DNA of 48,010 nt from an uncultured Chloroflexota bacterium (lineage in GTDB: Bacteria > Chloroflexota > Anaerolineae > UBA4142 > SHND01): NCBI GenBank assembly GCA_937870825.1, contig CALMZO010000192.1, positions 1-48,010 of the forward strand. The letters are read 5' to 3'. The position numbers and the translations under genes were made by a program. The notes under the pieces were generated by a model that saw nothing but the letters and a program-made list of their open reading frames with translations, had not been told where the DNA came from and searched no databases. Positions 1 through 48,010 of this stretch are shown one piece after another. Numbering within the stretch: the first letter of the stretch is position 1; each line of letters opens with the position of its first letter.

Positions 1-58
1 GCAAATCCGAGGAATAAGCATTCATGGCGCGCAATTTACCACATTCGTCCCTTGAGTT

Positions 59-77
59 AAATAGGAATCCGTTCTAG
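59..77. repeat. Right end of a short inverted-repeat element (MITE-like), at window edge
   Basis: The 19 bases ending in CTAG at 77 match the right terminal repeat of the element at 5980-6084 at about 16 of 19 positions (pattern AAATnGGAATCyGyTCTAG). Directly after CTAG the reading frame of a GAF domain resumes, so a related element probably ends here inside the kinase gene. Only the end is in the window; the body and left end cannot be seen. Confidence 0.5.
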
Positions 78-150
78 CATACAAAACGTAGAGCGCGAAC
101 ACGCGTTCAGCGAGGCAGATGCGCGCCTGCTCTCGACGCTTGCCGCAAGC

Positions 151-1722
151 ATGAGTGTGGCGCTCGAAAACGCGCGCCTGTTTCAGCAAGCCCAGGCGGC
201 GCAAGCAGCCGCCGAACGCGCGAATCAGGCAAAGAGTACGTTCCTCGCCAACATGAGCCACGAGCTTCGCACGCCGCTCAACGCCATCATCGGTTTCACG
301 CGCATCGTCAAACGCAAAGCGCAAGGCGTTCTTGATGTCAAGCAAGTGGACAATCTCGACAAAGTGTTGGTCAGCGCGGAACATCTGCTCGCGCTCATTA
401 ACACGATTCTCGACATTGCCAAAATCGAAGCGGGACGCATGGACGTACAGCCCGCGACGTTCGACGCGGCGCAGTTGCTGGAAATGTGCGTGACCACCGC
501 GACGCCACTTTTGAAATCGGGCGTCGTTCTGCAAAAACACGTTCACGCCGATTTGCCGCTCGTCTATTCCGACCAAGAAAAGGTAAAACAAATTCTGCTC
601 AATCTGTTGAGCAATGCCGCGAAATTTACGCACGAAGGTTCCATCACCGCGCGCGCGCATCGGCTTGACGAAACGTTGCTGCTCGACGTGACGGACACGG
701 GCATCGGCATCGCGCCCGACGCGCAGGCAAAAGTGTTTGAAGAATTTCAACAAGCGGACACGAGCACGACGCGCAAGTATGGCGGCACGGGGTTGGGCTT
801 GAGTATCAGCCGGCATCTCGCGCGTTTGCTCGGCGGCGACCTCACGTTGACGAGTGAGCTCGGCAAAGGTTCGACGTTCACGCTCGCGATGCCGCTGCGG
901 TATGGCGAAAAAGCGCAAGATGAAATTGCGGTGCATCTCATTCCACTGTCACGCGGTTCCATGACGCAGCGCGTCATGGAACCGGCGAACGCGCGTCTCG
1001 TCTTGGCGATTGACGACGACTCTGATGTGATTTATTTGCTCCAAGAAAATTTGCGCGACGCGGGCTATCATGTCGTCGGCGCGCGGAACGGCGATGAGGG
1101 AATTCAAAAAGCGAAAATGCTCAAGCCCGCCGCCATCACGCTCGACGTGTTGATGCCGAACAAAGACGGTTGGCAAGTGCTGCGCGATTTACAAGCGGAC
1201 CCGGAGACGAATGCGATTCCCGTTATCCTCTTGACGATTGTGGACAAGAAACCGTTGGGCTACCAACTCGGCGCGACGGACTATTTGGTCAAGCCATTGG
1301 ACGCGGACGCGGTGCTGCACGCGTTGGAACGCGTCACCAAACACAACGGCGGCGTCGCGCCGAAACGTTTGCTCGTCGTGGATGACGACCCGCACGCGTT
1401 GGATATGGTGCGTCAACTCTTGAATGACAGTTATCAAATCGAAACGGCGATGGATGGCGTCGCCGCGCTCGAAGCCGCCCTGTATTGGAAACCTGACGCG
1501 ATTTTGCTCGACTTGATGCTGCCGCGTCTCGACGGCTTTGGCGTATTGGAAAAACTGCGCGCCGACGCGCGGTCTAAAAATACGCCCGTCGTGATTCTCA
1601 CGGCAAAATCTTTGAGTCAGGCGGAAGTGAACACGCTCAACGCGAGCGCGCAGCAAATTATTTACAAGCAGGGGCTGGACGCGCAAACGCTGCTGCAAAA
1701 TTTACAGAACGCGATGGGATAG
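151..1722 (+). CDS. Hybrid sensor histidine kinase with two receiver domains, 5' end lost
   Basis: Cytoplasmic two-component kinase. From the ATG at 151 there is the last GAF helix (LENARLF), a HisKA domain with the phospho-accepting His at about residue 37 ([10 protein letters not shown]), a HATPase domain (N box with LSNAAKF, G1 DTGIGI, G2 GGTGLGLS), then two C-terminal REC domains (IDDD...LDVLMP...KP and VDDD...LDLMLP). The last REC lacks the usual KP loop and reads YKQG. The frame continues upstream of 151 to a stop at 58-60, and codons 78-150 read as the end of a GAF domain ([20 protein letters not shown]), so the true N-terminus has been cut off at the repeat end at 77. The ATG at 151 lies inside a helix and may not be a natural start. 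First gene of an operon with three REC proteins. The stop comes from an 87-bp duplication (see 1665-1804). Confidence 0.85.
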
Positions 1723-1804
1723 TACGACAAATTTGAAATTTGTCGTACGTGCAAACAGGGGCTGGACGCGCAAACGCTGCTACGAAATTTACAGAACGCG
1801 ATGG
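1665..1804 (+). repeat. 87-bp-offset tandem duplication of the kinase 3' end
   Basis: Bases 1665-1717 recur at 1752-1804 with about 3 mismatches in 53. The offset of 87 bases is a multiple of three, so the second copy is in the kinase frame. In the second copy the frame runs on to TGA at 1816-1818, overlapping the ATG of the next gene by the usual ATGA. The ancestral kinase therefore probably ended there, and the present TAG at 1720 was created with the inserted palindrome between the copies. Confidence 0.85.
1722..1748. repeat. 27-bp perfect palindrome between the duplicated segments
   Basis: GTACGACAAATTT, a single central G, then its exact reverse complement. It is not followed by a T tract, so it is not an obvious intrinsic terminator. 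It forms the novel joint of the duplication and carries part of the kinase stop codon. Confidence 0.8.
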
Positions 1805-1814
1805 ATATTAAACA

Positions 1815-2174
1815 ATGAAAAAAATTTTAATCGTCGAAGATGTGGAACTGAATGTGGAATTGCTCACGCAGCTGTTGGAAGATGAGTACGCGCTCGTCGT
1901 CGCCAATGATGGCGCGCGCGGCGTGGAAATGGCGGCGACGGAAAATCCCGATTTAATTTTGATGGACATGTCGCTGCCGGTGTTGGACGGGTACGAGGCA
2001 ACGCGTCAAATCAAAACGAACGCCGCGCTCCAACACATTCCCATCATCGGACTCTCGGCGCACGCGATGAGCGGCGATGCCGAAAAAGCGCGCGCGGCGG
2101 GCTGTGATGATTACCTCACGAAACCGATCAACGACGAGTTGTTGTTTCAAAAATTGGCACAGTATTTGAAATAA
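1815..2174 (+). CDS. Single-domain response regulator (CheY-like)
   Basis: A 119-residue stand-alone REC domain. Acidic pocket E8/D9, phospho-acceptor D51 (LILMDMSLP), switch Ser81 (GLSAH) and Lys103 (LTKP) are all present, so it should be phosphorylatable. No output domain, so it probably acts as a phosphorelay intermediate or by protein contact, like DivK-type regulators. It lies between the hybrid kinase and a REC-phosphatase and is the likely partner of the kinase. Its ATG overlaps the ancestral stop of the kinase (ATGA), which supports this start. Confidence 0.92.
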   Translation: MKKILIVEDVELNVELLTQLLEDEYALVVANDGARGVEMAATENPDLILMDMSLPVLDGYEATRQIKTNAALQHIPIIGLSAHAMSGDAEKARAAGCDDYLTKPINDELLFQKLAQYLK

Positions 2175-2177
2175 CTC

Positions 2178-3362
2178 ATGCACCATCCGCCAAAAATTTT
2201 GATTGTGGACGATACGCCCCTCAACGTGAACTTGATGGAACAGGCGTTGGAGGAATTGGGCTATCAAACCGTGAGCGCGACGAACGGACTGGAGGCGCTG
2301 CAACAAATTGCCGACGCCCAGCCCGATGTGATGCTGCTCGATATTATGATGCCCGTGATGGACGGCTTTCAAGTGTTGACACGCGTCAAAGCGGACAAGC
2401 ACATGCGCGACTTGCCCATCATTGTCATATCCGCCGTGACCGATATGCCAAGCATCGTGCGCGGCATCGAATTGGGCGCGGATGATTTTTTGCCCAAGCC
2501 GTTTGAACCCGCGATTTTGCGCGCGCGTTTGAGCAACAGTTTGAACAAGAAACGTTTGCATGAGCAAGAACAAATTGTGGCGCGGGCGATGGAACGCGAA
2601 TTGGAAATTGGGCGCGAGATGCAAGCGGATTTTTTGCCCAATAAATTGCCGCGCGTCGCGGGCTGGGAATTTGCCGCGTACTTTCAAGCCGCGCGTCAGG
2701 TGGCAGGTGATTTTTACGATGTATTTGCGCTTTCGCAAACACATCGCATTGGAATTTTGATTGGCGATGTGTCGGACAAAGGCGTCGGCGCGGCGTTATA
2801 CATGGCATTGTTTCGGACGCTGCTGCGCGCGACGATTCAGTCGGATGAATTTGGACTTGGTGCGCGCGCCGAGTCTGACGCGGCGCGTTTGAGCGAAAGC
2901 ATTCGATTAACGAATAATTACGTCGCGGGCATGCACGGACATACTTCCATGTTTGCAACTCTGTTCGCCGCGCTGCTCGACCCCGCGACGGGAACTTTGT
3001 GGTACACGAATCAAGGGCACATGCCGCCGTTGGTGCTGGACGCGCGCGGCAGCAAAACGGAGCTTGGAAGCAACGGCGTCCCTCTCGGCATGAGATTGCG
3101 CGAAACCATCGAGGTGCGCGAAACGCGCATCGCACGCGGCGAAACGCTGTTGATGTATTCGGATGGCATCACGGACGCGCAAAACGCGCGCAAACAATTT
3201 TTGGATGAAATCACGTTGATGAATGAAATCCGCGCGTTCGGCGCGCATTCGGCACCCGCGCAGATAGACCACATTATCGAAATGGTGAACGTGCACGTCG
3301 GCGACGCGCCGCGTTTTGACGACATGACATTGGTTGCGGTGAAATGTTTGATGGGAGAATGA
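2178..3362 (+). CDS. Response regulator with SpoIIE/PP2C-type phosphatase output
   Basis: Residues 1-125 are a REC domain (VDD, LLDIMMP, LPKPF). A short helical linker (about 125-150, EQEQIVARAMERELEIGREMQ) joins it to a PPM-family SpoIIE phosphatase domain: the QADFLP start, the AGDFYDVF metal-binding motif, IGDVSDKGVGAALYMA, and the late YSDGITDA aspartate. This RsbU/RsbP-like layout usually dephosphorylates an anti-sigma-factor antagonist, or acts on a Ser/Thr-phosphorylated partner, in response to phosphorylation of the REC domain. No such partner lies next to it. Three bases separate it from the preceding regulator and one from the next gene, so it is in the same operon. Confidence 0.92.
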   Translation: MHHPPKILIVDDTPLNVNLMEQALEELGYQTVSATNGLEALQQIADAQPDVMLLDIMMPVMDGFQVLTRVKADKHMRDLPIIVISAVTDMPSIVRGIELGADDFLPKPFEPAILRARLSNSLNKKRLHEQEQIVARAMERELEIGREMQADFLPNKLPRVAGWEFAAYFQAARQVAGDFYDVFALSQTHRIGILIGDVSDKGVGAALYMALFRTLLRATIQSDEFGLGARAESDAARLSESIRLTNNYVAGMHGHTSMFATLFAALLDPATGTLWYTNQGHMPPLVLDARGSKTELGSNGVPLGMRLRETIEVRETRIARGETLLMYSDGITDAQNARKQFLDEITLMNEIRAFGAHSAPAQIDHIIEMVNVHVGDAPRFDDMTLVAVKCLMGE

Positions 3363-3363
3363 A

Positions 3364-4077
3364 ATGCACGAGCCGCCAAAAATTTTGATTGTAGATGATG
3401 AGCCGTTCAACGTAGATTATTTGGAACAAGAGCTGCAAGAGCGCGGCTATCAAACTGTGAGCGCGGGGAACGGACGCGAAGCGTTGGCGCAAGTGGACGC
3501 CGAAAATCCCGACTTGGTGCTGCTCGACATTATGATGCCGATTCTCGACGGCTTTGGCGTTCTCGCGCGATTAAAAGAAAATTCCGCGACGCGCGATGTG
3601 CCGGTGATTATCATTTCCGCGATGAGCGACATGGCGAGTGTGGTCAAGGGCATCAAGCAGGGCGCGGAAGATTATTTGCCGAAACCGTTTGACGAAACGC
3701 TGCTGCACGCGCGCCTCGGCGCGTGTTTGGAAAAAAAGAAATACCGCGACCAAGAAATCGAATATCTGAAAAATGTGGAACGACTGACGCAAGCCGCGAG
3801 CGCGGTGGAACGAAACACCTTCGACCCCGCGCGCCTCGCGCCGGTGGCGGAACGCGCGGACGCGTTGGGCAATCTCGCGCGCGTGTTTCAACGCATGGCG
3901 CAAGAGGTGTATGCGCGCGAACAAAAATTGAAACAGCAAATTCAAGAATTGAAAATCGAAATTGACCAAACCAAACAAGCGCGCAAGGTTGCCGAAATTA
4001 CGGGGTCCGAATATTTTCAATCGCTGCGCGGGCAAGCCGATTCGCTGCGCCAAATTATCGAGGGGGATACGGGTTAG
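3364..4077 (+). CDS. Response regulator with HAMP-like and coiled-coil tail
   Basis: N-terminal REC domain (VDDEPFN, LLDIMMP, LPKPF) very similar to the REC of the previous gene, suggesting duplication within the operon. Residues about 135-185 resemble a HAMP-like segment (FDPARLAPVAERADALGNLARVFQRMAQEVY). Residues about 185-237 are a charged coiled coil ending with a conserved-looking block (AEITGSEYFQSLRGQADSLRQIIE). No DNA-binding or catalytic output domain is visible. This architecture usually accompanies kinase or cyclase systems in environmental bacteria and presumably works by dimerisation. Last gene of the operon. Confidence 0.85.
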   Translation: MHEPPKILIVDDEPFNVDYLEQELQERGYQTVSAGNGREALAQVDAENPDLVLLDIMMPILDGFGVLARLKENSATRDVPVIIISAMSDMASVVKGIKQGAEDYLPKPFDETLLHARLGACLEKKKYRDQEIEYLKNVERLTQAASAVERNTFDPARLAPVAERADALGNLARVFQRMAQEVYAREQKLKQQIQELKIEIDQTKQARKVAEITGSEYFQSLRGQADSLRQIIEGDTG

Positions 4078-4132
4078 AATTAACGGTCTTCCCACTCCGC
4101 TGGGGTCGCGATCGCGCGCATTGCCGCCGGGT

Positions 4133-4324
4133 TCAGGATTTTTTTCCGCATAACAAATCCCACGCTTCGAATTCTCTGTCGTGTTGAATGCGCGCAGTTT
4201 TTGCCCAAGACGTTTTCGCAAATGCCGAAGGCGCGGCAGCGAGGGCAAGGAGGAACGCGACGAGCGCGAGCGTGCAAAAGGGTGTGAACAACGGGACTTG
4301 CGGAAACACACGAACCTTTTTCAA
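4133..4324 (-). CDS. Possible small secreted protein or remnant (63 aa)
   Basis: The frame starts MKKVRVFPQVPLF, runs through a hydrophobic stretch (about residues 17-31) and reaches a convincing signal-peptidase site (PSAFA before KTS). The 27-residue mature part has no recognised domain. Either a short secreted peptide or the 5' remnant of a broken secreted-protein gene; the signal peptide is the only support. It lies downstream of the LysM gene and beyond that gene's terminator. No clear ribosome-binding site. Confidence 0.3.
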   Translation of the reverse strand: MKKVRVFPQVPLFTPFCTLALVAFLLALAAAPSAFAKTSWAKTARIQHDREFEAWDLLCGKKS

Positions 4325-4337
4325 CTCTCCGTGTTCT

Positions 4338-4382
4338 CAAAAAAAAACACGCGGCACTCGTGTGATGACGAATGCCGCGTGT
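4338..4382 (-). terminator. Intrinsic terminator of the LysM gene
   Basis: 15-base arms (4347-4361 and 4368-4382, one G-T mismatch) around a 6-base loop. On the minus strand the stem is followed by about ten T (the A run at 4338-4347). It lies 15 bases past the LysM stop codon. Confidence 0.9.
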
Positions 4383-4396
4383 ACATTTTTTGTATT

Positions 4397-5521
4397 TTAT
4401 TGTGCGGGTGGTGCGACGACGACTTGGACGGCGGACGTCGGCGCGCCATTGGTAATCACGGCAACGCCGCTGTCGTTTTTGAACAACAGTTTGCCGTTCG
4501 AGGAAATGAAGGCTTGAACGACGTACTTGCCATCCGGTTTCAGCTGGGACGACGCGTACGGCAATTCAAACGCGAGCGGAACTTGGTCGCCATTGGTACG
4601 ATTCGAGATGCCGCTGATGTAGATGCCCGGCGCGGTCGCGTCGGTCACATCTACCAGATAGACTTCGTACACGGCATCTTCGGGCAGCGCGATTTTTTCT
4701 ACATAACTGACTGTGCCTTTGACCGTGCCATCGGCGCGATAGAAGGTGATGCCGCTTTCGCCATAGAGTCCTTGGTCGTACTGGGTCGCAACCAGATTGC
4801 CGCCTTGAATGTCAAACGTAAATTCTTGTTTGATGTTGCGTCCGTCTTGCTTGATAAGCGTGAGCGCCAGACGGGTTTCGCCGGTCTGCGCCCACACGCC
4901 CGTCGAGTTGATGGTGCCTTTGCCAACATAATTGTCGAGCCACGACGCGTTGCTGTTGGGTGCGAGGAACAATTGTGTCAAAAGCCCCGACGCATCTGCA
5001 GCAGGACCCCATTTGATGTACGTGCCTTCGAGCGAACCGGGCGCGGGCGTTGGCGTTGTCGCGACGGTTGTGGTCGTCGGCGCGGTCGCGGTGACTGTTG
5101 CCGTTGCTGCGGGGGTCGTCGGCGAAACGGTTACGCCCGCCGTTACCGTGACCGTGACCGGTGTACCGGGCGTAATGGTTGCCGACGGAGTTGTATTGGC
5201 GGCGGGGGTTGTGGTTGTGCCAGCCGCTTTTGCGGGAATGCACAATTTTTGTCCAACTTCGATGATGTTCGGGTCGGCAATCGTTTTGAAACTGGGGTCG
5301 GTCTTGGCAGCATTGTTGGTTGCTTCGACGATTTGTGGATACGCTTTGAGGTCGCCGAGATATTTTTCGGCAATCGTGGATAAAAAGTCACCGGCGACTA
5401 CGGTGTAGGTTTCTACACACGCGGCTTGCGCGTTGGTGTGGGCTTGGGCGAGAGGCGCCCCTGCAATGACCAGACTCAGGATGGTCAGGACGCCGAGCGC
5501 GGTAATGGCAAACTTGCTCAA
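4397..5521 (-). CDS. Secreted LysM protein with YbaY/YscW-like C-terminal domain
   Basis: Signal peptide at residues 1-27 (MSKFAITALGVLTILSLVIAGAPLAQA), then a LysM domain (about 37-96, YTVVAGDFLSTIAEKYLGD...IEVGQKLCIP) expected to bind peptidoglycan or related glycans. A long Thr/Pro/Val linker (about 97-165) follows, then a beta-rich segment reminiscent of NlpE (GTYIKWGP...LFLAPN), then a domain resembling the YbaY/YscW lipoprotein family (GTVSYVEKIALPEDAVYEVYLVDV...VPLAFELPY). No lipobox. The start is TTG at 5521, chosen because GGAGG lies 5 bases upstream and the signal peptide begins there. Expression probably depends on the structured leader at 5615-5668. An exported cell-wall-associated role is inferred. 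Confidence 0.85.
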   Translation of the reverse strand: MSKFAITALGVLTILSLVIAGAPLAQAHTNAQAACVETYTVVAGDFLSTIAEKYLGDLKAYPQIVEATNNAAKTDPSFKTIADPNIIEVGQKLCIPAKAAGTTTTPAANTTPSATITPGTPVTVTVTAGVTVSPTTPAATATVTATAPTTTTVATTPTPAPGSLEGTYIKWGPAADASGLLTQLFLAPNSNASWLDNYVGKGTINSTGVWAQTGETRLALTLIKQDGRNIKQEFTFDIQGGNLVATQYDQGLYGESGITFYRADGTVKGTVSYVEKIALPEDAVYEVYLVDVTDATAPGIYISGISNRTNGDQVPLAFELPYASSQLKPDGKYVVQAFISSNGKLLFKNDSGVAVITNGAPTSAVQVVVAPPAQ

Positions 5522-5614
5522 AGTAACCTCCGTTTGGAATTAGGTAGGAAAACGCACGAAAGGCGTGGTTCCCTGTGGAAAGCTAACGTGCGGAATGTCT
5601 TTCCGTTATGCCTT

Positions 5615-5668
5615 AAAAAAAACGGCGGGCAGTTTCCCCGCCGTCTCTCGCTTGACATTGCGACGGCG
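5615..5668 (-). promoter_or_regulatory. Leader attenuator of the LysM gene
   Basis: On the minus strand an 8-bp GC stem (arms 5622-5629 and 5637-5644) followed by eight T forms an intrinsic terminator about 95 bases before the TTG start and downstream of a good promoter. The upstream arm base-pairs alternatively: CGCCGTC at 5639-5645 is exactly complementary to GACGGCG at 5662-5668, so a 7-bp competing hairpin would break the terminator. This is the layout of an attenuator or riboswitch. I cannot match the leader to a known class. Confidence 0.55.
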
Positions 5669-5671
5669 CAA

Positions 5672-5700
5672 ATTATATGCCCGTTGGGAACTGACGCCAA
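5672..5700 (-). promoter_or_regulatory. Sigma70-type promoter of the LysM gene
   Basis: Minus-strand -10 TATAAT (5672-5677) and -35 TTGGCG (5695-5700) with a 17-base spacer. The transcript would start near 5665 and have a leader of about 145 bases. Confidence 0.65.
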
Positions 5701-5876
5701 GTCTAGACGCTCGCCAAATTGCACTGGTTCCACGCCCCCGGGCGCACAAATGCGTGAGCGGATGGATTCCTATTTTTTTGTTGACTTGAATTTTGTGCGC
5801 GCATTTCCACAGGGCGGATTGGCTTGTAACTGACGTTACGCAGGAGCTACTTGTGGCGAGGTTTTCAAACGCGAAT

Positions 5877-5983
5877 CTAGTGCAGCATTAAACAAGCTCT
5901 TGGGAGTCGCGCACAATGAAATCGTTTAGAAAGCGTCTTTCAATGCATCGGTACGCAAAACAAGTTGGTTAATGATGCACTAG
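5877..5983. mobile_element. 107-bp MITE-like element, copy A1
   Basis: Both ends are imperfect inverted repeats beginning CTAGTGCA and CATTAA (about 20 bp). The same 107-bp unit occurs at 43394-43500 in opposite orientation with only 3 differences. It has no coding capacity. CTAG at both ends fits insertion into a CTAG target with TA duplication, as known for IS630-family elements, so it may be mobilised by such a transposase from elsewhere (inference). Confidence 0.85.
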
Positions 5984-6084
5984 AGCAATTTCCTATTTGG
6001 TTTGGGGTTTTCCCCTTTGCGTCTTTGCGCCTTTGCGTGAGATTTAGTTTTCTCTCCCACTAAACAAATCGGAATCTGCTCTAG
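5980..6084. mobile_element. 105-bp second inverted-repeat element abutting A1
   Basis: Starts CTAGAGCAATTTCC and ends GGAATCTGCTCTAG; the two ends are about 23-bp imperfect inverted repeats. It shares its left CTAG with the right CTAG of element A1, so one element inserted at the end of the other. Its centre holds tandem CTTTGCG words. A related right end is at 59-77. Confidence 0.65.
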
Positions 6085-6178
6085 GCGAATCGAAATCAAT
6101 TCACGTGAATTTTCGCGCAGATTCGCCAAGATTCGTGCAAATTCGCGTTTCCGTCTCCTAGCACTATCGTCGTTTTTA

Positions 6179-6205
6179 TTGACCATGCGCAACATCAGTT
6201 ATAAT
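6179..6205 (+). promoter_or_regulatory. Promoter of the choice-of-anchor B gene
   Basis: TTGACC (6179-6184) and TATAAT (6200-6205), spacer 15. It lies 28 bases before the ATG at 6233, which has GGAG 8 bases upstream. The promoter makes a start at the in-frame TTG of 6179 very unlikely. Confidence 0.6.
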
Positions 6206-6232
6206 CTCAAGTTGAGGTCGTGGAGAATCATC

Positions 6233-7873
6233 ATGCCGCGTTCATTCCGTTTGCTCGTACTCGTTATCATTTTCGGCGCGCTCAGCAGCGCGATCCTATT
6301 TCTGCAGATGCCGCGCGCGGCGTCCGTTGCCGCTTCACAGCCCACGCCGACACCGCGCCCATTCCCGCCAAAAATTCCGATTGACCAGGTAAAACCTTAC
6401 GACGCGCACAAGGAACGTGACCGTCTGCCCACCGAACGCCTCGACAATCTCGTGGACAAACCTTGCATCAACGGCTTTGCCGCGTTTTATCCGTGCCAAG
6501 ATGTGGACTTGCTGTCCTTTCTCTCGCTCGACGCGCTCGGCGGTGGACAGGCGAGCAGCAGCTGGGGTTGGACAGACCCCGACACGCAAAAAGAATACGC
6601 GCTCTTGGGACGGACGACTGGCACTTCGTTTGTGGACATTACGAATCCGAAAGCGCCGATTTATCTCGGCAATCTCCCAACGCACACCGGCAGTTCATGG
6701 TGGCGCGAATTGAAAACGTACGGCTATTACGCGCTCATCGCCTCTGATGCGAACGGCGCGCACGGTTTGCAAATTTTTGATTTGCGCACATTACGCAGTG
6801 TGACGAATCCGCCCGTCACGTTTTCCGAAAGCGCGCATTATGACGGTTTCGACAACGGACACACCATCACCGTCAATCCCGATTCCGGTTACGCGTACGT
6901 GAATGGGACGAATACGTGCAGCGGCGGTCTGCATATCGTGGATGTGCGCGACGCGCTGAATCCGCAGTTTGTCAAATGTTTTTCGAGTGACGGGTATACG
7001 CACGATTCGCAATGTGTGACGTATCACGGCGCGGACACGGCGTACACCAATCGCGAGATTTGTTTTGCCGCGAACGAAGATACGTTGACGATTGTGGATG
7101 TGACGAACAAAAACAATCTCACACAGCTGGCGCGCAAGAGTTATCTGGATTTCGGTTACACGCATCAAGGATGGCTCACTGAAGACCACAACTATTTCAT
7201 CGTGGACGACGAATTTGACGAATTGGACCATGGGCACAACACGTACACGTACATTTGGGATGTGCGCGATGTGAACAATCCCAAACTGATTGGCACGCAT
7301 CAAGCGCCGATGCGCGCGATTGACCACAATCAATACATTGTCGGCAATCGCTTGTATCAAGCGAATTATCGCGCGGGCTTGCGCGTGTTGGATTTGACGA
7401 ACGTGGCAAAAGGCAAATTGCGCGAGGTGGGATTCTTTGACATTTTTCCGACGGACAACGCGCCGAACTTTAACGGCGCGTGGAACGTGTATCCGTTTTA
7501 TGCGAGCGGCGTCGTGACGATTGCGGGCATCGAGCAAGGTTTGTTCGTCGTCAAGCCGCAGCCCGAATCGAATCCGCCGCCCTGTGATAACAAACCGCGC
7601 AAAAGCGTTCTCGATTCGCCTTTGCCTGCCGCACACGTTACCGTGCTGCGCGTTCCGCTCGCGTGGGAAGCGAACGCGTGCGCGTCGAGTTACAGACTGA
7701 GCGTGTACGAAAAAACGGCGACGGGCAAAGCATTAGTGTACACACAGGACGTTTTCGCCACCCACAAGAGGACGAAAAAATTAGAGCGCGGCAAAACGTA
7801 CCTGTGGAGCGTCCGCGCATGCAACGTGTGGGGCTGCGGAAAAGCCGTGACGCGTACATTCACGATTAAATAA
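6233..7873 (+). CDS. Secreted choice-of-anchor B family protein (LVIVD repeats)
   Basis: 546 residues. N-terminal signal or anchor (RSFRLLVLVIIFGALSSAILFL) and a short Pro/Thr stretch (PTPTPRPFPP). The body has recurrent repeats of the form FVDITNP-APIYLG, LHIVDVRDALNPQ, LTIVDVTNKNN, YIWDVRDVNNPKLIG, LRVLDLTN, typical of LVIVD beta-propeller proteins. The GHTITVN, THDSQCVTYHG and THQGWLTED motifs are characteristic of the choice-of-anchor-B family. The C-terminal 90 residues look like a fibronectin-type III domain with two Cys pairs. Extracellular; biochemical function unknown. Start at 6233 from the RBS and promoter position. Monocistronic: it ends in a terminator directly after the stop. 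Confidence 0.85.
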   Translation: MPRSFRLLVLVIIFGALSSAILFLQMPRAASVAASQPTPTPRPFPPKIPIDQVKPYDAHKERDRLPTERLDNLVDKPCINGFAAFYPCQDVDLLSFLSLDALGGGQASSSWGWTDPDTQKEYALLGRTTGTSFVDITNPKAPIYLGNLPTHTGSSWWRELKTYGYYALIASDANGAHGLQIFDLRTLRSVTNPPVTFSESAHYDGFDNGHTITVNPDSGYAYVNGTNTCSGGLHIVDVRDALNPQFVKCFSSDGYTHDSQCVTYHGADTAYTNREICFAANEDTLTIVDVTNKNNLTQLARKSYLDFGYTHQGWLTEDHNYFIVDDEFDELDHGHNTYTYIWDVRDVNNPKLIGTHQAPMRAIDHNQYIVGNRLYQANYRAGLRVLDLTNVAKGKLREVGFFDIFPTDNAPNFNGAWNVYPFYASGVVTIAGIEQGLFVVKPQPESNPPPCDNKPRKSVLDSPLPAAHVTVLRVPLAWEANACASSYRLSVYEKTATGKALVYTQDVFATHKRTKKLERGKTYLWSVRACNVWGCGKAVTRTFTIK

Positions 7874-7910
7874 AAAACGTGCGCCGAGAAAATTTCTCGG
7901 CGCACGTTTT
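7874..7910. terminator. Bidirectional intrinsic terminator
   Basis: 18-base perfect arms (AAAACGTGCGCCGAGAAA and its complement) around one central A. The A and T runs at the ends work for both strands. It serves the secreted protein (+) and the Uma2 gene (-), whose stop codon overlaps the T run. Confidence 0.93.
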
Positions 7911-8628
7911 ATTTCACGACGTTGGTCTGTAATTTCTCGACAAACTTTTGATGCTCCTCCGACGCAATCCCCTTTTGCAATTCCGCCAATACCCCCGCCA
8001 AATCGCCGCTCAACATTTTATCCACCGCCATCCGCAAACCCGGAAAAATTTCGCTGCGGATGATTCCCTCCGCATCCGGCTCGACGCGTTCGTATTTTCC
8101 TTCGCGGAGGCGGAACCAGTCGAGCGCCTTGTCTTGGGTACGCCAGACGAGATATTCTTGCACACCAGTACGACGATAGACATGCAATTTTTGATGTAGA
8201 TCGCGCGAGACGGTGCTTGCAGCAACTTCGACAACGAGTTCAGGCGCACCCTCAATGTAACCATCCTCGTTCAAGCGCGAATTACCGCCATCGTCTGGCT
8301 CCAGGCGTAAATACGCATCCGGCTGAAACTCATTGTCTGTATCTAGCAAGACCGAACCATTATCCCCAAGCTCGACATGCGGAGTCTCTGCTACATACAC
8401 TCCCAACCAAGCCACAATCGAACCTTGCGGTTTGGCGTGTGGCACATGACGCGCAGGTGAACTCATAAAGACCACTCCTTCAATCAATTCTGCGCGAACA
8501 TTTTCGGGCATTTCTTCATAACGGCGATGAAATTCTTGGCGCGTCAAACGGTCTCCGTTCTCTAGTGGCGGAACCCGTTCTCGCAATGGTTCAAGCGCTC
8601 GCGTACGCGGCATCAACTCAACCGACAT
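7909..8628 (-). CDS. Uma2 family (DUF820) putative endonuclease
   Basis: 239 residues with the Uma2 restriction-endonuclease-like fold: AELIEGVVFM (first acidic residue), FQPDAYLRLEPD, then PELVVEVAASTVSRDLHQKLHVYRRTGVQEYLVW, which carries the ExV and the downstream Lys/Tyr of the PD-(D/E)XK core. The family is widespread in cyanobacteria and Chloroflexota in many copies; its substrate is unknown. The N-terminal 25 residues are outside the domain and the last 30 form a helical tail. ATG at 8628 has AGGAGG just upstream (TAAGGAGGATGT). No functional link to neighbours is evident. Confidence 0.88.
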   Translation of the reverse strand: MSVELMPRTRALEPLRERVPPLENGDRLTRQEFHRRYEEMPENVRAELIEGVVFMSSPARHVPHAKPQGSIVAWLGVYVAETPHVELGDNGSVLLDTDNEFQPDAYLRLEPDDGGNSRLNEDGYIEGAPELVVEVAASTVSRDLHQKLHVYRRTGVQEYLVWRTQDKALDWFRLREGKYERVEPDAEGIIRSEIFPGLRMAVDKMLSGDLAGVLAELQKGIASEEHQKFVEKLQTNVVK

Positions 8629-8659
8629 ACATCCTCCTTACTCACATATGCAAATCGGA

Positions 8660-10213
8660 TTATACCGCGCGCGCCGCCGCCGCGCCAACCTTTTCAAACG
8701 AATCTTTTAACGCGGGATACAAACCGCGATACACCTGATAGTATTCTTTGTACACGCCAACATATTGTGATGGCGTAACCGAATTTGTCACGCGAATCGT
8801 CTGCGCGCACGCCTCCTCGACGCTCGCGTACACGCCCGCGCCGACGCCCGCGAGCAACGCCGCGCCATACGCCGCGCCTTCGGTACGGAATCCGCTTTCG
8901 GGGTTCCAATTGACCAACGCAATTTCGGAATTGAAAACGTCCGCGAGAATTTGCCGCCACAATGCACTGCGCGCGCCGCCGCCCGACGCGCGCACTTGCG
9001 AAATGTTCAAGCCCAACGCGCGCATCAATTCCAACGAATCGCGCAAGCCGTACGCGACCCCTTCCAACACCGCGCGCGCAAAATGGTCTTTGCTGTGACG
9101 CAAGGTAATTCCAAAAAATGTGCCGCGCGCGTTTGGGTCGGGATACGGCGTGCGTTCGCCTGTGAGATACGGCAGAAAAATCAATCCTTCACAGCCCGCC
9201 TCTACGCGCGCCGCTTCAGCTGTCAAAATCTCATACACATCTTTGTTCTCGCTTCTCGCCTCTCGTTTCTCTTCCTCCCCCAACGCATCACGAAACCAAC
9301 GAAAACTTCCCGCCGCCGAAAGCATGACACCCATCAAATGCCATTTGTTCGGCGCCGCATGACAAAACGCGTGCAGCAACCCGTTCGGCTCTAAACGGTA
9401 CGAATCGCTTGACGCAAACACGACTCCCGACGTGCCGAGCGTCGCGCTCACAATTCCTTCTTGTACGATGCCTGTGCCGACGGCTTGCGCGGCTTGGTCG
9501 CCGCCGCCCCCAACGACGGGCGTGCCTTGCACCAATCCCGTTTCGCGCGCCGCGCCCGCCGAAATTTTCGCGCTCACCACCGGCGATTCAAACACATCGG
9601 GCAGCCACGCGCGCGGAATGTCACTCGCTTTCAACAATTCATCCGACCAATCGCGTTTCGCCACGTCGAGCAGCGCCGTCCCCGACGCGTCGCTCACTTC
9701 TGTCGCGTACGCGCCCGTCAACATGTAACGCAAATAATCTTTCGGCAAAAGTACGTGCGCGGCGCGGGCGTACACTTCGGGTTCGTTTTCGCGCACCCAC
9801 AAAATTTTCGGCGCGGTAAATCCCGGCAGTACCGGATTTCCAATCAACTGTAATACATTTTTCGCGCCGCCGACGCGTTCCGTAATTTCCGCGCACTGTT
9901 TCGCGGTGCGTTGGTCATTCCACATGATGCACGGACGCAAAACATTGCCGTCCTTGTCGAGCAACACGAGTCCGTGCATTTGGCCCGTGAGACCGATGCC
10001 CGCGATTTCGCGCGCGGGAATTTTTTCCAAGACGCGGCGAATCACATTCACACACGCGCGCCACCAATCGGACGGATTCTGTTCCGCCCACAATGGACGC
10101 GGCGTAAAAAATTCGTACTCGTCGCTTGCGGTGGCAACAACATTGCCGCGTTCGTCCATCACCACTGCTTTGGTTGCGGTGGTACTGACGTCAATGCCGA
10201 GTAGGAAAGACAT
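8660..10213 (-). CDS. xylB: Xylulokinase
   Basis: 517 residues, FGGY carbohydrate kinase. Phosphorylates D-xylulose to D-xylulose 5-phosphate. The N-terminal ATPase motif GIDVSTTATKAVVMD, the substrate-binding MH (LTGQMHGLVLLD, 79-80), WNDQRT, and catalytic Asp239 in GTPVVGGGGDQ are all present, as is the C-terminal ASGGGARS nucleotide motif. Compared with typical xylulokinases there is a hydrophilic extra loop at about 313-324 (EEEKREARSENK), encoded by a heptamer array (9246-9273). The neighbouring gene is a GH3 hydrolase. A XylA-like isomerase and a XylR-type operator elsewhere in the window support a xylose pathway. The kinase could accept a related ketopentose. Confidence 0.9.
   Translation of the reverse strand: MSFLLGIDVSTTATKAVVMDERGNVVATASDEYEFFTPRPLWAEQNPSDWWRACVNVIRRVLEKIPAREIAGIGLTGQMHGLVLLDKDGNVLRPCIMWNDQRTAKQCAEITERVGGAKNVLQLIGNPVLPGFTAPKILWVRENEPEVYARAAHVLLPKDYLRYMLTGAYATEVSDASGTALLDVAKRDWSDELLKASDIPRAWLPDVFESPVVSAKISAGAARETGLVQGTPVVGGGGDQAAQAVGTGIVQEGIVSATLGTSGVVFASSDSYRLEPNGLLHAFCHAAPNKWHLMGVMLSAAGSFRWFRDALGEEEKREARSENKDVYEILTAEAARVEAGCEGLIFLPYLTGERTPYPDPNARGTFFGITLRHSKDHFARAVLEGVAYGLRDSLELMRALGLNISQVRASGGGARSALWRQILADVFNSEIALVNWNPESGFRTEGAAYGAALLAGVGAGVYASVEEACAQTIRVTNSVTPSQYVGVYKEYYQVYRGLYPALKDSFEKVGAAAARAV
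9246..9273. repeat. Four heptamers inside xylB
   Basis: Units TTCTCGC, TTCTCGC, CTCTCGT, TTCTCTT in register 7. They encode the extra EEEKREARSE loop and are stop-free in this strand. One arm only. Confidence 0.6.
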
Positions 10214-10221
10214 GGTTGGAT

Positions 10222-10260
10222 GACGTTTGACGTTTCACGTCATTCATCAAACGTGAAACG
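10222..10260. repeat. Heptamer inverted repeat before xylB
   Basis: GACGTTT GACGTTT CACGT, a 10-base loop, and a complementary arm; CGTTTCACGT (10231-10240) pairs perfectly with 10251-10260. Fills the gap between the GH3 gene and xylB. Confidence 0.75.
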
Positions 10261-10269
10261 GCAATTGCA

Positions 10270-11589
10270 TTATGATTTGATTTTCGCTTTCAAGCGCATA
10301 ATGCGTTGATACGATTCGTCAATGCGTTGCTCGGAAATTTTTCCGTCATTCACAAGTTGCCGGATGATGTTGACGGCGCGAATCGCAACGTCGGGTTCGT
10401 ACACCAAATTGTTGGCGATGGCGAGAATGTCCACGCCCGCGTTGATTGCCAATTCTATCGCCTGCTCGAAACCAAAATACTGACGAATTGCGCCCATTTG
10501 CATATCGTCGCTGATGACAACACCCTCATAGCCGAGCTGCGCGCGCAGGATGCCCGTGATGATTTTTTTGGAAAGCGTCGCGGGATATTGTGGGTCGAGG
10601 TTCGCATTGAAAATGTGCGCGGTCATAATCGAATCGGCGAGACCCGCGCGAATCAGGTTGCGGTACGGTTCCAGTTCGATGTCTTGCCATGTGGTGGTGA
10701 CATCCACGAATCCCTGATGGGAATCGCCGGTCGAACTGCCGTGTCCGGGAAAATGTTTGAGCGTGGTGAGAATGTTTTGCGCGTGATAGCCCTCGATTTC
10801 GGCAAGCGCTTGTGTGGTGACGATGTGCGGGTCGGCGGAAAAACTGCGCCGGTACTTTCCGATGATGGGATTGTCGGGATTCAAGTTGAGATCCACAACC
10901 GGCGCGAGATTCATGTTGATACCCATTTCGCGCAAAATTTTTCCTTCCGCTTCTGCCGCGGCGCGTGTCAGCGCCTCATCGTTTTTCATTCCATAAAATT
11001 CTTGCGGCTGCGTTGCCGGAAAGCCAAATTGTTCACCCAGCCGCGAAACGATGCCGCCTTCTTGGTCAATTGTGATGAGCAGCGGCGTTTCTGCGTACTC
11101 TTGCAGAGACGCGTTCAATGCTTGCAGCTGCGCGGGCGATTGGATATTGCGCTCGAATTTTTTCAACTGGCTGTCGTAACTGAAAAGGACCACCGCGCCG
11201 AGATTGCGCTCGGCAAGATCGCGGACAATTGCATCGTCCGCTTTTAATTCATAGCCGCGAAAACCGAGCAGGAGCATTTGCCCAATTTTCGCGTCGAGGT
11301 CAACATCGGGAGTTTGGTTTGGAGAGGTTGGCATAGTTGTTGGACTGGCAAAAGGAGTTGGAGTCGGCACGCGCCGAGTTGATGTCGCGTGTGTTGCAGA
11401 GAAAGGTGGCGCAAGGGTTGGCGTGTTGTTGGCACAACTTGCGGCAAGCGTGAGCAAAATAGTTTGTCCGCCGAAGACAAGAAACTGCCGACGATATACC
11501 TTTAGACTTTTCACTTTGCTGCGCGAATCCAATCCGTTAGAAGAAAAGCAAGAATTCGTGTTGTTCGGGTCATTGGTGGACAGGTTCAA
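10270..11589 (-). CDS. Family 3 glycoside hydrolase lipoprotein (NagZ/beta-hexosaminidase-like)
   Basis: 439 residues as read from the TTG at 11589. Twin-Arg-like and hydrophobic leader (YRRQFLVFGGQTILLTLAAS) with a lipobox Cys at about residue 52, then a Thr/Pro linker and one GH3 TIM-barrel. Signature KHFPGHGSSTGDSHQG supplies the His-Asp dyad region used by NagZ-type enzymes as acid/base; the nucleophile Asp is in VISDDMQMGAI. Secreted or membrane-anchored enzyme, probably releasing terminal beta-linked GlcNAc or another sugar. Start uncertain: TTG at 11589 overlaps the RidA stop (TTGA), while GTG at 11514 would give a more compact signal peptide; neither has a strong RBS. Co-transcribed with ridA. 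Confidence 0.87.
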   Translation of the reverse strand: MNLSTNDPNNTNSCFSSNGLDSRSKVKSLKVYRRQFLVFGGQTILLTLAASCANNTPTLAPPFSATHATSTRRVPTPTPFASPTTMPTSPNQTPDVDLDAKIGQMLLLGFRGYELKADDAIVRDLAERNLGAVVLFSYDSQLKKFERNIQSPAQLQALNASLQEYAETPLLITIDQEGGIVSRLGEQFGFPATQPQEFYGMKNDEALTRAAAEAEGKILREMGINMNLAPVVDLNLNPDNPIIGKYRRSFSADPHIVTTQALAEIEGYHAQNILTTLKHFPGHGSSTGDSHQGFVDVTTTWQDIELEPYRNLIRAGLADSIMTAHIFNANLDPQYPATLSKKIITGILRAQLGYEGVVISDDMQMGAIRQYFGFEQAIELAINAGVDILAIANNLVYEPDVAIRAVNIIRQLVNDGKISEQRIDESYQRIMRLKAKIKS

Positions 11590-11978
11590 TCCCGCGCTGC
11601 AATCGCTTCTATTTCAATCAACAATTCGGGCAGCGCCAACGCTTGCACGCCAATCAGCGTGCTCGCGGGCGGCTGCTGCGCGTTGAAATACTGCGCGCGG
11701 ATTTCGCGAATGAGGATGCGGTCTTCGGGTTTGTAATTCACAATCAATGTCGTCACCTTGACCACATCGTCGAACGTTGCGCCCGCGCTCGCCAACGCGG
11801 TTTTCAAATTTTCAAACACCTGGATTGTTTGCGCGCGCAATCCCTCTTGAATTTTTCCTTGCGGGTCAATGCCGATTTGTCCCGAAATGTAAATCGTTTT
11901 GCGCGCGTCGGTGATGACAACATGCGTGTAGCCGGTCGGCGGCGCAATGCCTTCGGGATTGATAAATTGATTGTTCAT
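11586..11978 (-). CDS. RidA family protein (reactive enamine/imine deaminase-like)
   Basis: 130 residues, full-length YjgF/YER057c/UK114 fold: ISGQIGIDPQGKI, QTIQVFENLKTALASAGATFDDVVKVT, and the C-terminal PASTLIGVQALALPELLIEIEAIA. RidA proteins hydrolyse 2-aminoacrylate-type imines. The usual catalytic Arg, in a segment of the form xPARxxxxV, is replaced here (PASTLIGV), so it may belong to a RidA subfamily without deaminase activity. ATG overlaps the stop of the upstream membrane protein (ATGA), showing translational coupling. Confidence 0.9.
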   Translation of the reverse strand: MNNQFINPEGIAPPTGYTHVVITDARKTIYISGQIGIDPQGKIQEGLRAQTIQVFENLKTALASAGATFDDVVKVTTLIVNYKPEDRILIREIRAQYFNAQQPPASTLIGVQALALPELLIEIEAIAARD

Positions 11979-13111
11979 GTGAGCTCCTTGTTGATTTCTT
12001 CCGCAATGGCTTGGCTGATTTTTTTACCGGGACGCACGAGGTTTTGCAGGCGCAGCGAACGGTCCGAAGACCACGGCGCGTACGGCGCCATCGTCAACGC
12101 ACACAGCGCGAGCAGCGGTACATCATAGTTCACGCGCCATCCTGCAAAATCGCGCCACGCTTGGTCGCGGTCGGTTTTGAGCGGCACGCCCTGTTGTGCC
12201 AAATTATCGCACACTGTATCATACTCGACGCGCGCAATGCTAATCGGGTCATCGGGTTTCGGATTCGGATTGTACGGAATACGAAAAAAATCGCAGATGC
12301 GGCGCAAGGCAATGAATCCCGCGCGAATGCACAAATCCGCTTGCGCGTCACGCGGAATGTCGAGCGTCGAACGCGCAAACGCCGCGCAGTCCAAAATCGC
12401 GCCCGCGGCGGTGATCCACGAACGGTCGGACTGCTGCGAACGAAAAAAAATCACGGCGAAAATCGAAGTGTGACTTTCTTCAATATCGGCGAACCATTGT
12501 TCCCACACGCGCCATTGTTCGCTCAAATTTTCCAAACCGTGAATGCGGTTGTAGCGCGCAATCATTTCCCACGCGGTCGGCGGCGAACCGGCGCGCACGT
12601 CGAGCAAATTCACCATCACTTCGCGGCGTTGAAAAATTCCATAAATCGTCGGCAAGTACGCAATCAAAAGTGCGATGAGGGTCAAACCAATTAACGCTTC
12701 GCTGAACGTCAAAAGATATTCGGGGAATCTCGAGACCGCGACAAAACCGAGCGTCAACACGGACGAACCGCTCACCTCGAACGATTTGATGAAATCGCCA
12801 TAGCCCACACTCCAAAACATTAACGTGTAACCGAGCGTGACGAGAAAAATCCACGTCGGCGGCAATGCCAACAAGGCGACGGGCGCAAAAAATGCCATTG
12901 CGCGGTCGCGCTCTTGATACGTCCGCGCCTTGTGTGTGAGCAAAAGAAAAACGGACAACACGCGTCGAAACACAAAACCCGTGAGCAGGTCACCCGCGCT
13001 GCGCGGCACGACAAAGGTTTCGACGGCGGAAAAAATGGTCGCGATGACGATGGCGAGACCGAAAAGAAAGACAAACGCTTGAATTAGAAATTGGGGAAGG
13101 GAATCGAACAC
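11975..13111 (-). CDS. Conserved multi-pass membrane protein, unknown function
   Basis: 378 residues. About four hydrophobic segments in the first 180 residues (for example FLIQAFVFLFGLAIVIATIFSAV, FFAPVALLALPPTWIFLVTLGYTLMFW, ALIGLTLIALLIAYLPTIYGIF), then a soluble helical C-terminal half. The segment LSGSS-like FEVSGSSVLTLGF followed by LLDVRAGSPPTAWEMIARY resembles a conserved family sometimes annotated as ion-channel-like. A chance SVGYGD resembles a K-channel filter but is not placed like one. First gene of a three-gene coupled set with ridA and the GH3 gene. Confidence 0.7.
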   Translation of the reverse strand: MFDSLPQFLIQAFVFLFGLAIVIATIFSAVETFVVPRSAGDLLTGFVFRRVLSVFLLLTHKARTYQERDRAMAFFAPVALLALPPTWIFLVTLGYTLMFWSVGYGDFIKSFEVSGSSVLTLGFVAVSRFPEYLLTFSEALIGLTLIALLIAYLPTIYGIFQRREVMVNLLDVRAGSPPTAWEMIARYNRIHGLENLSEQWRVWEQWFADIEESHTSIFAVIFFRSQQSDRSWITAAGAILDCAAFARSTLDIPRDAQADLCIRAGFIALRRICDFFRIPYNPNPKPDDPISIARVEYDTVCDNLAQQGVPLKTDRDQAWRDFAGWRVNYDVPLLALCALTMAPYAPWSSDRSLRLQNLVRPGKKISQAIAEEINKELT

Positions 13112-13118
13112 AAAATTA

Positions 13119-13265
13119 TTATCCGCGAATTACGCGAATAAGACGAATCTGCTTTGCAGGTAACGCCGCGCCGAGCGTGAACATGTTGAGCAGACCGGCG
13201 GGGAGGATGGTGGAGAGATTTGTCGTGTTGCCTGAAAGATTATCGAGAATCGCTTTTGAGGTCAT
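13119..13265 (-). CDS. Short 48-aa frame, possible gene remnant
   Basis: ATG at 13265 leads through TSKAILDNLSGNTTNLSTILPAGLLNMFTLGAALPAKQ, which looks like protein, but the last 8 residues are encoded by a common ATTCGCG-type repeat (13115-13145) and the frame stops there. Probably the 5' end of a gene cut off by a repeat or rearrangement. Not identified. Confidence 0.25.
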   Translation of the reverse strand: MTSKAILDNLSGNTTNLSTILPAGLLNMFTLGAALPAKQIRLIRVIRG

Positions 13266-13277
13266 TTAGATTTTTGC

Positions 13278-13306
13278 TTGTATTCTCTATAAATCTGCGG
13301 TATATT
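13278..13306 (+). promoter_or_regulatory. Promoter of the DNA methyltransferase
   Basis: TTGTAT (13278-13283), 17-base spacer, TATATT (13301-13306), 34 bases before the ATG at 13341, which has AAGGGA about 10 bases upstream. Confidence 0.55.
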
Positions 13307-13340
13307 ATCTTTAGGTACATAGTTCAAGGGAATCTCACCG

Positions 13341-14465
13341 ATGCCGAAACTTCAACTGTGGGGTTATCGCTGTGAGCGATGCGGACACGATTGGCTGCCG
13401 CGCGAACAGGAACAAGAACCGCGTGTCTGCCCCAAATGCAAAAGCCCATATTGGAATCAGCCCCGTCGCGCGTTACGTCAAACACAGTCGGCATACAAAA
13501 TCAGCCAAGCTCATTTCATTTCGGTTGAGGATTATGCTGCCGGCTATCCTGCGGAAACGGTTGGTCATTCCTTGCTCGTTCATGCGGATTGCTTTGACTG
13601 GTTGAGCGATATTCCCGAAGACTCGTTACACGCAATTGTGACTGACCCTCCGTATGGAGTAAAAGAATATGAACAGGAACAACTGACGAAACGCAAAAAC
13701 GGCAGTGGGGGAATCTGGCGGATTCCCCCGTCTTTTGACGGGAGTGTGCGTGCGCCGTTGCCGCGTTTTACCGCGCTGAACGAAAGAGAGCGCGTTCAGT
13801 TATCCCACTTTTTCCAAAAATGGGCTGAATTATCCTACCGCGCATTGCGCCCTGGTGGACATATCCTAATCGCCAGTAATGCATTTTTGTCACAGTTGGT
13901 TTTCTCCGCGCTCGTTGCTAAGGGATTAGAGTTTCGCGGCGAGATTATTCGGCTTGTGCGTACTTTTCGTGGCGGAGACCGTCCCAAAAATGCGGAAGAA
14001 GAATTTCCGCAAGTGTCATCCTTGCCACGCAGTTGTTATGAACCTTGGGGTCTTTTTCGCAAACCGATGCCGCGCAATATGACTGTCAGTCAATGTTTGC
14101 GAAAATTTGGCACAGGCGGTTTGCGCCGCCCTCATCCCGAGCAACCTTTTTCCGACGTTATTACCAGCGAGCGTACCTCTCAAGTTGAACGCGAGATCGC
14201 GAATCATCCAAGCTTAAAGCCCCAATCCTTTATGCGGCAACTTGTTCATGCTGTTCTTCCACTTGGCTCTGGAATCATTGCAGACCCGTTCATGGGCAGT
14301 GGCTCAACCGTTGCCGCGGCAGAAGCGATGCAGTTACAGTGTATCGGCGTCGAGCGACACTTGGAATACTATGAATTGAGCAAACGCGCGATTCCTCAAC
14401 TCGCGCGGCTCTCCGTTGCGCGCATCCTTGATAGTGAACCAGCGCAGCTCACGCTACAGATGTAG
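13341..14465 (+). CDS. DNA (N4/N6) methyltransferase with N-terminal zinc ribbon
   Basis: 374 residues. Residues 8-38 form a zinc ribbon (CERCGHDW...RVCPKCKSPYW). The methyltransferase domain follows with motif IV DPPY (TDPPYGV, near residue 105) before the SAM-binding motif I (DPFMGSGST, near 325), the beta-class order of the N6_N4_Mtase family. It methylates the exocyclic amine of A or C in a short target site. It faces a restriction-endonuclease-like gene tail to tail with a 17-bp overlap, so the pair is a type II restriction-modification system. The zinc ribbon fused to the enzyme is unusual and may assist DNA binding. Base composition is less CGCG-rich than the neighbours, as expected for acquired modules. 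Confidence 0.88.
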   Translation: MPKLQLWGYRCERCGHDWLPREQEQEPRVCPKCKSPYWNQPRRALRQTQSAYKISQAHFISVEDYAAGYPAETVGHSLLVHADCFDWLSDIPEDSLHAIVTDPPYGVKEYEQEQLTKRKNGSGGIWRIPPSFDGSVRAPLPRFTALNERERVQLSHFFQKWAELSYRALRPGGHILIASNAFLSQLVFSALVAKGLEFRGEIIRLVRTFRGGDRPKNAEEEFPQVSSLPRSCYEPWGLFRKPMPRNMTVSQCLRKFGTGGLRRPHPEQPFSDVITSERTSQVEREIANHPSLKPQSFMRQLVHAVLPLGSGIIADPFMGSGSTVAAAEAMQLQCIGVERHLEYYELSKRAIPQLARLSVARILDSEPAQLTLQM

Positions 14466-15087
14466 GCACATCGCGATAAATCCAATTTGCCATCATCTTG
14501 CGATACCCTCTATCCGTTACGCTTGCTGTTATTGTTCTGCGACTTGTCGCTCCCCGTCCAGAAAAAATCCAATCCTCTTTTGTTAGTCGCGCACCAGCCA
14601 CTTGAACAAATCGAAAGGAACGTGGCACGGTATCGCGCGGACGATTGCAGTCAAACACAAAAACCATTAACCACCCATCTTCGGGATTGTGTCCTTGCCA
14701 CCCGCGTAGATATCGCGATGCTTTTATCTCGATGCCTTCATTGCTGTATTGTATTGCATCCTTGGGGAACATTCCGATTGGCACAAGGTCTGGATATCCG
14801 TTGTGGTATGTGTTCTTGACTAATGCTGAACAGTATTTCGGAATAGTCGTCGTCATAAACTCACTGACAATGCTGCTAAAGTTGGCAGGCATCAGCATGG
14901 TCTCAAGACGAGAAATCTCCCGCCGATTTAATTCCAAATTCACGAACTTTAAGAAATCGAGAAATGACTGCATCGCGGAAGAAAGATGTTCGAGTTGCAA
15001 GCCGTACGGTAATTCTGCATTCGGATTAAAACCGCCACCGCTGGTCGGAATCGGAGTGCATGCAGAATGTTCCAAATTTTTTGCCAT
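14449..15087 (-). CDS. Probable type II restriction endonuclease (PD-(D/E)XK)
   Basis: 212 residues. The central segment YPDLVPIGMFP followed about 15 residues later by GIEIKASR is a classic PD...ExK nuclease core (Asp about 100, Glu and Lys about 119-121). The C-terminal part (YLRGWQGHNPEDGWLMVFVFDC and FVQVAGARL) has the beta-strand pattern seen in restriction enzymes. I do not recognise the specificity. Convergent with the methyltransferase; separate promoters would allow methylation to be set up first. The assignment rests on the motif and the neighbour. Confidence 0.75.
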   Translation of the reverse strand: MAKNLEHSACTPIPTSGGGFNPNAELPYGLQLEHLSSAMQSFLDFLKFVNLELNRREISRLETMLMPANFSSIVSEFMTTTIPKYCSALVKNTYHNGYPDLVPIGMFPKDAIQYSNEGIEIKASRYLRGWQGHNPEDGWLMVFVFDCNRPRDTVPRSFRFVQVAGARLTKEDWIFSGRGATSRRTITASVTDRGYRKMMANWIYRDVPTSVA

Positions 15088-15105
15088 GTTGCGAGCTGAA
15101 TTATC

Positions 15106-15140
15106 AATGATGCCACCCTAACGGGCGGCATCATTTTTAT
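15106..15140. terminator. GC-rich hairpin between the XylA-like and endonuclease genes
   Basis: 13-base arms (15106-15118 and 15123-15135, one mismatch) with a 4-base loop. A T run follows on the plus strand. On the minus strand it follows the XylA-like stop by about 12 bases with a weaker T run, so it could work both ways. Confidence 0.6.
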
Positions 15141-15150
15141 ATCTGCAAAT

Positions 15151-16293
15151 CTATTTCACCTTCCCCATCGGCGGCAATCTTCCCGCATCCATCGCCCGCG
15201 CGCGCACCATGTACGCTTCAATCCAACCGCGCGCCTGGTCAGGGTGTTCGCTTGCCCACACGAGCGATTCGTGGTCGAGGGAATTGATGCGGTCGTTCGC
15301 CGCGCGTAACGCGTCCATCGAAATTTTCAGCGCGGTGTCCACGGGCATTCGTTCGGGATTGATGTCAATGCCGAACCATCCTTGATACCCGTACATTTTC
15401 AACGCGTACAACATCGCCTCGTTCGCTTCCGTCGAAATCACGCCGACGTTCAAGTCCTGGTCGTAATTGCCGAGCGGCTGTGAATTGAGATGAATGTGCG
15501 CGAGACGCGCATACTCCATCACCAGCCCGTACGCGTACGGCAAATCTTCATAGCCCATCAACATATGTCCCACTTCGGGATTCATCGCCACAAGCGCGTG
15601 ACCTTCGTCCAATAATTTTCTGTTCTCGGAATTTTTCAACATGCGCTCGACTTTTTCGCCGAGCAAAATTCCTTCGGACGTGTAGCCGTACAAAATGTGT
15701 CCGCGCGGTTCGTACGGTTTTGGCTCGAATGCGACGCGCACGCCGGGCACCGCGTCCAATGCTTCGGCGAGACCTTGTGCGAAGCGGTCACGCGCCGCGG
15801 TCAAGTCCGCGCCGAACGCGTTTTCGTAACCGTCAATGCCGGGCCACACCACCATAAATTCCGTATCGAGTTCCTTGTTCAACTGCGTGGCTTCTTGGAC
15901 GCGTTCAATCGCGGCGCGGCGCACTTGAGGAATCGGATTCGAGAGCGAACCCCATTCGAATTGTTCATCCCAAAACAACAAGGGAATGACGGTGAGAATC
16001 CGGATGCCCGTATCGCGCGAAAAACTTTTCCACACGTCGAGATTGTCGCGATTGATTTCGTTCGGATAATGCGCTTCCATCGCGCCCAGTCCGTACTCTT
16101 TCAGCGACGCGGCAATGTCCAAACGCGCCGCAAGCTCAATTGTCGGTTTGTATTTGTCGTGAAAGCGCGAATTGGGCGGCGAAAAAAACCACACGCCTGC
16201 GGAAAATTTCAAATCGAGTTCAAACGTTTTCAGATGTTGAACCAATTCGTCAGGCGAGCGGCGGAGAGCTTGGGGGCGAAGATCGCAAAGCAT
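15151..16293 (-). CDS. xylA: Xylose isomerase-like TIM-barrel sugar isomerase
   Basis: 380 residues. It carries the xylose isomerase landmarks: AFEPKPYEPR (metal-ligand Glu), NPEVGHMLMGYE (second Glu plus conserved His), HIHLNSQPLGNYDQDLNVGV (His, Asp ligands), and a late Asp (FGIDINPER). It therefore probably interconverts an aldose and ketose with two divalent metals, feeding xylulose to XylB. Shorter than and diverged from classical 390-440 aa XylA (no WGGREG motif), so a related substrate is possible. Start ATG 16293. A heptamer inverted repeat separates it from the dehydrogenase gene upstream. Confidence 0.75.
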   Translation of the reverse strand: MLCDLRPQALRRSPDELVQHLKTFELDLKFSAGVWFFSPPNSRFHDKYKPTIELAARLDIAASLKEYGLGAMEAHYPNEINRDNLDVWKSFSRDTGIRILTVIPLLFWDEQFEWGSLSNPIPQVRRAAIERVQEATQLNKELDTEFMVVWPGIDGYENAFGADLTAARDRFAQGLAEALDAVPGVRVAFEPKPYEPRGHILYGYTSEGILLGEKVERMLKNSENRKLLDEGHALVAMNPEVGHMLMGYEDLPYAYGLVMEYARLAHIHLNSQPLGNYDQDLNVGVISTEANEAMLYALKMYGYQGWFGIDINPERMPVDTALKISMDALRAANDRINSLDHESLVWASEHPDQARGWIEAYMVRARAMDAGRLPPMGKVK

Positions 16294-16297
16294 GTTA

Positions 16298-16370
16298 GAC
16301 GGATGACGAAGGACGGACGACGGACGACAAGCGATTTTTTGCTTTCGTCATTCGTCGTCCGTCTTCCGTC
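16298..16370. repeat. Heptamer inverted repeat, GACGAAN type
   Basis: Left arm of five 7-base words (GACGGAT GACGAAG GACGGAC GACGGAC GACAAGC), a short T-rich loop, right arm of four complementary words (16343-16370). Same word family as the arms around the four-helix gene at 30263-30733. Lies between two operon genes. Confidence 0.85.
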
Positions 16371-16373
16371 TTG

Positions 16374-17564
16374 TTAGTATCGAATATCAACGCGTTGTCC
16401 CGATTCGGCGCTTTGCAAAATCGCGTCGCAGATGACCGCGTTGCGATAGCCGTCGGTGAAATCCGCGCCGTATGGGGCAACGGCTTTGTTGTACACAATC
16501 GCGTCGAGCAGATGATGGATTTCGTGAACGAACGTGTGTTCCCAACCGATGATGTGTCCCTGGGGCCACCAATTGGACCACCACGGATGGTACGATTCGC
16601 TGACGTTGATTTGGTGAAACCCTTGCGTTTCTTTTGGTTCTTCTCCAACCCAAAACACTTCCAATTCATTCATCCGTTCGAGATTAAAACGGAGGCTGCC
16701 TTTCTCGCCATTCACCTCGAACGAATTGAAATTTTTGCGTCCGCCCGCGAAACGCGTCGCTTCCACCGAACCAAGCGCGCCGTTTTCAAATTCGACAACC
16801 GAAACGAACGCGTCGTCCACGTCCACTTTTTTCAGCGCGCCGGTTCCATCGGGACGTTCCTGGATAAATGTTTGCGTTGCCGCGCTCACGCGACGCGGTT
16901 CGCCGACAAGAAAACGCGCGAGGTCAATAATGTGCGCGCCGAGGTCGCCCAACGCGCCGCTGCCCGCAACGGCTTTGTCCAAACGCCAAATGTGCGGCGT
17001 GCCGTAATGCGGCATAATCCATTCTTGCAAATACACCGCGCGGTAATGATAAATTTGTCCCAGGCGTCCCTGGTCAATCAAATCGCGCGCAAGCCGAACG
17101 GCAGGCACGAAACGATAATTGAACGCGACGGCGTGTTTGACATTCGCTTTCGTCACCGCGTCGAGCATCGCGGCGGCTTCCTTGGCGCTTCGCGCAAGCG
17201 GTTTTTCGCACAAGATGTGTTTGCCCAATTGCGCGGCGGTGATGCACGGTTCCGCGTGCGCGTCGTTCGGTCCGCCATTATCAAACAATTGCACGTCATC
17301 ATCGTTCAACAGCGCGCGCCAATCGGTGTAATATCTTTCGTACCCGAATCGTTCGGCGGCAGTGCGTGTCGCTTCTTCATTGCGTCCGCATATCGCAACC
17401 ATTTTTGGAATCGCAACCGGCGGATACATCATGTACGGTAGTTTTTTGAACGCGTTCGAGTGCGCTTTGCCCATGAACGCATAACCGAGCATCCCGACGC
17501 CAATCGTCGGCGCGCTGCCTTCTGCGCGCGTCCCCGCCATCGTGGTGAATCCTGTTTCAGCCAT
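16374..17564 (-). CDS. Gfo/Idh/MocA family NAD(P)-dependent sugar dehydrogenase
   Basis: 396 residues. Rossmann motif GMLGYAFMGKAHSNAF near residues 22-37, the family signature CEKPLARS near 120 (EKP, Lys catalytic), and the C-terminal alpha/beta domain with GALGDLGAHIIDLARF (Asp/His of the active site). It oxidises a sugar, inositol or sugar derivative. The start at 17564 (MAETGF) is chosen because GGAGG lies 5 bases upstream; the longer frame enters the heptamer repeat. In the operon with two TIM-barrel isomerases, suggesting a combined oxidation-isomerisation route such as those for inositol or modified sugars. Substrate unknown. Confidence 0.88.
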   Translation of the reverse strand: MAETGFTTMAGTRAEGSAPTIGVGMLGYAFMGKAHSNAFKKLPYMMYPPVAIPKMVAICGRNEEATRTAAERFGYERYYTDWRALLNDDDVQLFDNGGPNDAHAEPCITAAQLGKHILCEKPLARSAKEAAAMLDAVTKANVKHAVAFNYRFVPAVRLARDLIDQGRLGQIYHYRAVYLQEWIMPHYGTPHIWRLDKAVAGSGALGDLGAHIIDLARFLVGEPRRVSAATQTFIQERPDGTGALKKVDVDDAFVSVVEFENGALGSVEATRFAGGRKNFNSFEVNGEKGSLRFNLERMNELEVFWVGEEPKETQGFHQINVSESYHPWWSNWWPQGHIIGWEHTFVHEIHHLLDAIVYNKAVAPYGADFTDGYRNAVICDAILQSAESGQRVDIRY

Positions 17565-17573
17565 TGTGTCCTC

Positions 17574-17653
17574 CAGAACACAGAACACAGATTACAGAAT
17601 ACAGAACATCAAATTCACTTGTCTGTCGTCTGTTATCTGTGTTCTGTAATCTG
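17574..17653. repeat. Heptamer inverted repeat, CAGAACA type
   Basis: Left arm of five words (CAGAACA, CAGAACA, CAGATTA, CAGAATA, CAGAACA), right arm CTGTCGT CTGTTAT CTGTGTT CTGTAAT. Ends 6 bases from the stop of the isomerase gene and 10 bases from the start of the dehydrogenase. Confidence 0.85.
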
Positions 17654-17658
17654 CTTGC

Positions 17659-18657
17659 TCATTTCTTTTGAAACGCCGCGTCAAACGCCAACATGCTCGG
17701 CGCGAAATCGGTGCGGCGCACGAATGCCAACGCGTCTTTTGCGCCCCACTCGCGGTCCATGCCGGAATCTTCCCATTCAATCGAAAGCGGACCTTGATAA
17801 CCGATGCGATTGAGCGCGCGGAACAATGCTTCAAAATTCACGTCGCCGTGTCCGGGCGAAACAAATGTCCAGCCGCGTTCTTGTTCGCCAAAGTCAATGT
17901 GCGAACCGAGAATGCTGCGCCGTCCGTTCAACAATTTTTTGGAATCTTTGACGTGAACGTGATAAATGCGGTCGGCAAATTCCAAAACAAATTCCGCACT
18001 GTCCAGAAATTGATGCGCAAAGTGGCTGGGGTCAAAGTTGATGCCGAATTCGGGGCGATTGCCGATGGCGTCCAACGCTTTGCGCGTCGTCACAAAATCG
18101 TACGCAATTTCCGTCGGATGCACTTCCAAACCCCACTTGACGCCCTCTTGTTTGAAAACGTCCATGATGGGATTCCACCGATTCGCAAAATCTTCGTACC
18201 CTTTTTCAATCGTCTTCCAATCGTTCGGCGGGAACGAATACAACATGTGCCAAATCGAAGAACCCGTGAACCCGTTCACCTGCGACACGCCAAATTTTGC
18301 CGCCGCGCGCGCGGTATCGGCAACTTTTTGCGCCGCGCGTTTTTTCACGCCTTCGGGTTCGCCGTCGCCGACAACATCGGGCGGCAAAATTCCCAGATTG
18401 CGCGAATCAATGTTGTCGCACACCGCTTGGCCGACGAGATGCGTCGAAATCGCAAAACATTGCAAATTGTATTTGTGAAGCACGTCCCACTTTTTGTTCA
18501 CGTAAGCGGGCTCGGCGAGCGCGCGGTCCACTTCAAAATGGTCGCCCCAACACGCGAGTTCGAGTCCATCAAAGCCCCATGCGCTCGCTTTTTGCGCCAA
18601 CGTTTCGAGCGGCAAATCCGCCCACTGTCCTGTAAATAAAGTGACCGGTCGAGCCAT
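17659..18657 (-). CDS. Sugar phosphate isomerase/epimerase (AP endonuclease 2-like TIM barrel)
   Basis: 332 residues from ATG 18657, chosen for GGAGG 7 bases upstream. TIM barrel of the xylose-isomerase-like superfamily: [13 protein letters not shown] early, metal-ligand region [35 protein letters not shown] and the C-terminal [14 protein letters not shown]. Such proteins isomerise or epimerise keto-sugars or inositol derivatives using a divalent metal. Homologues often sit next to Gfo/Idh/MocA dehydrogenases, as here. Substrate not predictable from sequence. Confidence 0.88.
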
Positions 18658-18683
18658 ACGATTTCCTCCTGAAAGATAGCATC

Positions 18684-18764
18684 GAGTCCGGAGCATTGAG
18701 CGTTGCGTATGAATGCTTGGCATTCGATTACTCAATGCTCAATGCTCGTCACTCGTTACTTTTA
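18684..18764. repeat. Heptamer inverted repeat, GAGCATT/CTCAATG type
   Basis: Left arm GAGTCCG GAGCATT GAGCGTT, right arm CTCAATG CTCAATG CTCGTCA CTCGTTA. The right arm reaches the stop codon region of the cytochrome gene (18762). Confidence 0.75.
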
Positions 18765-20804
18765 TTGACATCCCGGTTTCAAATTGACTTGGATAAATAC
18801 CACGAGTTCACTACAGTCGCCGGGCGCGGGCGGCAGCGGCAGTGGCACTTGATGTTTGACCGGGGGAATCGCTTTCAAATACACTGCGAGCGAACGCACA
18901 TCCTCTTCATCCAAATTTGAAAAATGGTCCCACGGCATCGCTTGCCACATCAACGGGCGTCCATTCTTTGAAACCCCGCTGCGAATCGCGCGCGCGATTT
19001 GAAGTTCATCCCACGAACCGATACCGGTTTCCATGTCAGGCGAAATGTTGCGTGACCACATGGTGCCCAGACCGGACGCGTTGTTCTTTTGTCCGCCGCG
19101 CGCATCCGCGTTGTGACAAAGAGTGCACGACGACGAATACAAATACATTCCGCGTTCCGCCATCGCTTTTTGTTCCACCGTCATGCCGTTCGTGTTCGGC
19201 TGCGTAATTTCTCCCGCCGCGTTTTCGACAATGATGTCCGGCGGAATGATTCCGGGCAAAGCGTTCACCACACAGCCGACGAGTCCGCACAACCCCAAAA
19301 CCATCACAAGCGCGAACGTCATGAGGCAGCCGCGTATTCCTTTCGGTACCGCGCGCTTGCGAATCGTCAAAATCAGCAGCAAACCAAAGCCGCCGATGAG
19401 GACAAACAATTGTGCGCCGAACAAAAAGTTTTGCGGCACATCGCGCGGCATTCCCCAAAACGGTTCCGCAAAATTGCCGCTCGCGTATGTCAAACGTTCG
19501 GGCAGCGCGACGGGCAAACCGCCGATAATTTTTTGCAGATTCGATTCGATGAAACCATACCGCCCCGGTTCCGGCATTCTGCGATTCACAGGTCGCAAAT
19601 TTTGTGTCAAGTACGTGCCAATTGCGTTCGCGTCGTCGTCATTCAATTGATGCAGCACCGTCCACGGCATCGCAAAAAAATTCAAACTGCGCGTCGGCGT
19701 TTGCCCAAAACGAATCGCTTGCGCCAATTGCTGCGGCGTCCAATTGCCTACGCCGGTTTCTTTGTCCGAAGTGAGATTGCGACTGGTGAACACGCCGTAC
19801 GGGTACGCGGTGATGCGCATTCCGCCTGCGAGATATTTGTCGTCGCGATAAATTGCGCCCGCGCCGACTTCGGTGTGACACAGCCCACACATTTGCGCGT
19901 GGATAATGTATTCGCCGCGTTTTGCGAGATTCGCATTGTGCCCGGGTCCGTTCAATTTGCCGCCCGCGTCCCATGGCGCGACACGCGCCAACGACAACAC
20001 ATAATTCACCACATCCCAACGCTGCTCGGGCGAGAGCTTGTCCTCATACGCGGGCATCGGTCCCGGCGCGCCGCCGCGCGTGAGCCGCAGCCAAATTTCA
20101 TTTGGTTCACTGCCACCGCGAAATGTCCACGGCGCGGTGAGGTCACGCGCGATAACGGGGTTGCCTTTTTTGTCCGGCATTTTCACCATCGCGCGTCCGT
20201 CGTCGCCGTGACAGCCATCGCATTGCTGCGCTTGATACAACTGCTGCCCGCGCGCAATACTCGCCGCATTCGCTTCGACACGCGCGGGAATCGTCAGCGG
20301 CTGCGGCGTTGTGGCAAACGTGTTGGGCGAAAAATTTTTTATGTATTGAACAACCGCGTCAATCTCTTGTTCGCTCAAAATATCTTGCCAGTACGGCATC
20401 GCGCTCGCGTTCAAACCTTCGCGCACGGTGCGTTTCAAATCGTCAGCCGTCGGCGGCTGTCCCGCGCCGGTTGAGGTATAGGCGTACAGACCGAGCGTAA
20501 AATCGCGCGGGCGCGGAATCATCGAAGGCGCTGCCATGCCGTTGCCCTTGCCGTCGGGTCCGTGACAATACGCGCAATACGTGATGTACAGCTTTTGTCC
20601 GGGCGGCGCATCGGCGGACAAATCCGAACCGGGCGGATACGCAATCGCGGCGGCGTAATCGTGCGGCGGCTGCCATTCGGGTTCCGCGCTCGCGTATCCG
20701 ACGCGCACATACAACGAACGCGCGATATCAAGAACGATAAGCAGCGCCAGCATCGTCAACAAAATGTTGCGGCGTGATGAGAAAAATGGTTTCAGTGTGG
20801 TCAT
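18762..20804 (-). CDS. Membrane-bound tetraheme c-type cytochrome
   Basis: 680 residues. Membrane anchor at about 9-30 (RNILLTMLALLIVLDIARSLYV), two N-terminal cytochrome c domains with CAYCH and CDGCH, a third with CGLCH, then two transmembrane helices (LFVLIGGFGLLLILTI and MTFALVMVLGLCGLVGCVV), then a fourth domain with CTLCH and later Met ligands such as MPWDHF. Four CxxCH in all. It probably carries electrons across the outer face of the membrane to a terminal oxidase or from a dehydrogenase. The fusion of two di-heme modules around a TM pair is unusual. Start ATG 20804 overlaps the stop of a YdeI-like fragment (TAATG). Near a FAD oxidase and an Fe-S protein that could be donors. Confidence 0.88.
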   Translation of the reverse strand: MTTLKPFFSSRRNILLTMLALLIVLDIARSLYVRVGYASAEPEWQPPHDYAAAIAYPPGSDLSADAPPGQKLYITYCAYCHGPDGKGNGMAAPSMIPRPRDFTLGLYAYTSTGAGQPPTADDLKRTVREGLNASAMPYWQDILSEQEIDAVVQYIKNFSPNTFATTPQPLTIPARVEANAASIARGQQLYQAQQCDGCHGDDGRAMVKMPDKKGNPVIARDLTAPWTFRGGSEPNEIWLRLTRGGAPGPMPAYEDKLSPEQRWDVVNYVLSLARVAPWDAGGKLNGPGHNANLAKRGEYIIHAQMCGLCHTEVGAGAIYRDDKYLAGGMRITAYPYGVFTSRNLTSDKETGVGNWTPQQLAQAIRFGQTPTRSLNFFAMPWTVLHQLNDDDANAIGTYLTQNLRPVNRRMPEPGRYGFIESNLQKIIGGLPVALPERLTYASGNFAEPFWGMPRDVPQNFLFGAQLFVLIGGFGLLLILTIRKRAVPKGIRGCLMTFALVMVLGLCGLVGCVVNALPGIIPPDIIVENAAGEITQPNTNGMTVEQKAMAERGMYLYSSSCTLCHNADARGGQKNNASGLGTMWSRNISPDMETGIGSWDELQIARAIRSGVSKNGRPLMWQAMPWDHFSNLDEEDVRSLAVYLKAIPPVKHQVPLPLPPAPGDCSELVVFIQVNLKPGCQ

Positions 20805-20905
20805 TACAAGGATGAACCAAATTCCTTTTTCGTTTTGTGATATTTCGCCAGCCACGCGTACCATTCTTTGCGATTGGTGACGTAGAGAGTTTCGTCGAAT
20901 CCCAT
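20804..20905 (-). pseudogene. N-terminal fragment of a YdeI-like protein
   Basis: 33 codons from ATG 20905: GFDETLYVTNRKEWYAWLAKYHKTKKEF, which matches the start of the YdeI/OmpD-associated (bacteriocin-protection) family. One base appears lost after KTKKE: in the next frame the expected IWFIL follows. The rest of the gene is missing and its TAA overlaps the cytochrome ATG (TAATG), so the fragment may now serve only as a translated leader. Confidence 0.6.
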
Positions 20906-20908
20906 CGC

Positions 20909-21271
20909 TCAATAGGTGAACATGCGGTCGCTCTCGAGCGCCAAGCGCACAAGCACATTCGGCATCGCAAATTCGGCAGGTTTGTTTTGCAAATCCGCGT
21001 CGCTCACACCGCGCGCTTTGCTCGACATACCCGAAAGGAAAAATTTTCCCCCGCCTGCGACAATCGCATCAAAATGCTCGCGCAGTTTGCCTGTTCCCAA
21101 ACCGACGAGATTGTCGAGCACCGTATCGCGCAACAATTGCACCGCATCGCCCGCGAGAAATAGCGAAACCGTATGCCCTTCCTCAATCGCCGTTTTCGCG
21201 ACGAGAAATGCCAGCGTTGCGCGCGTTGGATTTTCGGGACCGTTCGTTACGTGTACAAGAATTTTTGCCAT
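20909..21271 (-). CDS. DsrE/YchN family sulfur-relay-like protein
   Basis: 120 residues: MAKILVHVTNGPENPTRATLAFLVAKTAIEEGHTVSLFLAGDAV and a C-terminal helix, the DsrE/F-like Rossmann fold. No conserved Cys is present, so a role as a sulfur acceptor is unlikely; many such proteins have unknown functions. It lies 3 bases from the YdeI fragment and just upstream of the cytochrome, so it probably shares its transcript. Confidence 0.82.
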   Translation of the reverse strand: MAKILVHVTNGPENPTRATLAFLVAKTAIEEGHTVSLFLAGDAVQLLRDTVLDNLVGLGTGKLREHFDAIVAGGGKFFLSGMSSKARGVSDADLQNKPAEFAMPNVLVRLALESDRMFTY

Positions 21272-21621
21272 TTGTATTCCCTTTCGTGTGTTTTTTGTTT
21301 ATCGCGTCTTTCTTTGACAAAAAAACAAAAAGAAAAATCCCTCAATTCGCGCGGCACCCAGTACGGTTTTCCATTTTCCGCGACGTACCCGCCCGAACCG
21401 ATTTCAATCATCGTTGCGCCCGTTCCTACGGAATCAGCGGTTGCAAGACAAATGAAAAAAGACACGGACTTTATATTTCCGAATTTCCTTTGATTCCCCC
21501 ATTGCGCGTAAATGATGCGTAAAGGGAGCCAAAGGAAAGGAAGGAAATGAGAATTGACGAACGAACCCGCGCCCCTCGCCCGCGAGAGCAAGCGAGAGCG
21601 GGCATTCAGAAGAGGGGCAAA
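21272..21621. other. 350-bp gap, mostly unexplained
   Basis: No confident gene. On the minus strand the frame 21247-21591 includes a protein-like stretch (VGTGATMIEIGSGGYVAENGKPYWVPRELR) that I cannot assign and which overlaps the DsrE start. At 21571-21618 there is an interrupted inverted repeat (GCCCCTC and GCCCGC with their complements). Confidence 0.4.
21571..21618. repeat. GC-rich inverted repeat after the creatininase gene
   Basis: Outer arms GCCCCTC/GAGGGGC and inner arms GCCCGC/GCGGGC, with a purine-rich centre. It starts 4 bases past the creatininase stop on the minus strand. No T run, so it is not an intrinsic terminator. Confidence 0.6.
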
Positions 21622-22488
21622 TCAAACGCGGTTGATGAATTCGCGATTGCGGACAGTCACCGGCACTTGCATCAATTCCGCGATGCCTTTGGCAGTATGT
21701 TCGCTCAAGCGGCGCAGCGCTTCTTCGCCCTTGTCCGCCGTCGCGCGCAGTGGATTGCCAATCGTCCCCGATTCGATGAATTCATGATGGTCCATCGGAA
21801 AGGTGAAATACTTGTATCCTTCAAATTCCACATCGGGCATTCCATCTTTTTTGCCAAACGATTTCGGCAAGAACGCGGGAATGTGCGCGAGCGTTTTTTC
21901 TGCGCGTTCCATGCGTACGTACTCGGTGCTTGCGACAACATCGTGCGCGAGCATCTGCGATGTTTCCAATTCGGACGCGTGCCAGCCCGGCGTTTCTTCG
22001 GGTGGATTTTCCATCAAGCCCGCGAGAATGCCGACATAATTTTCCATGTACGGTTTCACGAATCCGATGAGCGCGCCCGTTTCGTACCGCAACTTTCGCA
22101 ACACCGGGTCAACCACTTTGATATTCGAGCCGTGACCATTTACAAAAATAATTCGATTGAACCCGTGATGAATGCACGAACGCGCGACATCGTACATGAG
22201 ATTCAACAATGTCTCTGCGCGCAGCGTAATCGTGCCGCGTCCCATGCCCGCGCCGTACATGTGTTGTGGTGAATACCCCGCCCAGATGCACGGCGTGCGC
22301 AGCACTTCAAGTTGTTCGCTCACGCGCCGCGCCACTTCTTCGGCAGTGACCGTATCCGTTTTCAATGGCAAATGCGGACCGTGCTGCTCCGTGCTTGCCA
22401 TCGGAATCAGCACCGTATCTTTTTCTTTCAGGTATTCGCCGATGTCCACGTACGTAAGGTCGGCGAGGTTATAAGAACGAAATTTCAT
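21622..22488 (-). CDS. Creatininase family amidohydrolase
   Basis: 288 residues. Motifs: MASTEQHGPHLPLKTD (Glu, His and Asp metal ligands), IIFVNGHGSNI, HASELETSQML and the late DHHEF. This is the creatininase/MftE fold, a Zn or Mn dependent amidohydrolase or cyclic-amide hydrolase. The family also includes mycofactocin peptidase and FAPy deformylase, so the substrate is open. ATG at 22488 is the conserved-looking start (MKFRSYNLADLTY). It lies beside a Tm-1-like gene and a heptamer repeat. Confidence 0.88.
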   Translation of the reverse strand: MKFRSYNLADLTYVDIGEYLKEKDTVLIPMASTEQHGPHLPLKTDTVTAEEVARRVSEQLEVLRTPCIWAGYSPQHMYGAGMGRGTITLRAETLLNLMYDVARSCIHHGFNRIIFVNGHGSNIKVVDPVLRKLRYETGALIGFVKPYMENYVGILAGLMENPPEETPGWHASELETSQMLAHDVVASTEYVRMERAEKTLAHIPAFLPKSFGKKDGMPDVEFEGYKYFTFPMDHHEFIESGTIGNPLRATADKGEEALRRLSEHTAKGIAELMQVPVTVRNREFINRV

Positions 22489-22499
22489 AATGCGTAAGG

Positions 22500-22564
22500 T
22501 ATCAAGTAGCATGTAGCAAGTAGTAGGTTCCTCTGCTACCTGTTCCCTGCTACCTGTTCCCTTT
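22500..22564. repeat. Heptamer inverted repeat, AAGTAGC type
   Basis: Left arm AAGTAGC ATGTAGC AAGTAGT, right arm GCTACCT GTTCCCT GCTACCT GTTCCCT. The right arm encodes the last residues and the TAG stop of the Tm-1-like gene (22536). Confidence 0.8.
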
Positions 22565-23828
22565 TCTCTCCCATCAATTTCAAAAATTCCTGTGCGACAA
22601 TCTCGGCGAACGCGGGGTCATTCACATGCGCGTCCATTTCGATATACGGAATTTCTCGGCGCAAATTGTTTCGCAGTTCCGCGCGAAATGCCGCGTCCGC
22701 TTCGGGGTTCCAAAACACGCCGTTCGGAACATTCGGAATCGAAAGCCCTTGCGTCGGAACGACGACGACGACGGGTCCTTGCGCGCCGTTCAATTTTTCT
22801 GCCATGCTGCGCGCGACTTGGACTTGTTCGTCTTGCGTCAAACGAATCAACGTAAATTCGGGATTGTGATAATACGCGGGGCGTCCGTAAAATTTTTCGG
22901 GAATCGCGTCGGGGCGTCCGTTCACGCTGAAATCAATACAGCCCGGCACGACGACTTGGGGAATTCCCAACGCGCCAATTTTTTCCAAACGTTCTTTGCC
23001 GCCCGCGTGAAATCCGCCGACGAGCTGGTCGCTCAATTCGTCCGTCGTGTAATCAATCACGCCGACGAACATTCCTTGCGCGGCGAGTTCTTCCATCGCG
23101 GGTCCGCCGACGCCGTTCGAGTGAAAAACAATCGCTTCGTAGCCGCGCTGTTCTAGAATATCTTTGATGTGCATCACCGCGCGCGTCGTGTTGCCGAGCA
23201 TCGTGATGGCAACGTAACGTGCCGACGAAGGACGAATGCCCAATGACGAATTGGTATCGTTCGTCGTTCGTCGTTCGTCGTTCGTCGCTGCGTTCTTTGC
23301 AGCAACCATCCCAACCACTGCCCCGCACGCGTTATCAAACACGGCGCGCGAAATCGGATTGATGCCGAGAATGTCCACGACGGAATGGACGACGAAAATA
23401 TCTTTGGTCCCCATCAATTGCCCGTAATGGCGTCGCCCCGACGCAATCGGCGTCACAATCACTTTCGGCACACCAATCGGCAGCGCGCGCATCGCGTACG
23501 CGCCCAACACCGCGCCTTCCGCGCCGCCGAGGCACAACACTCCATGAATTTTTCCTTCCTCGTACAATTTCACGGTGATTGCGCGCACACCGTTTTCCAT
23601 AATCTCGACGGCTTTGCCGCGCGTTCCCGCAGCCCGAAGGGCATCAATCGTCGTCCCCGCCGCAATCGCACATTCCGCGCGCGTGATGTCGGGAATGATG
23701 TCGAGCGGTTCGCCCAAAATTCCCGAATCGAGGACGAGCGCGTCAGAACCCAGCGCGCGAATTTTGTCGCGACAGTACGCGATTTCGCGTCCTTTGGTGT
23801 CGAGGGTGCCGATGAGTAAAACAGTCAT
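22536..23828 (-). CDS. Tm-1-like ATP-binding domain protein (UPF0261), copy 1
   Basis: 430 residues: MTVLLIGTLDTKGREIAYCRDKIRALG..., GEPLDIIPDITRAECA, LCLGGAEGAVLGAYAMRALPIGVPKVIVTPIASG, and a C-terminal region EFTLIRLTQDEQVQVARSMAEKLN...FWNPEADAAFRAELRNNLR. Matches the Tm-1/UPF0261 family, whose plant member Tm-1 binds ATP and inhibits viral replication; the bacterial function is unknown. Residues about 187-207 (ATNDERRTTND...) are a 21-codon insertion absent from the second copy at 32114-33319. The insertion is the heptamer hairpin 23224-23286. The C-terminus (REQVAGNR) comes from a repeat arm. Confidence 0.88.
   Translation of the reverse strand: MTVLLIGTLDTKGREIAYCRDKIRALGSDALVLDSGILGEPLDIIPDITRAECAIAAGTTIDALRAAGTRGKAVEIMENGVRAITVKLYEEGKIHGVLCLGGAEGAVLGAYAMRALPIGVPKVIVTPIASGRRHYGQLMGTKDIFVVHSVVDILGINPISRAVFDNACGAVVGMVAAKNAATNDERRTTNDTNSSLGIRPSSARYVAITMLGNTTRAVMHIKDILEQRGYEAIVFHSNGVGGPAMEELAAQGMFVGVIDYTTDELSDQLVGGFHAGGKERLEKIGALGIPQVVVPGCIDFSVNGRPDAIPEKFYGRPAYYHNPEFTLIRLTQDEQVQVARSMAEKLNGAQGPVVVVVPTQGLSIPNVPNGVFWNPEADAAFRAELRNNLRREIPYIEMDAHVNDPAFAEIVAQEFLKLMGEKREQVAGNR
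23224..23286. repeat. 63-bp heptamer hairpin inside a coding gene
   Basis: Four heptamers (GACGAAG, GACGAAT, GCCCAAT, GACGAAT), a 7-base loop, then four GTTCGTC units. 9 x 7 = 63 bases = 21 codons, so the frame is kept. Stop-free; encodes ATNDERRTTND...SSLGIR on the minus strand. Confidence 0.9.
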
Positions 23829-23837
23829 TTAGTTCGG

Positions 23838-23908
23838 TAGTGCAATAGTGCGATAGTGAAGTTGAATGTTCCACTATCGCACTATCAAACCATCACACGA
23901 TTGCACTA
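23838..23908. repeat. Inverted repeat, AGTGCAAT/AGTGCGAT type
   Basis: Left arm of tandem 8-base words ending TAGTG, right arm CACTATCG CACTATC... with CACACGATTGCACTA. The end of the right arm supplies the TAG stop of the epimerase gene (23906). Confidence 0.75.
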
Positions 23909-24880
23909 AAATCCTGTTTTCACGCTCTGAAACGCTTTGCCTGCCTTGCCCACTTTTACTTGTTTCGGAACGGAGGTGCGTTTGACGCCCGCTTTCTTCA
24001 TTGCCTTGGAAAGCGTATTCGCGGTTTCTTCCACCATCCACGAATAGAAATTTTCCGAAAGCACACCGCTGCCGTGGTCTTGGATGAATTTCAGCTGTTC
24101 GGGAGTAAGGGACGGGTCGGCGGACGCGAGCGCGTGCGGATATTTGTTGACGGGGGTGCGGTCGAGCGCGGCAACAAATTCAACCGTGAGCGCGTTCTTG
24201 TAACCCGCTTCGTCGAGTGTTTTCAGCAATTTTGCCCAATTGTAATCGCCGCCGCCCGCGTGCATCCGATTGTTGTCGGCGATGTGGAAATCTACGAGCC
24301 GTTTGCCCGTGTTCAAAATCGCTTGATACAAATTGTCCTCTTCGATATTGATGTGGAACGCGTCGAGACACACGCCGCAGTTTGCGCCAACGGCAGTCGC
24401 CAGCGCCACCGCTTGTTCGGCGCGATTCAGGAAGTTGGTCTCGAAACGATTGAGCGGTTCGAGCGCGAGCGCGATGCCGACGGATTCGCTGTACGCATAC
24501 ACTTCTTTTAAACCTTCGACGCACCATGCCCATTCTTGTTCGGGCGAAGCTTGCGGCACGACTTTGCCGACGGTGGACGGCACAATCGTCAATTCGCAGC
24601 CATCCAATTCGCGCACCATGCGGACACAATCTTTGCAGTACTGTACCGTTTTCGCGCGCACGGCTTCATCCGCCGCAATCAAATCGAGTCCGGGAAACAT
24701 CAGCGTCACGCTGCCCCAACAGCGCACGCGATTTTCTTTCAAGAGCTTGCCGACTTGTTGCGTATCGTATTTATCCGGCTCGCCGCCGATTTCGATACTT
24801 TCGTAGCCGTACTTGGCTAACCGCCGAATCGTCGTCTCAATCGGTTCGGCACGCATCCAGTTGTGCATTGAGAGAAACAT
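23906..24880 (-). CDS. Sugar phosphate isomerase/epimerase, ketose 3-epimerase-like
   Basis: 324 residues, TIM barrel of the D-psicose/D-tagatose 3-epimerase group: the catalytic-Glu region LALEPLNRFETNFLNR, CLDAFHINIEEDN (Asp and Glu), DFHIADNNR (His and Asp) and VEFVAAL (last Glu). These give the four metal ligands Glu, Asp, His, Glu. It epimerises a keto-sugar, or handles a related hydroxypyruvate-type substrate. Good RBS (AGGAGG 9 bases before the ATG at 24880). It has a Lys-rich C-terminal tail of about 30 residues. Next to the Fe-S subunit gene. Confidence 0.88.
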   Translation of the reverse strand: MFLSMHNWMRAEPIETTIRRLAKYGYESIEIGGEPDKYDTQQVGKLLKENRVRCWGSVTLMFPGLDLIAADEAVRAKTVQYCKDCVRMVRELDGCELTIVPSTVGKVVPQASPEQEWAWCVEGLKEVYAYSESVGIALALEPLNRFETNFLNRAEQAVALATAVGANCGVCLDAFHINIEEDNLYQAILNTGKRLVDFHIADNNRMHAGGGDYNWAKLLKTLDEAGYKNALTVEFVAALDRTPVNKYPHALASADPSLTPEQLKFIQDHGSGVLSENFYSWMVEETANTLSKAMKKAGVKRTSVPKQVKVGKAGKAFQSVKTGF

Positions 24881-24921
24881 TGTTGACTCCTCCTGTCGGA
24901 TTTATGATTGTTGAACTAGGA

Positions 24922-24949
24922 TTTCAGATTTTCGATTTTCAATTTTCGA
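24922..24949. repeat. Four tandem heptamers, TTTTCGA type
   Basis: Units TTTCAGA TTTTCGA TTTTCAA TTTTCGA in strict 7-base phase, upstream of the epimerase start. No opposing arm recognised. Confidence 0.65.
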
Positions 24950-25016
24950 ATGTGGAGCCGCCTCCTTGCACCATGCGTTATGCCTTGCGCATTCGCGATG
25001 TGCCGTACGCGATCGG

Positions 25017-26195
25017 CTATCTGCCATTTGCCAACTGCTCTGCCAATAATTGATACAAATTCATCACTTGCATTCCGTCCGCGTATTTTTCCAACGTCGC
25101 GGCGTCGAGTGGGTCATCGGTCACAAGAATTTCCGCGCCGGTGGCTTTGGCTTCGGCGATACGCGTGCGCGCTAAATTTTCCGCGAGCGCGGGATGCGTG
25201 TACTGCAAACCGCCGCTCGTGCCAATCGAAGCCGCGAGAGATTCGCGGAACAACATTTCGCGCGGTTCTGCGCCGAACGCTTGTGTTGCGAGCACGCGCG
25301 CATTCAACGCGTGATGTTTCAAGCGAATGGATTGTGACGCATCGTGGAAGGTGTACGCTTGCGGCGCGCGCGGTTCAATTTTTAATTTCTCGCCCGCGTT
25401 CGCGAGAACGTCAACGAGCGTGGAAACATTCACGCCATCGGGCAAATTCACGCCAAGTTCGGCATATACGTTTTTCAACGCGTGCGCGTCTTGTGGACTC
25501 AGTGCAATGACCTGCGTCACGCCGCTCGATTCCAAATCGCGCACAATGCTTTTCGCAAATTCGCGCGCCGTGTCCCACAGACCGAGTGTGTACGGCAAAT
25601 AGCCGCTCGATTGTCCAACTGCACAGCGCGTCGCGTTCACCCCAAGCGCGTTCAACAATGTTTCCGCTGCCGGGACAATTTCGGGTTTCAAAAAATAGGC
25701 GGCGTCGCCGACAAAGAGGACGGAGGATGACGATGCGTCATCGCGCGTATTGGTTGGGATGCGCGGAGGGTGCGATGAGGCATCGAGACGAATGACCAAA
25801 GACGAATCCGCGTTCGTCGTTCGTCGTTCGTCGTTCGTCGCGTCGCCATACGGCGAACCAAACGCGCGCAACTTGGCCTCAACCACCTTCACGCTTGCAG
25901 GCGCGTATCCCAAACGCACCACCTCCTCGCGCGCAGCTTGAATCGCGTACGGCAATGGACGGTTCGTCGCGCAATTGCCTTGACAATTGCCTGCGTCGGC
26001 GCACCGATACAAGGTATCAACGGATTCTGTGTCCCATTGCAGCATCCCGCGCTGCACCGATGCGACGAGCAATGCCCAACCGTGCGGCGAGGTCGCTTCG
26101 TTTTTTGTCACGCGGCGCACGGGACACGCTTGCGCGCACATGAGACAATAGCGGTCTCCTTCGTAAATCGGAATGTACTCGATAAATTTCGACAA
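25017..26195 (-). CDS. Fe-S oxidoreductase subunit, GlcF-like
   Basis: 392 residues. N-terminal Cys motifs CLMCAQACP and CADAGNCQGNC, consistent with [4Fe-4S] binding, then a CCG-like C-terminal half (FVGDAAYFLKPEIVPAAETLLNALGVNATRC..., NARVLATQAFG, TSGGLQYTHPALAENLARTRIAEAKATGAEILVTDDPLDAATLEKY). Typical of the GlcF/HdrD-type electron-transfer partners of FAD hydroxyacid oxidases; the FAD oxidase at 28822-30261 is the likely partner. TTG start at 26195 with GGAG upstream. Residues about 115-155 are an unusual low-complexity insertion (ATNDERRTTNADSSLVIR...), created by a heptamer hairpin (25787-25839). Confidence 0.83.
   Translation of the reverse strand: MSKFIEYIPIYEGDRYCLMCAQACPVRRVTKNEATSPHGWALLVASVQRGMLQWDTESVDTLYRCADAGNCQGNCATNRPLPYAIQAAREEVVRLGYAPASVKVVEAKLRAFGSPYGDATNDERRTTNADSSLVIRLDASSHPPRIPTNTRDDASSSSVLFVGDAAYFLKPEIVPAAETLLNALGVNATRCAVGQSSGYLPYTLGLWDTAREFAKSIVRDLESSGVTQVIALSPQDAHALKNVYAELGVNLPDGVNVSTLVDVLANAGEKLKIEPRAPQAYTFHDASQSIRLKHHALNARVLATQAFGAEPREMLFRESLAASIGTSGGLQYTHPALAENLARTRIAEAKATGAEILVTDDPLDAATLEKYADGMQVMNLYQLLAEQLANGR
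25787..25839. repeat. Heptamer hairpin inside the Fe-S subunit gene
   Basis: GACGAAT GACCAAA GACGAAT, 4-base loop, four GTTCGTC units. It encodes ATNDERRTTN...SSLVIR in the same frame as the insertion at 23224-23286, although three frames were possible. Confidence 0.85.
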
Positions 26196-26211
26196 ACCGT
26201 TTTCTCCGGTG

Positions 26212-26236
26212 AGGGGGCGGTTTCATACCGCCCCCT
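26212..26236. repeat. GC hairpin AGGGGGCGGT
   Basis: Perfect 10-bp arms (26212-26221 and 26227-26236) with a 5-base loop, upstream of the Fe-S subunit gene. Similar to the GTAGGGGCGGG hairpin at 38683-38709. Confidence 0.75.
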
Positions 26237-26300
26237 ACAAGTTCACGCGTCCTCCCTACAACGTCTCTGGTGATAGGGACGGGCGCGTCGCATCCGAATC

Positions 26301-27305
26301 TTAAACTTTCCGCGCGCGGCGCCAGACGAACGCACCGCCGGCGAGCAACATCAACACCACGGCAATCAACGGGATGAGCATGGATGGAGTTGAATTGCCC
26401 GTTGTCGGCAAGGTTTGTGGTGGAGGCGCGGCAGGCGGGGCAGCCGCGCCCGGCGCGGCATTCACCGGCGGAACGGTCTTGAGGTAAGCGGCGACGGCAA
26501 AGCCGTCCTTCTCGGTAATGTCGTGAAGTCCGCCATCAAGCACCAGCTGCATCAGTCCGCCCACAGAAGAGCCGTCAGGGCGCTTGCCCGTTTTGAGCAA
26601 AAGATAAATTTGCTCTTGCGACCATTTGCCAATGCCGAATTCTTCGGAGGGAGTGATATTTGCAGAACCGAACATAGGATTGCCTGCAAGAAAGCGCGAC
26701 ATATCGGGCGCGCCTTCGGCCGTAGTCGGCGTATGACAATCGCTGCAGTGCGCTATGGTGTTCACAATGTACGAACCGCGTGCCACGCCTTCTGTCGGCG
26801 CGTCGGCAGGTTGCGGGGGCGCTGTGAACGGCGGCACGGGGACATTCAGTTCGCGCGCGGGAACCTTGTTGGAAACGGGGGGCGCGGTTTTGATAAACGC
26901 TGCCACATCATGCAGGTCTTGTTCCGACATGCCGCTAAAGTACGGATACGGCATCACGGGGAATAGTTGTTCCCCATCTGGGCGCTTGCCGTGTCGCAAT
27001 GCATTCACCACATCTTGTTCCGTCCACGAGCCGATGCCGGTTTCCACGTCGGACGTAATGTTTTTGGCATACACTTTGCCTGCCGGACCCAGTTCAAACA
27101 CTTCGCCACCGGCGAGGAACCCTGCCGCGCCCATGTGGCAACCGCACCCGCCGGCGAGTGCAAACAGATACGCGCCTTTGCCGGGATTCCCCACCACCCC
27201 ATTCTGCTTGGGTGGGGCTGCTTGGACAGTTGCTGTTTGTGCAGCAAACGCCAACACCGCGAGGGCGGCAAGGAATAGCGTTACTGCAATACCGCGTCGT
27301 ACCAT
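26301..27305 (-). CDS. Diheme cytochrome c with LPxTG-like anchor
   Basis: 334 residues. Signal peptide (RRGIAVTLFLAALAVLAFAAQTATVQA), then two related modules, each with a heme site and a GIG-W motif (DVETGIGSWTEQDV, EFGIGKWSQEQI). The second site is canonical CSDCH (IAHCSDCHTP). The first reads GGCGCHMG, in which only one residue lies between the cysteines (CxCH). The C-terminus has a Pro/Ala linker, LPTTG, a transmembrane helix and a basic tail (RRARK), like sortase or related sorting signals. ATG 27305 has GGAGG 5 bases upstream. Exported electron carrier; the operon location suggests a role with the FAD and Fe-S proteins. Confidence 0.85.
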   Translation of the reverse strand: MVRRGIAVTLFLAALAVLAFAAQTATVQAAPPKQNGVVGNPGKGAYLFALAGGCGCHMGAAGFLAGGEVFELGPAGKVYAKNITSDVETGIGSWTEQDVVNALRHGKRPDGEQLFPVMPYPYFSGMSEQDLHDVAAFIKTAPPVSNKVPARELNVPVPPFTAPPQPADAPTEGVARGSYIVNTIAHCSDCHTPTTAEGAPDMSRFLAGNPMFGSANITPSEEFGIGKWSQEQIYLLLKTGKRPDGSSVGGLMQLVLDGGLHDITEKDGFAVAAYLKTVPPVNAAPGAAAPPAAPPPQTLPTTGNSTPSMLIPLIAVVLMLLAGGAFVWRRARKV

Positions 27306-27408
27306 ACGAACCTCCTCTTGGAATTTTTGCGCGTTGACCAATTTCAACGCGTGACGGCGTTATTCTATAAAATTTATTCGCATATTGACAGTGGGGGTTT
27401 GACGGTCT

Positions 27409-27939
27409 CTATGGCTTGCCCCACCATTTGTAAATCGAATTGCCGTCCGTGAATCCCAACGGCAAAAACGCGCCGAGAAAAAATACAAAAAAGTTGTCCA
27501 GCAAAAGCCACAAGGCGACCCAATACAACGCGCCGCCGTAATTTTGCGCGATGAGCAAAATCAAAAACGCAACCCCACTCACGACGAAACTGATTGCAGG
27601 TCCACCCAGCGCGCGGCGAATATGAATTTTGCCGGACAGTGCCGGTTCGTCCTTTGGATACAACGAAACGCCGAGGACGTACACGAAACGCACGCCGCGC
27701 ATCGGATAACCGGTTCGCCGCGCCGCGCCCGCGTGTCCGAGTTGATGCAGCAATTCCGAAAGAAAATGCAGCAGCGCGCAAATGAATCCGCCAACGAGGG
27801 CTTCGCCAAACGTCAAACGCAAAACGTTAAACGCAAGCCAACTCAACACACTCCACAACAACAGAAACCCAAAGAGCGCGGAGGGTTTGGCAGAAATTTC
27901 AAGATGGTAGAGATTGCCGAGTACGATTTTGTTGGGCAT
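27409..27939 (-). CDS. Membrane protein related to M50 site-2 metalloproteases
   Basis: 176 residues, about five hydrophobic segments (LFGFLLLWSVLSWLAFNVL, LVGGFICALLHFL, ISFVVSGVAFLILLIA, VALWLLLDNFFVFFLGAF). The segment HFLSELLHQLGHAGAARRTGYPM is where M50 enzymes have HExxH; here it reads HQLGH, so the catalytic Glu is Gln. The C-terminal DNFFVFFLGAFLPLGFTDG resembles the second motif. Probably a catalytically altered member. Next gene downstream is a small-protein pair. Confidence 0.65.
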   Translation of the reverse strand: MPNKIVLGNLYHLEISAKPSALFGFLLLWSVLSWLAFNVLRLTFGEALVGGFICALLHFLSELLHQLGHAGAARRTGYPMRGVRFVYVLGVSLYPKDEPALSGKIHIRRALGGPAISFVVSGVAFLILLIAQNYGGALYWVALWLLLDNFFVFFLGAFLPLGFTDGNSIYKWWGKP

Positions 27940-27942
27940 TGT

Positions 27943-28299
27943 TTATGCAAATTCGAGAAAATTCGGCGGCGCGAAAAATTTTCGTTTGCGCAATGGCAAT
28001 GGCGATTCCGCTTCACATAACGAGCGCAGCCGTTTCATGGTCAATGCCGATTTCACCAAAAAAACCGGCTCGTTCACCCCGCCAATTGATTTTGTCCACA
28101 CAGGCGCAGATTGATTCAAGCGGGTTGCAAACAATTCCGCCAATGCCGCCGACAATGCGAGCACGCGCGAATCTGATGTTTGCGGTTGTGGCAGACTCGC
28201 CAAATCTTTTTGCTCGCGTAGAAAATCTTGAGTCAAGCTGCGGGTTTGCAAACTGTCACCCGCTAATGCGGCTTGGGCGATGTGTTCAATCTCAACCAT
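27943..28299 (-). CDS. Conserved hypothetical, partner of DUF6036 gene
   Basis: 118 residues, soluble, mostly helical. SLTQDFLREQKDL..., then LALSAALAELFATRLNQSAPVWTKSIGGVNEPVFLVKSAL..., then CEAESPLPLRKRKFFAPPNFLEFA. The C-terminal motif PLRKR--APPNFL is the kind of conserved tail seen in small proteins beside nucleotidyltransferase-like DUF6036 genes. The pair overlaps by 8 bases, as in toxin-antitoxin loci. Whether it is an antitoxin is an inference. Confidence 0.6.
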   Translation of the reverse strand: MVEIEHIAQAALAGDSLQTRSLTQDFLREQKDLASLPQPQTSDSRVLALSAALAELFATRLNQSAPVWTKSIGGVNEPVFLVKSALTMKRLRSLCEAESPLPLRKRKFFAPPNFLEFA

Positions 28300-28816
28300 A
28301 CAGACTCTCCCACAAATCTAAAAAAGCATACTTGGCTTTTATCTCTCGTCCCGGTACGAGATAGGGCACAACCTCATTCCAAATTTTATCTTGCTCACCA
28401 GTCAGTTCCTGTAATAATCTCCGCGCGTCATCAATATCAGTTTCATCACGCCAAGCAGATAACTTCATGGCAAGCAATTGGGCAATAGACGGCGCCCTAA
28501 CCTCAATGCCCGGCCCTGAAAAAATTATTGGCCCAGCGCTTATGCCCATCAAATACCCTTTTGCACCATCATTCAGCCATTCTTCAGGCAAGTCTTGCTC
28601 ATTGGCTACTTGTTTCACCCATTTGCGAACGTTTGCGGTTGCGCGCGGCGATAGAATCACCGCATTTACATCTCGCGTTGTCAGGCGCGCCTGATAAACT
28701 AACAGCATCACTGCGCCGCCGACGACAACAAGTTGAATCTGTTCTTGCTCCTGTGTTGCCAATTCTCCTAGCCGCCATAGTGCCGATTCAATTTCCGTGC
28801 GAGATAAAGTTGCCAT
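28292..28816 (-). CDS. DUF6036-type nucleotidyltransferase-like protein
   Basis: 174 residues. The start LVVVGGAVMLLVYQARLTTRDVNAVI is the nucleotidyltransferase fold GG...TRDVD motif of MNT/AbiEii-type and DUF6036 proteins; the second acidic residue is Asn here (DVN), so activity may be lost. C-terminal part includes ALL-alpha segments (APSIAQLLAMKLSAWRDETDIDDARRLL). Many relatives are toxins of toxin-antitoxin or phage-defence loci. It is followed, with 8-bp overlap, by the 118-residue partner. Confidence 0.72.
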   Translation of the reverse strand: MATLSRTEIESALWRLGELATQEQEQIQLVVVGGAVMLLVYQARLTTRDVNAVILSPRATANVRKWVKQVANEQDLPEEWLNDGAKGYLMGISAGPIIFSGPGIEVRAPSIAQLLAMKLSAWRDETDIDDARRLLQELTGEQDKIWNEVVPYLVPGREIKAKYAFLDLWESLYG

Positions 28817-28821
28817 CTTAT

Positions 28822-30261
28822 TTACACACTAAACCCCAATTTCCCCGGATTCATTATCCCGCGCGGGTCCAATGTCTGTTTCAGTTTGTCCAAAATCGGA
28901 AACGCGTCGCCGTACTGTTCGCGCATCAGGCGTCCGAGTTTCAAGCCGATGCCGTGATGTTCGTTCAACATGCCGCCGTTCGCCAATGACGTGCGCGCGG
29001 CAACCGTCCAAATTTTATTGTGCAACTGTATCGCTTGCTGCGCGTCTTGCGGCGGCTCGTCAATGATAAAACGGTCGTACACCATCACGCCCCACGGAAA
29101 CCAATGCGAGAAATGCGCGATGTAACGCGTCTTGTATTCCGCGAACCCTTCTTCAATCGCCTTCTTTTTCGCCCAATACAATTTTTCAATGTTCTCGAAC
29201 GTCGTCACCGTTTCAATCGTACCGTACATTTTCGGCAGCGAAAGCGTGAGCGGCGGAAAATAAAAATCGTAGCGATGCTCCCACCATTCTTTACCGGGAT
29301 GCTCGCCCAAATCGCGCGCGCCGTACTGCGAAACAATTTTCATTGCGCGTTCGTACTGCGCCGCCGCGATTTCTTGATACCCATCAAACACCAAAATCAA
29401 ATACGCGCCTTCGAGGTCAAGATTCAATACGCGTTTCACTAATGATTTCGTTGACGCGTCGTCGTACAAACGCAGGACAGATGGCTGCAATCGCGCCAAC
29501 ATAATTTCGCGTCCCGCTTCGAGCGCACTGTGCAAATCGTCAAACAACACCGCGCGAAAAATGCGGTGTTCGGGCATCCGTTCGATTTGGAAGGTCGCGG
29601 CGGTGATGACGCCCATCGTTCCTTCCGCGCCGACGAGAAAATTCATCAGCATCGGACCCGTCGCGTGATTCGGCACGGGCGGCATTTTCACGAACGTTCC
29701 GTCGGGCATCACCGCTTCGAGCGACACCACCAAGTCTTCTGCCTTTCCGTACTTGGTCGAAATGACGCCGCTGCCGCGTGCTGCCAAATATCCGCCGACG
29801 GTTGCGGCGGCTGCCGATGACGGATAATGCGGGAACGTTAAATTGTGTTCGTTCAACGCGCGTTCAAAAATCGCGCCGTTCACGCCGCACTGCGCGGTCG
29901 CGGTCAAATTCGTTTCGTTGATTTCCAAAATTTGGTCAAGCCGTTTTACATCCAAAACAATCCCGCCAAATATCGGGACCGTACCGCCTTGCGTGCCGCT
30001 CCCCCCCCCCCACGGCACCACCGGAATTTTGTACGTATTCGCAATTTTCAACACCGCCGAAATTTCCTGCGCGTTCGCGGGATGCACAATGAAATCGGGC
30101 GACGCGGGCGTTTGCGCGCGGTCGAGCCACATCTGCGGCATCCATGACCAATCCGTCGCATACACCAACTTGGCAACGTCCGAAACCGAAACAAACTCGT
30201 CCCCCACCACATCGGCGAGTTCCGAGCGAATCATTTCGAATTCAAGTGACGTGAAAAGCAT
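28822..30261 (-). CDS. FAD-linked oxidase, GlcD/alkyl-DHAP synthase type
   Basis: 479 residues. N-terminal PCMH-type FAD-binding domain: VPWGGGSGTQGGTVP (the FAD phosphate loop, about 83-97), PSSAAAATVGGYLAARGSGVISTKYGKAEDL, GAEGTMGVITAATF. The C-terminal FAD-oxidase_C domain ends in NEHHGIGLKLGRLM (active-site His). It oxidises a 2-hydroxy acid, alcohol or similar substrate and would pass electrons to the Fe-S subunit at 25017-26195. The Gly-rich loop is encoded by 11 consecutive G (C on the plus strand), a slip-prone tract. The start may be ATG 30261 or ATG 30234, because the first lies one base from a repeat arm. Confidence 0.9.
   Translation of the reverse strand: MLFTSLEFEMIRSELADVVGDEFVSVSDVAKLVYATDWSWMPQMWLDRAQTPASPDFIVHPANAQEISAVLKIANTYKIPVVPWGGGSGTQGGTVPIFGGIVLDVKRLDQILEINETNLTATAQCGVNGAIFERALNEHNLTFPHYPSSAAAATVGGYLAARGSGVISTKYGKAEDLVVSLEAVMPDGTFVKMPPVPNHATGPMLMNFLVGAEGTMGVITAATFQIERMPEHRIFRAVLFDDLHSALEAGREIMLARLQPSVLRLYDDASTKSLVKRVLNLDLEGAYLILVFDGYQEIAAAQYERAMKIVSQYGARDLGEHPGKEWWEHRYDFYFPPLTLSLPKMYGTIETVTTFENIEKLYWAKKKAIEEGFAEYKTRYIAHFSHWFPWGVMVYDRFIIDEPPQDAQQAIQLHNKIWTVAARTSLANGGMLNEHHGIGLKLGRLMREQYGDAFPILDKLKQTLDPRGIMNPGKLGFSV
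30001..30011. repeat. 11-base homopolymer tract in the FAD oxidase gene
   Basis: Eleven C on the plus strand, reading TGG GGG GGG GGG AGC on the coding strand (Trp-Gly-Gly-Gly-Ser). Changes in length would shift the frame at residue about 86 of 479. Confidence 0.9.
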
Positions 30262-30262
30262 A

Positions 30263-30733
30263 GACGAAGGACGAACGACGAACGACGAAGGTTAAAGTTC
30301 GTCGGTCACATAGCTTTCTTTTTCTTCGCGCAACCATGCTTGAGCAGGCGCGATCGCTTTTCGCATGGCGTGAAGTTTTGCGGCAAGCATTTCTGCCTTT
30401 TGATAAACAATATCGAGTTGGTCATTTTCAATTCCAACATTACGCCGCCGGATCAAATGTTGACAAGCAACTGTTTCCACAAGTGAACGAATGCCAAGTC
30501 CCAAAAATCGCGCTTGCTCCGCATCCGTTTGACTATTTGATCCTTCTGCGATATTCAGCGCGATTGAAGTTGCCGCTCGAACAATTTGCGATTTGAGATT
30601 GAACTCTTCGCTACGTGGCAACTTTTCTGCCAACAGATAAATCAAATCAATATATTCAACTGACAACTTCCAAACCTCCAATTTCTCAAACTTGAATGGC
30701 ATTTCATTCGTCCTTCGTCATCCGTCCTTCGTC
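30263..30733 (-). mobile_element. Four-helix-bundle gene bracketed by heptamer inverted repeats
   Basis: The unit is 471 bp. Left arm 30263-30290 is exactly four heptamers (GACGAAG GACGAAC GACGAAC GACGAAG), one base from the stop codon of the four-helix gene. Right arm 30706-30733 is exactly four complementary heptamers, three bases from its start codon. Arms match at 24 of 28 bases. The right arm also encodes the last four codons and TGA stop of the upstream PEP-hydrolase-like gene (ends 30718); the left arm ends one base before the FAD oxidase ATG. That is the structure expected of an inserted cassette. Mobility is inferred, not shown. Confidence 0.75.
30292..30702 (-). CDS. Four-helix-bundle protein (S23/avd-like family)
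   Basis: 136 residues: FKFEKLEVWKLSVEYIDLIYLLAEKLPRSEEFNLKSQIVRAATSIALNIAEGSNSQTDAEQARFLGLGIRSLVETVACQHLIRRRNVG. This is the TIGR02436-type four-helix bundle family: the EVWKxS-, LKSQIxRAAxSIxxNIAEG and RSLxExxxQ motifs are all present. Relatives include proteins encoded in 23S rRNA intervening sequences and the Avd accessory protein of diversity-generating retroelements, but most are stand-alone with no known activity. It is full length. Its unusual feature is that it fills the loop of a heptamer inverted repeat (30263-30733). A truncated paralogue with a matching upstream array lies at 47807-47941. Confidence 0.92.
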   Translation of the reverse strand: MPFKFEKLEVWKLSVEYIDLIYLLAEKLPRSEEFNLKSQIVRAATSIALNIAEGSNSQTDAEQARFLGLGIRSLVETVACQHLIRRRNVGIENDQLDIVYQKAEMLAAKLHAMRKAIAPAQAWLREEKESYVTDEL

Positions 30734-31560
30734 AACCGCAGTGTCTTGAACGCGCGCGTTTGCTCTTCCAACGCCGGTTCCACTGCCAGCCGTTCAATAC
30801 TGCTTGCGCCGAAAAATCCTGCAATGCCGTGCGTGTGGTCAAAAATAAATTGCGCGTCGCGCGGTTCCGCAATCGGTCCGCCGTGACAGAGAACGAGAAT
30901 GTCGGGATTAATCGCCACTGCGGCATCGCGCATCGCTTGCGCGCGCCGCGCGCTTTCTTCCAGCGTCAGCGCGGTGTGCGCGCCGATTGCGCCTTTGGTT
31001 GTCAGTCCCATGTGCGGCACGAGAACGTCCGCGCCCGCTTCCGCCATCGCCCGCGCTTCGTCGGGATTGAAAACGTACGGACAGGTCAGCATATCAAGTT
31101 CGCGCGCTTGGCGAATCATTTCCACTTCGAGCCCGTAACCCATGCCCGTCTCTTCCAAATTTTGACGAAAGACGCCTTCAAACAATCCGACAGTCGGAAA
31201 ATTTTGCACGCCGTCGAAACCTTCGGCTTTGACCTTTTGCAAAAACACATTCATCAAACGGAACGGGTCTGTCCCGCACACGCCCGCGAGAACGGGAGTA
31301 TTTTTCACCACAGGCAAAACTTCGCCGCCCATCTCGAGCACAATCGCGTTCGCGTCGCCATACGGCAAAAGTCCCGCAAGCGAACCGCGTCCCGCCATGC
31401 GAAAGCGCCCGCTGTTGTAAATGATGAGAATGTCCACACCGCCGCGTTCTGCAAATTTCGCGGAAATGCCGGTGCCTGCGCCCGCGCCGATGATGGGCTT
31501 GCCTGTCGCGACCTGCGCGCGCAATTTTCTCAAGGATTCTTGACGCGGAATAAACGGCAT
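30718..31560 (-). CDS. PEP-hydrolase-like TIM-barrel protein (Tm-1 C-terminal type)
   Basis: 280 residues: [77 protein letters not shown]..., [65 protein letters not shown]. This family (phosphoenolpyruvate hydrolase or TIM-barrel signal-transduction protein) corresponds to the C-terminal half of the plant Tm-1 protein. A UPF0261 gene lies two genes upstream, as often seen. ATG 31560 is chosen because the gap to the upstream gene is then 4 bases. Its last four codons and stop come from the repeat arm at 30706-30733. Confidence 0.87.
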
Positions 31561-31564
31561 CGCA

Positions 31565-32032
31565 TTAACCTTCGGCTTGTTTCTGTTCCACTTTCGCAAT
31601 CGAAACCGTGCCGAGTCCCTCGCGCGCGTGTTCGCCGTGAATGCGCGGCACGATATGACTCCAAAAAATATAACCGATGGTGGAAATCAGCAGCACGATG
31701 AAACCCAGCGTGTACAGCCCGACGGCGAACGGCTGAAACATTCCGAAAACGCCCAACACAATGCCCGCAATCAACGCGCGTTCGCCGACGCGGTACACGG
31801 AATTCGAAAGGTGGTTGTTTAGACGCGTCGCCATCAAAATAATAAAATCAATAAACGCGACGATGATGCCGATAAAGGTGAGAATAAAAGGAATGCCGCT
31901 CAAAATCGTGTTGTCTGCGCGCGTCTTGGCATCCAGTCCGCCCACAATCGGGCTTGCAATCGCGCCCGCGACCCACAACGCAATCGCAATCGCCAACAGA
32001 ATGAGCAGTAATCGTTTTCGTCCGGCACTCAT
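31565..32032 (-). CDS. Small four-helix membrane protein, unknown
   Basis: 155 residues with four predicted membrane spans: [85 protein letters not shown], then a short charged C-terminus. No recognised family. It lies between Tm-1-like copy 2 and the TIM-barrel protein, with 4-base spacing to the latter, so it may be a membrane partner of that pair. Confidence 0.65.
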
Positions 32033-32120
32033 AGAAAAGTGAAAAGTGAAAAGTTAAAAGCGAAAAGTGAAAAATCCACTTGTCTTGGCTTTTAGCTTTT
32101 AACTTTGTACTTTTTACTTG
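32033..32120. repeat. Heptamer inverted repeat, GAAAAGT type
   Basis: Left arm GAAAAGT x3, TAAAAGC, GAAAAGT; right arm GCTTTTA GCTTTTA ACTTTGT ACTTTTT. Supplies the TAA stop of Tm-1-like copy 2 (32114). The words contain stops in some frames and occur only between genes. Confidence 0.85.
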
Positions 32121-33319
32121 CTTAGCATTTCAAGCAGTTTGTCTGTCATCGCGTCCACAAACGCGTCGTCGTTGATGTTGTTGTCCAATTCGTACACGGG
32201 AATATCGGCGCGGACGTTTTGTTTGACGGCGTCATACAATGCGCGGTCCGCTTCGCGATTCCAAAATTCTTTGCCCGGCGCGTCCAGTTGCGAGACGCCG
32301 CGCAACGGCAAAAAAAACGCGACGGGCGCGGATGATTTGTTCGCTTTCTCGGCGAGAATTTTTCCGAGCTCTGCGTTTTCTTCTACTGTCGTTCGCATCA
32401 GCGTAATGTTGGGATTCCATTCGTAAAACTGCCGCGCGGCAAATTTCTCCGGCACCGTACTGCGCGCCCAAAAATTCACCATGTCCAAACAACCGGGCGC
32501 AATCACTTGCGGCACATTTTTTTCCGCCGCCGCATCGAGCCGCGTCGCGCCCGCCGTCAGCACACCGCCGACCAATTCATCCGCCCATTCCGTCGTCGTA
32601 ATGTCAAAGACGCCTTGAAAAAATCCGTCGCGAATCAATTGCTCCATCGTCGCGCCGCCCGTTCCCGTCGCGTGAAACACCAACACTTCGTACCCATTTT
32701 TTTCAAACGTCGCGCGCGCGCGTGTCACAGCGGGCGTTGTATTCCCAAACATCGAAGCGGCAATTAACGGCTTGGCTTCAATTTGCGGCGGTTCGGTTTC
32801 CGCCATGCCGATTACCGCGCCGACGGCGTTCGCATAAATTTTCGCGCTGATGCGATTCACGCCCGCAACATCCACGACGCTGTGCAGCATCACAATATCG
32901 CTTGTCCCGACGTACGCTTTCACATCACCCGATGCCAGCGTACTCACCATCACTTTCGGCACGCCGAGCGGTAACGCGCGCATCGCGCTCGTTGCAATCA
33001 CCGTGCCGTTGCCGCCGCCCAACGCGAGCACCGCATCAAATTTTTTTGCATCGTACAATTCACGCGCGAGTTTGGCAATGCCGCGCGTCATCACGCTCAT
33101 CGCGTTTGTGCGGTCCGCCGCGTCGCGCAAATCGTTCAAGGTTGCGCCGCCCGCGTTCGCTACCTCATCCGCGCGCACATCGGGCGCAAACGCCGGTTCA
33201 CCCATCACGCCCGTGTCAATCACAAACGCGCGCTGCCCGCGCCGTTCGATTTCATTTTTTACGAACGCGTATTCCGAACCTTTCGTGTCGAGCGCGCCGA
33301 TGAGGGCGATGGTTTTCAA
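32114..33319 (-). CDS. Tm-1-like ATP-binding domain protein (UPF0261), copy 2
   Basis: 401 residues: MKTIALIGALDTKGSEYAFVKNEIERRG, GEPAFAPDVRADEVANAGG, LALGGGNGTVIATSAMRALPLGVPKVMVSTLASG, AASMFGNTTPAVTRARATFEKNGYEVLVFHATGTGGATMEQLIRDGFFQGVFDITTTEWADELVGG, then FWNREADRALYDAVKQNVRADIPVYELDNNIND. Same family and full length; unlike copy 1 it has no internal insertion. It sits with the small membrane protein and the TIM-barrel protein, forming a typical Tm-1 N-half plus C-half gene set. ATP binding is known only for the plant homologue; the bacterial role is not known. Confidence 0.88.
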   Translation of the reverse strand: MKTIALIGALDTKGSEYAFVKNEIERRGQRAFVIDTGVMGEPAFAPDVRADEVANAGGATLNDLRDAADRTNAMSVMTRGIAKLARELYDAKKFDAVLALGGGNGTVIATSAMRALPLGVPKVMVSTLASGDVKAYVGTSDIVMLHSVVDVAGVNRISAKIYANAVGAVIGMAETEPPQIEAKPLIAASMFGNTTPAVTRARATFEKNGYEVLVFHATGTGGATMEQLIRDGFFQGVFDITTTEWADELVGGVLTAGATRLDAAAEKNVPQVIAPGCLDMVNFWARSTVPEKFAARQFYEWNPNITLMRTTVEENAELGKILAEKANKSSAPVAFFLPLRGVSQLDAPGKEFWNREADRALYDAVKQNVRADIPVYELDNNINDDAFVDAMTDKLLEMLSK

Positions 33320-33322
33320 GGC

Positions 33323-33381
33323 AGTATCAAGTAGCAGGTAGCAAGTGGCAGGGTGTTCCTTACTACCAACTACCTGCTACC
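33323..33381. repeat. Heptamer inverted repeat, AGTAGCA/GGTAGCA type
   Basis: Left arm AGTAGCA GGTAGCA AGTGGCA, right arm TACTACC ...CTACCTGCTACC. Three bases from the stop of the epimerase gene (33385). Related to 22500-22564. Confidence 0.8.
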
Positions 33382-33384
33382 ATT

Positions 33385-34245
33385 TCACCGCAACAACTGT
33401 CTCAAAAAATTCGCGCCCTTTTCCGCCAACGCGTCGGGCGATGGTTCAAACTCGCGCCAAATCGCGGCGGCGCGCGCGATGGATTTCACTTGCGGCGTGA
33501 ACGATTCAATCACGACAGGTCCGTCGTAGCGAATTTCTTTGAGTGCTTGCGCGACGGAATGCCAGGGCACATGCCCCGTGCCCGGCGCGCCTCTATCATT
33601 TTCGCACGCGTGCAAATGTTTCAACCGCGCGCCCGTCAAACGAATCGCGTCGCCAAGACTTTTTTCCTCAATGTTCATGTGAAAGGTATCGAGCAGCACG
33701 CCGACCTGCGGATGCTGCACGCGGTCAACAATCTCACACGCTTGCGCGGCGAGATTCACAAAACTGGTTTCAAACCGATTGAGCGGTTCCACGCACAACG
33801 TCACGCCGTTGTCGCCCGCGTACTCGCCGAGTTCGCGCAAGGTTGCCGTGAGCAAATCCAAATCGCGCGCGCGTTCGATTGCGGATTGCTGCCATGTGCG
33901 TCCAACGGCGGAATACAAGGGTCCCACAAAATTTGTCGCGCCCAACGCGCGCGTCGCCTCGATTCCCTGCATCAAGTAATTTTTCCCGTTCGCGCGAATT
34001 GCCTCGTCCGCGTGAATCAAGTCGTGGTCGGGTCCCATCGCCGCGCACGTCGAAATGGTCAACCCATGCTCGCGCAAAATTTCCCCCGCGCGTGAAGAAT
34101 CCACATCGCCAATCGTTTCGAGTGGAATTTCAAAATGGTCAAAGCCGAGTTGTTTCACAAGCGGCGCGAGACGTTCCACCTCTTGCGTCGTCACGGGCGA
34201 AGTCCACACCCAACCGTTGATGCCGAAACGCATAGTTTGTGTCAT
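33385..34245 (-). CDS. Ketose 3-epimerase-like sugar isomerase
   Basis: 286 residues, TIM barrel: VEPLNRFETSFVN (Glu), VGVLLDTFHMNIEEKSLGDAI (Asp), LKHLHACENDRGAPGTGHVPW (His) and VVIESFTP (last Glu) give the four-ligand metal site of D-tagatose/D-psicose 3-epimerases. Smaller than the one at 23906-24880 and with the GAPGTGHVPW loop typical of the family. Likely converts C3-epimeric keto-hexoses or keto-pentoses. It directly follows the two ATP-binding subunits of the sugar transporter, so it probably acts on the imported sugar. Confidence 0.9.
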   Translation of the reverse strand: MTQTMRFGINGWVWTSPVTTQEVERLAPLVKQLGFDHFEIPLETIGDVDSSRAGEILREHGLTISTCAAMGPDHDLIHADEAIRANGKNYLMQGIEATRALGATNFVGPLYSAVGRTWQQSAIERARDLDLLTATLRELGEYAGDNGVTLCVEPLNRFETSFVNLAAQACEIVDRVQHPQVGVLLDTFHMNIEEKSLGDAIRLTGARLKHLHACENDRGAPGTGHVPWHSVAQALKEIRYDGPVVIESFTPQVKSIARAAAIWREFEPSPDALAEKGANFLRQLLR

Positions 34246-34296
34246 GTATCAAGTGCCAGAGTGTCACGGGATACATGACACTTTGACACCTGATAC
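34245..34296. repeat. Inverted repeat GTATCAAGTG type
   Basis: 21-base arms (34245-34265 and 34276-34296) matching at 18 of 21, loop 10. Adjacent to the TAA stop of the ATPase gene (34297). Confidence 0.85.
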
Positions 34297-35352
34297 TTAT
34301 GGATTTACCCGATTCCGCTTCCTATCAAAGAAATGCAGCTTGTCGCTGTTGATATTGAATTTTACCGTGTCGCCGATTTTTGTATCGGACATGCCGGGGA
34401 CGAGCGACAACAATGTTTGTTCACCGGACTTGATATGCAAAACGGTTTCGACGCCCAATGGTTCCTTTAAAATAACTTGGCCCGAAAATTTTCCATTCGC
34501 ATCGGGTTTCACATCTTCGGGGCGAATGCCGAGCAATAGCGCATCGGGCAAATTTTGGTTTGCTTGCACCGTCACCGCGCTAGAGTTGATTGCCACCGCG
34601 CCGTTCTGCCGCGTCGCTTCAAATAAATTGATGCGCGGTGTGCCGACAAGCTGCGCGACAAATGTCGTCGCGGGGCGGTCATAAATATCGTCGGGCGTGC
34701 CTTCTTGAATAATTTTGCCGTGCTGCAAAACGGCGATGCGGTCTGCCATCGTCAATGCTTCGATTTGGTCGTGCGTGACGTACAAAATCGTTTTGCCCAA
34801 CGTTTTTTGCAAATGTTTCAATTCCACGCGCAATGCTTCGCGCAATTTCGCGTCGAGGTTCGACAACGGTTCGTCCATGAGAAACACGCGCGGGTCACGC
34901 ACAATCGCGCGTCCGATGGAAACGCGCTGCATCTCGCCGCCGGACAAACGCGCGGTTTTGCGTTCGAGCAAATGCGAGATGCGAAGAATGTCGGACACCT
35001 CGCGAATTTTGTTTTTGATTTCGGTTTCGGGAACGCGGCGCGCGGGCGAACGCAACGGAAACGCGAGATTGTCGTACACACTCATCGTCGGATACAACGA
35101 GTACTGTTGAAACACAAACGCGACGTCGCGGTCGGCAGGCGTGAACAAGTCCACCGCCTCTCCGTCGAACGCGACGCTGCCCGCGTCCTGTTTTTCCAAA
35201 CCGGCAATCACACGCAGCGTCGTCGTTTTGCCCGCGCCTGTGGGACCGAGCAGCACGAAAAATTCACCGTCGTTCACGCGAAACGAAACATCATCCAGCG
35301 CCGTCACCGCGCGAAATGTTTTGGTGATGTTGGAAAGAGAAACGTTGCTCAT
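34297..35352 (-). CDS. Sugar ABC transporter ATP-binding protein (UgpC/MalK type), subunit 1
   Basis: 351 residues. Walker A GPTGAGKTT, Q-loop FVFQQYSLYPTM, signature LSGGEMQR, Walker B RVFLMDEPLSNLD, H-loop YVTHDQIEAL, then a C-terminal OB/TOBE domain (about 235-351). It hydrolyses ATP to drive sugar import. A second, different ATPase is next to it (35435-36508); identical homodimers are usual in the MalK family but some glycerol and polyol importers have two distinct ATPases. Here both appear to serve the one set of permeases and binding protein. Confidence 0.93.
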   Translation of the reverse strand: MSNVSLSNITKTFRAVTALDDVSFRVNDGEFFVLLGPTGAGKTTTLRVIAGLEKQDAGSVAFDGEAVDLFTPADRDVAFVFQQYSLYPTMSVYDNLAFPLRSPARRVPETEIKNKIREVSDILRISHLLERKTARLSGGEMQRVSIGRAIVRDPRVFLMDEPLSNLDAKLREALRVELKHLQKTLGKTILYVTHDQIEALTMADRIAVLQHGKIIQEGTPDDIYDRPATTFVAQLVGTPRINLFEATRQNGAVAINSSAVTVQANQNLPDALLLGIRPEDVKPDANGKFSGQVILKEPLGVETVLHIKSGEQTLLSLVPGMSDTKIGDTVKFNINSDKLHFFDRKRNRVNP

Positions 35353-35355
35353 AGG

Positions 35356-35437
35356 TCAGTCAACAGTAGAAAGTCAACAGTAGAAAGTATTTTCATTTGT
35401 CATTTGTCATTCGTCTTTCGTCGTCGGTCATTCGTCA
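35356..35437. repeat. Heptamer repeat with AGTCAACAGTAGAA and CATTCGT words
   Basis: Left part has two copies of GTCAACAGTAGAAA; right part has CATTTGT CATTTGT CATTCGT CTTTCGT CGTCGGT CATTCGT. The right end supplies the TGA stop of the ATPase at 35435. Confidence 0.75.
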
Positions 35438-36508
35438 GTTTTTACGTAGCGCCATTTCATTTTGTGGATTGAAAAAGCGCGCCATGTTGGGGTCAAGGTC
35501 GAAACGAATGTTTGCGCCGATGGGATACCGCACCGCGCGGTCGGCGCGCAAATGCACGACGTTATCGCCTTCCATGTTGACATGCAGCATCGTGTACGAA
35601 CCGTGCATATCGGCGGCATACACCTCGCCGTGCAATGCGCCATCGGGATTCACCTGCGCGGATTCGGGACGAAAACCGATGATGACATTTTCATTGCGCG
35701 CGAGCGAATTTTTCCAGCCGTCCGGCATCGGATATTGATTCGCGCCGGGCAAACGCACAACACCATCTGAAAAATTTCCTTGCACCAAATTCATCCCGGG
35801 ACTGCCGATAAATTTTGCCACAAACAAGTTCGCGGGATTATAGTACACGTCCGTTGGCGTGCCGACTTGCTGCACCACTGCCGCCGACATGACGACGATG
35901 CGGTCGCCCATTGCCATCGCTTCGATTTGGTCGTGCGTCACATAGACCGTCGTCGCTTTCAAACGCAATTGCAGTTGACGAATTTCCGCGCGCATTGTTT
36001 CGCGCAAGTCCGCGTCGAGCGCGCCGAGCGGTTCGTCCATGAGGAACGCGGCGGGACGACGCACAAGCGCGCGCGCGAGCGCGACGCGCTGTTTGTCGCC
36101 GCCCGACAATCCGCCCGGACGTTTGTTCAACAAATGTTCGATGCGTAACAATTGGACAACTTGTTTCACGCGTTCGTCAATCAATTCTTTTTTCTCGCCT
36201 TGCGCGCGCAGTGGAAACGAAATGTTGTCGCGAACGTTGATGTGCGGATACAGCGCGTAAAATTGAAACACGAACGCGATATCGCGGTCACTCGGATGCA
36301 GCCACGTCACATTTTTGTCGTCGAGCAAAATGTGTCCCGCCGTCACCGTTTCGAGTCCGCTAATCATGCGCAGCGTCGTCGTTTTGCCGCAGCCCGACGG
36401 ACCGAGCAGCACAATAAATTCCCCATCCGCAATCGTGAGGTCGAGCGGTTTCACCGCGTATTGCTCGCCGAATTTTTTTTCAACCTGCTTTAACTGAATC
36501 GTTGCCAT
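35435..36508 (-). CDS. Sugar ABC transporter ATP-binding protein, subunit 2
   Basis: 357 residues. Walker A GPSGCGKTT, Q-loop FVFQFYALYPHI, signature LSGGDKQR (in MalK usually LSGGQ), Walker B AFLMDEPLGALD, H-loop YVTHDQIEAMAM, then a TOBE-like C-terminus (VQGNFSDGVVRLPG...RPESAQVNPDG). It probably pairs with subunit 1 as a heterodimer, as inferred from their adjacency and from one set of permeases. ATG 36508; heptamer repeats flank it on both sides. Confidence 0.93.
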   Translation of the reverse strand: MATIQLKQVEKKFGEQYAVKPLDLTIADGEFIVLLGPSGCGKTTTLRMISGLETVTAGHILLDDKNVTWLHPSDRDIAFVFQFYALYPHINVRDNISFPLRAQGEKKELIDERVKQVVQLLRIEHLLNKRPGGLSGGDKQRVALARALVRRPAAFLMDEPLGALDADLRETMRAEIRQLQLRLKATTVYVTHDQIEAMAMGDRIVVMSAAVVQQVGTPTDVYYNPANLFVAKFIGSPGMNLVQGNFSDGVVRLPGANQYPMPDGWKNSLARNENVIIGFRPESAQVNPDGALHGEVYAADMHGSYTMLHVNMEGDNVVHLRADRAVRYPIGANIRFDLDPNMARFFNPQNEMALRKN

Positions 36509-36510
36509 AC

Positions 36511-36595
36511 GGAAAAGTAAAAAGTAAAAAGTTCAAAGCTAAAAGTTTCCTCTCTCGACGTACACTTTTAGCTTTTAACTTTTGACTTTTCGCTT
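36511..36595. repeat. Heptamer inverted repeat, AAAAGTA type
   Basis: Left arm AAAAGTA AAAAGTA AAAAGTT CAAAGCT, right arm ACTTTTA GCTTTTA ACTTTTG ACTTTTC. Two bases from the stop of the permease gene at 36597. Related to 32033-32120. Confidence 0.85.
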
Positions 36596-36596
36596 G

Positions 36597-37601
36597 TCAT
36601 TGACGAATTGCTCCAAACGTCACGCCGCGCAGCAGATATTTGCGGAGCGCGAATGTGATGATGACGACGGGGATGAGAAACATGAGCGAACCCGCCGCAA
36701 TCGCCGACCATTCGACGCCGCCGCGTCCAATCATGGAAGGAATCGCGGGCGGCGCGGTGCGCGCGCGTTCACTCGTCATCATCAACGCGAACGCGTATTC
36801 ATTCCACGCAAAGATAAGACAAAACACCGTCGTCGCCGCGATGCCCGAAAGCGATTGGGGCAGCACGATTTTCCAAAATGTTTGCAAGCGGCTGTAACCG
36901 TCCACGAGCGCGGCTTCTTCGTACTCGCGCGGAATTTCGTCAAAGAACCCTTTCATCAACCACACCGAGAACGAAAGATTGAACACGGTGTACAAAAGAA
37001 TCATGCCGAGATGCGTATCGTACAAACCGACTTGGCGGTACATCAAAAAAAGTGGAATCGTCACCACGACGGCGGGCAGCATACGCGTACTCAAAATGAA
37101 AAACAGCAAATCGTCCTTGCCCGGCAAACTGAATCGGCTGAACGCATACCCCGCCAACGTGCCGAGCAGCACAGACAAAAGCGTTGACGCGCCCGCAATG
37201 ATTAACGAATTCAGTACGCGTCCAACATACGGACTCGGTCCGGTAATTTCTTGCCCCACGCTCAACGCCAACAAATCGAGCGGACCCAATTCGCCGCGCG
37301 CGGCGCGTTCCCGAAATTCGGGCATGCGTCCCGGCGCAATCACCGCGCGGTCGGTAAAGAGATAGAGAAAACCTTCGAGCGTCGGCTGAAAGAAAATTTT
37401 TGGCGGACTCGCCGTCACATCGGGACGCGACTTGAACGCCGTAATCAACATGACAAAAATCGGAATGAGCATGATGAGCGCGATGATGACGACGATGACC
37501 GCGCGCACCGCGCCCGTCGTCCGCGCGCTCGGACTCACTTTGTCAACGCGAATGGATTCGACGACGGGGCGTCGCGGTCCTGTTTCTGCAAAACTCGACA
37601 T
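36597..37601 (-). CDS. Sugar ABC transporter permease, MalG-like
   Basis: 334 residues, six membrane segments: AVIVVIIALIMLIPIFVMLITAF, LIIAGASTLLSVLLGTLAGYAF, FILSTRMLPAVVVTIPLFLMY, LGMILLYTVFNLSFSVWLM and so on. The cytoplasmic EAA loop EYEEAALVDGYSRLQTFWKIVLPQSLSG contacts the ATPase. The long periplasmic segment after the first helix (about 50-130) is typical of this class. It forms the transmembrane pore with the MalF-like permease upstream. Confidence 0.93.
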   Translation of the reverse strand: MSSFAETGPRRPVVESIRVDKVSPSARTTGAVRAVIVVIIALIMLIPIFVMLITAFKSRPDVTASPPKIFFQPTLEGFLYLFTDRAVIAPGRMPEFRERAARGELGPLDLLALSVGQEITGPSPYVGRVLNSLIIAGASTLLSVLLGTLAGYAFSRFSLPGKDDLLFFILSTRMLPAVVVTIPLFLMYRQVGLYDTHLGMILLYTVFNLSFSVWLMKGFFDEIPREYEEAALVDGYSRLQTFWKIVLPQSLSGIAATTVFCLIFAWNEYAFALMMTSERARTAPPAIPSMIGRGGVEWSAIAAGSLMFLIPVVIITFALRKYLLRGVTFGAIRQ

Positions 37602-37610
37602 GCAAAGGTT

Positions 37611-37690
37611 CCTATGTTTCCCTTTTTTCCTTTATTTCTCTTGTGTCCATGGATTGGAGGAACAAAACGAAATAGAGGAAATTAAGGAAA
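37611..37690. repeat. Degenerate inverted repeat of TTTCCCT/AAGGAAA words
   Basis: Left part CCTATGTTTCCC TTTTTTCC TTTATTTC, right part GAGGAAATTAAGGAAATC. Fills the gap between the two permease genes. Heptamer phase is less regular than elsewhere. Confidence 0.5.
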
Positions 37691-38653
37691 TCAAGATTCC
37701 CCTTTCGCTTGATTCAAATAACGAATGTACAAATTGCTAATCGCAATGACGATGATGAGGATAATGTACGCGAGCGCGCTGGCATAGCCCGAACGAAATT
37801 GTCCGAGAAACGCGACGCGGTACAAATACACCGCAATCAATTCCGTCTGATTCCCCGGACCCCCGCCCGTCATGCCCATCACGAGGTCAAAAGATTTCAA
37901 TGCCTCAATCGTGCGAAACAAAACGGCAATGAGCAGCAGCGGCATCACCTGCGGCAGCGTGATGCGCCAAAATTGAAACCACGAACTCGCGCGGTCAATC
38001 GCCGCCGCTTCGTACAAATAATCGGGAATCGCATTCAGCCCCGAAAGCACGAGCAGCATCACGAACGGACTCCACATCCACACATCCACGAGAACCACTG
38101 CCCACAACGCGAGGCCCGGCACCGGCTGTCCGAGAAAGCGCCCCGCGAGCATGTCCACTTGTGCGGGATTGACGCCGAGAATCGCGTAATTGAAAAAGCC
38201 AAAGTTGGGATTGTACAAAAGTTTCCAAAAGAGACCGACGACGACGGGCGACAACATCATCGGGACAAGAATCAACGTCGTCACCAAACCGCTGCCGCGA
38301 AATTTTCCGCGTACGAGCATCGCGAGCGTGAAACCCACAATCGTTTGCAGCGCGACGGAAAACAACACGTACCGTCCCGATGTGGCAAAGGCTTGCCATA
38401 AGGCAGGGTCCGTGAGAATGTTGGAAAAATTTTGAATGCCCACCCACAGCGGCGCGGTGTTGCCCGTCGCGCGATAATTGGTGAACGCAAGATAAAGCGA
38501 ATAAAAGAGCGGAAAGAAATTAAAGACGATGAGCAGCACGAGTGTGGGCCAAATGAACAAGTTCATGATGGCGCGGTCACTCAATTGCCGTTGATGCGTT
38601 ACGGCGCGCGGCGTCGGTTTCGTTACTGCAGATTCAGCGGTTACGCTTGCCAT
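37691..38653 (-). CDS. Sugar ABC transporter permease, MalF/UgpA-like
   Basis: 320 residues from ATG 38653 (MASVTAESAV), chosen over the longer frame that runs into a repeat. Six membrane segments (WPTLVLLIVFNFFPLFYSLYLAF, LFSVALQTIVGFTLAMLV, LILVPMMLSPVVVGLFWKLLY and others). EAA motif YLYEAAAIDRASSWFQFWRITLPQVMP near residues 225-250. Partner of the second permease; imports sugar delivered by the binding protein encoded upstream. Confidence 0.93.
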   Translation of the reverse strand: MASVTAESAVTKPTPRAVTHQRQLSDRAIMNLFIWPTLVLLIVFNFFPLFYSLYLAFTNYRATGNTAPLWVGIQNFSNILTDPALWQAFATSGRYVLFSVALQTIVGFTLAMLVRGKFRGSGLVTTLILVPMMLSPVVVGLFWKLLYNPNFGFFNYAILGVNPAQVDMLAGRFLGQPVPGLALWAVVLVDVWMWSPFVMLLVLSGLNAIPDYLYEAAAIDRASSWFQFWRITLPQVMPLLLIAVLFRTIEALKSFDLVMGMTGGGPGNQTELIAVYLYRVAFLGQFRSGYASALAYIILIIVIAISNLYIRYLNQAKGES

Positions 38654-38682
38654 ACGAATTTCTTTCTCAACATTCAGGATGT

Positions 38683-38709
38683 GTAGGGGCGGGGTTCTCC
38701 CGCCCCTAC
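38683..38709. repeat. GC hairpin GTAGGGGCGGG
   Basis: Perfect 11-bp arms (38683-38693 and 38699-38709), 5-base loop. In the binding-protein/permease gap, where it could attenuate downstream expression or protect the upstream message. A related but degenerate CCCCTAC end is at 38770-38777. Confidence 0.8.
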
Positions 38710-38786
38710 GTTTGACGTTTTGCGTTTGATGAACGGGCAAGCGGCGCTACCAAACAGCGCACGAGCCGTTGCCCCTACATCAGCGT

Positions 38787-40217
38787 TTATTGACTCTTGA
38801 TGAACCCGCCCTCTTTCAAAATCTTGTCGTGTTCGGTGGCAATGGTGTCCATCGTTTCCTTTGCCGTGCCTTGGCCTTCGACAATAAATTTGTGGAAATT
38901 GGTTTGGGTCACTTGCAAAAGCTGCGCATAGATTGGAATGTTCCAGAAATCTTTGACGAACGTCATCGTTTCGGCGAACGCGGGATTGAACGGCTGCGCC
39001 TTCAAGAACGTGTCGGTCTTGAGCACATTCGCGTTGCAGGTGTAACCGCCGAGCGCTGCCCATTGCGCCTGATTCTTTTCATCCGCAAACCATTTGATGA
39101 AATCCATCATCGCTTGCTTGCGTTCGTCGCTGATGAAATTGATGATACTCAAGCCCTGTCCTCCGAGCGCCGCGCCTTTGTCCCCATTCGGTCCGGGGGG
39201 ATTCGCAAAGAAACCGGTCCCCGCCGCATGCGGATTCGTCTGCGGATTCGTCAACGCCGGAAAGAACGCAAAGTAATTCATAATCATCACGGCTTTGCCC
39301 GAAATCAATGCGTCATTGGTTTCTTGAAAGAACGCGTTCGAGAGACCAGGCGCCTGGCAGCATTCGTACAAATCTTTGTAGAACTGCACGGCGTCAATGT
39401 TGTTTTGCGAATTCACAACGCCCATGACGTTGTTGTTTTTATCCTGCCACGCGCCGCCAAAGGGGAACATGGCATTTTCGACACCCATCGTGATTGCGTC
39501 ATAATCTTTTTGGGTGTAAATCGCCACGCCGTACAAGCCCTTGTCCGCTTGCGTAAAGTAGGTGGCAATATCCTTGAGCTCTTTTTGGCTCTTGGGCACG
39601 GCGAGGTCATAGCCGTACTTTTGCTTGAATGCGGCTTTATGCGTCGCATCCTCAAAGAGGTCTTTGCGATACGCCCACCCGTCCGCGTCACCTTCCGTCG
39701 GATATGCCCAGTATTTACCCGAGCCCGTCGGATATTCACCATAGTACGTCAACGTCGCGGGCGTCACGGATTTGGCGATGCCGCTGCTGTTGAGGAAATC
39801 GGTCATGTCCACATAGTAACCGGACGTTGCGCTCGTGCCGAGCCATTGCGAATCACCAACGACGCCATCCCATTCGGTGGACTTGGCCGCCATCGCGGTA
39901 AAGAAACGGTCACCGAACGTGCCCCATGGTTCTTGAACGATGGTGACTTTGATGCCCGTTTCTTTTTCGTACAAATTGCCCATCTGCTGCAAGTAATCGG
40001 CGGGGTCCCACTGCGCCCAGATGATTTTCAATTCTTTGACGTTGCCGCCCGAAGGCGCGGCAGTTGGTTGTGCAGGTGCGGCAGTCGGTTGCGCGGGCGC
40101 GGCGGTTGGCGGCGCAGAGGTTGGTTGGGCGGGAGTCGCGCAGGCAGCTACAATCGTCAGGACGGCGAGCAGCGCGAGAACAAGCGACAAGCGTCGCAGC
40201 GTATATTGTGAAAACAT
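38787..40217 (-). CDS. Sugar ABC transporter substrate-binding lipoprotein
   Basis: 476 residues from ATG 40217, which has GGAGAG a few bases upstream. Lipoprotein signal with lipobox ending at Cys26 (LTIVAAC), then a repeated Ala/Pro/Thr/Gln linker (PAQPTAA twice), then the family 1 extracellular binding fold (KIIWAQWDPADYLQQMGNLYEKETGIKVTIVQEPWG..., GYYVDMTDFLN, YWAYPTEGDADGWAYRKDLFED, GKAVMIMNYFAFFPAL). High-affinity capture of a sugar or polyol at the cell surface. First transporter gene after the repressor, so the operon is regulator, binding protein, permease, permease, ATPase, ATPase. Confidence 0.92.
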   Translation of the reverse strand: MFSQYTLRRLSLVLALLAVLTIVAACATPAQPTSAPPTAAPAQPTAAPAQPTAAPSGGNVKELKIIWAQWDPADYLQQMGNLYEKETGIKVTIVQEPWGTFGDRFFTAMAAKSTEWDGVVGDSQWLGTSATSGYYVDMTDFLNSSGIAKSVTPATLTYYGEYPTGSGKYWAYPTEGDADGWAYRKDLFEDATHKAAFKQKYGYDLAVPKSQKELKDIATYFTQADKGLYGVAIYTQKDYDAITMGVENAMFPFGGAWQDKNNNVMGVVNSQNNIDAVQFYKDLYECCQAPGLSNAFFQETNDALISGKAVMIMNYFAFFPALTNPQTNPHAAGTGFFANPPGPNGDKGAALGGQGLSIINFISDERKQAMMDFIKWFADEKNQAQWAALGGYTCNANVLKTDTFLKAQPFNPAFAETMTFVKDFWNIPIYAQLLQVTQTNFHKFIVEGQGTAKETMDTIATEHDKILKEGGFIKSQ

Positions 40218-40318
40218 CTTCTCTCCTCCATTGGAATCAAGTGTTGATTGGTTGTTGAGAAAAATTTTGAGGGAATCGTGAACGGCGCACCTCCTTGTGA
40301 AACGCGCCCGCACTGCAT

Positions 40319-41629
40319 TTAACGCGCAAGTGCTGCCGCGCTCGGCAGTAACCGATTGACCGGCGCAGCCGCGCGGCTGACCGGTCGCGATGCGCGTACT
40401 GCATGAAAGGGCTGACGCAAAATTTGGTCGTACACCATTGCCACCGAACCCATCACGCACGCATCCGAGCCGTACGCGGCGGCGACCATTTGCGCCGATT
40501 GCCAGGACCAGCGCAAGGCGCGTTCGCTAATGGTTTGTTGAATCACCGGCATCAAAAATTCTTTGGCAAGCGAAAGAATGCCGCCAAACACAACCATTTC
40601 GGGATTCAGCGCATTCACCAGATTCGCCAGTCCGATGCCCAGATATTTTCCCGTATCAAACAAGGCACGGCGCGCAACCGCATCCCCTTCTTGTGCGGCG
40701 CGCACCACGCCGGGCAAAGTCAACTGTTCGCGTTTGCCATTTTGCCCGGGCGACGCCAAGCGCGCAAGCATAGAGGGTTCTCCGGCGGCGATGCATTCCT
40801 GAATGCGGCGAAAGAGTGCAGACTGCGAGGCGAGCGTTTCCCAACAGCCGTGATTGCCACATGCACAGGGCAAGCCGTTGGGTTCGAGCGTCATGTGACC
40901 CACTTCGCCGGCAAAGCCCGAACCGCCCGGATAAATTCGTCCATCCATCACAATGCCACCGCCGATGCCGACGCCCGCGCTGACGTACAACACATTGCGC
41001 GCGCCGCGCGCCACGCCAAAATACGTTTCCCCGAACGCGGCGATAGATGCTTCGTTGTCGACAAATACCGGCAAGTCAAACCGCGCGCGCAGCATTTGAC
41101 GCAGCGGGACATTTTCCCAATGCAGGTTCGGCGCATACAGCAAGGTTCCGGATTCCACGTCTACCAACCCCGGCACGCCGAGGGCGAGACCCAGAATGGG
41201 AAGCCCATGCGCGTTGGCTTGTTTGATTGCGGCTCCGATATTTGCCATGGTGTGACGCAAAATGGCGGGTTGCTGCTCGCGGCGGTCAGTGCGTTCTTGA
41301 TGGCGCCAAATTACGCGCGCGGCAAAATCGGTGAGAACGACGGAAATAAAATCCACGCCGATTTCGGCGCCGATGATGGCGCCGGCATGTGGATTGAGTT
41401 GCAGCAGAATGCCGGGGCGTCCGGTGAAATTTTTTCCGACGCCGGTTTCCGTGACAAAGCTGGCATTGATCAGTTGTTCGACGAGGCTGGAGACAGTCGT
41501 TTTGTTCAGCCCTGTGGCAAGGGCGAGCGCGGCGCGCGAAAGTGGCGGATGGTCGCGCAGCGCGTTCAAAATAATCGAGAGATTGATTTCGCGGATGAGT
41601 GCTTGGTCGCCGGTGCGGGCGCGTGTCAT
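40319..41629 (-). CDS. xylR: ROK family transcriptional repressor, XylR-like
   Basis: 436 residues. N-terminal winged helix (about 15-75: IREINLSIILNALRDHPPLSRAALALATGLNKTTVSSLVEQLI), then a ROK sugar-binding domain with IGVDF-type phosphate loop, DNEASIAAFGE, AGVGIGGGIVMDG, and the zinc signature GEVGHMTLEPNGLPCACGNHGCWE. ATG 41629 has GAGGACGG upstream. The operator at 41771-41795 is the palindrome known for Bacillus XylR, and it overlaps the start of this gene's own transcript, so the protein is probably an autoregulated xylose-responsive repressor of the transporter operon. The symbol is an inference from operator plus family. Confidence 0.85.
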   Translation of the reverse strand: MTRARTGDQALIREINLSIILNALRDHPPLSRAALALATGLNKTTVSSLVEQLINASFVTETGVGKNFTGRPGILLQLNPHAGAIIGAEIGVDFISVVLTDFAARVIWRHQERTDRREQQPAILRHTMANIGAAIKQANAHGLPILGLALGVPGLVDVESGTLLYAPNLHWENVPLRQMLRARFDLPVFVDNEASIAAFGETYFGVARGARNVLYVSAGVGIGGGIVMDGRIYPGGSGFAGEVGHMTLEPNGLPCACGNHGCWETLASQSALFRRIQECIAAGEPSMLARLASPGQNGKREQLTLPGVVRAAQEGDAVARRALFDTGKYLGIGLANLVNALNPEMVVFGGILSLAKEFLMPVIQQTISERALRWSWQSAQMVAAAYGSDACVMGSVAMVYDQILRQPFHAVRASRPVSRAAAPVNRLLPSAAALAR

Positions 41630-41770
41630 TTCACCGTCCTCGTACGTCACTGTGTGTGTTGCGTCACCATCGGTGTAACAACGTCAAACACTCGGTGATG
41701 CGTTAAACGGGAGTGCCGGCAGTGCTGCTTGAAGCAGGTGAGGAATTTACAGTCAGGCAAAAAAGACAAG

Positions 41771-41795
41771 TTAGTTTGTTTGTGCAACAAACTAA
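41771..41795. promoter_or_regulatory. XylR-type operator
   Basis: Perfect inverted repeat TTAGTTTGTT, 5-base spacer, AACAAACTAA. This matches the xyl operators known for XylR of Bacillus species. It sits from about 5 bases downstream of the -10 box of the promoter at 41800-41828, where bound repressor would block initiation. Confidence 0.9.
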
Positions 41796-41799
41796 TAAA

Positions 41800-41828
41800 A
41801 TTTTAACAGAATCGCCAAGCCGTGTCAA
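41800..41828 (-). promoter_or_regulatory. Sigma70 promoter of the xylR/transporter operon
   Basis: Minus-strand TTGACA (-35, 41823-41828), 17-base spacer, TAAAAT (-10, 41800-41805): 11 of 12 consensus bases. Transcription would start in the operator, about 165 bases before the repressor gene. Confidence 0.9.
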
Positions 41829-42010
41829 TGCGCGCGAGTCCTTTTCCATCTATCGCTTTTTTTTCAAAATCCCTTGACCCCTTTCCGCAAATCTATTACA
41901 CTGGCTTTTGGGATTGGGGCGTGCGCCTGCAAGCGCACGGGATACACGATTGCGTATTTGGCATCGTGCGTATTTTTATCCTTCACCCTTTATGCCTCAT
42001 CCTTTGCCTC
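41829..42010. other. Noncoding stretch before the TPR fragment
   Basis: The only clear structure is a run of CCTTCAC/CCTCATC-type words at about 41974-42015, in loose 7-base phase, directly before the TPR fragment. The frame is open but the protein upstream of 42011 does not look natural. Confidence 0.45.
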
Positions 42011-43279
42011 ATGCCAAACCTGTTCCAAGACCTTGCGCTGCTCGAATCGCGCGGACTCGTTCGCACGACGCTGGAGCGTGAACAACCCATCGTCCGTTTC
42101 AAGCATGCCCTTACGCGCGAAGCGACGTACAACTCGATGCTCCACGCGCGCCGCGCCGAGCTCCACCGCGCCGCCGCGCAAACGCTCGCGGAATTGCACG
42201 CGCAGCCGGATTTGGAAATGGTGTTGACGATTGCGGAACATTGGCAGCGCGGCAACGAAGACGCGCGCGCATTGGGAACGATTCTGCCGTACGCGCAAAA
42301 CTTGATTTACACCGGACGCAGCATTTCCCTCACCGCGCTCTTGGCGCGTCTCGAACGCGAAAACTTGAACGAAACACAGCAGCGCGATTTGGATATTGCA
42401 TTAGCGGACGCGCACGCGGCGCGGGGGGAATATGAACCGGCGCGGGTGCTGTATGCCAACATTCTTCCCCATGCAAATACGCTTGATGTTCGCGCGCGGG
42501 TGCTGCATGGGCTGGGCGTAGCGCATTATCATTTAGGAGAATTCGCGCGCGCGATTGAATATCACGAGGCAAGTCTGGCACTGGCAAAGGAGCAAAACAC
42601 TCCGGGACGCCAAGCGCAAGCATTTAGCGGCTTGGGGGCTGGCTATCGTGGGCTGGGCGAATTGGAACGCGCTGAAGAGTTCTTTAAGCAGAGTCGCGAT
42701 TTGAGCAAAGCAATCGGTGATCCATCCATTCAAGCAAATTCCGAGTATAATCTGGCGGTCTTGGCACATGACCGTGGTCAGTATGCAGATTCAATCGCGG
42801 CGGCTAACTCTGCCTTGAGTTTGTTTGAAGAAATGCAAAATATCGCTTATGCTGCGAGTGCTTTGCAAGTCCTCGGGGCTTGCTATTTTGGACTCGGTGA
42901 TTTGGATAGAGCGGGCAGCTATTACGAGCGCGCGGTTCAAACAAGTCTAAAGGGTAATGACTATTTATTTGCCATGTTTGGTTTCCTCAATCTAGGAGAG
43001 CTTGCCTTGACACAAGGCAAATTAGATAAATCCACTTTTTATTACAGAGAGACTCTCAAGCACCTTGAAACTGTAAAAAATGACCGCATCCTTTCCTATG
43101 CGGAGCTGGGTCTGGCGCAAATCGCATTTGAACAAAAACAATTTGACGCCGCCAACTCCCACGCAACAATTGCGTTCGAGATTGCCAAGCGACTGGACCT
43201 AAGAGGGCAGGTGGAAAACGCCCTTCGCCTTCTCGACCAGATATCCGCTGCACAGCCGAAACAGATTTCATCATCCTAA
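42011..43279 (+). pseudogene. TPR C-terminal part of a cyclase-ATPase-TPR signalling protein
   Basis: 422 residues from ATG 42011. It begins LALLESRGLVRTTLEREQPIVRFKHALTREATYNSMLHARRAELHRAAAQTL, the segment that in AAA/LuxR-type signalling ATPases follows the ATPase domain. About seven TPR repeats follow (for example ARVLHGLGVAHYHLGEFARAIEYHEASLALA, AFSGLGAGYRGLGELERAEEFFKQSRDLS). No N-terminal ATPase or cyclase is attached. The matching N-terminal half, ending just where this begins, lies downstream at 44333-46000. It is either a broken copy or half of a rearranged gene. It may still be expressed. Confidence 0.7.
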
Positions 43280-43393
43280 AGCAAAGTCCTGCTTGGTTAG
43301 GAAGAGCATCCTGCGGGTTTTCAAAATTCCTCTCGCTTTACAGACTGGCGGCGAAAACCTTGAGGGCCCTTCCAAATGAAATGGGACTCTACT

Positions 43394-43500
43394 CTAGTGC
43401 ATCATTAACCAACTTGTTTTGCGTACCGATGCGTTGAAAGACGCTTTCTAAACGATTTCATTGTGCGCGATTCACAAGAGCTTGTTTAATGCTGCACTAG
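43394..43500. mobile_element. 107-bp MITE-like element, copy A2
   Basis: Reverse-complement copy of 5877-5983 with 3 differences in 107 bases; inverted-repeat ends beginning CTAGTGCA. It ends 24 bases before the ATG at 43525, so it lies in the promoter region of that gene. Confidence 0.9.
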
Positions 43501-43524
43501 ATTCATACTTCGGAGGTCAAACCC

Positions 43525-44094
43525 ATGGAACCCATTCTTTTGATTTTTGCCGGTGCAATCGTTTTTGCCGTGCTTTATTATTTCATGCGAAAGCGCAACA
43601 TGGTCTCAGCCCCAAATGGGTCAGATAATGCGAAACCAGACGTGTTTGAGTTTGAGGCAGACCCGCCCGGAGTTGCTGCACCTCTCACCTTGCGAAAAAT
43701 ACGAATCCTCGCGCCTAAACAGGGGGGGAGCAACCTCCAAATCGAGCGCCTGCCTTTACCAGGCAATATCCCTTCGACTCTAGAGAAACAAGGTAAATCA
43801 CCCGCCTACGTCATCGCTTGCGTCATCAACCCGCGCATCCGTCTGGCAAACGACAAGGAGATTACGAAATTTGATCCTCCATTAACTGTGACAGTCTTTT
43901 ACAATGACCAGGACATAGAGCAATCCACGCTCAAGTCCGATGGTTCCCCGCAACTCTCATTAGTAACTTATTATGAGGCAGATGGCATACGCTGGGAACG
44001 ATTGGACACAACGGTGGATTCCGGTGCCAAAACATTAACAGCCACAATCAGCGTGCTTGAACCGGAGGACCCGATTCTGGAATGTAGACCATAA
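43525..44094 (+). CDS. Membrane-anchored protein with beta-sandwich-like domain, unknown
   Basis: 189 residues. One N-terminal membrane helix (ILLIFAGAIVFAVLYYFM) followed by basic residues, then a soluble domain with FEADPPGVAAPLTLRKIRI and a C-terminal SLVTYYEADGIRWERLDTTVDSGAKTLTATISVLEP, which resembles the end of a ZU5-type domain. Good RBS (GGAGG about 9 bases before ATG 43525). Its upstream region is occupied by the inverted-repeat element. Sequence composition is less GC-rich than most neighbours. Confidence 0.65.
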   Translation: MEPILLIFAGAIVFAVLYYFMRKRNMVSAPNGSDNAKPDVFEFEADPPGVAAPLTLRKIRILAPKQGGSNLQIERLPLPGNIPSTLEKQGKSPAYVIACVINPRIRLANDKEITKFDPPLTVTVFYNDQDIEQSTLKSDGSPQLSLVTYYEADGIRWERLDTTVDSGAKTLTATISVLEPEDPILECRP

Positions 44095-44107
44095 ACGCTT
44101 CCAAAAA

Positions 44108-44293
44108 ATGGCCGCTTTTCGTGCCCTCATTCACCGCCCTTTTGCTTCCCTCTGGTTCGGGCAGACACTCTCACGGCTTGGCGACAACTGCAACTCGGAA
44201 TGCCGAGACGGGCGCTCTCACACTTACGGCACAGGTGCGTACGCTTCAGCCGAAAGACCCAATGTGGGCGGGACGTCCTTGACACAGGTTTGA
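44108..44293 (+). pseudogene. N-terminal fragment of an MFS transporter
   Basis: ATG 44108: AAFRALIHRPFASLWFGQTLSRLGDN matches the start of MFS efflux proteins (fRALrhRpFa-LW-GQ--SrlGD). After about 25 residues the protein homology ends and the frame runs through unrelated sequence to a stop at 44293. A truncated gene at a rearrangement joint. Confidence 0.65.
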
Positions 44294-44332
44294 GTAAGCG
44301 GAGTGATTCGTTCTCGCGCGATTTCCTACTTG

Positions 44333-46000
44333 ATGAATGCTTGTCCCTACTGCTCCTTTCAAAACCTCCCCACCGCGACCTTTTGCGCGAACTGTGGGCG
44401 CGATGTAACGCGTCCACAAACTTTGCGCGAAACAGATTCGCTCCCGCGCGCGCGCGAAGCTGAACGACGTTTTGTAACCATCCTCTTTGCCGACCTTTCG
44501 GGATTCACCGCGCTGACAGAAACGCGCGACCCTGAAGCCGTGCGCGAACTCATCAACGCGTGTTTTGATTTGCTCGTTCCCATCGTCGAGAATCATCAAG
44601 GCGTCGTTGACCAATTCGTCGGCGATGCGCTCGTTGCCTTGTTTGGCGCGCCCGTCGCGCATGAAGACGACCCCGCGCAAGCGTGCCGCGCCGCGTTGGA
44701 GATGCTCGACGCGCTGAACACACTGAACGCGGAACGCAAAACGAATCTCGGTCTGCACATCGGCATCAACAGCGGCATGGTATTGGCGGGAGGAATTGGT
44801 TCGCGCGGACGCCAGCAGTATTCCGTGTTGGGCGACGCGGTGAATGTCGCCGCGCGGTTGCAGGACGCGGCAGAACGCGGCGAAATTTTTGTCGGCGCGG
44901 AAACGCACAAACTCGCGCGCGACCAATTTGACTTTGTCTCGCTCGGCGCGATGCCATTCAAAGGCAAAAGCGAACCGCAAGCCGTGTGGCAATTGTTTGG
45001 CGTGAAAACGAACGCGCCCGCCCATCGCCGCATTCACACCACAACGCCGATGCTCGGACGCGAACGCGAACTCGCATTATTGAAACGCGTCACGCGCGAA
45101 ACGCGGGAGGACGAAGCAGGTTTGCGCGTCGTTTCCATTTTGGGCGATGCGGGTTTGGGAAAATCGCGGCTCATCCAAGAATGGCGCAATGCGGTTTTGC
45201 ATCTCCTCTCACCCCCCCCTCATTTCATCATCGCGTCTTGCGCCCCTGACGGCGCGACACACGCATACGCGCTGCTTACAGAGCTCGCGCGCGAATTGCA
45301 AAGCGCGCGCAATGATAGCGATGAGACATCCGCCGCATTGTTGGGAACGAACGTCCCCGCGCGAAATCTCGACTCACTGGACAGTGCCGCGCTGCAAGCG
45401 CAATACGCGAATGCGCTGCGCGAATGGATTGCTCAGCGCGCGGCAAGCGAAACGCTCGTGATTGTCTGCGAAGATGCCCATTGGGCGGACGCGCCGTCGC
45501 TTCAAGTGTTGCAGCACGCGTTGGCGCAATTGCTCGACGCGCGTGTGCTGATTGCATTCACCTCGCGCATTGATACCGAAACGCCCGGTTGGGAGTTGAT
45601 GCAAAACGTTCAAGAACTGCCCGGCGTCGCCGCCACGCGTCTGCATCTCGCGCCCCTCGCCGAACCGGATGCAAACGCGCTGCTCGCTTCGCTTGTGCCC
45701 GGCGCATTGCCGCAAGACATTCAACAACTCATTCTCTCCCGCGCCGAGGGCAATCCGCTGTTTGTCGAAGAACTGGTCCGCATGTTATTGGACCGCGGCG
45801 ATTTGAAACGCGAAAAAGAACAACGGGTGCTTGCGCGCGAACGCATCATACTCGACGTGCCGAATACACTGCAAGGAATTCTGATGGCGCGCATTGACCA
45901 ATTGCCCGACGACGCGCGCCGCGTGCTGCAAATTGCGTCCGTGTTGGGACGCGAATTTTCGGTGGACGTTTTGGAACAGGTGCTCGCAAAAACAAACTGA
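44333..46000 (+). CDS. Class III nucleotidyl cyclase-AAA ATPase, truncated before its TPR part
   Basis: 555 residues. N-terminal zinc ribbon (CPYCSFQN...CANCGRDV), class III cyclase domain (FVTILFADLSGFTALTE with metal Asp, VDQFVGDALVALFG with the second metal Asp, VLGDAVNVAARLQ with the Asn/Arg pair), then an AAA ATPase domain (MLGRERELALLKR, Walker A GDAGLGKSR, Walker B VIVCEDAHWAD). The usual substrate-specifying Lys of VDKF is Gln, so nucleotide preference is uncertain. The protein ends 20 residues after a typical ASVLGREFSVDVL segment, with no TPR region, at a stop closely followed by a terminator. Start: ATG 44333 rather than GTG 44303, because the zinc ribbon begins there. Confidence 0.8.
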   Translation: MNACPYCSFQNLPTATFCANCGRDVTRPQTLRETDSLPRAREAERRFVTILFADLSGFTALTETRDPEAVRELINACFDLLVPIVENHQGVVDQFVGDALVALFGAPVAHEDDPAQACRAALEMLDALNTLNAERKTNLGLHIGINSGMVLAGGIGSRGRQQYSVLGDAVNVAARLQDAAERGEIFVGAETHKLARDQFDFVSLGAMPFKGKSEPQAVWQLFGVKTNAPAHRRIHTTTPMLGRERELALLKRVTRETREDEAGLRVVSILGDAGLGKSRLIQEWRNAVLHLLSPPPHFIIASCAPDGATHAYALLTELARELQSARNDSDETSAALLGTNVPARNLDSLDSAALQAQYANALREWIAQRAASETLVIVCEDAHWADAPSLQVLQHALAQLLDARVLIAFTSRIDTETPGWELMQNVQELPGVAATRLHLAPLAEPDANALLASLVPGALPQDIQQLILSRAEGNPLFVEELVRMLLDRGDLKREKEQRVLARERIILDVPNTLQGILMARIDQLPDDARRVLQIASVLGREFSVDVLEQVLAKTN

Positions 46001-46042
46001 TTCTGCGCCATGCGGATTATGAATCCCGCGCGCGAGCCAAAA

Positions 46043-46072
46043 AGCGGACGCTCAAACGTTCGCTTTTTTTTT
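46043..46072 (+). terminator. Intrinsic terminator after the cyclase-ATPase gene
   Basis: 8-bp stem (AGCGGACG/CGTTCGCT with one G-T pair), 6-base loop, then nine T. 42 bases past the stop codon at 46000. Confidence 0.8.
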
Positions 46073-46173
46073 GTTAACGCAATTCAAAATCAAATTACGG
46101 ATACGCGTTCGCACAGTACTATCAATGAGTTCAGGGATAACGAATCACGACCGCCATGTTTGAAATGCGTTGG

Positions 46174-46201
46174 TGATACATTCGTCCGCGCGTCGTATAA
46201 T
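46174..46201 (+). promoter_or_regulatory. Possible promoter of the sigma factor gene
   Basis: TATAAT at 46196-46201, 13 bases before the ATG at 46215. The -35 region is poor for sigma70 (TGATAC); CGTC just before the -10 box would also suit an ECF-type promoter, so autoregulation is possible. Confidence 0.35.
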
Positions 46202-46214
46202 AGAGTGAAAGCAG

Positions 46215-46775
46215 ATGTCTGCCCACGACCAATCCCTGCGCGGCGTGTTGAATCTGACGACGGCAAAATTTGAGGTGGACTGGAACGCGGTATACCGCCA
46301 CGAATTGCCGCGCGTGTACAATTATTTTCGCTATCGTTTCGGCGACAACGCGCTGGCGGAAGATTTAACATCCGCAACGTTTGAAAAGGCATGGCGCGCG
46401 CGCGAAAAATACAAGCGCGACGTTGCCGCGTTTTCGACGTGGCTGTTCACTATCGCGCGCAATGCTGCCGCCGACCACTGCCGTAAAGAACACGGCTCCC
46501 GTACACACCGCGCGCATGTGTCCTTCGACGCGTTGGAAAACATTCCCGCGCCCGATTCCCCACACGACGCGTACACACAGCAAGCGGAACTCGCACAACT
46601 CGACGCGTTGCTGCAACAATTGAGCGAACACGAACGCGAATTGATTGCGCTCAAATACGGCGCGGCATTGAACAACCGCGAAATTGCGCGACAGTTGAAC
46701 CTGAGCGAATCAAATGTGGGAACGACGCTGCATCGCGTTGTAGGCAAATTGCGCGCCAAGATGGAGCAAGTATGA
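46215..46775 (+). CDS. ECF-type RNA polymerase sigma factor
   Basis: 186 residues. Region 2 (about 25-90): YRHELPRVYNYFRYRFGDNALAEDLTSATFEKAWRAREKYKRDVAAFSTWLFTIARNAAADHCRK. Region 4 (about 125-180): LSEHERELIALKYGAALNNREIARQLNLSESNVGTTLHRVVGKLRAKM, with the HTH. A short linker joins them. An extracytoplasmic-function sigma factor, directing RNA polymerase to a small stress or envelope regulon. Its stop overlaps the next gene (ATGA), typical of an ECF sigma and its anti-sigma factor. Confidence 0.92.
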   Translation: MSAHDQSLRGVLNLTTAKFEVDWNAVYRHELPRVYNYFRYRFGDNALAEDLTSATFEKAWRAREKYKRDVAAFSTWLFTIARNAAADHCRKEHGSRTHRAHVSFDALENIPAPDSPHDAYTQQAELAQLDALLQQLSEHERELIALKYGAALNNREIARQLNLSESNVGTTLHRVVGKLRAKMEQV

Positions 46776-47779
46776 ACGACGAATTTCTCAAGACCTATCG
46801 CCAACCTCCGCGCGCGGAATTTGCGCGCGCGCTGCAAGACAAATTGAATGGAGAGACAAACATGCTTATCAAAAACATGGTCAATAAAAAAATGTGGCGA
46901 CACAATCTGATGCGTTGGAGTCCCGCGCTCTTTGTTGCAGCGCTGCTCGTCGCGGCAGTGTTGGTATTTTCATTTCCACCCGCGCGGGCGCTCGCACAAG
47001 ATTTTCTCAATTTGTTCCGCGTGAAAAAATTCGCGGCGATTACAATGAACCCCGCGCGTATGCAGCAATTGGACAATCTCGAACTTGACCTCGAAAAATT
47101 GTTCGGGGAAAGCATAGAAATTTTGCAAGAGCCGGGCAAACCGGTTCAGGTCGCCTCGCTGCAAGAAGCGCGCGCACGCGCGGGCTTTGCCGTCGCGGCG
47201 CCGTCCGCGCTTTCCAATGACGCGCAGTTGCAAATCTTTGTGCATGGCGAAGGCGCGATGGTTTTCACCGGCGACACGCAAAAATTGCGCGAGGTTCTGG
47301 AATTGGTTGGCGTGACGGATGCGCAGATTCCCACACAATTGGACGGCGCAAAAATTACCGTGCGAAAACCGTCAGCAGTGTTGCTCGAGTACAAACTCAA
47401 GAACGGCAGTTTTTCATTGATGCAATCGCCGAGTCCCGAAGTCGAACTGCCGCAAGGTGTCGAGTTGAAACAATTGGGCGAAATCGGTTTGCGCGTATTG
47501 GGATTGAGCGCGGACGAAGCGCGCGATTTTTCCAACAAGGTGGATTGGAGCAGCACGTTCCTCGTCCCGATTCCTGCGGACGCCGCCGAAGTTCGCCAAG
47601 TGAGCGTGAACGGCGCGGAGGGTTTGCTGCTCACCTCAAACGGCACGGCGCGCAACAATCACAGTCCGATGGCGCGCGGGCAAGCCGTTTTGCTCTGGGC
47701 AAAGGACGGCATGGTGTACGGCGTTGAAGGGAATACAAACGCGGTGGATTTGTTAGAGATTGCGAATTCGGTACAATGA
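46772..47779 (+). CDS. Membrane protein, probable anti-sigma factor
   Basis: 335 residues. About 48 cytoplasmic N-terminal residues, one membrane helix (SPALFVAALLVAAVLVFSFPPARALA), then an external domain of about 250 residues with alternating beta strands (LPQGVELKQLGEIGLRVLGLS..., WSSTFLVPIPADAAEVRQVSVNGAEGLLLTSNG). Translationally coupled (ATGA) to the ECF sigma gene, which makes it the likely membrane sensor that holds the sigma factor. The N-terminal segment is short and lacks a classic zinc anti-sigma motif. Its final TGA overlaps the first base pair of a heptamer array. Confidence 0.78.
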   Translation: MNDEFLKTYRQPPRAEFARALQDKLNGETNMLIKNMVNKKMWRHNLMRWSPALFVAALLVAAVLVFSFPPARALAQDFLNLFRVKKFAAITMNPARMQQLDNLELDLEKLFGESIEILQEPGKPVQVASLQEARARAGFAVAAPSALSNDAQLQIFVHGEGAMVFTGDTQKLREVLELVGVTDAQIPTQLDGAKITVRKPSAVLLEYKLKNGSFSLMQSPSPEVELPQGVELKQLGEIGLRVLGLSADEARDFSNKVDWSSTFLVPIPADAAEVRQVSVNGAEGLLLTSNGTARNNHSPMARGQAVLLWAKDGMVYGVEGNTNAVDLLEIANSVQ

Positions 47780-47805
47780 CGGAGGACGGATGACCGAGGA
47801 CGGAA
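47778..47805 (+). repeat. Four heptamers upstream of the truncated four-helix gene
   Basis: GACGGAG GACGGAT GACCGAG GACGGAA, exactly 28 bases, one base from the ATG at 47807. Same word family and length as the right arm (30706-30733) of the element at 30263. The array starts inside the TGA stop of the anti-sigma gene. Confidence 0.85.
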
Positions 47806-47806
47806 G

Positions 47807-47941
47807 ATGTTCAAATTCGAGCGATTGGAGGTTTGGCAGCTCGCGTTGGGTTATATAGACCTGATGTATGATATTGGGAGCCAGCTGCCAAAAACAGAGG
47901 AATACAATCTCAAATCCCAGCTCATTCGAGCCGCTGAGTAG
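47807..47941 (+). pseudogene. Truncated four-helix-bundle gene
   Basis: 44 codons, FKFERLEVWQLALGYIDLMYDIGSQLPKTEEYNLKSQLIRAAE then TAG. It matches the first 44 residues of the four-helix protein at 30292-30702 and breaks off within the LKSQxIRAA motif. The following sequence (47942-48010) is unrelated, so something has cut or inserted there. Only the 5' side of the element is in the window. Confidence 0.85.
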
Positions 47942-48010
47942 CTAACACTTTCGCCAAACGGGTTCAATCTGGAATGGTTTGATGGATAACGCGAATACTG
48001 GAATCTCTGC

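What the first reader, a model, noticed from the sequence alone, without database searches (positions are those of the whole stretch)
30263..30733. A four-helix-bundle gene sits exactly inside a four-plus-four heptamer inverted repeat: a candidate minimal mobile element
The arms are 28 bases each (four 7-base words), inverted, 24 of 28 identical. They lie 1 base from the stop codon and 3 bases from the start codon of the four-helix gene. The right arm also supplies the last codons and stop of the upstream gene, and the left arm is 1 base from the next gene's ATG, as if a cassette dropped into a tight operon. The four-helix family (TIGR02436) has members linked to rRNA intervening sequences and to diversity-generating retroelements, but no such unit is known to me. 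Solo hairpins of the same word family occur at 16298, 23224 and 25787. This recalls REP/RAYT logic, with a different protein.
Basis: partly seen in the sequence, partly recalled or inferred. Interest (0 to 1): 0.93.

Follow-up and report, generated by a model that had tools for sequence, protein, structure and literature searches.

The report
Four-helix gene inside matching heptamer arrays
A small bacterial gene of unknown function sits between two mirrored rows of a 7-letter DNA word, and the same pairing of gene and word recurs in many bacteria and is gained or lost at otherwise near-identical sites, so it looks like an unrecognised kind of mobile element that may explain scattered 7-base repeats.

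Summary
Confirmed exactly: two 28-base arms of four heptamers, inverted, 24 of 28 identical, flank a TIGR02436/PF05635 (S23p, four-helix) gene at 30292-30702. It is general. Matching inverted arms flank 48 of 72 four-helix genes of this genome and its relatives, but 17 of 747 control genes. Each protein clade has its word: one clade, found by protein alone in many phyla, has in-phase CAGRANN heptamers upstream in 55 of 76 loci against 10 of 1900 control windows. Array density tracks four-helix gene number (rho 0.89, 27 genomes). The unit moves: the window copy is absent from the same junction in both sister genomes where that junction was found; on cyanobacterial plasmids three records carry a unit and six with 97-98% identical flanks lack it. 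Best reading: a mobile unit made of an S23p protein and its cognate heptamer arrays, with solo hairpins as derivatives; rRNA intervening sequences may be a special case. Inferred, not shown: that the protein binds its word, and what cuts and joins. Against: arrays without a cognate gene exist, and target duplications show in tip-defined copies only.

The parts
30263..30290 (.). left arm: four GACGAAG-type heptamers
   Evidence: 24 of 28 identical to the inverted right arm; period-7 array 30260-30297
30292..30702 (-). four-helix bundle gene (136 aa), PF05635 23S_rRNA_IVP / TIGR02436
   Evidence: model pLDDT 87.7; fold matches 2gsc, 2rld and, more weakly, Avd
30706..30733 (.). right arm: four inverted heptamers; holds the stop codon of the upstream gene (30718-30720)
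30263..30733 (-). whole unit; as RNA the arms close a stem of about 20 base pairs around the reading frame
   Evidence: fold z -4.5, 0 of 100 shuffles as stable; gene absent at the orthologous junction in G004 and G005
16298..16372 (.). solo inverted hairpin of the same word, no gene
   Evidence: word match to the window unit 0.49 and 0.37
23224..23289 (.). solo inverted hairpin of the same word (the array finder reports the right half, 23257-23289)
25787..25840 (.). solo inverted hairpin of the same word (the array finder reports the right half, 25807-25840)
47777..47940 (+). second, decayed unit: GACGGAG-type arm plus the start of a four-helix gene with an in-frame stop, near the contig end
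   Evidence: 56% identity over residues 3-50, one TAG

Best explanation
The 471-bp unit is a small mobile, probably selfish, element: one four-helix (S23p/TIGR02436) gene between two inverted arrays of a heptamer word specific to that protein clade. It inserts as a whole, mostly between genes of operons, and spreads between phyla and on conjugative plasmids. Gene-less hairpins of the same word are its non-autonomous derivatives, as REPINs are of RAYT elements. I infer that the protein, a pentamer in its solved relative, recognises the arrays as a folded strand (RNA or single-stranded DNA), and that cutting and joining are supplied by host or other-element enzymes, since no transposase or reverse transcriptase lies in the unit. 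Shown: anatomy, protein-word coupling, purifying selection, presence/absence, one clean insertion, direct repeats at tip-defined copies. Inferred: binding, the strand recognised, the enzyme, the derivation of the hairpins, selfishness.
For: Arms specific to this gene: 48 of 72 units against 17 of 747 control genes, odds ratio 86, p 6e-45; of 9 wide inverted array pairs in the window plus 80 sampled stretches, 7 enclose a four-helix gene and the other 2 lie beside one. Word follows protein: in-phase CAGRANN upstream in 55 of 76 loci of one clade across phyla, strictly 7-spaced; Mantel r 0.35 on 2539 non-syntenic pairs, 0 of 2000 permutations; at orthologous sites the two arms of a unit agree better with each other than with the orthologue's arms in 32 of 39 pairs. 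Solo arrays: density against gene number rho 0.89 in 27 genomes (unchanged with one more unit masked); 17 of 26 solo arrays of the own genome match one of 13 own arms, against 13% for random foreign arms, 0 of 200 sets. Operon setting: 56 of 68 units have a same-strand frame ending just upstream and another starting just downstream, 29 of 68 on the opposite strand. Mobility: empty sites, plasmids with and without the unit at 97-98% flank identity and a solo hairpin at the same point, 432-bp copies 82-84% identical end to end in three differently labelled MAGs with unrelated flanks, direct repeats of 6 or more bases at 5 of 7 tip-defined copies against 0 of 42 swapped pairs. Protein kept: dN/dS 0.07-0.11 in 12 pairs.
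Against: No direct-repeat signal over all 114 units with definable edges (5 with 6 or more bases, 2% expected). 24 of 72 units miss the arm threshold with the fixed start, 18 with any plausible start. In the cross-phylum clade only 26 of 76 loci pass the strict word test on both sides. Nostocaceae genome G085 has 348 hits of the word and no family member, and three more without a cognate protein have 143-239. G004 and G005 carry arrays of the window's word without a near relative of its protein. G030 has 4 genes and no sampled array. Own-word matching of solo arrays was significant in the own genome and in 1 of 11 others, whose arm sets were incomplete. No catalytic domain is known to me in the family (recalled).
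Confidence: 0.66

Rival explanations
1. Trans-mobilised cargo: the unit is moved like a MITE by an insertion-sequence transposase that recognises its outer tips (GTAAC.. or GTAAG..); the four-helix protein and the heptamers serve something else, such as silencing or processing of the insert.
For: Tip-defined copies share GTAA tips, and 5 of 7 have 6-8 bp direct repeats; no transposase is in the window unit. From memory, IS66-family ends begin GTAA with 8-bp duplications.
Against: Does not explain why word and protein clade co-vary or why both arms change together. Both tips were found in 7 of 80 loci only; I see no such tip at the window unit. The one paper search for IS66 ends gave no support in its listing.
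Confidence: 0.22
2. Host regulator: the proteins are repeat-binding regulators; own arms are autoregulatory sites and solo arrays next to gene ends are their regulon.
For: 59 of 129 array blocks have a gene end within 15 nt; purifying selection on the protein; the 5' arm and start region sit in a strong predicted RNA stem; earlier authors suggested regulation for heptamer sets (PMC4679880, PMC2700814, passages).
Against: Words differ between nearly all copies in one genome, sites turn over between sister species, and close relatives of one clade are spread over many phyla and plasmids.
Confidence: 0.18
3. Gene into hairpin: the four-helix gene inserts into pre-existing heptamer hairpins, so the arms belong to the target.
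For: Solo hairpins are common (39 close inverted pairs); the window site holds another hairpin in G005 and a single same-word array in G004; Brasilonema has a same-word hairpin at the plasmid site.
Against: The two empty plasmid sites that I read hold no array, and arms and gene are present together in the occupied ones; the L010 empty site has 6 bp between the flanks; three copies are alike to their outer tips.
Confidence: 0.08
4. Ordinary repeat slippage: heptamer repeats arise by polymerase slippage and the four-helix gene is a bystander.
For: Heptamer repeats are over-represented in bacteria and slippage has been proposed (PMC4692102, passages).
Against: Inverted pairing round this gene family, clade-specific words across phyla, correlation with gene number.
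Confidence: 0.03

Closest known systems
23S rRNA intervening sequences (IVS) with an S23p reading frame
   Same: Same protein family (PF05635); a reading frame bordered by complementary sequences; [quoted passage not shown]
   Different: IVSs lie in rRNA and are cut out of rRNA; the window has no rRNA (no Rfam match at gathering score) and the unit lies between protein frames. In the parts that I saw no dispersed word-matched hairpins are described.
REPIN / RAYT systems
   Same: A gene associated with repeats, dispersed inverted doublets that form hairpins, repeat groups tied to specific proteins (abstract of PMC3116915; here).
   Different: RAYTs are tyrosine transposases (abstract); here the protein is a four-helix bundle without a transposase match and the repeats are tandem heptamers.
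DGR accessory protein Avd
   Same: Similar fold (4dwl, 8ub7; Foldseek E 0.04-0.6, probability near 1); weak family match of a sister protein (NF033474, E 4e-6 for L001, below its cut-off).
   Different: Neither of the genome's 2 RVT_1 genes is on the window's contig; the one family member beside a reverse-transcriptase gene, L015, has no matching inverted arms (score 7), though a weak period-7 stretch lies upstream.
Heptamer tandem repeats (Xanthomonas GGGAATC, Nostoc GGGGAYT, Beggiatoaceae TAACTGA, Geobacter MTYCTGA; cyanobacterial STRR, name from the listing and recall)
   Same: Same 7-bp period, largely intergenic, near gene ends, sometimes inverted; TAACTGA occurs in the downstream arm of L004, and MTYCTGA fits the downstream arms of the CAGRANT clade, such as CTCCTGA and ATTCTGA.
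   Different: In the passages seen of PMC4679880, PMC4692102 and PMC2700814 no four-helix protein is tied to them; function is given as unknown or as possible regulation.

Membership tests
TIGR02436 / PF05635 four-helix (S23p) proteins | profile match over the curated cut-off | tested here: met
   87.6 bits against 24; 85.5 against 33.8
rRNA intervening sequence | S23p reading frame between complementary arms | tested here: met
rRNA intervening sequence | located in an rRNA gene | tested here: not met
   no Rfam family reaches its gathering score in the window; protein frames 28822-30261 and 30718-31599 on either side
rRNA intervening sequence | excised from the transcript by RNase III | not testable with these tools
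   a long closing stem is predicted; no RNA data
REPIN / RAYT | gene encodes a REP-associated tyrosine (Y1) transposase | tested here: not met
   window protein matches only PF05635 in Pfam; 2 Y1_Tnp genes in the whole genome, on other contigs
REPIN / RAYT | dispersed inverted doublets with the word of the gene's flanks | tested here: met
   39 close inverted pairs in the samples; 17 of 26 solo arrays of the own genome match an own arm
DGR | reverse transcriptase next to Avd | tested here: not met
   2 RVT_1 genes in the genome, on contigs C364 and C249, none on the window's C192
Insertion sequence or MITE | defined terminal inverted repeats with target-site duplication | tested here: inconclusive
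   direct repeats at 5 of 7 tip-defined copies and GTAA on both sides at the plasmid site, but no signal over 114 units; not determinable at the window site
Simple sequence repeat (slippage) | no association with a particular gene | tested here: not met

The most novel reading that the evidence does not exclude
A whole class of mobile elements without a transposase: an S23p-type pentamer plus a clade-specific heptamer array, spread over many bacterial phyla, moving through a folded RNA or single strand. It generates the dispersed heptamer repeats seen in cyanobacteria, Xanthomonas, Beggiatoaceae and Geobacter, and the rRNA intervening sequences are copies that landed in rRNA.
Probability: 0.45. 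Interest if true: 0.96.

Novelty: categorically new. Interest (0 to 1): 0.92.

Why it matters
S23p proteins have had a solved structure since 2006 (2gsc) but no known function (PMC4990558, introduction), and heptamer repeats have been catalogued without an established origin or role (PMC4692102 and PMC4679880, passages). The pairing ties the two open questions together and makes them testable: each protein names its word, and each word names its protein. If the protein recognises its array, the family would be a natural set of small bundles with differing sequence specificity, and a route by which a DNA unit spreads without its own transposase.

Tried and rejected
Target-site duplications over all units: no signal. 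Tip pattern in viral contigs: 21 stretches, 0 elements with both tips. Phage records: no match for the A2-clade protein L133; viral contigs held 29 relatives, 19 of 29 with an arm score of 15 or more, but such contigs may be cellular or proviral. Y1 transposases and reverse transcriptases as movers: only 2 hits of each family in the genome; their flanks were not examined. IS66 as mover: recalled only; the listing gave no support. Four-helix gene as chance neighbour of slippage repeats: rejected. Own-word test within the genus: not supportive; by my count of the arm rows (at most 40 candidates scored per genome, so lower bounds) G000 has 27, G004 8, G005 6, and G001-G003 none, while one search finds no relative of the protein at 60% identity outside G000.

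Rows dropped: one search lists 77 units, 15 own and 62 from 29 relatives (counted), out of more than 150 hits, whose listing was cut; 74 entered, for want of flank. 4 of 80 loci were dropped. In one search two of the 15 own genes were left out (L015, the Avd-like one; L012, no upstream flank). Some stretches sampled for searches came from contigs chosen because they held a hit. One search masked five such units but missed one in L260; with it masked too, rho is 0.893. The tips were chosen after looking, and I had seen several of the direct repeats by eye before counting them.

Full report
What is there. As RNA the arms close a stem of about 20 base pairs round the whole frame; the fold is 4.5 standard deviations better than shuffles, 0 of 100 as stable. 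The window holds no rRNA or other Rfam family at gathering score.

It is not a single case. The window's genome (unnamed, 7.2 Mb) has 15 hits to TIGR02436. At a relaxed threshold a tandem array of period 7 or 8 lies near both ends of 11 of the 15 genes and near one end of the other 4 (L003, L012, which lacks its upstream flank, L014 and L015), nearly all with different words. L015 lies beside a reverse-transcriptase gene, so it is probably a DGR Avd; it has one weak array upstream but no matching inverted pair (score 7). I took 62 more units from 29 relatives, a part of the hits there. With a fixed start rule, 48 of 72 units have an up/down inverted-match score of 15 or more, against 17 of 747 control genes from the window and sampled stretches of array-bearing relatives; among control genes of 90-180 aa it is 4 of 210. 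24 of 72 miss the threshold; with any plausible start 18 still do. The period spectrum of the flanks peaks at 7, with a smaller peak at 8, and nowhere else from 3 to 12. Control genes also carry period-7 arrays (32 of 148 at score 16 on either side), because these genomes are full of solo arrays; what marks the four-helix gene is that it stands between a matching inverted pair. Looked at the other way round, 9 wide inverted array pairs (150-1500 bp apart) were found in the window and 80 sampled stretches; 7 enclose a four-helix gene and the other 2 lie next to one. Some of those stretches came from contigs chosen for a hit. Of 68 units with enough flank, 56 have a same-strand frame ending within 160 nt upstream and another starting within 140 nt downstream, against 29 of 68 on the opposite strand (frames not annotated genes).

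Each protein clade has its own word. A scan of a collection of 84,980 species genomes with one clade's peptide patterns, blind to flanks, gave 80 loci (the best of 551) with 66-82% protein identity, in records labelled Cyanobacteria, Bacteroidota, Verrucomicrobia, Desulfobacterales, Acidobacteria, Planctomycetota, Ignavibacteriae, Peptococcaceae, Meiothermus and others. MAG labels can be wrong, but records not labelled MAG, such as Nostoc linckia, Gracilimonas mengyeensis and Ereboglobus, are among them. Of 76 usable loci 55 have two in-phase CAGRANN heptamers in the 100 nt upstream, in the sense direction, 34 have the reverse complement downstream, 26 both and 63 either; control windows 10 and 5 of 1900; the wrong orientation occurs 1 and 2 times. 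Successive CAGRA motifs upstream are 7 bases apart in 203 cases, 14 in 20 and 21 in 7. In the relatives of the window's genome, word similarity rises with protein similarity over 2539 non-syntenic pairs (Mantel r 0.35, none of 2000 permutations as high). Where orthologous units were kept at one site, both arms of a unit tend to have changed together: within-unit similarity exceeds between-orthologue similarity in 32 of 39 pairs, which share loci and are not independent. By eye, L006 in G000 and its 80%-identical orthologue in G005 differ by GTGAACGG against GTGACAGG in both arms.

Solo arrays belong to the system. In 27 genomes of the class, sampled at about 25-60 kb each with four-helix flanks masked, array density follows the number of four-helix genes: Spearman 0.89 (0.893 after one missed unit was masked), 0.85 per Mb, and 0.60, p 0.017, for the 15 genomes outside the own order. 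All 5 genomes without the gene, all 7 with one or two, and one with four (G030) showed no array. In the window's own genome 17 of 26 solo arrays match one of 13 own arms, against 13% for random sets of 13 foreign arms, 0 of 200 sets as high; in 11 other genomes, with incomplete arm sets, the test was significant in one (G009) and not in ten. Of 15 genomes that hold the cross-phylum clade, 11 have at least one CAGRANT triple, up to 708 hits on each strand, and 4 have none. In 60 Nostocaceae-like genomes (the family of G040, drawn from a larger group) the triple is commoner where a protein of 60% identity or more is present: median 30 hits against 4, p 0.004 (0.0096 without the query genome); 0 of 12 against 14 of 48 without any. 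Four of the 12 proteins are broken or partial. But G085 has 348 hits and no family member, and G105, G068 and G108 have 143-239 without a cognate, so arrays can outlive or outrun the gene. Within the window's genus, G004 and G005 hold arrays of the window's word without a near relative of its protein.

The unit moves. At the window's junction G005 (flank 88% identical) has no gene but a different heptamer hairpin, and G004 (81%) has no gene but one short array of the same word; the junction was not found in G001-G003. The L010 unit is absent in G005 with 6 bp between the flanks, and in G004; the L004 unit is absent in G002-G005. In G001 a relative of L004 adjoins the same right flank, while the left flank lies on another contig, and its word has spread to dozens of places. 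The cleanest case is on plasmids of cyanobacteria. In the conjugation region of Trichormus variabilis ATCC 29413 plasmid C, in strain 0441 and in Scytonema NIES-4073, the unit stands where six other listed plasmids show both flanks (96.9-98.1% identical) within 153 bp instead of 581. I read two of the six. Against the Nostoc linckia NIES-25 plasmid the flanks are 98.4% (left 1000 nt) and 97.4% (right 700 nt) identical and 428 bp are absent; by eye GTAA stands on both sides of the insert and once in the empty site. Brasilonema pBOCT2 has at the same junction a gene-less hairpin of the same word, and Nostoc C052 plasmid E a decayed remnant. Three copies of this clade in MAGs labelled Deltaproteobacteria, Meiothermus and Proteobacteria are 432 bp long and 82-84% identical from tip to tip (GTAACTAYTCAGG..CCTGARTAGTTAC), with flanks at 51-55%, the level of unrelated DNA. 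Seven tip-defined copies have direct repeats of 6 or more bases beside their ends in 5 cases, against 0 of 42 swapped pairs; of 5040 permutations only one reaches the observed sum, as the true pairing itself does. The tips were noticed first and some repeats were seen by eye before the count, one repeat is a T run, and several lie one to three bases off the tip. Over all 114 units with edges set by alignment there is no such signal, so the length of the duplication is not settled.

The protein is kept by selection and its fold is known. dN/dS is 0.07-0.11 in 12 related pairs, two with saturated dS. The model (pLDDT 87.7) matches 2gsc (XCC0516) and 2rld of the S23 family, then, at weaker E-values, Avd alone (4dwl) and in the DGR reverse-transcriptase particle (8ub7). 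[quoted passage not shown] both 2gsc and 2rld list five chains.

How it most likely works. The facts fit a two-part element: protein plus matching arrays. The two co-vary across phyla and sites; the simplest cause is that the protein recognises its word. The arms keep one orientation to the gene, as for any element with terminal inverted repeats, and as a transcript they make a long stem that covers the start region, so the form recognised could be RNA, ssDNA in a hairpin, or both. In the rRNA IVS of Coxiella, known here only from PMC4990558, two to three GACAGAT heptamers stand just before the S23p start and the RNase III site is at the first of them; this is the same anatomy and suggests that RNA processing, which would let an insert sit in an operon or in rRNA at little cost, is part of the life style. 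What cuts and joins the DNA is unknown. The unit carries no transposase; the genome has 2 Y1-transposase and 2 reverse-transcriptase hits. A passing transposase acting on the tips is the best rival for the joining step. I put the coupling of protein and word near certainty, mobility at about 0.9, recognition of the word by the protein at about 0.7, and an RNA step at about 0.5.

Comparison with what is known. By family the protein is S23p/TIGR02436. By anatomy the nearest thing is the rRNA IVS, but the window unit is not in rRNA. By logic it is REPIN/RAYT, but the protein is not a tyrosine transposase. By fold it is kin to Avd, but there is no reverse transcriptase on this contig. Heptamer repeats have been reported as TAACTGA (PMC4679880), GGGAATC and GGGGAYT (PMC4692102) and MTYCTGA (PMC2700814), of unknown or suggested regulatory function (passages). 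In the listings of ten library searches I saw no paper that links heptamer arrays to four-helix proteins as a general system; the Coxiella paper records the repeats at one IVS. The library holds open-licence papers only, and I read parts of five.

Verdict. The finding stands, and is larger than its coordinates: the window unit is one copy of a widespread protein-plus-heptamer element. Each known system that I tested fails in at least one defining feature, so I call it categorically new, with the rRNA IVS as the probable first-seen special case.

Noticed in passing
window 47777-47940: A second, decayed relative of the unit: a GACGGAG-type arm followed by the start of a four-helix gene with an in-frame stop, near the contig end.
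   Followed up: partly
L015 (G000:C249:18927-19235): The own-genome family member beside a reverse-transcriptase gene, as expected of a DGR Avd, has no matching inverted arms but does have a weak period-7 stretch upstream.
   Followed up: partly
G001, many contigs: The TCAGTCA-type word of the L004/L061 unit has spread to dozens of places in G001 but only a few in its sister genomes; about 300 bases of it stand between the L061 gene and the right flank.
   Followed up: no
L001, L068, L071, L019, L020, L092: Related units sit beside similar flanking genes in genomes of two families, protein 51-86% identical, with the word changed between the families: long retention with word drift.
   Followed up: partly
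window 32031-32119 and 36513-36595: Solo hairpins of the AAAAGTG/AAAAGCT word, which is the arm word of the four-helix unit L007 elsewhere in the genome.
   Followed up: yes
G085: A cyanobacterial genome with 348 hits of the CAGRANT triple but no detectable family member: either the gene was lost or arrays can be kept without it.
   Followed up: no
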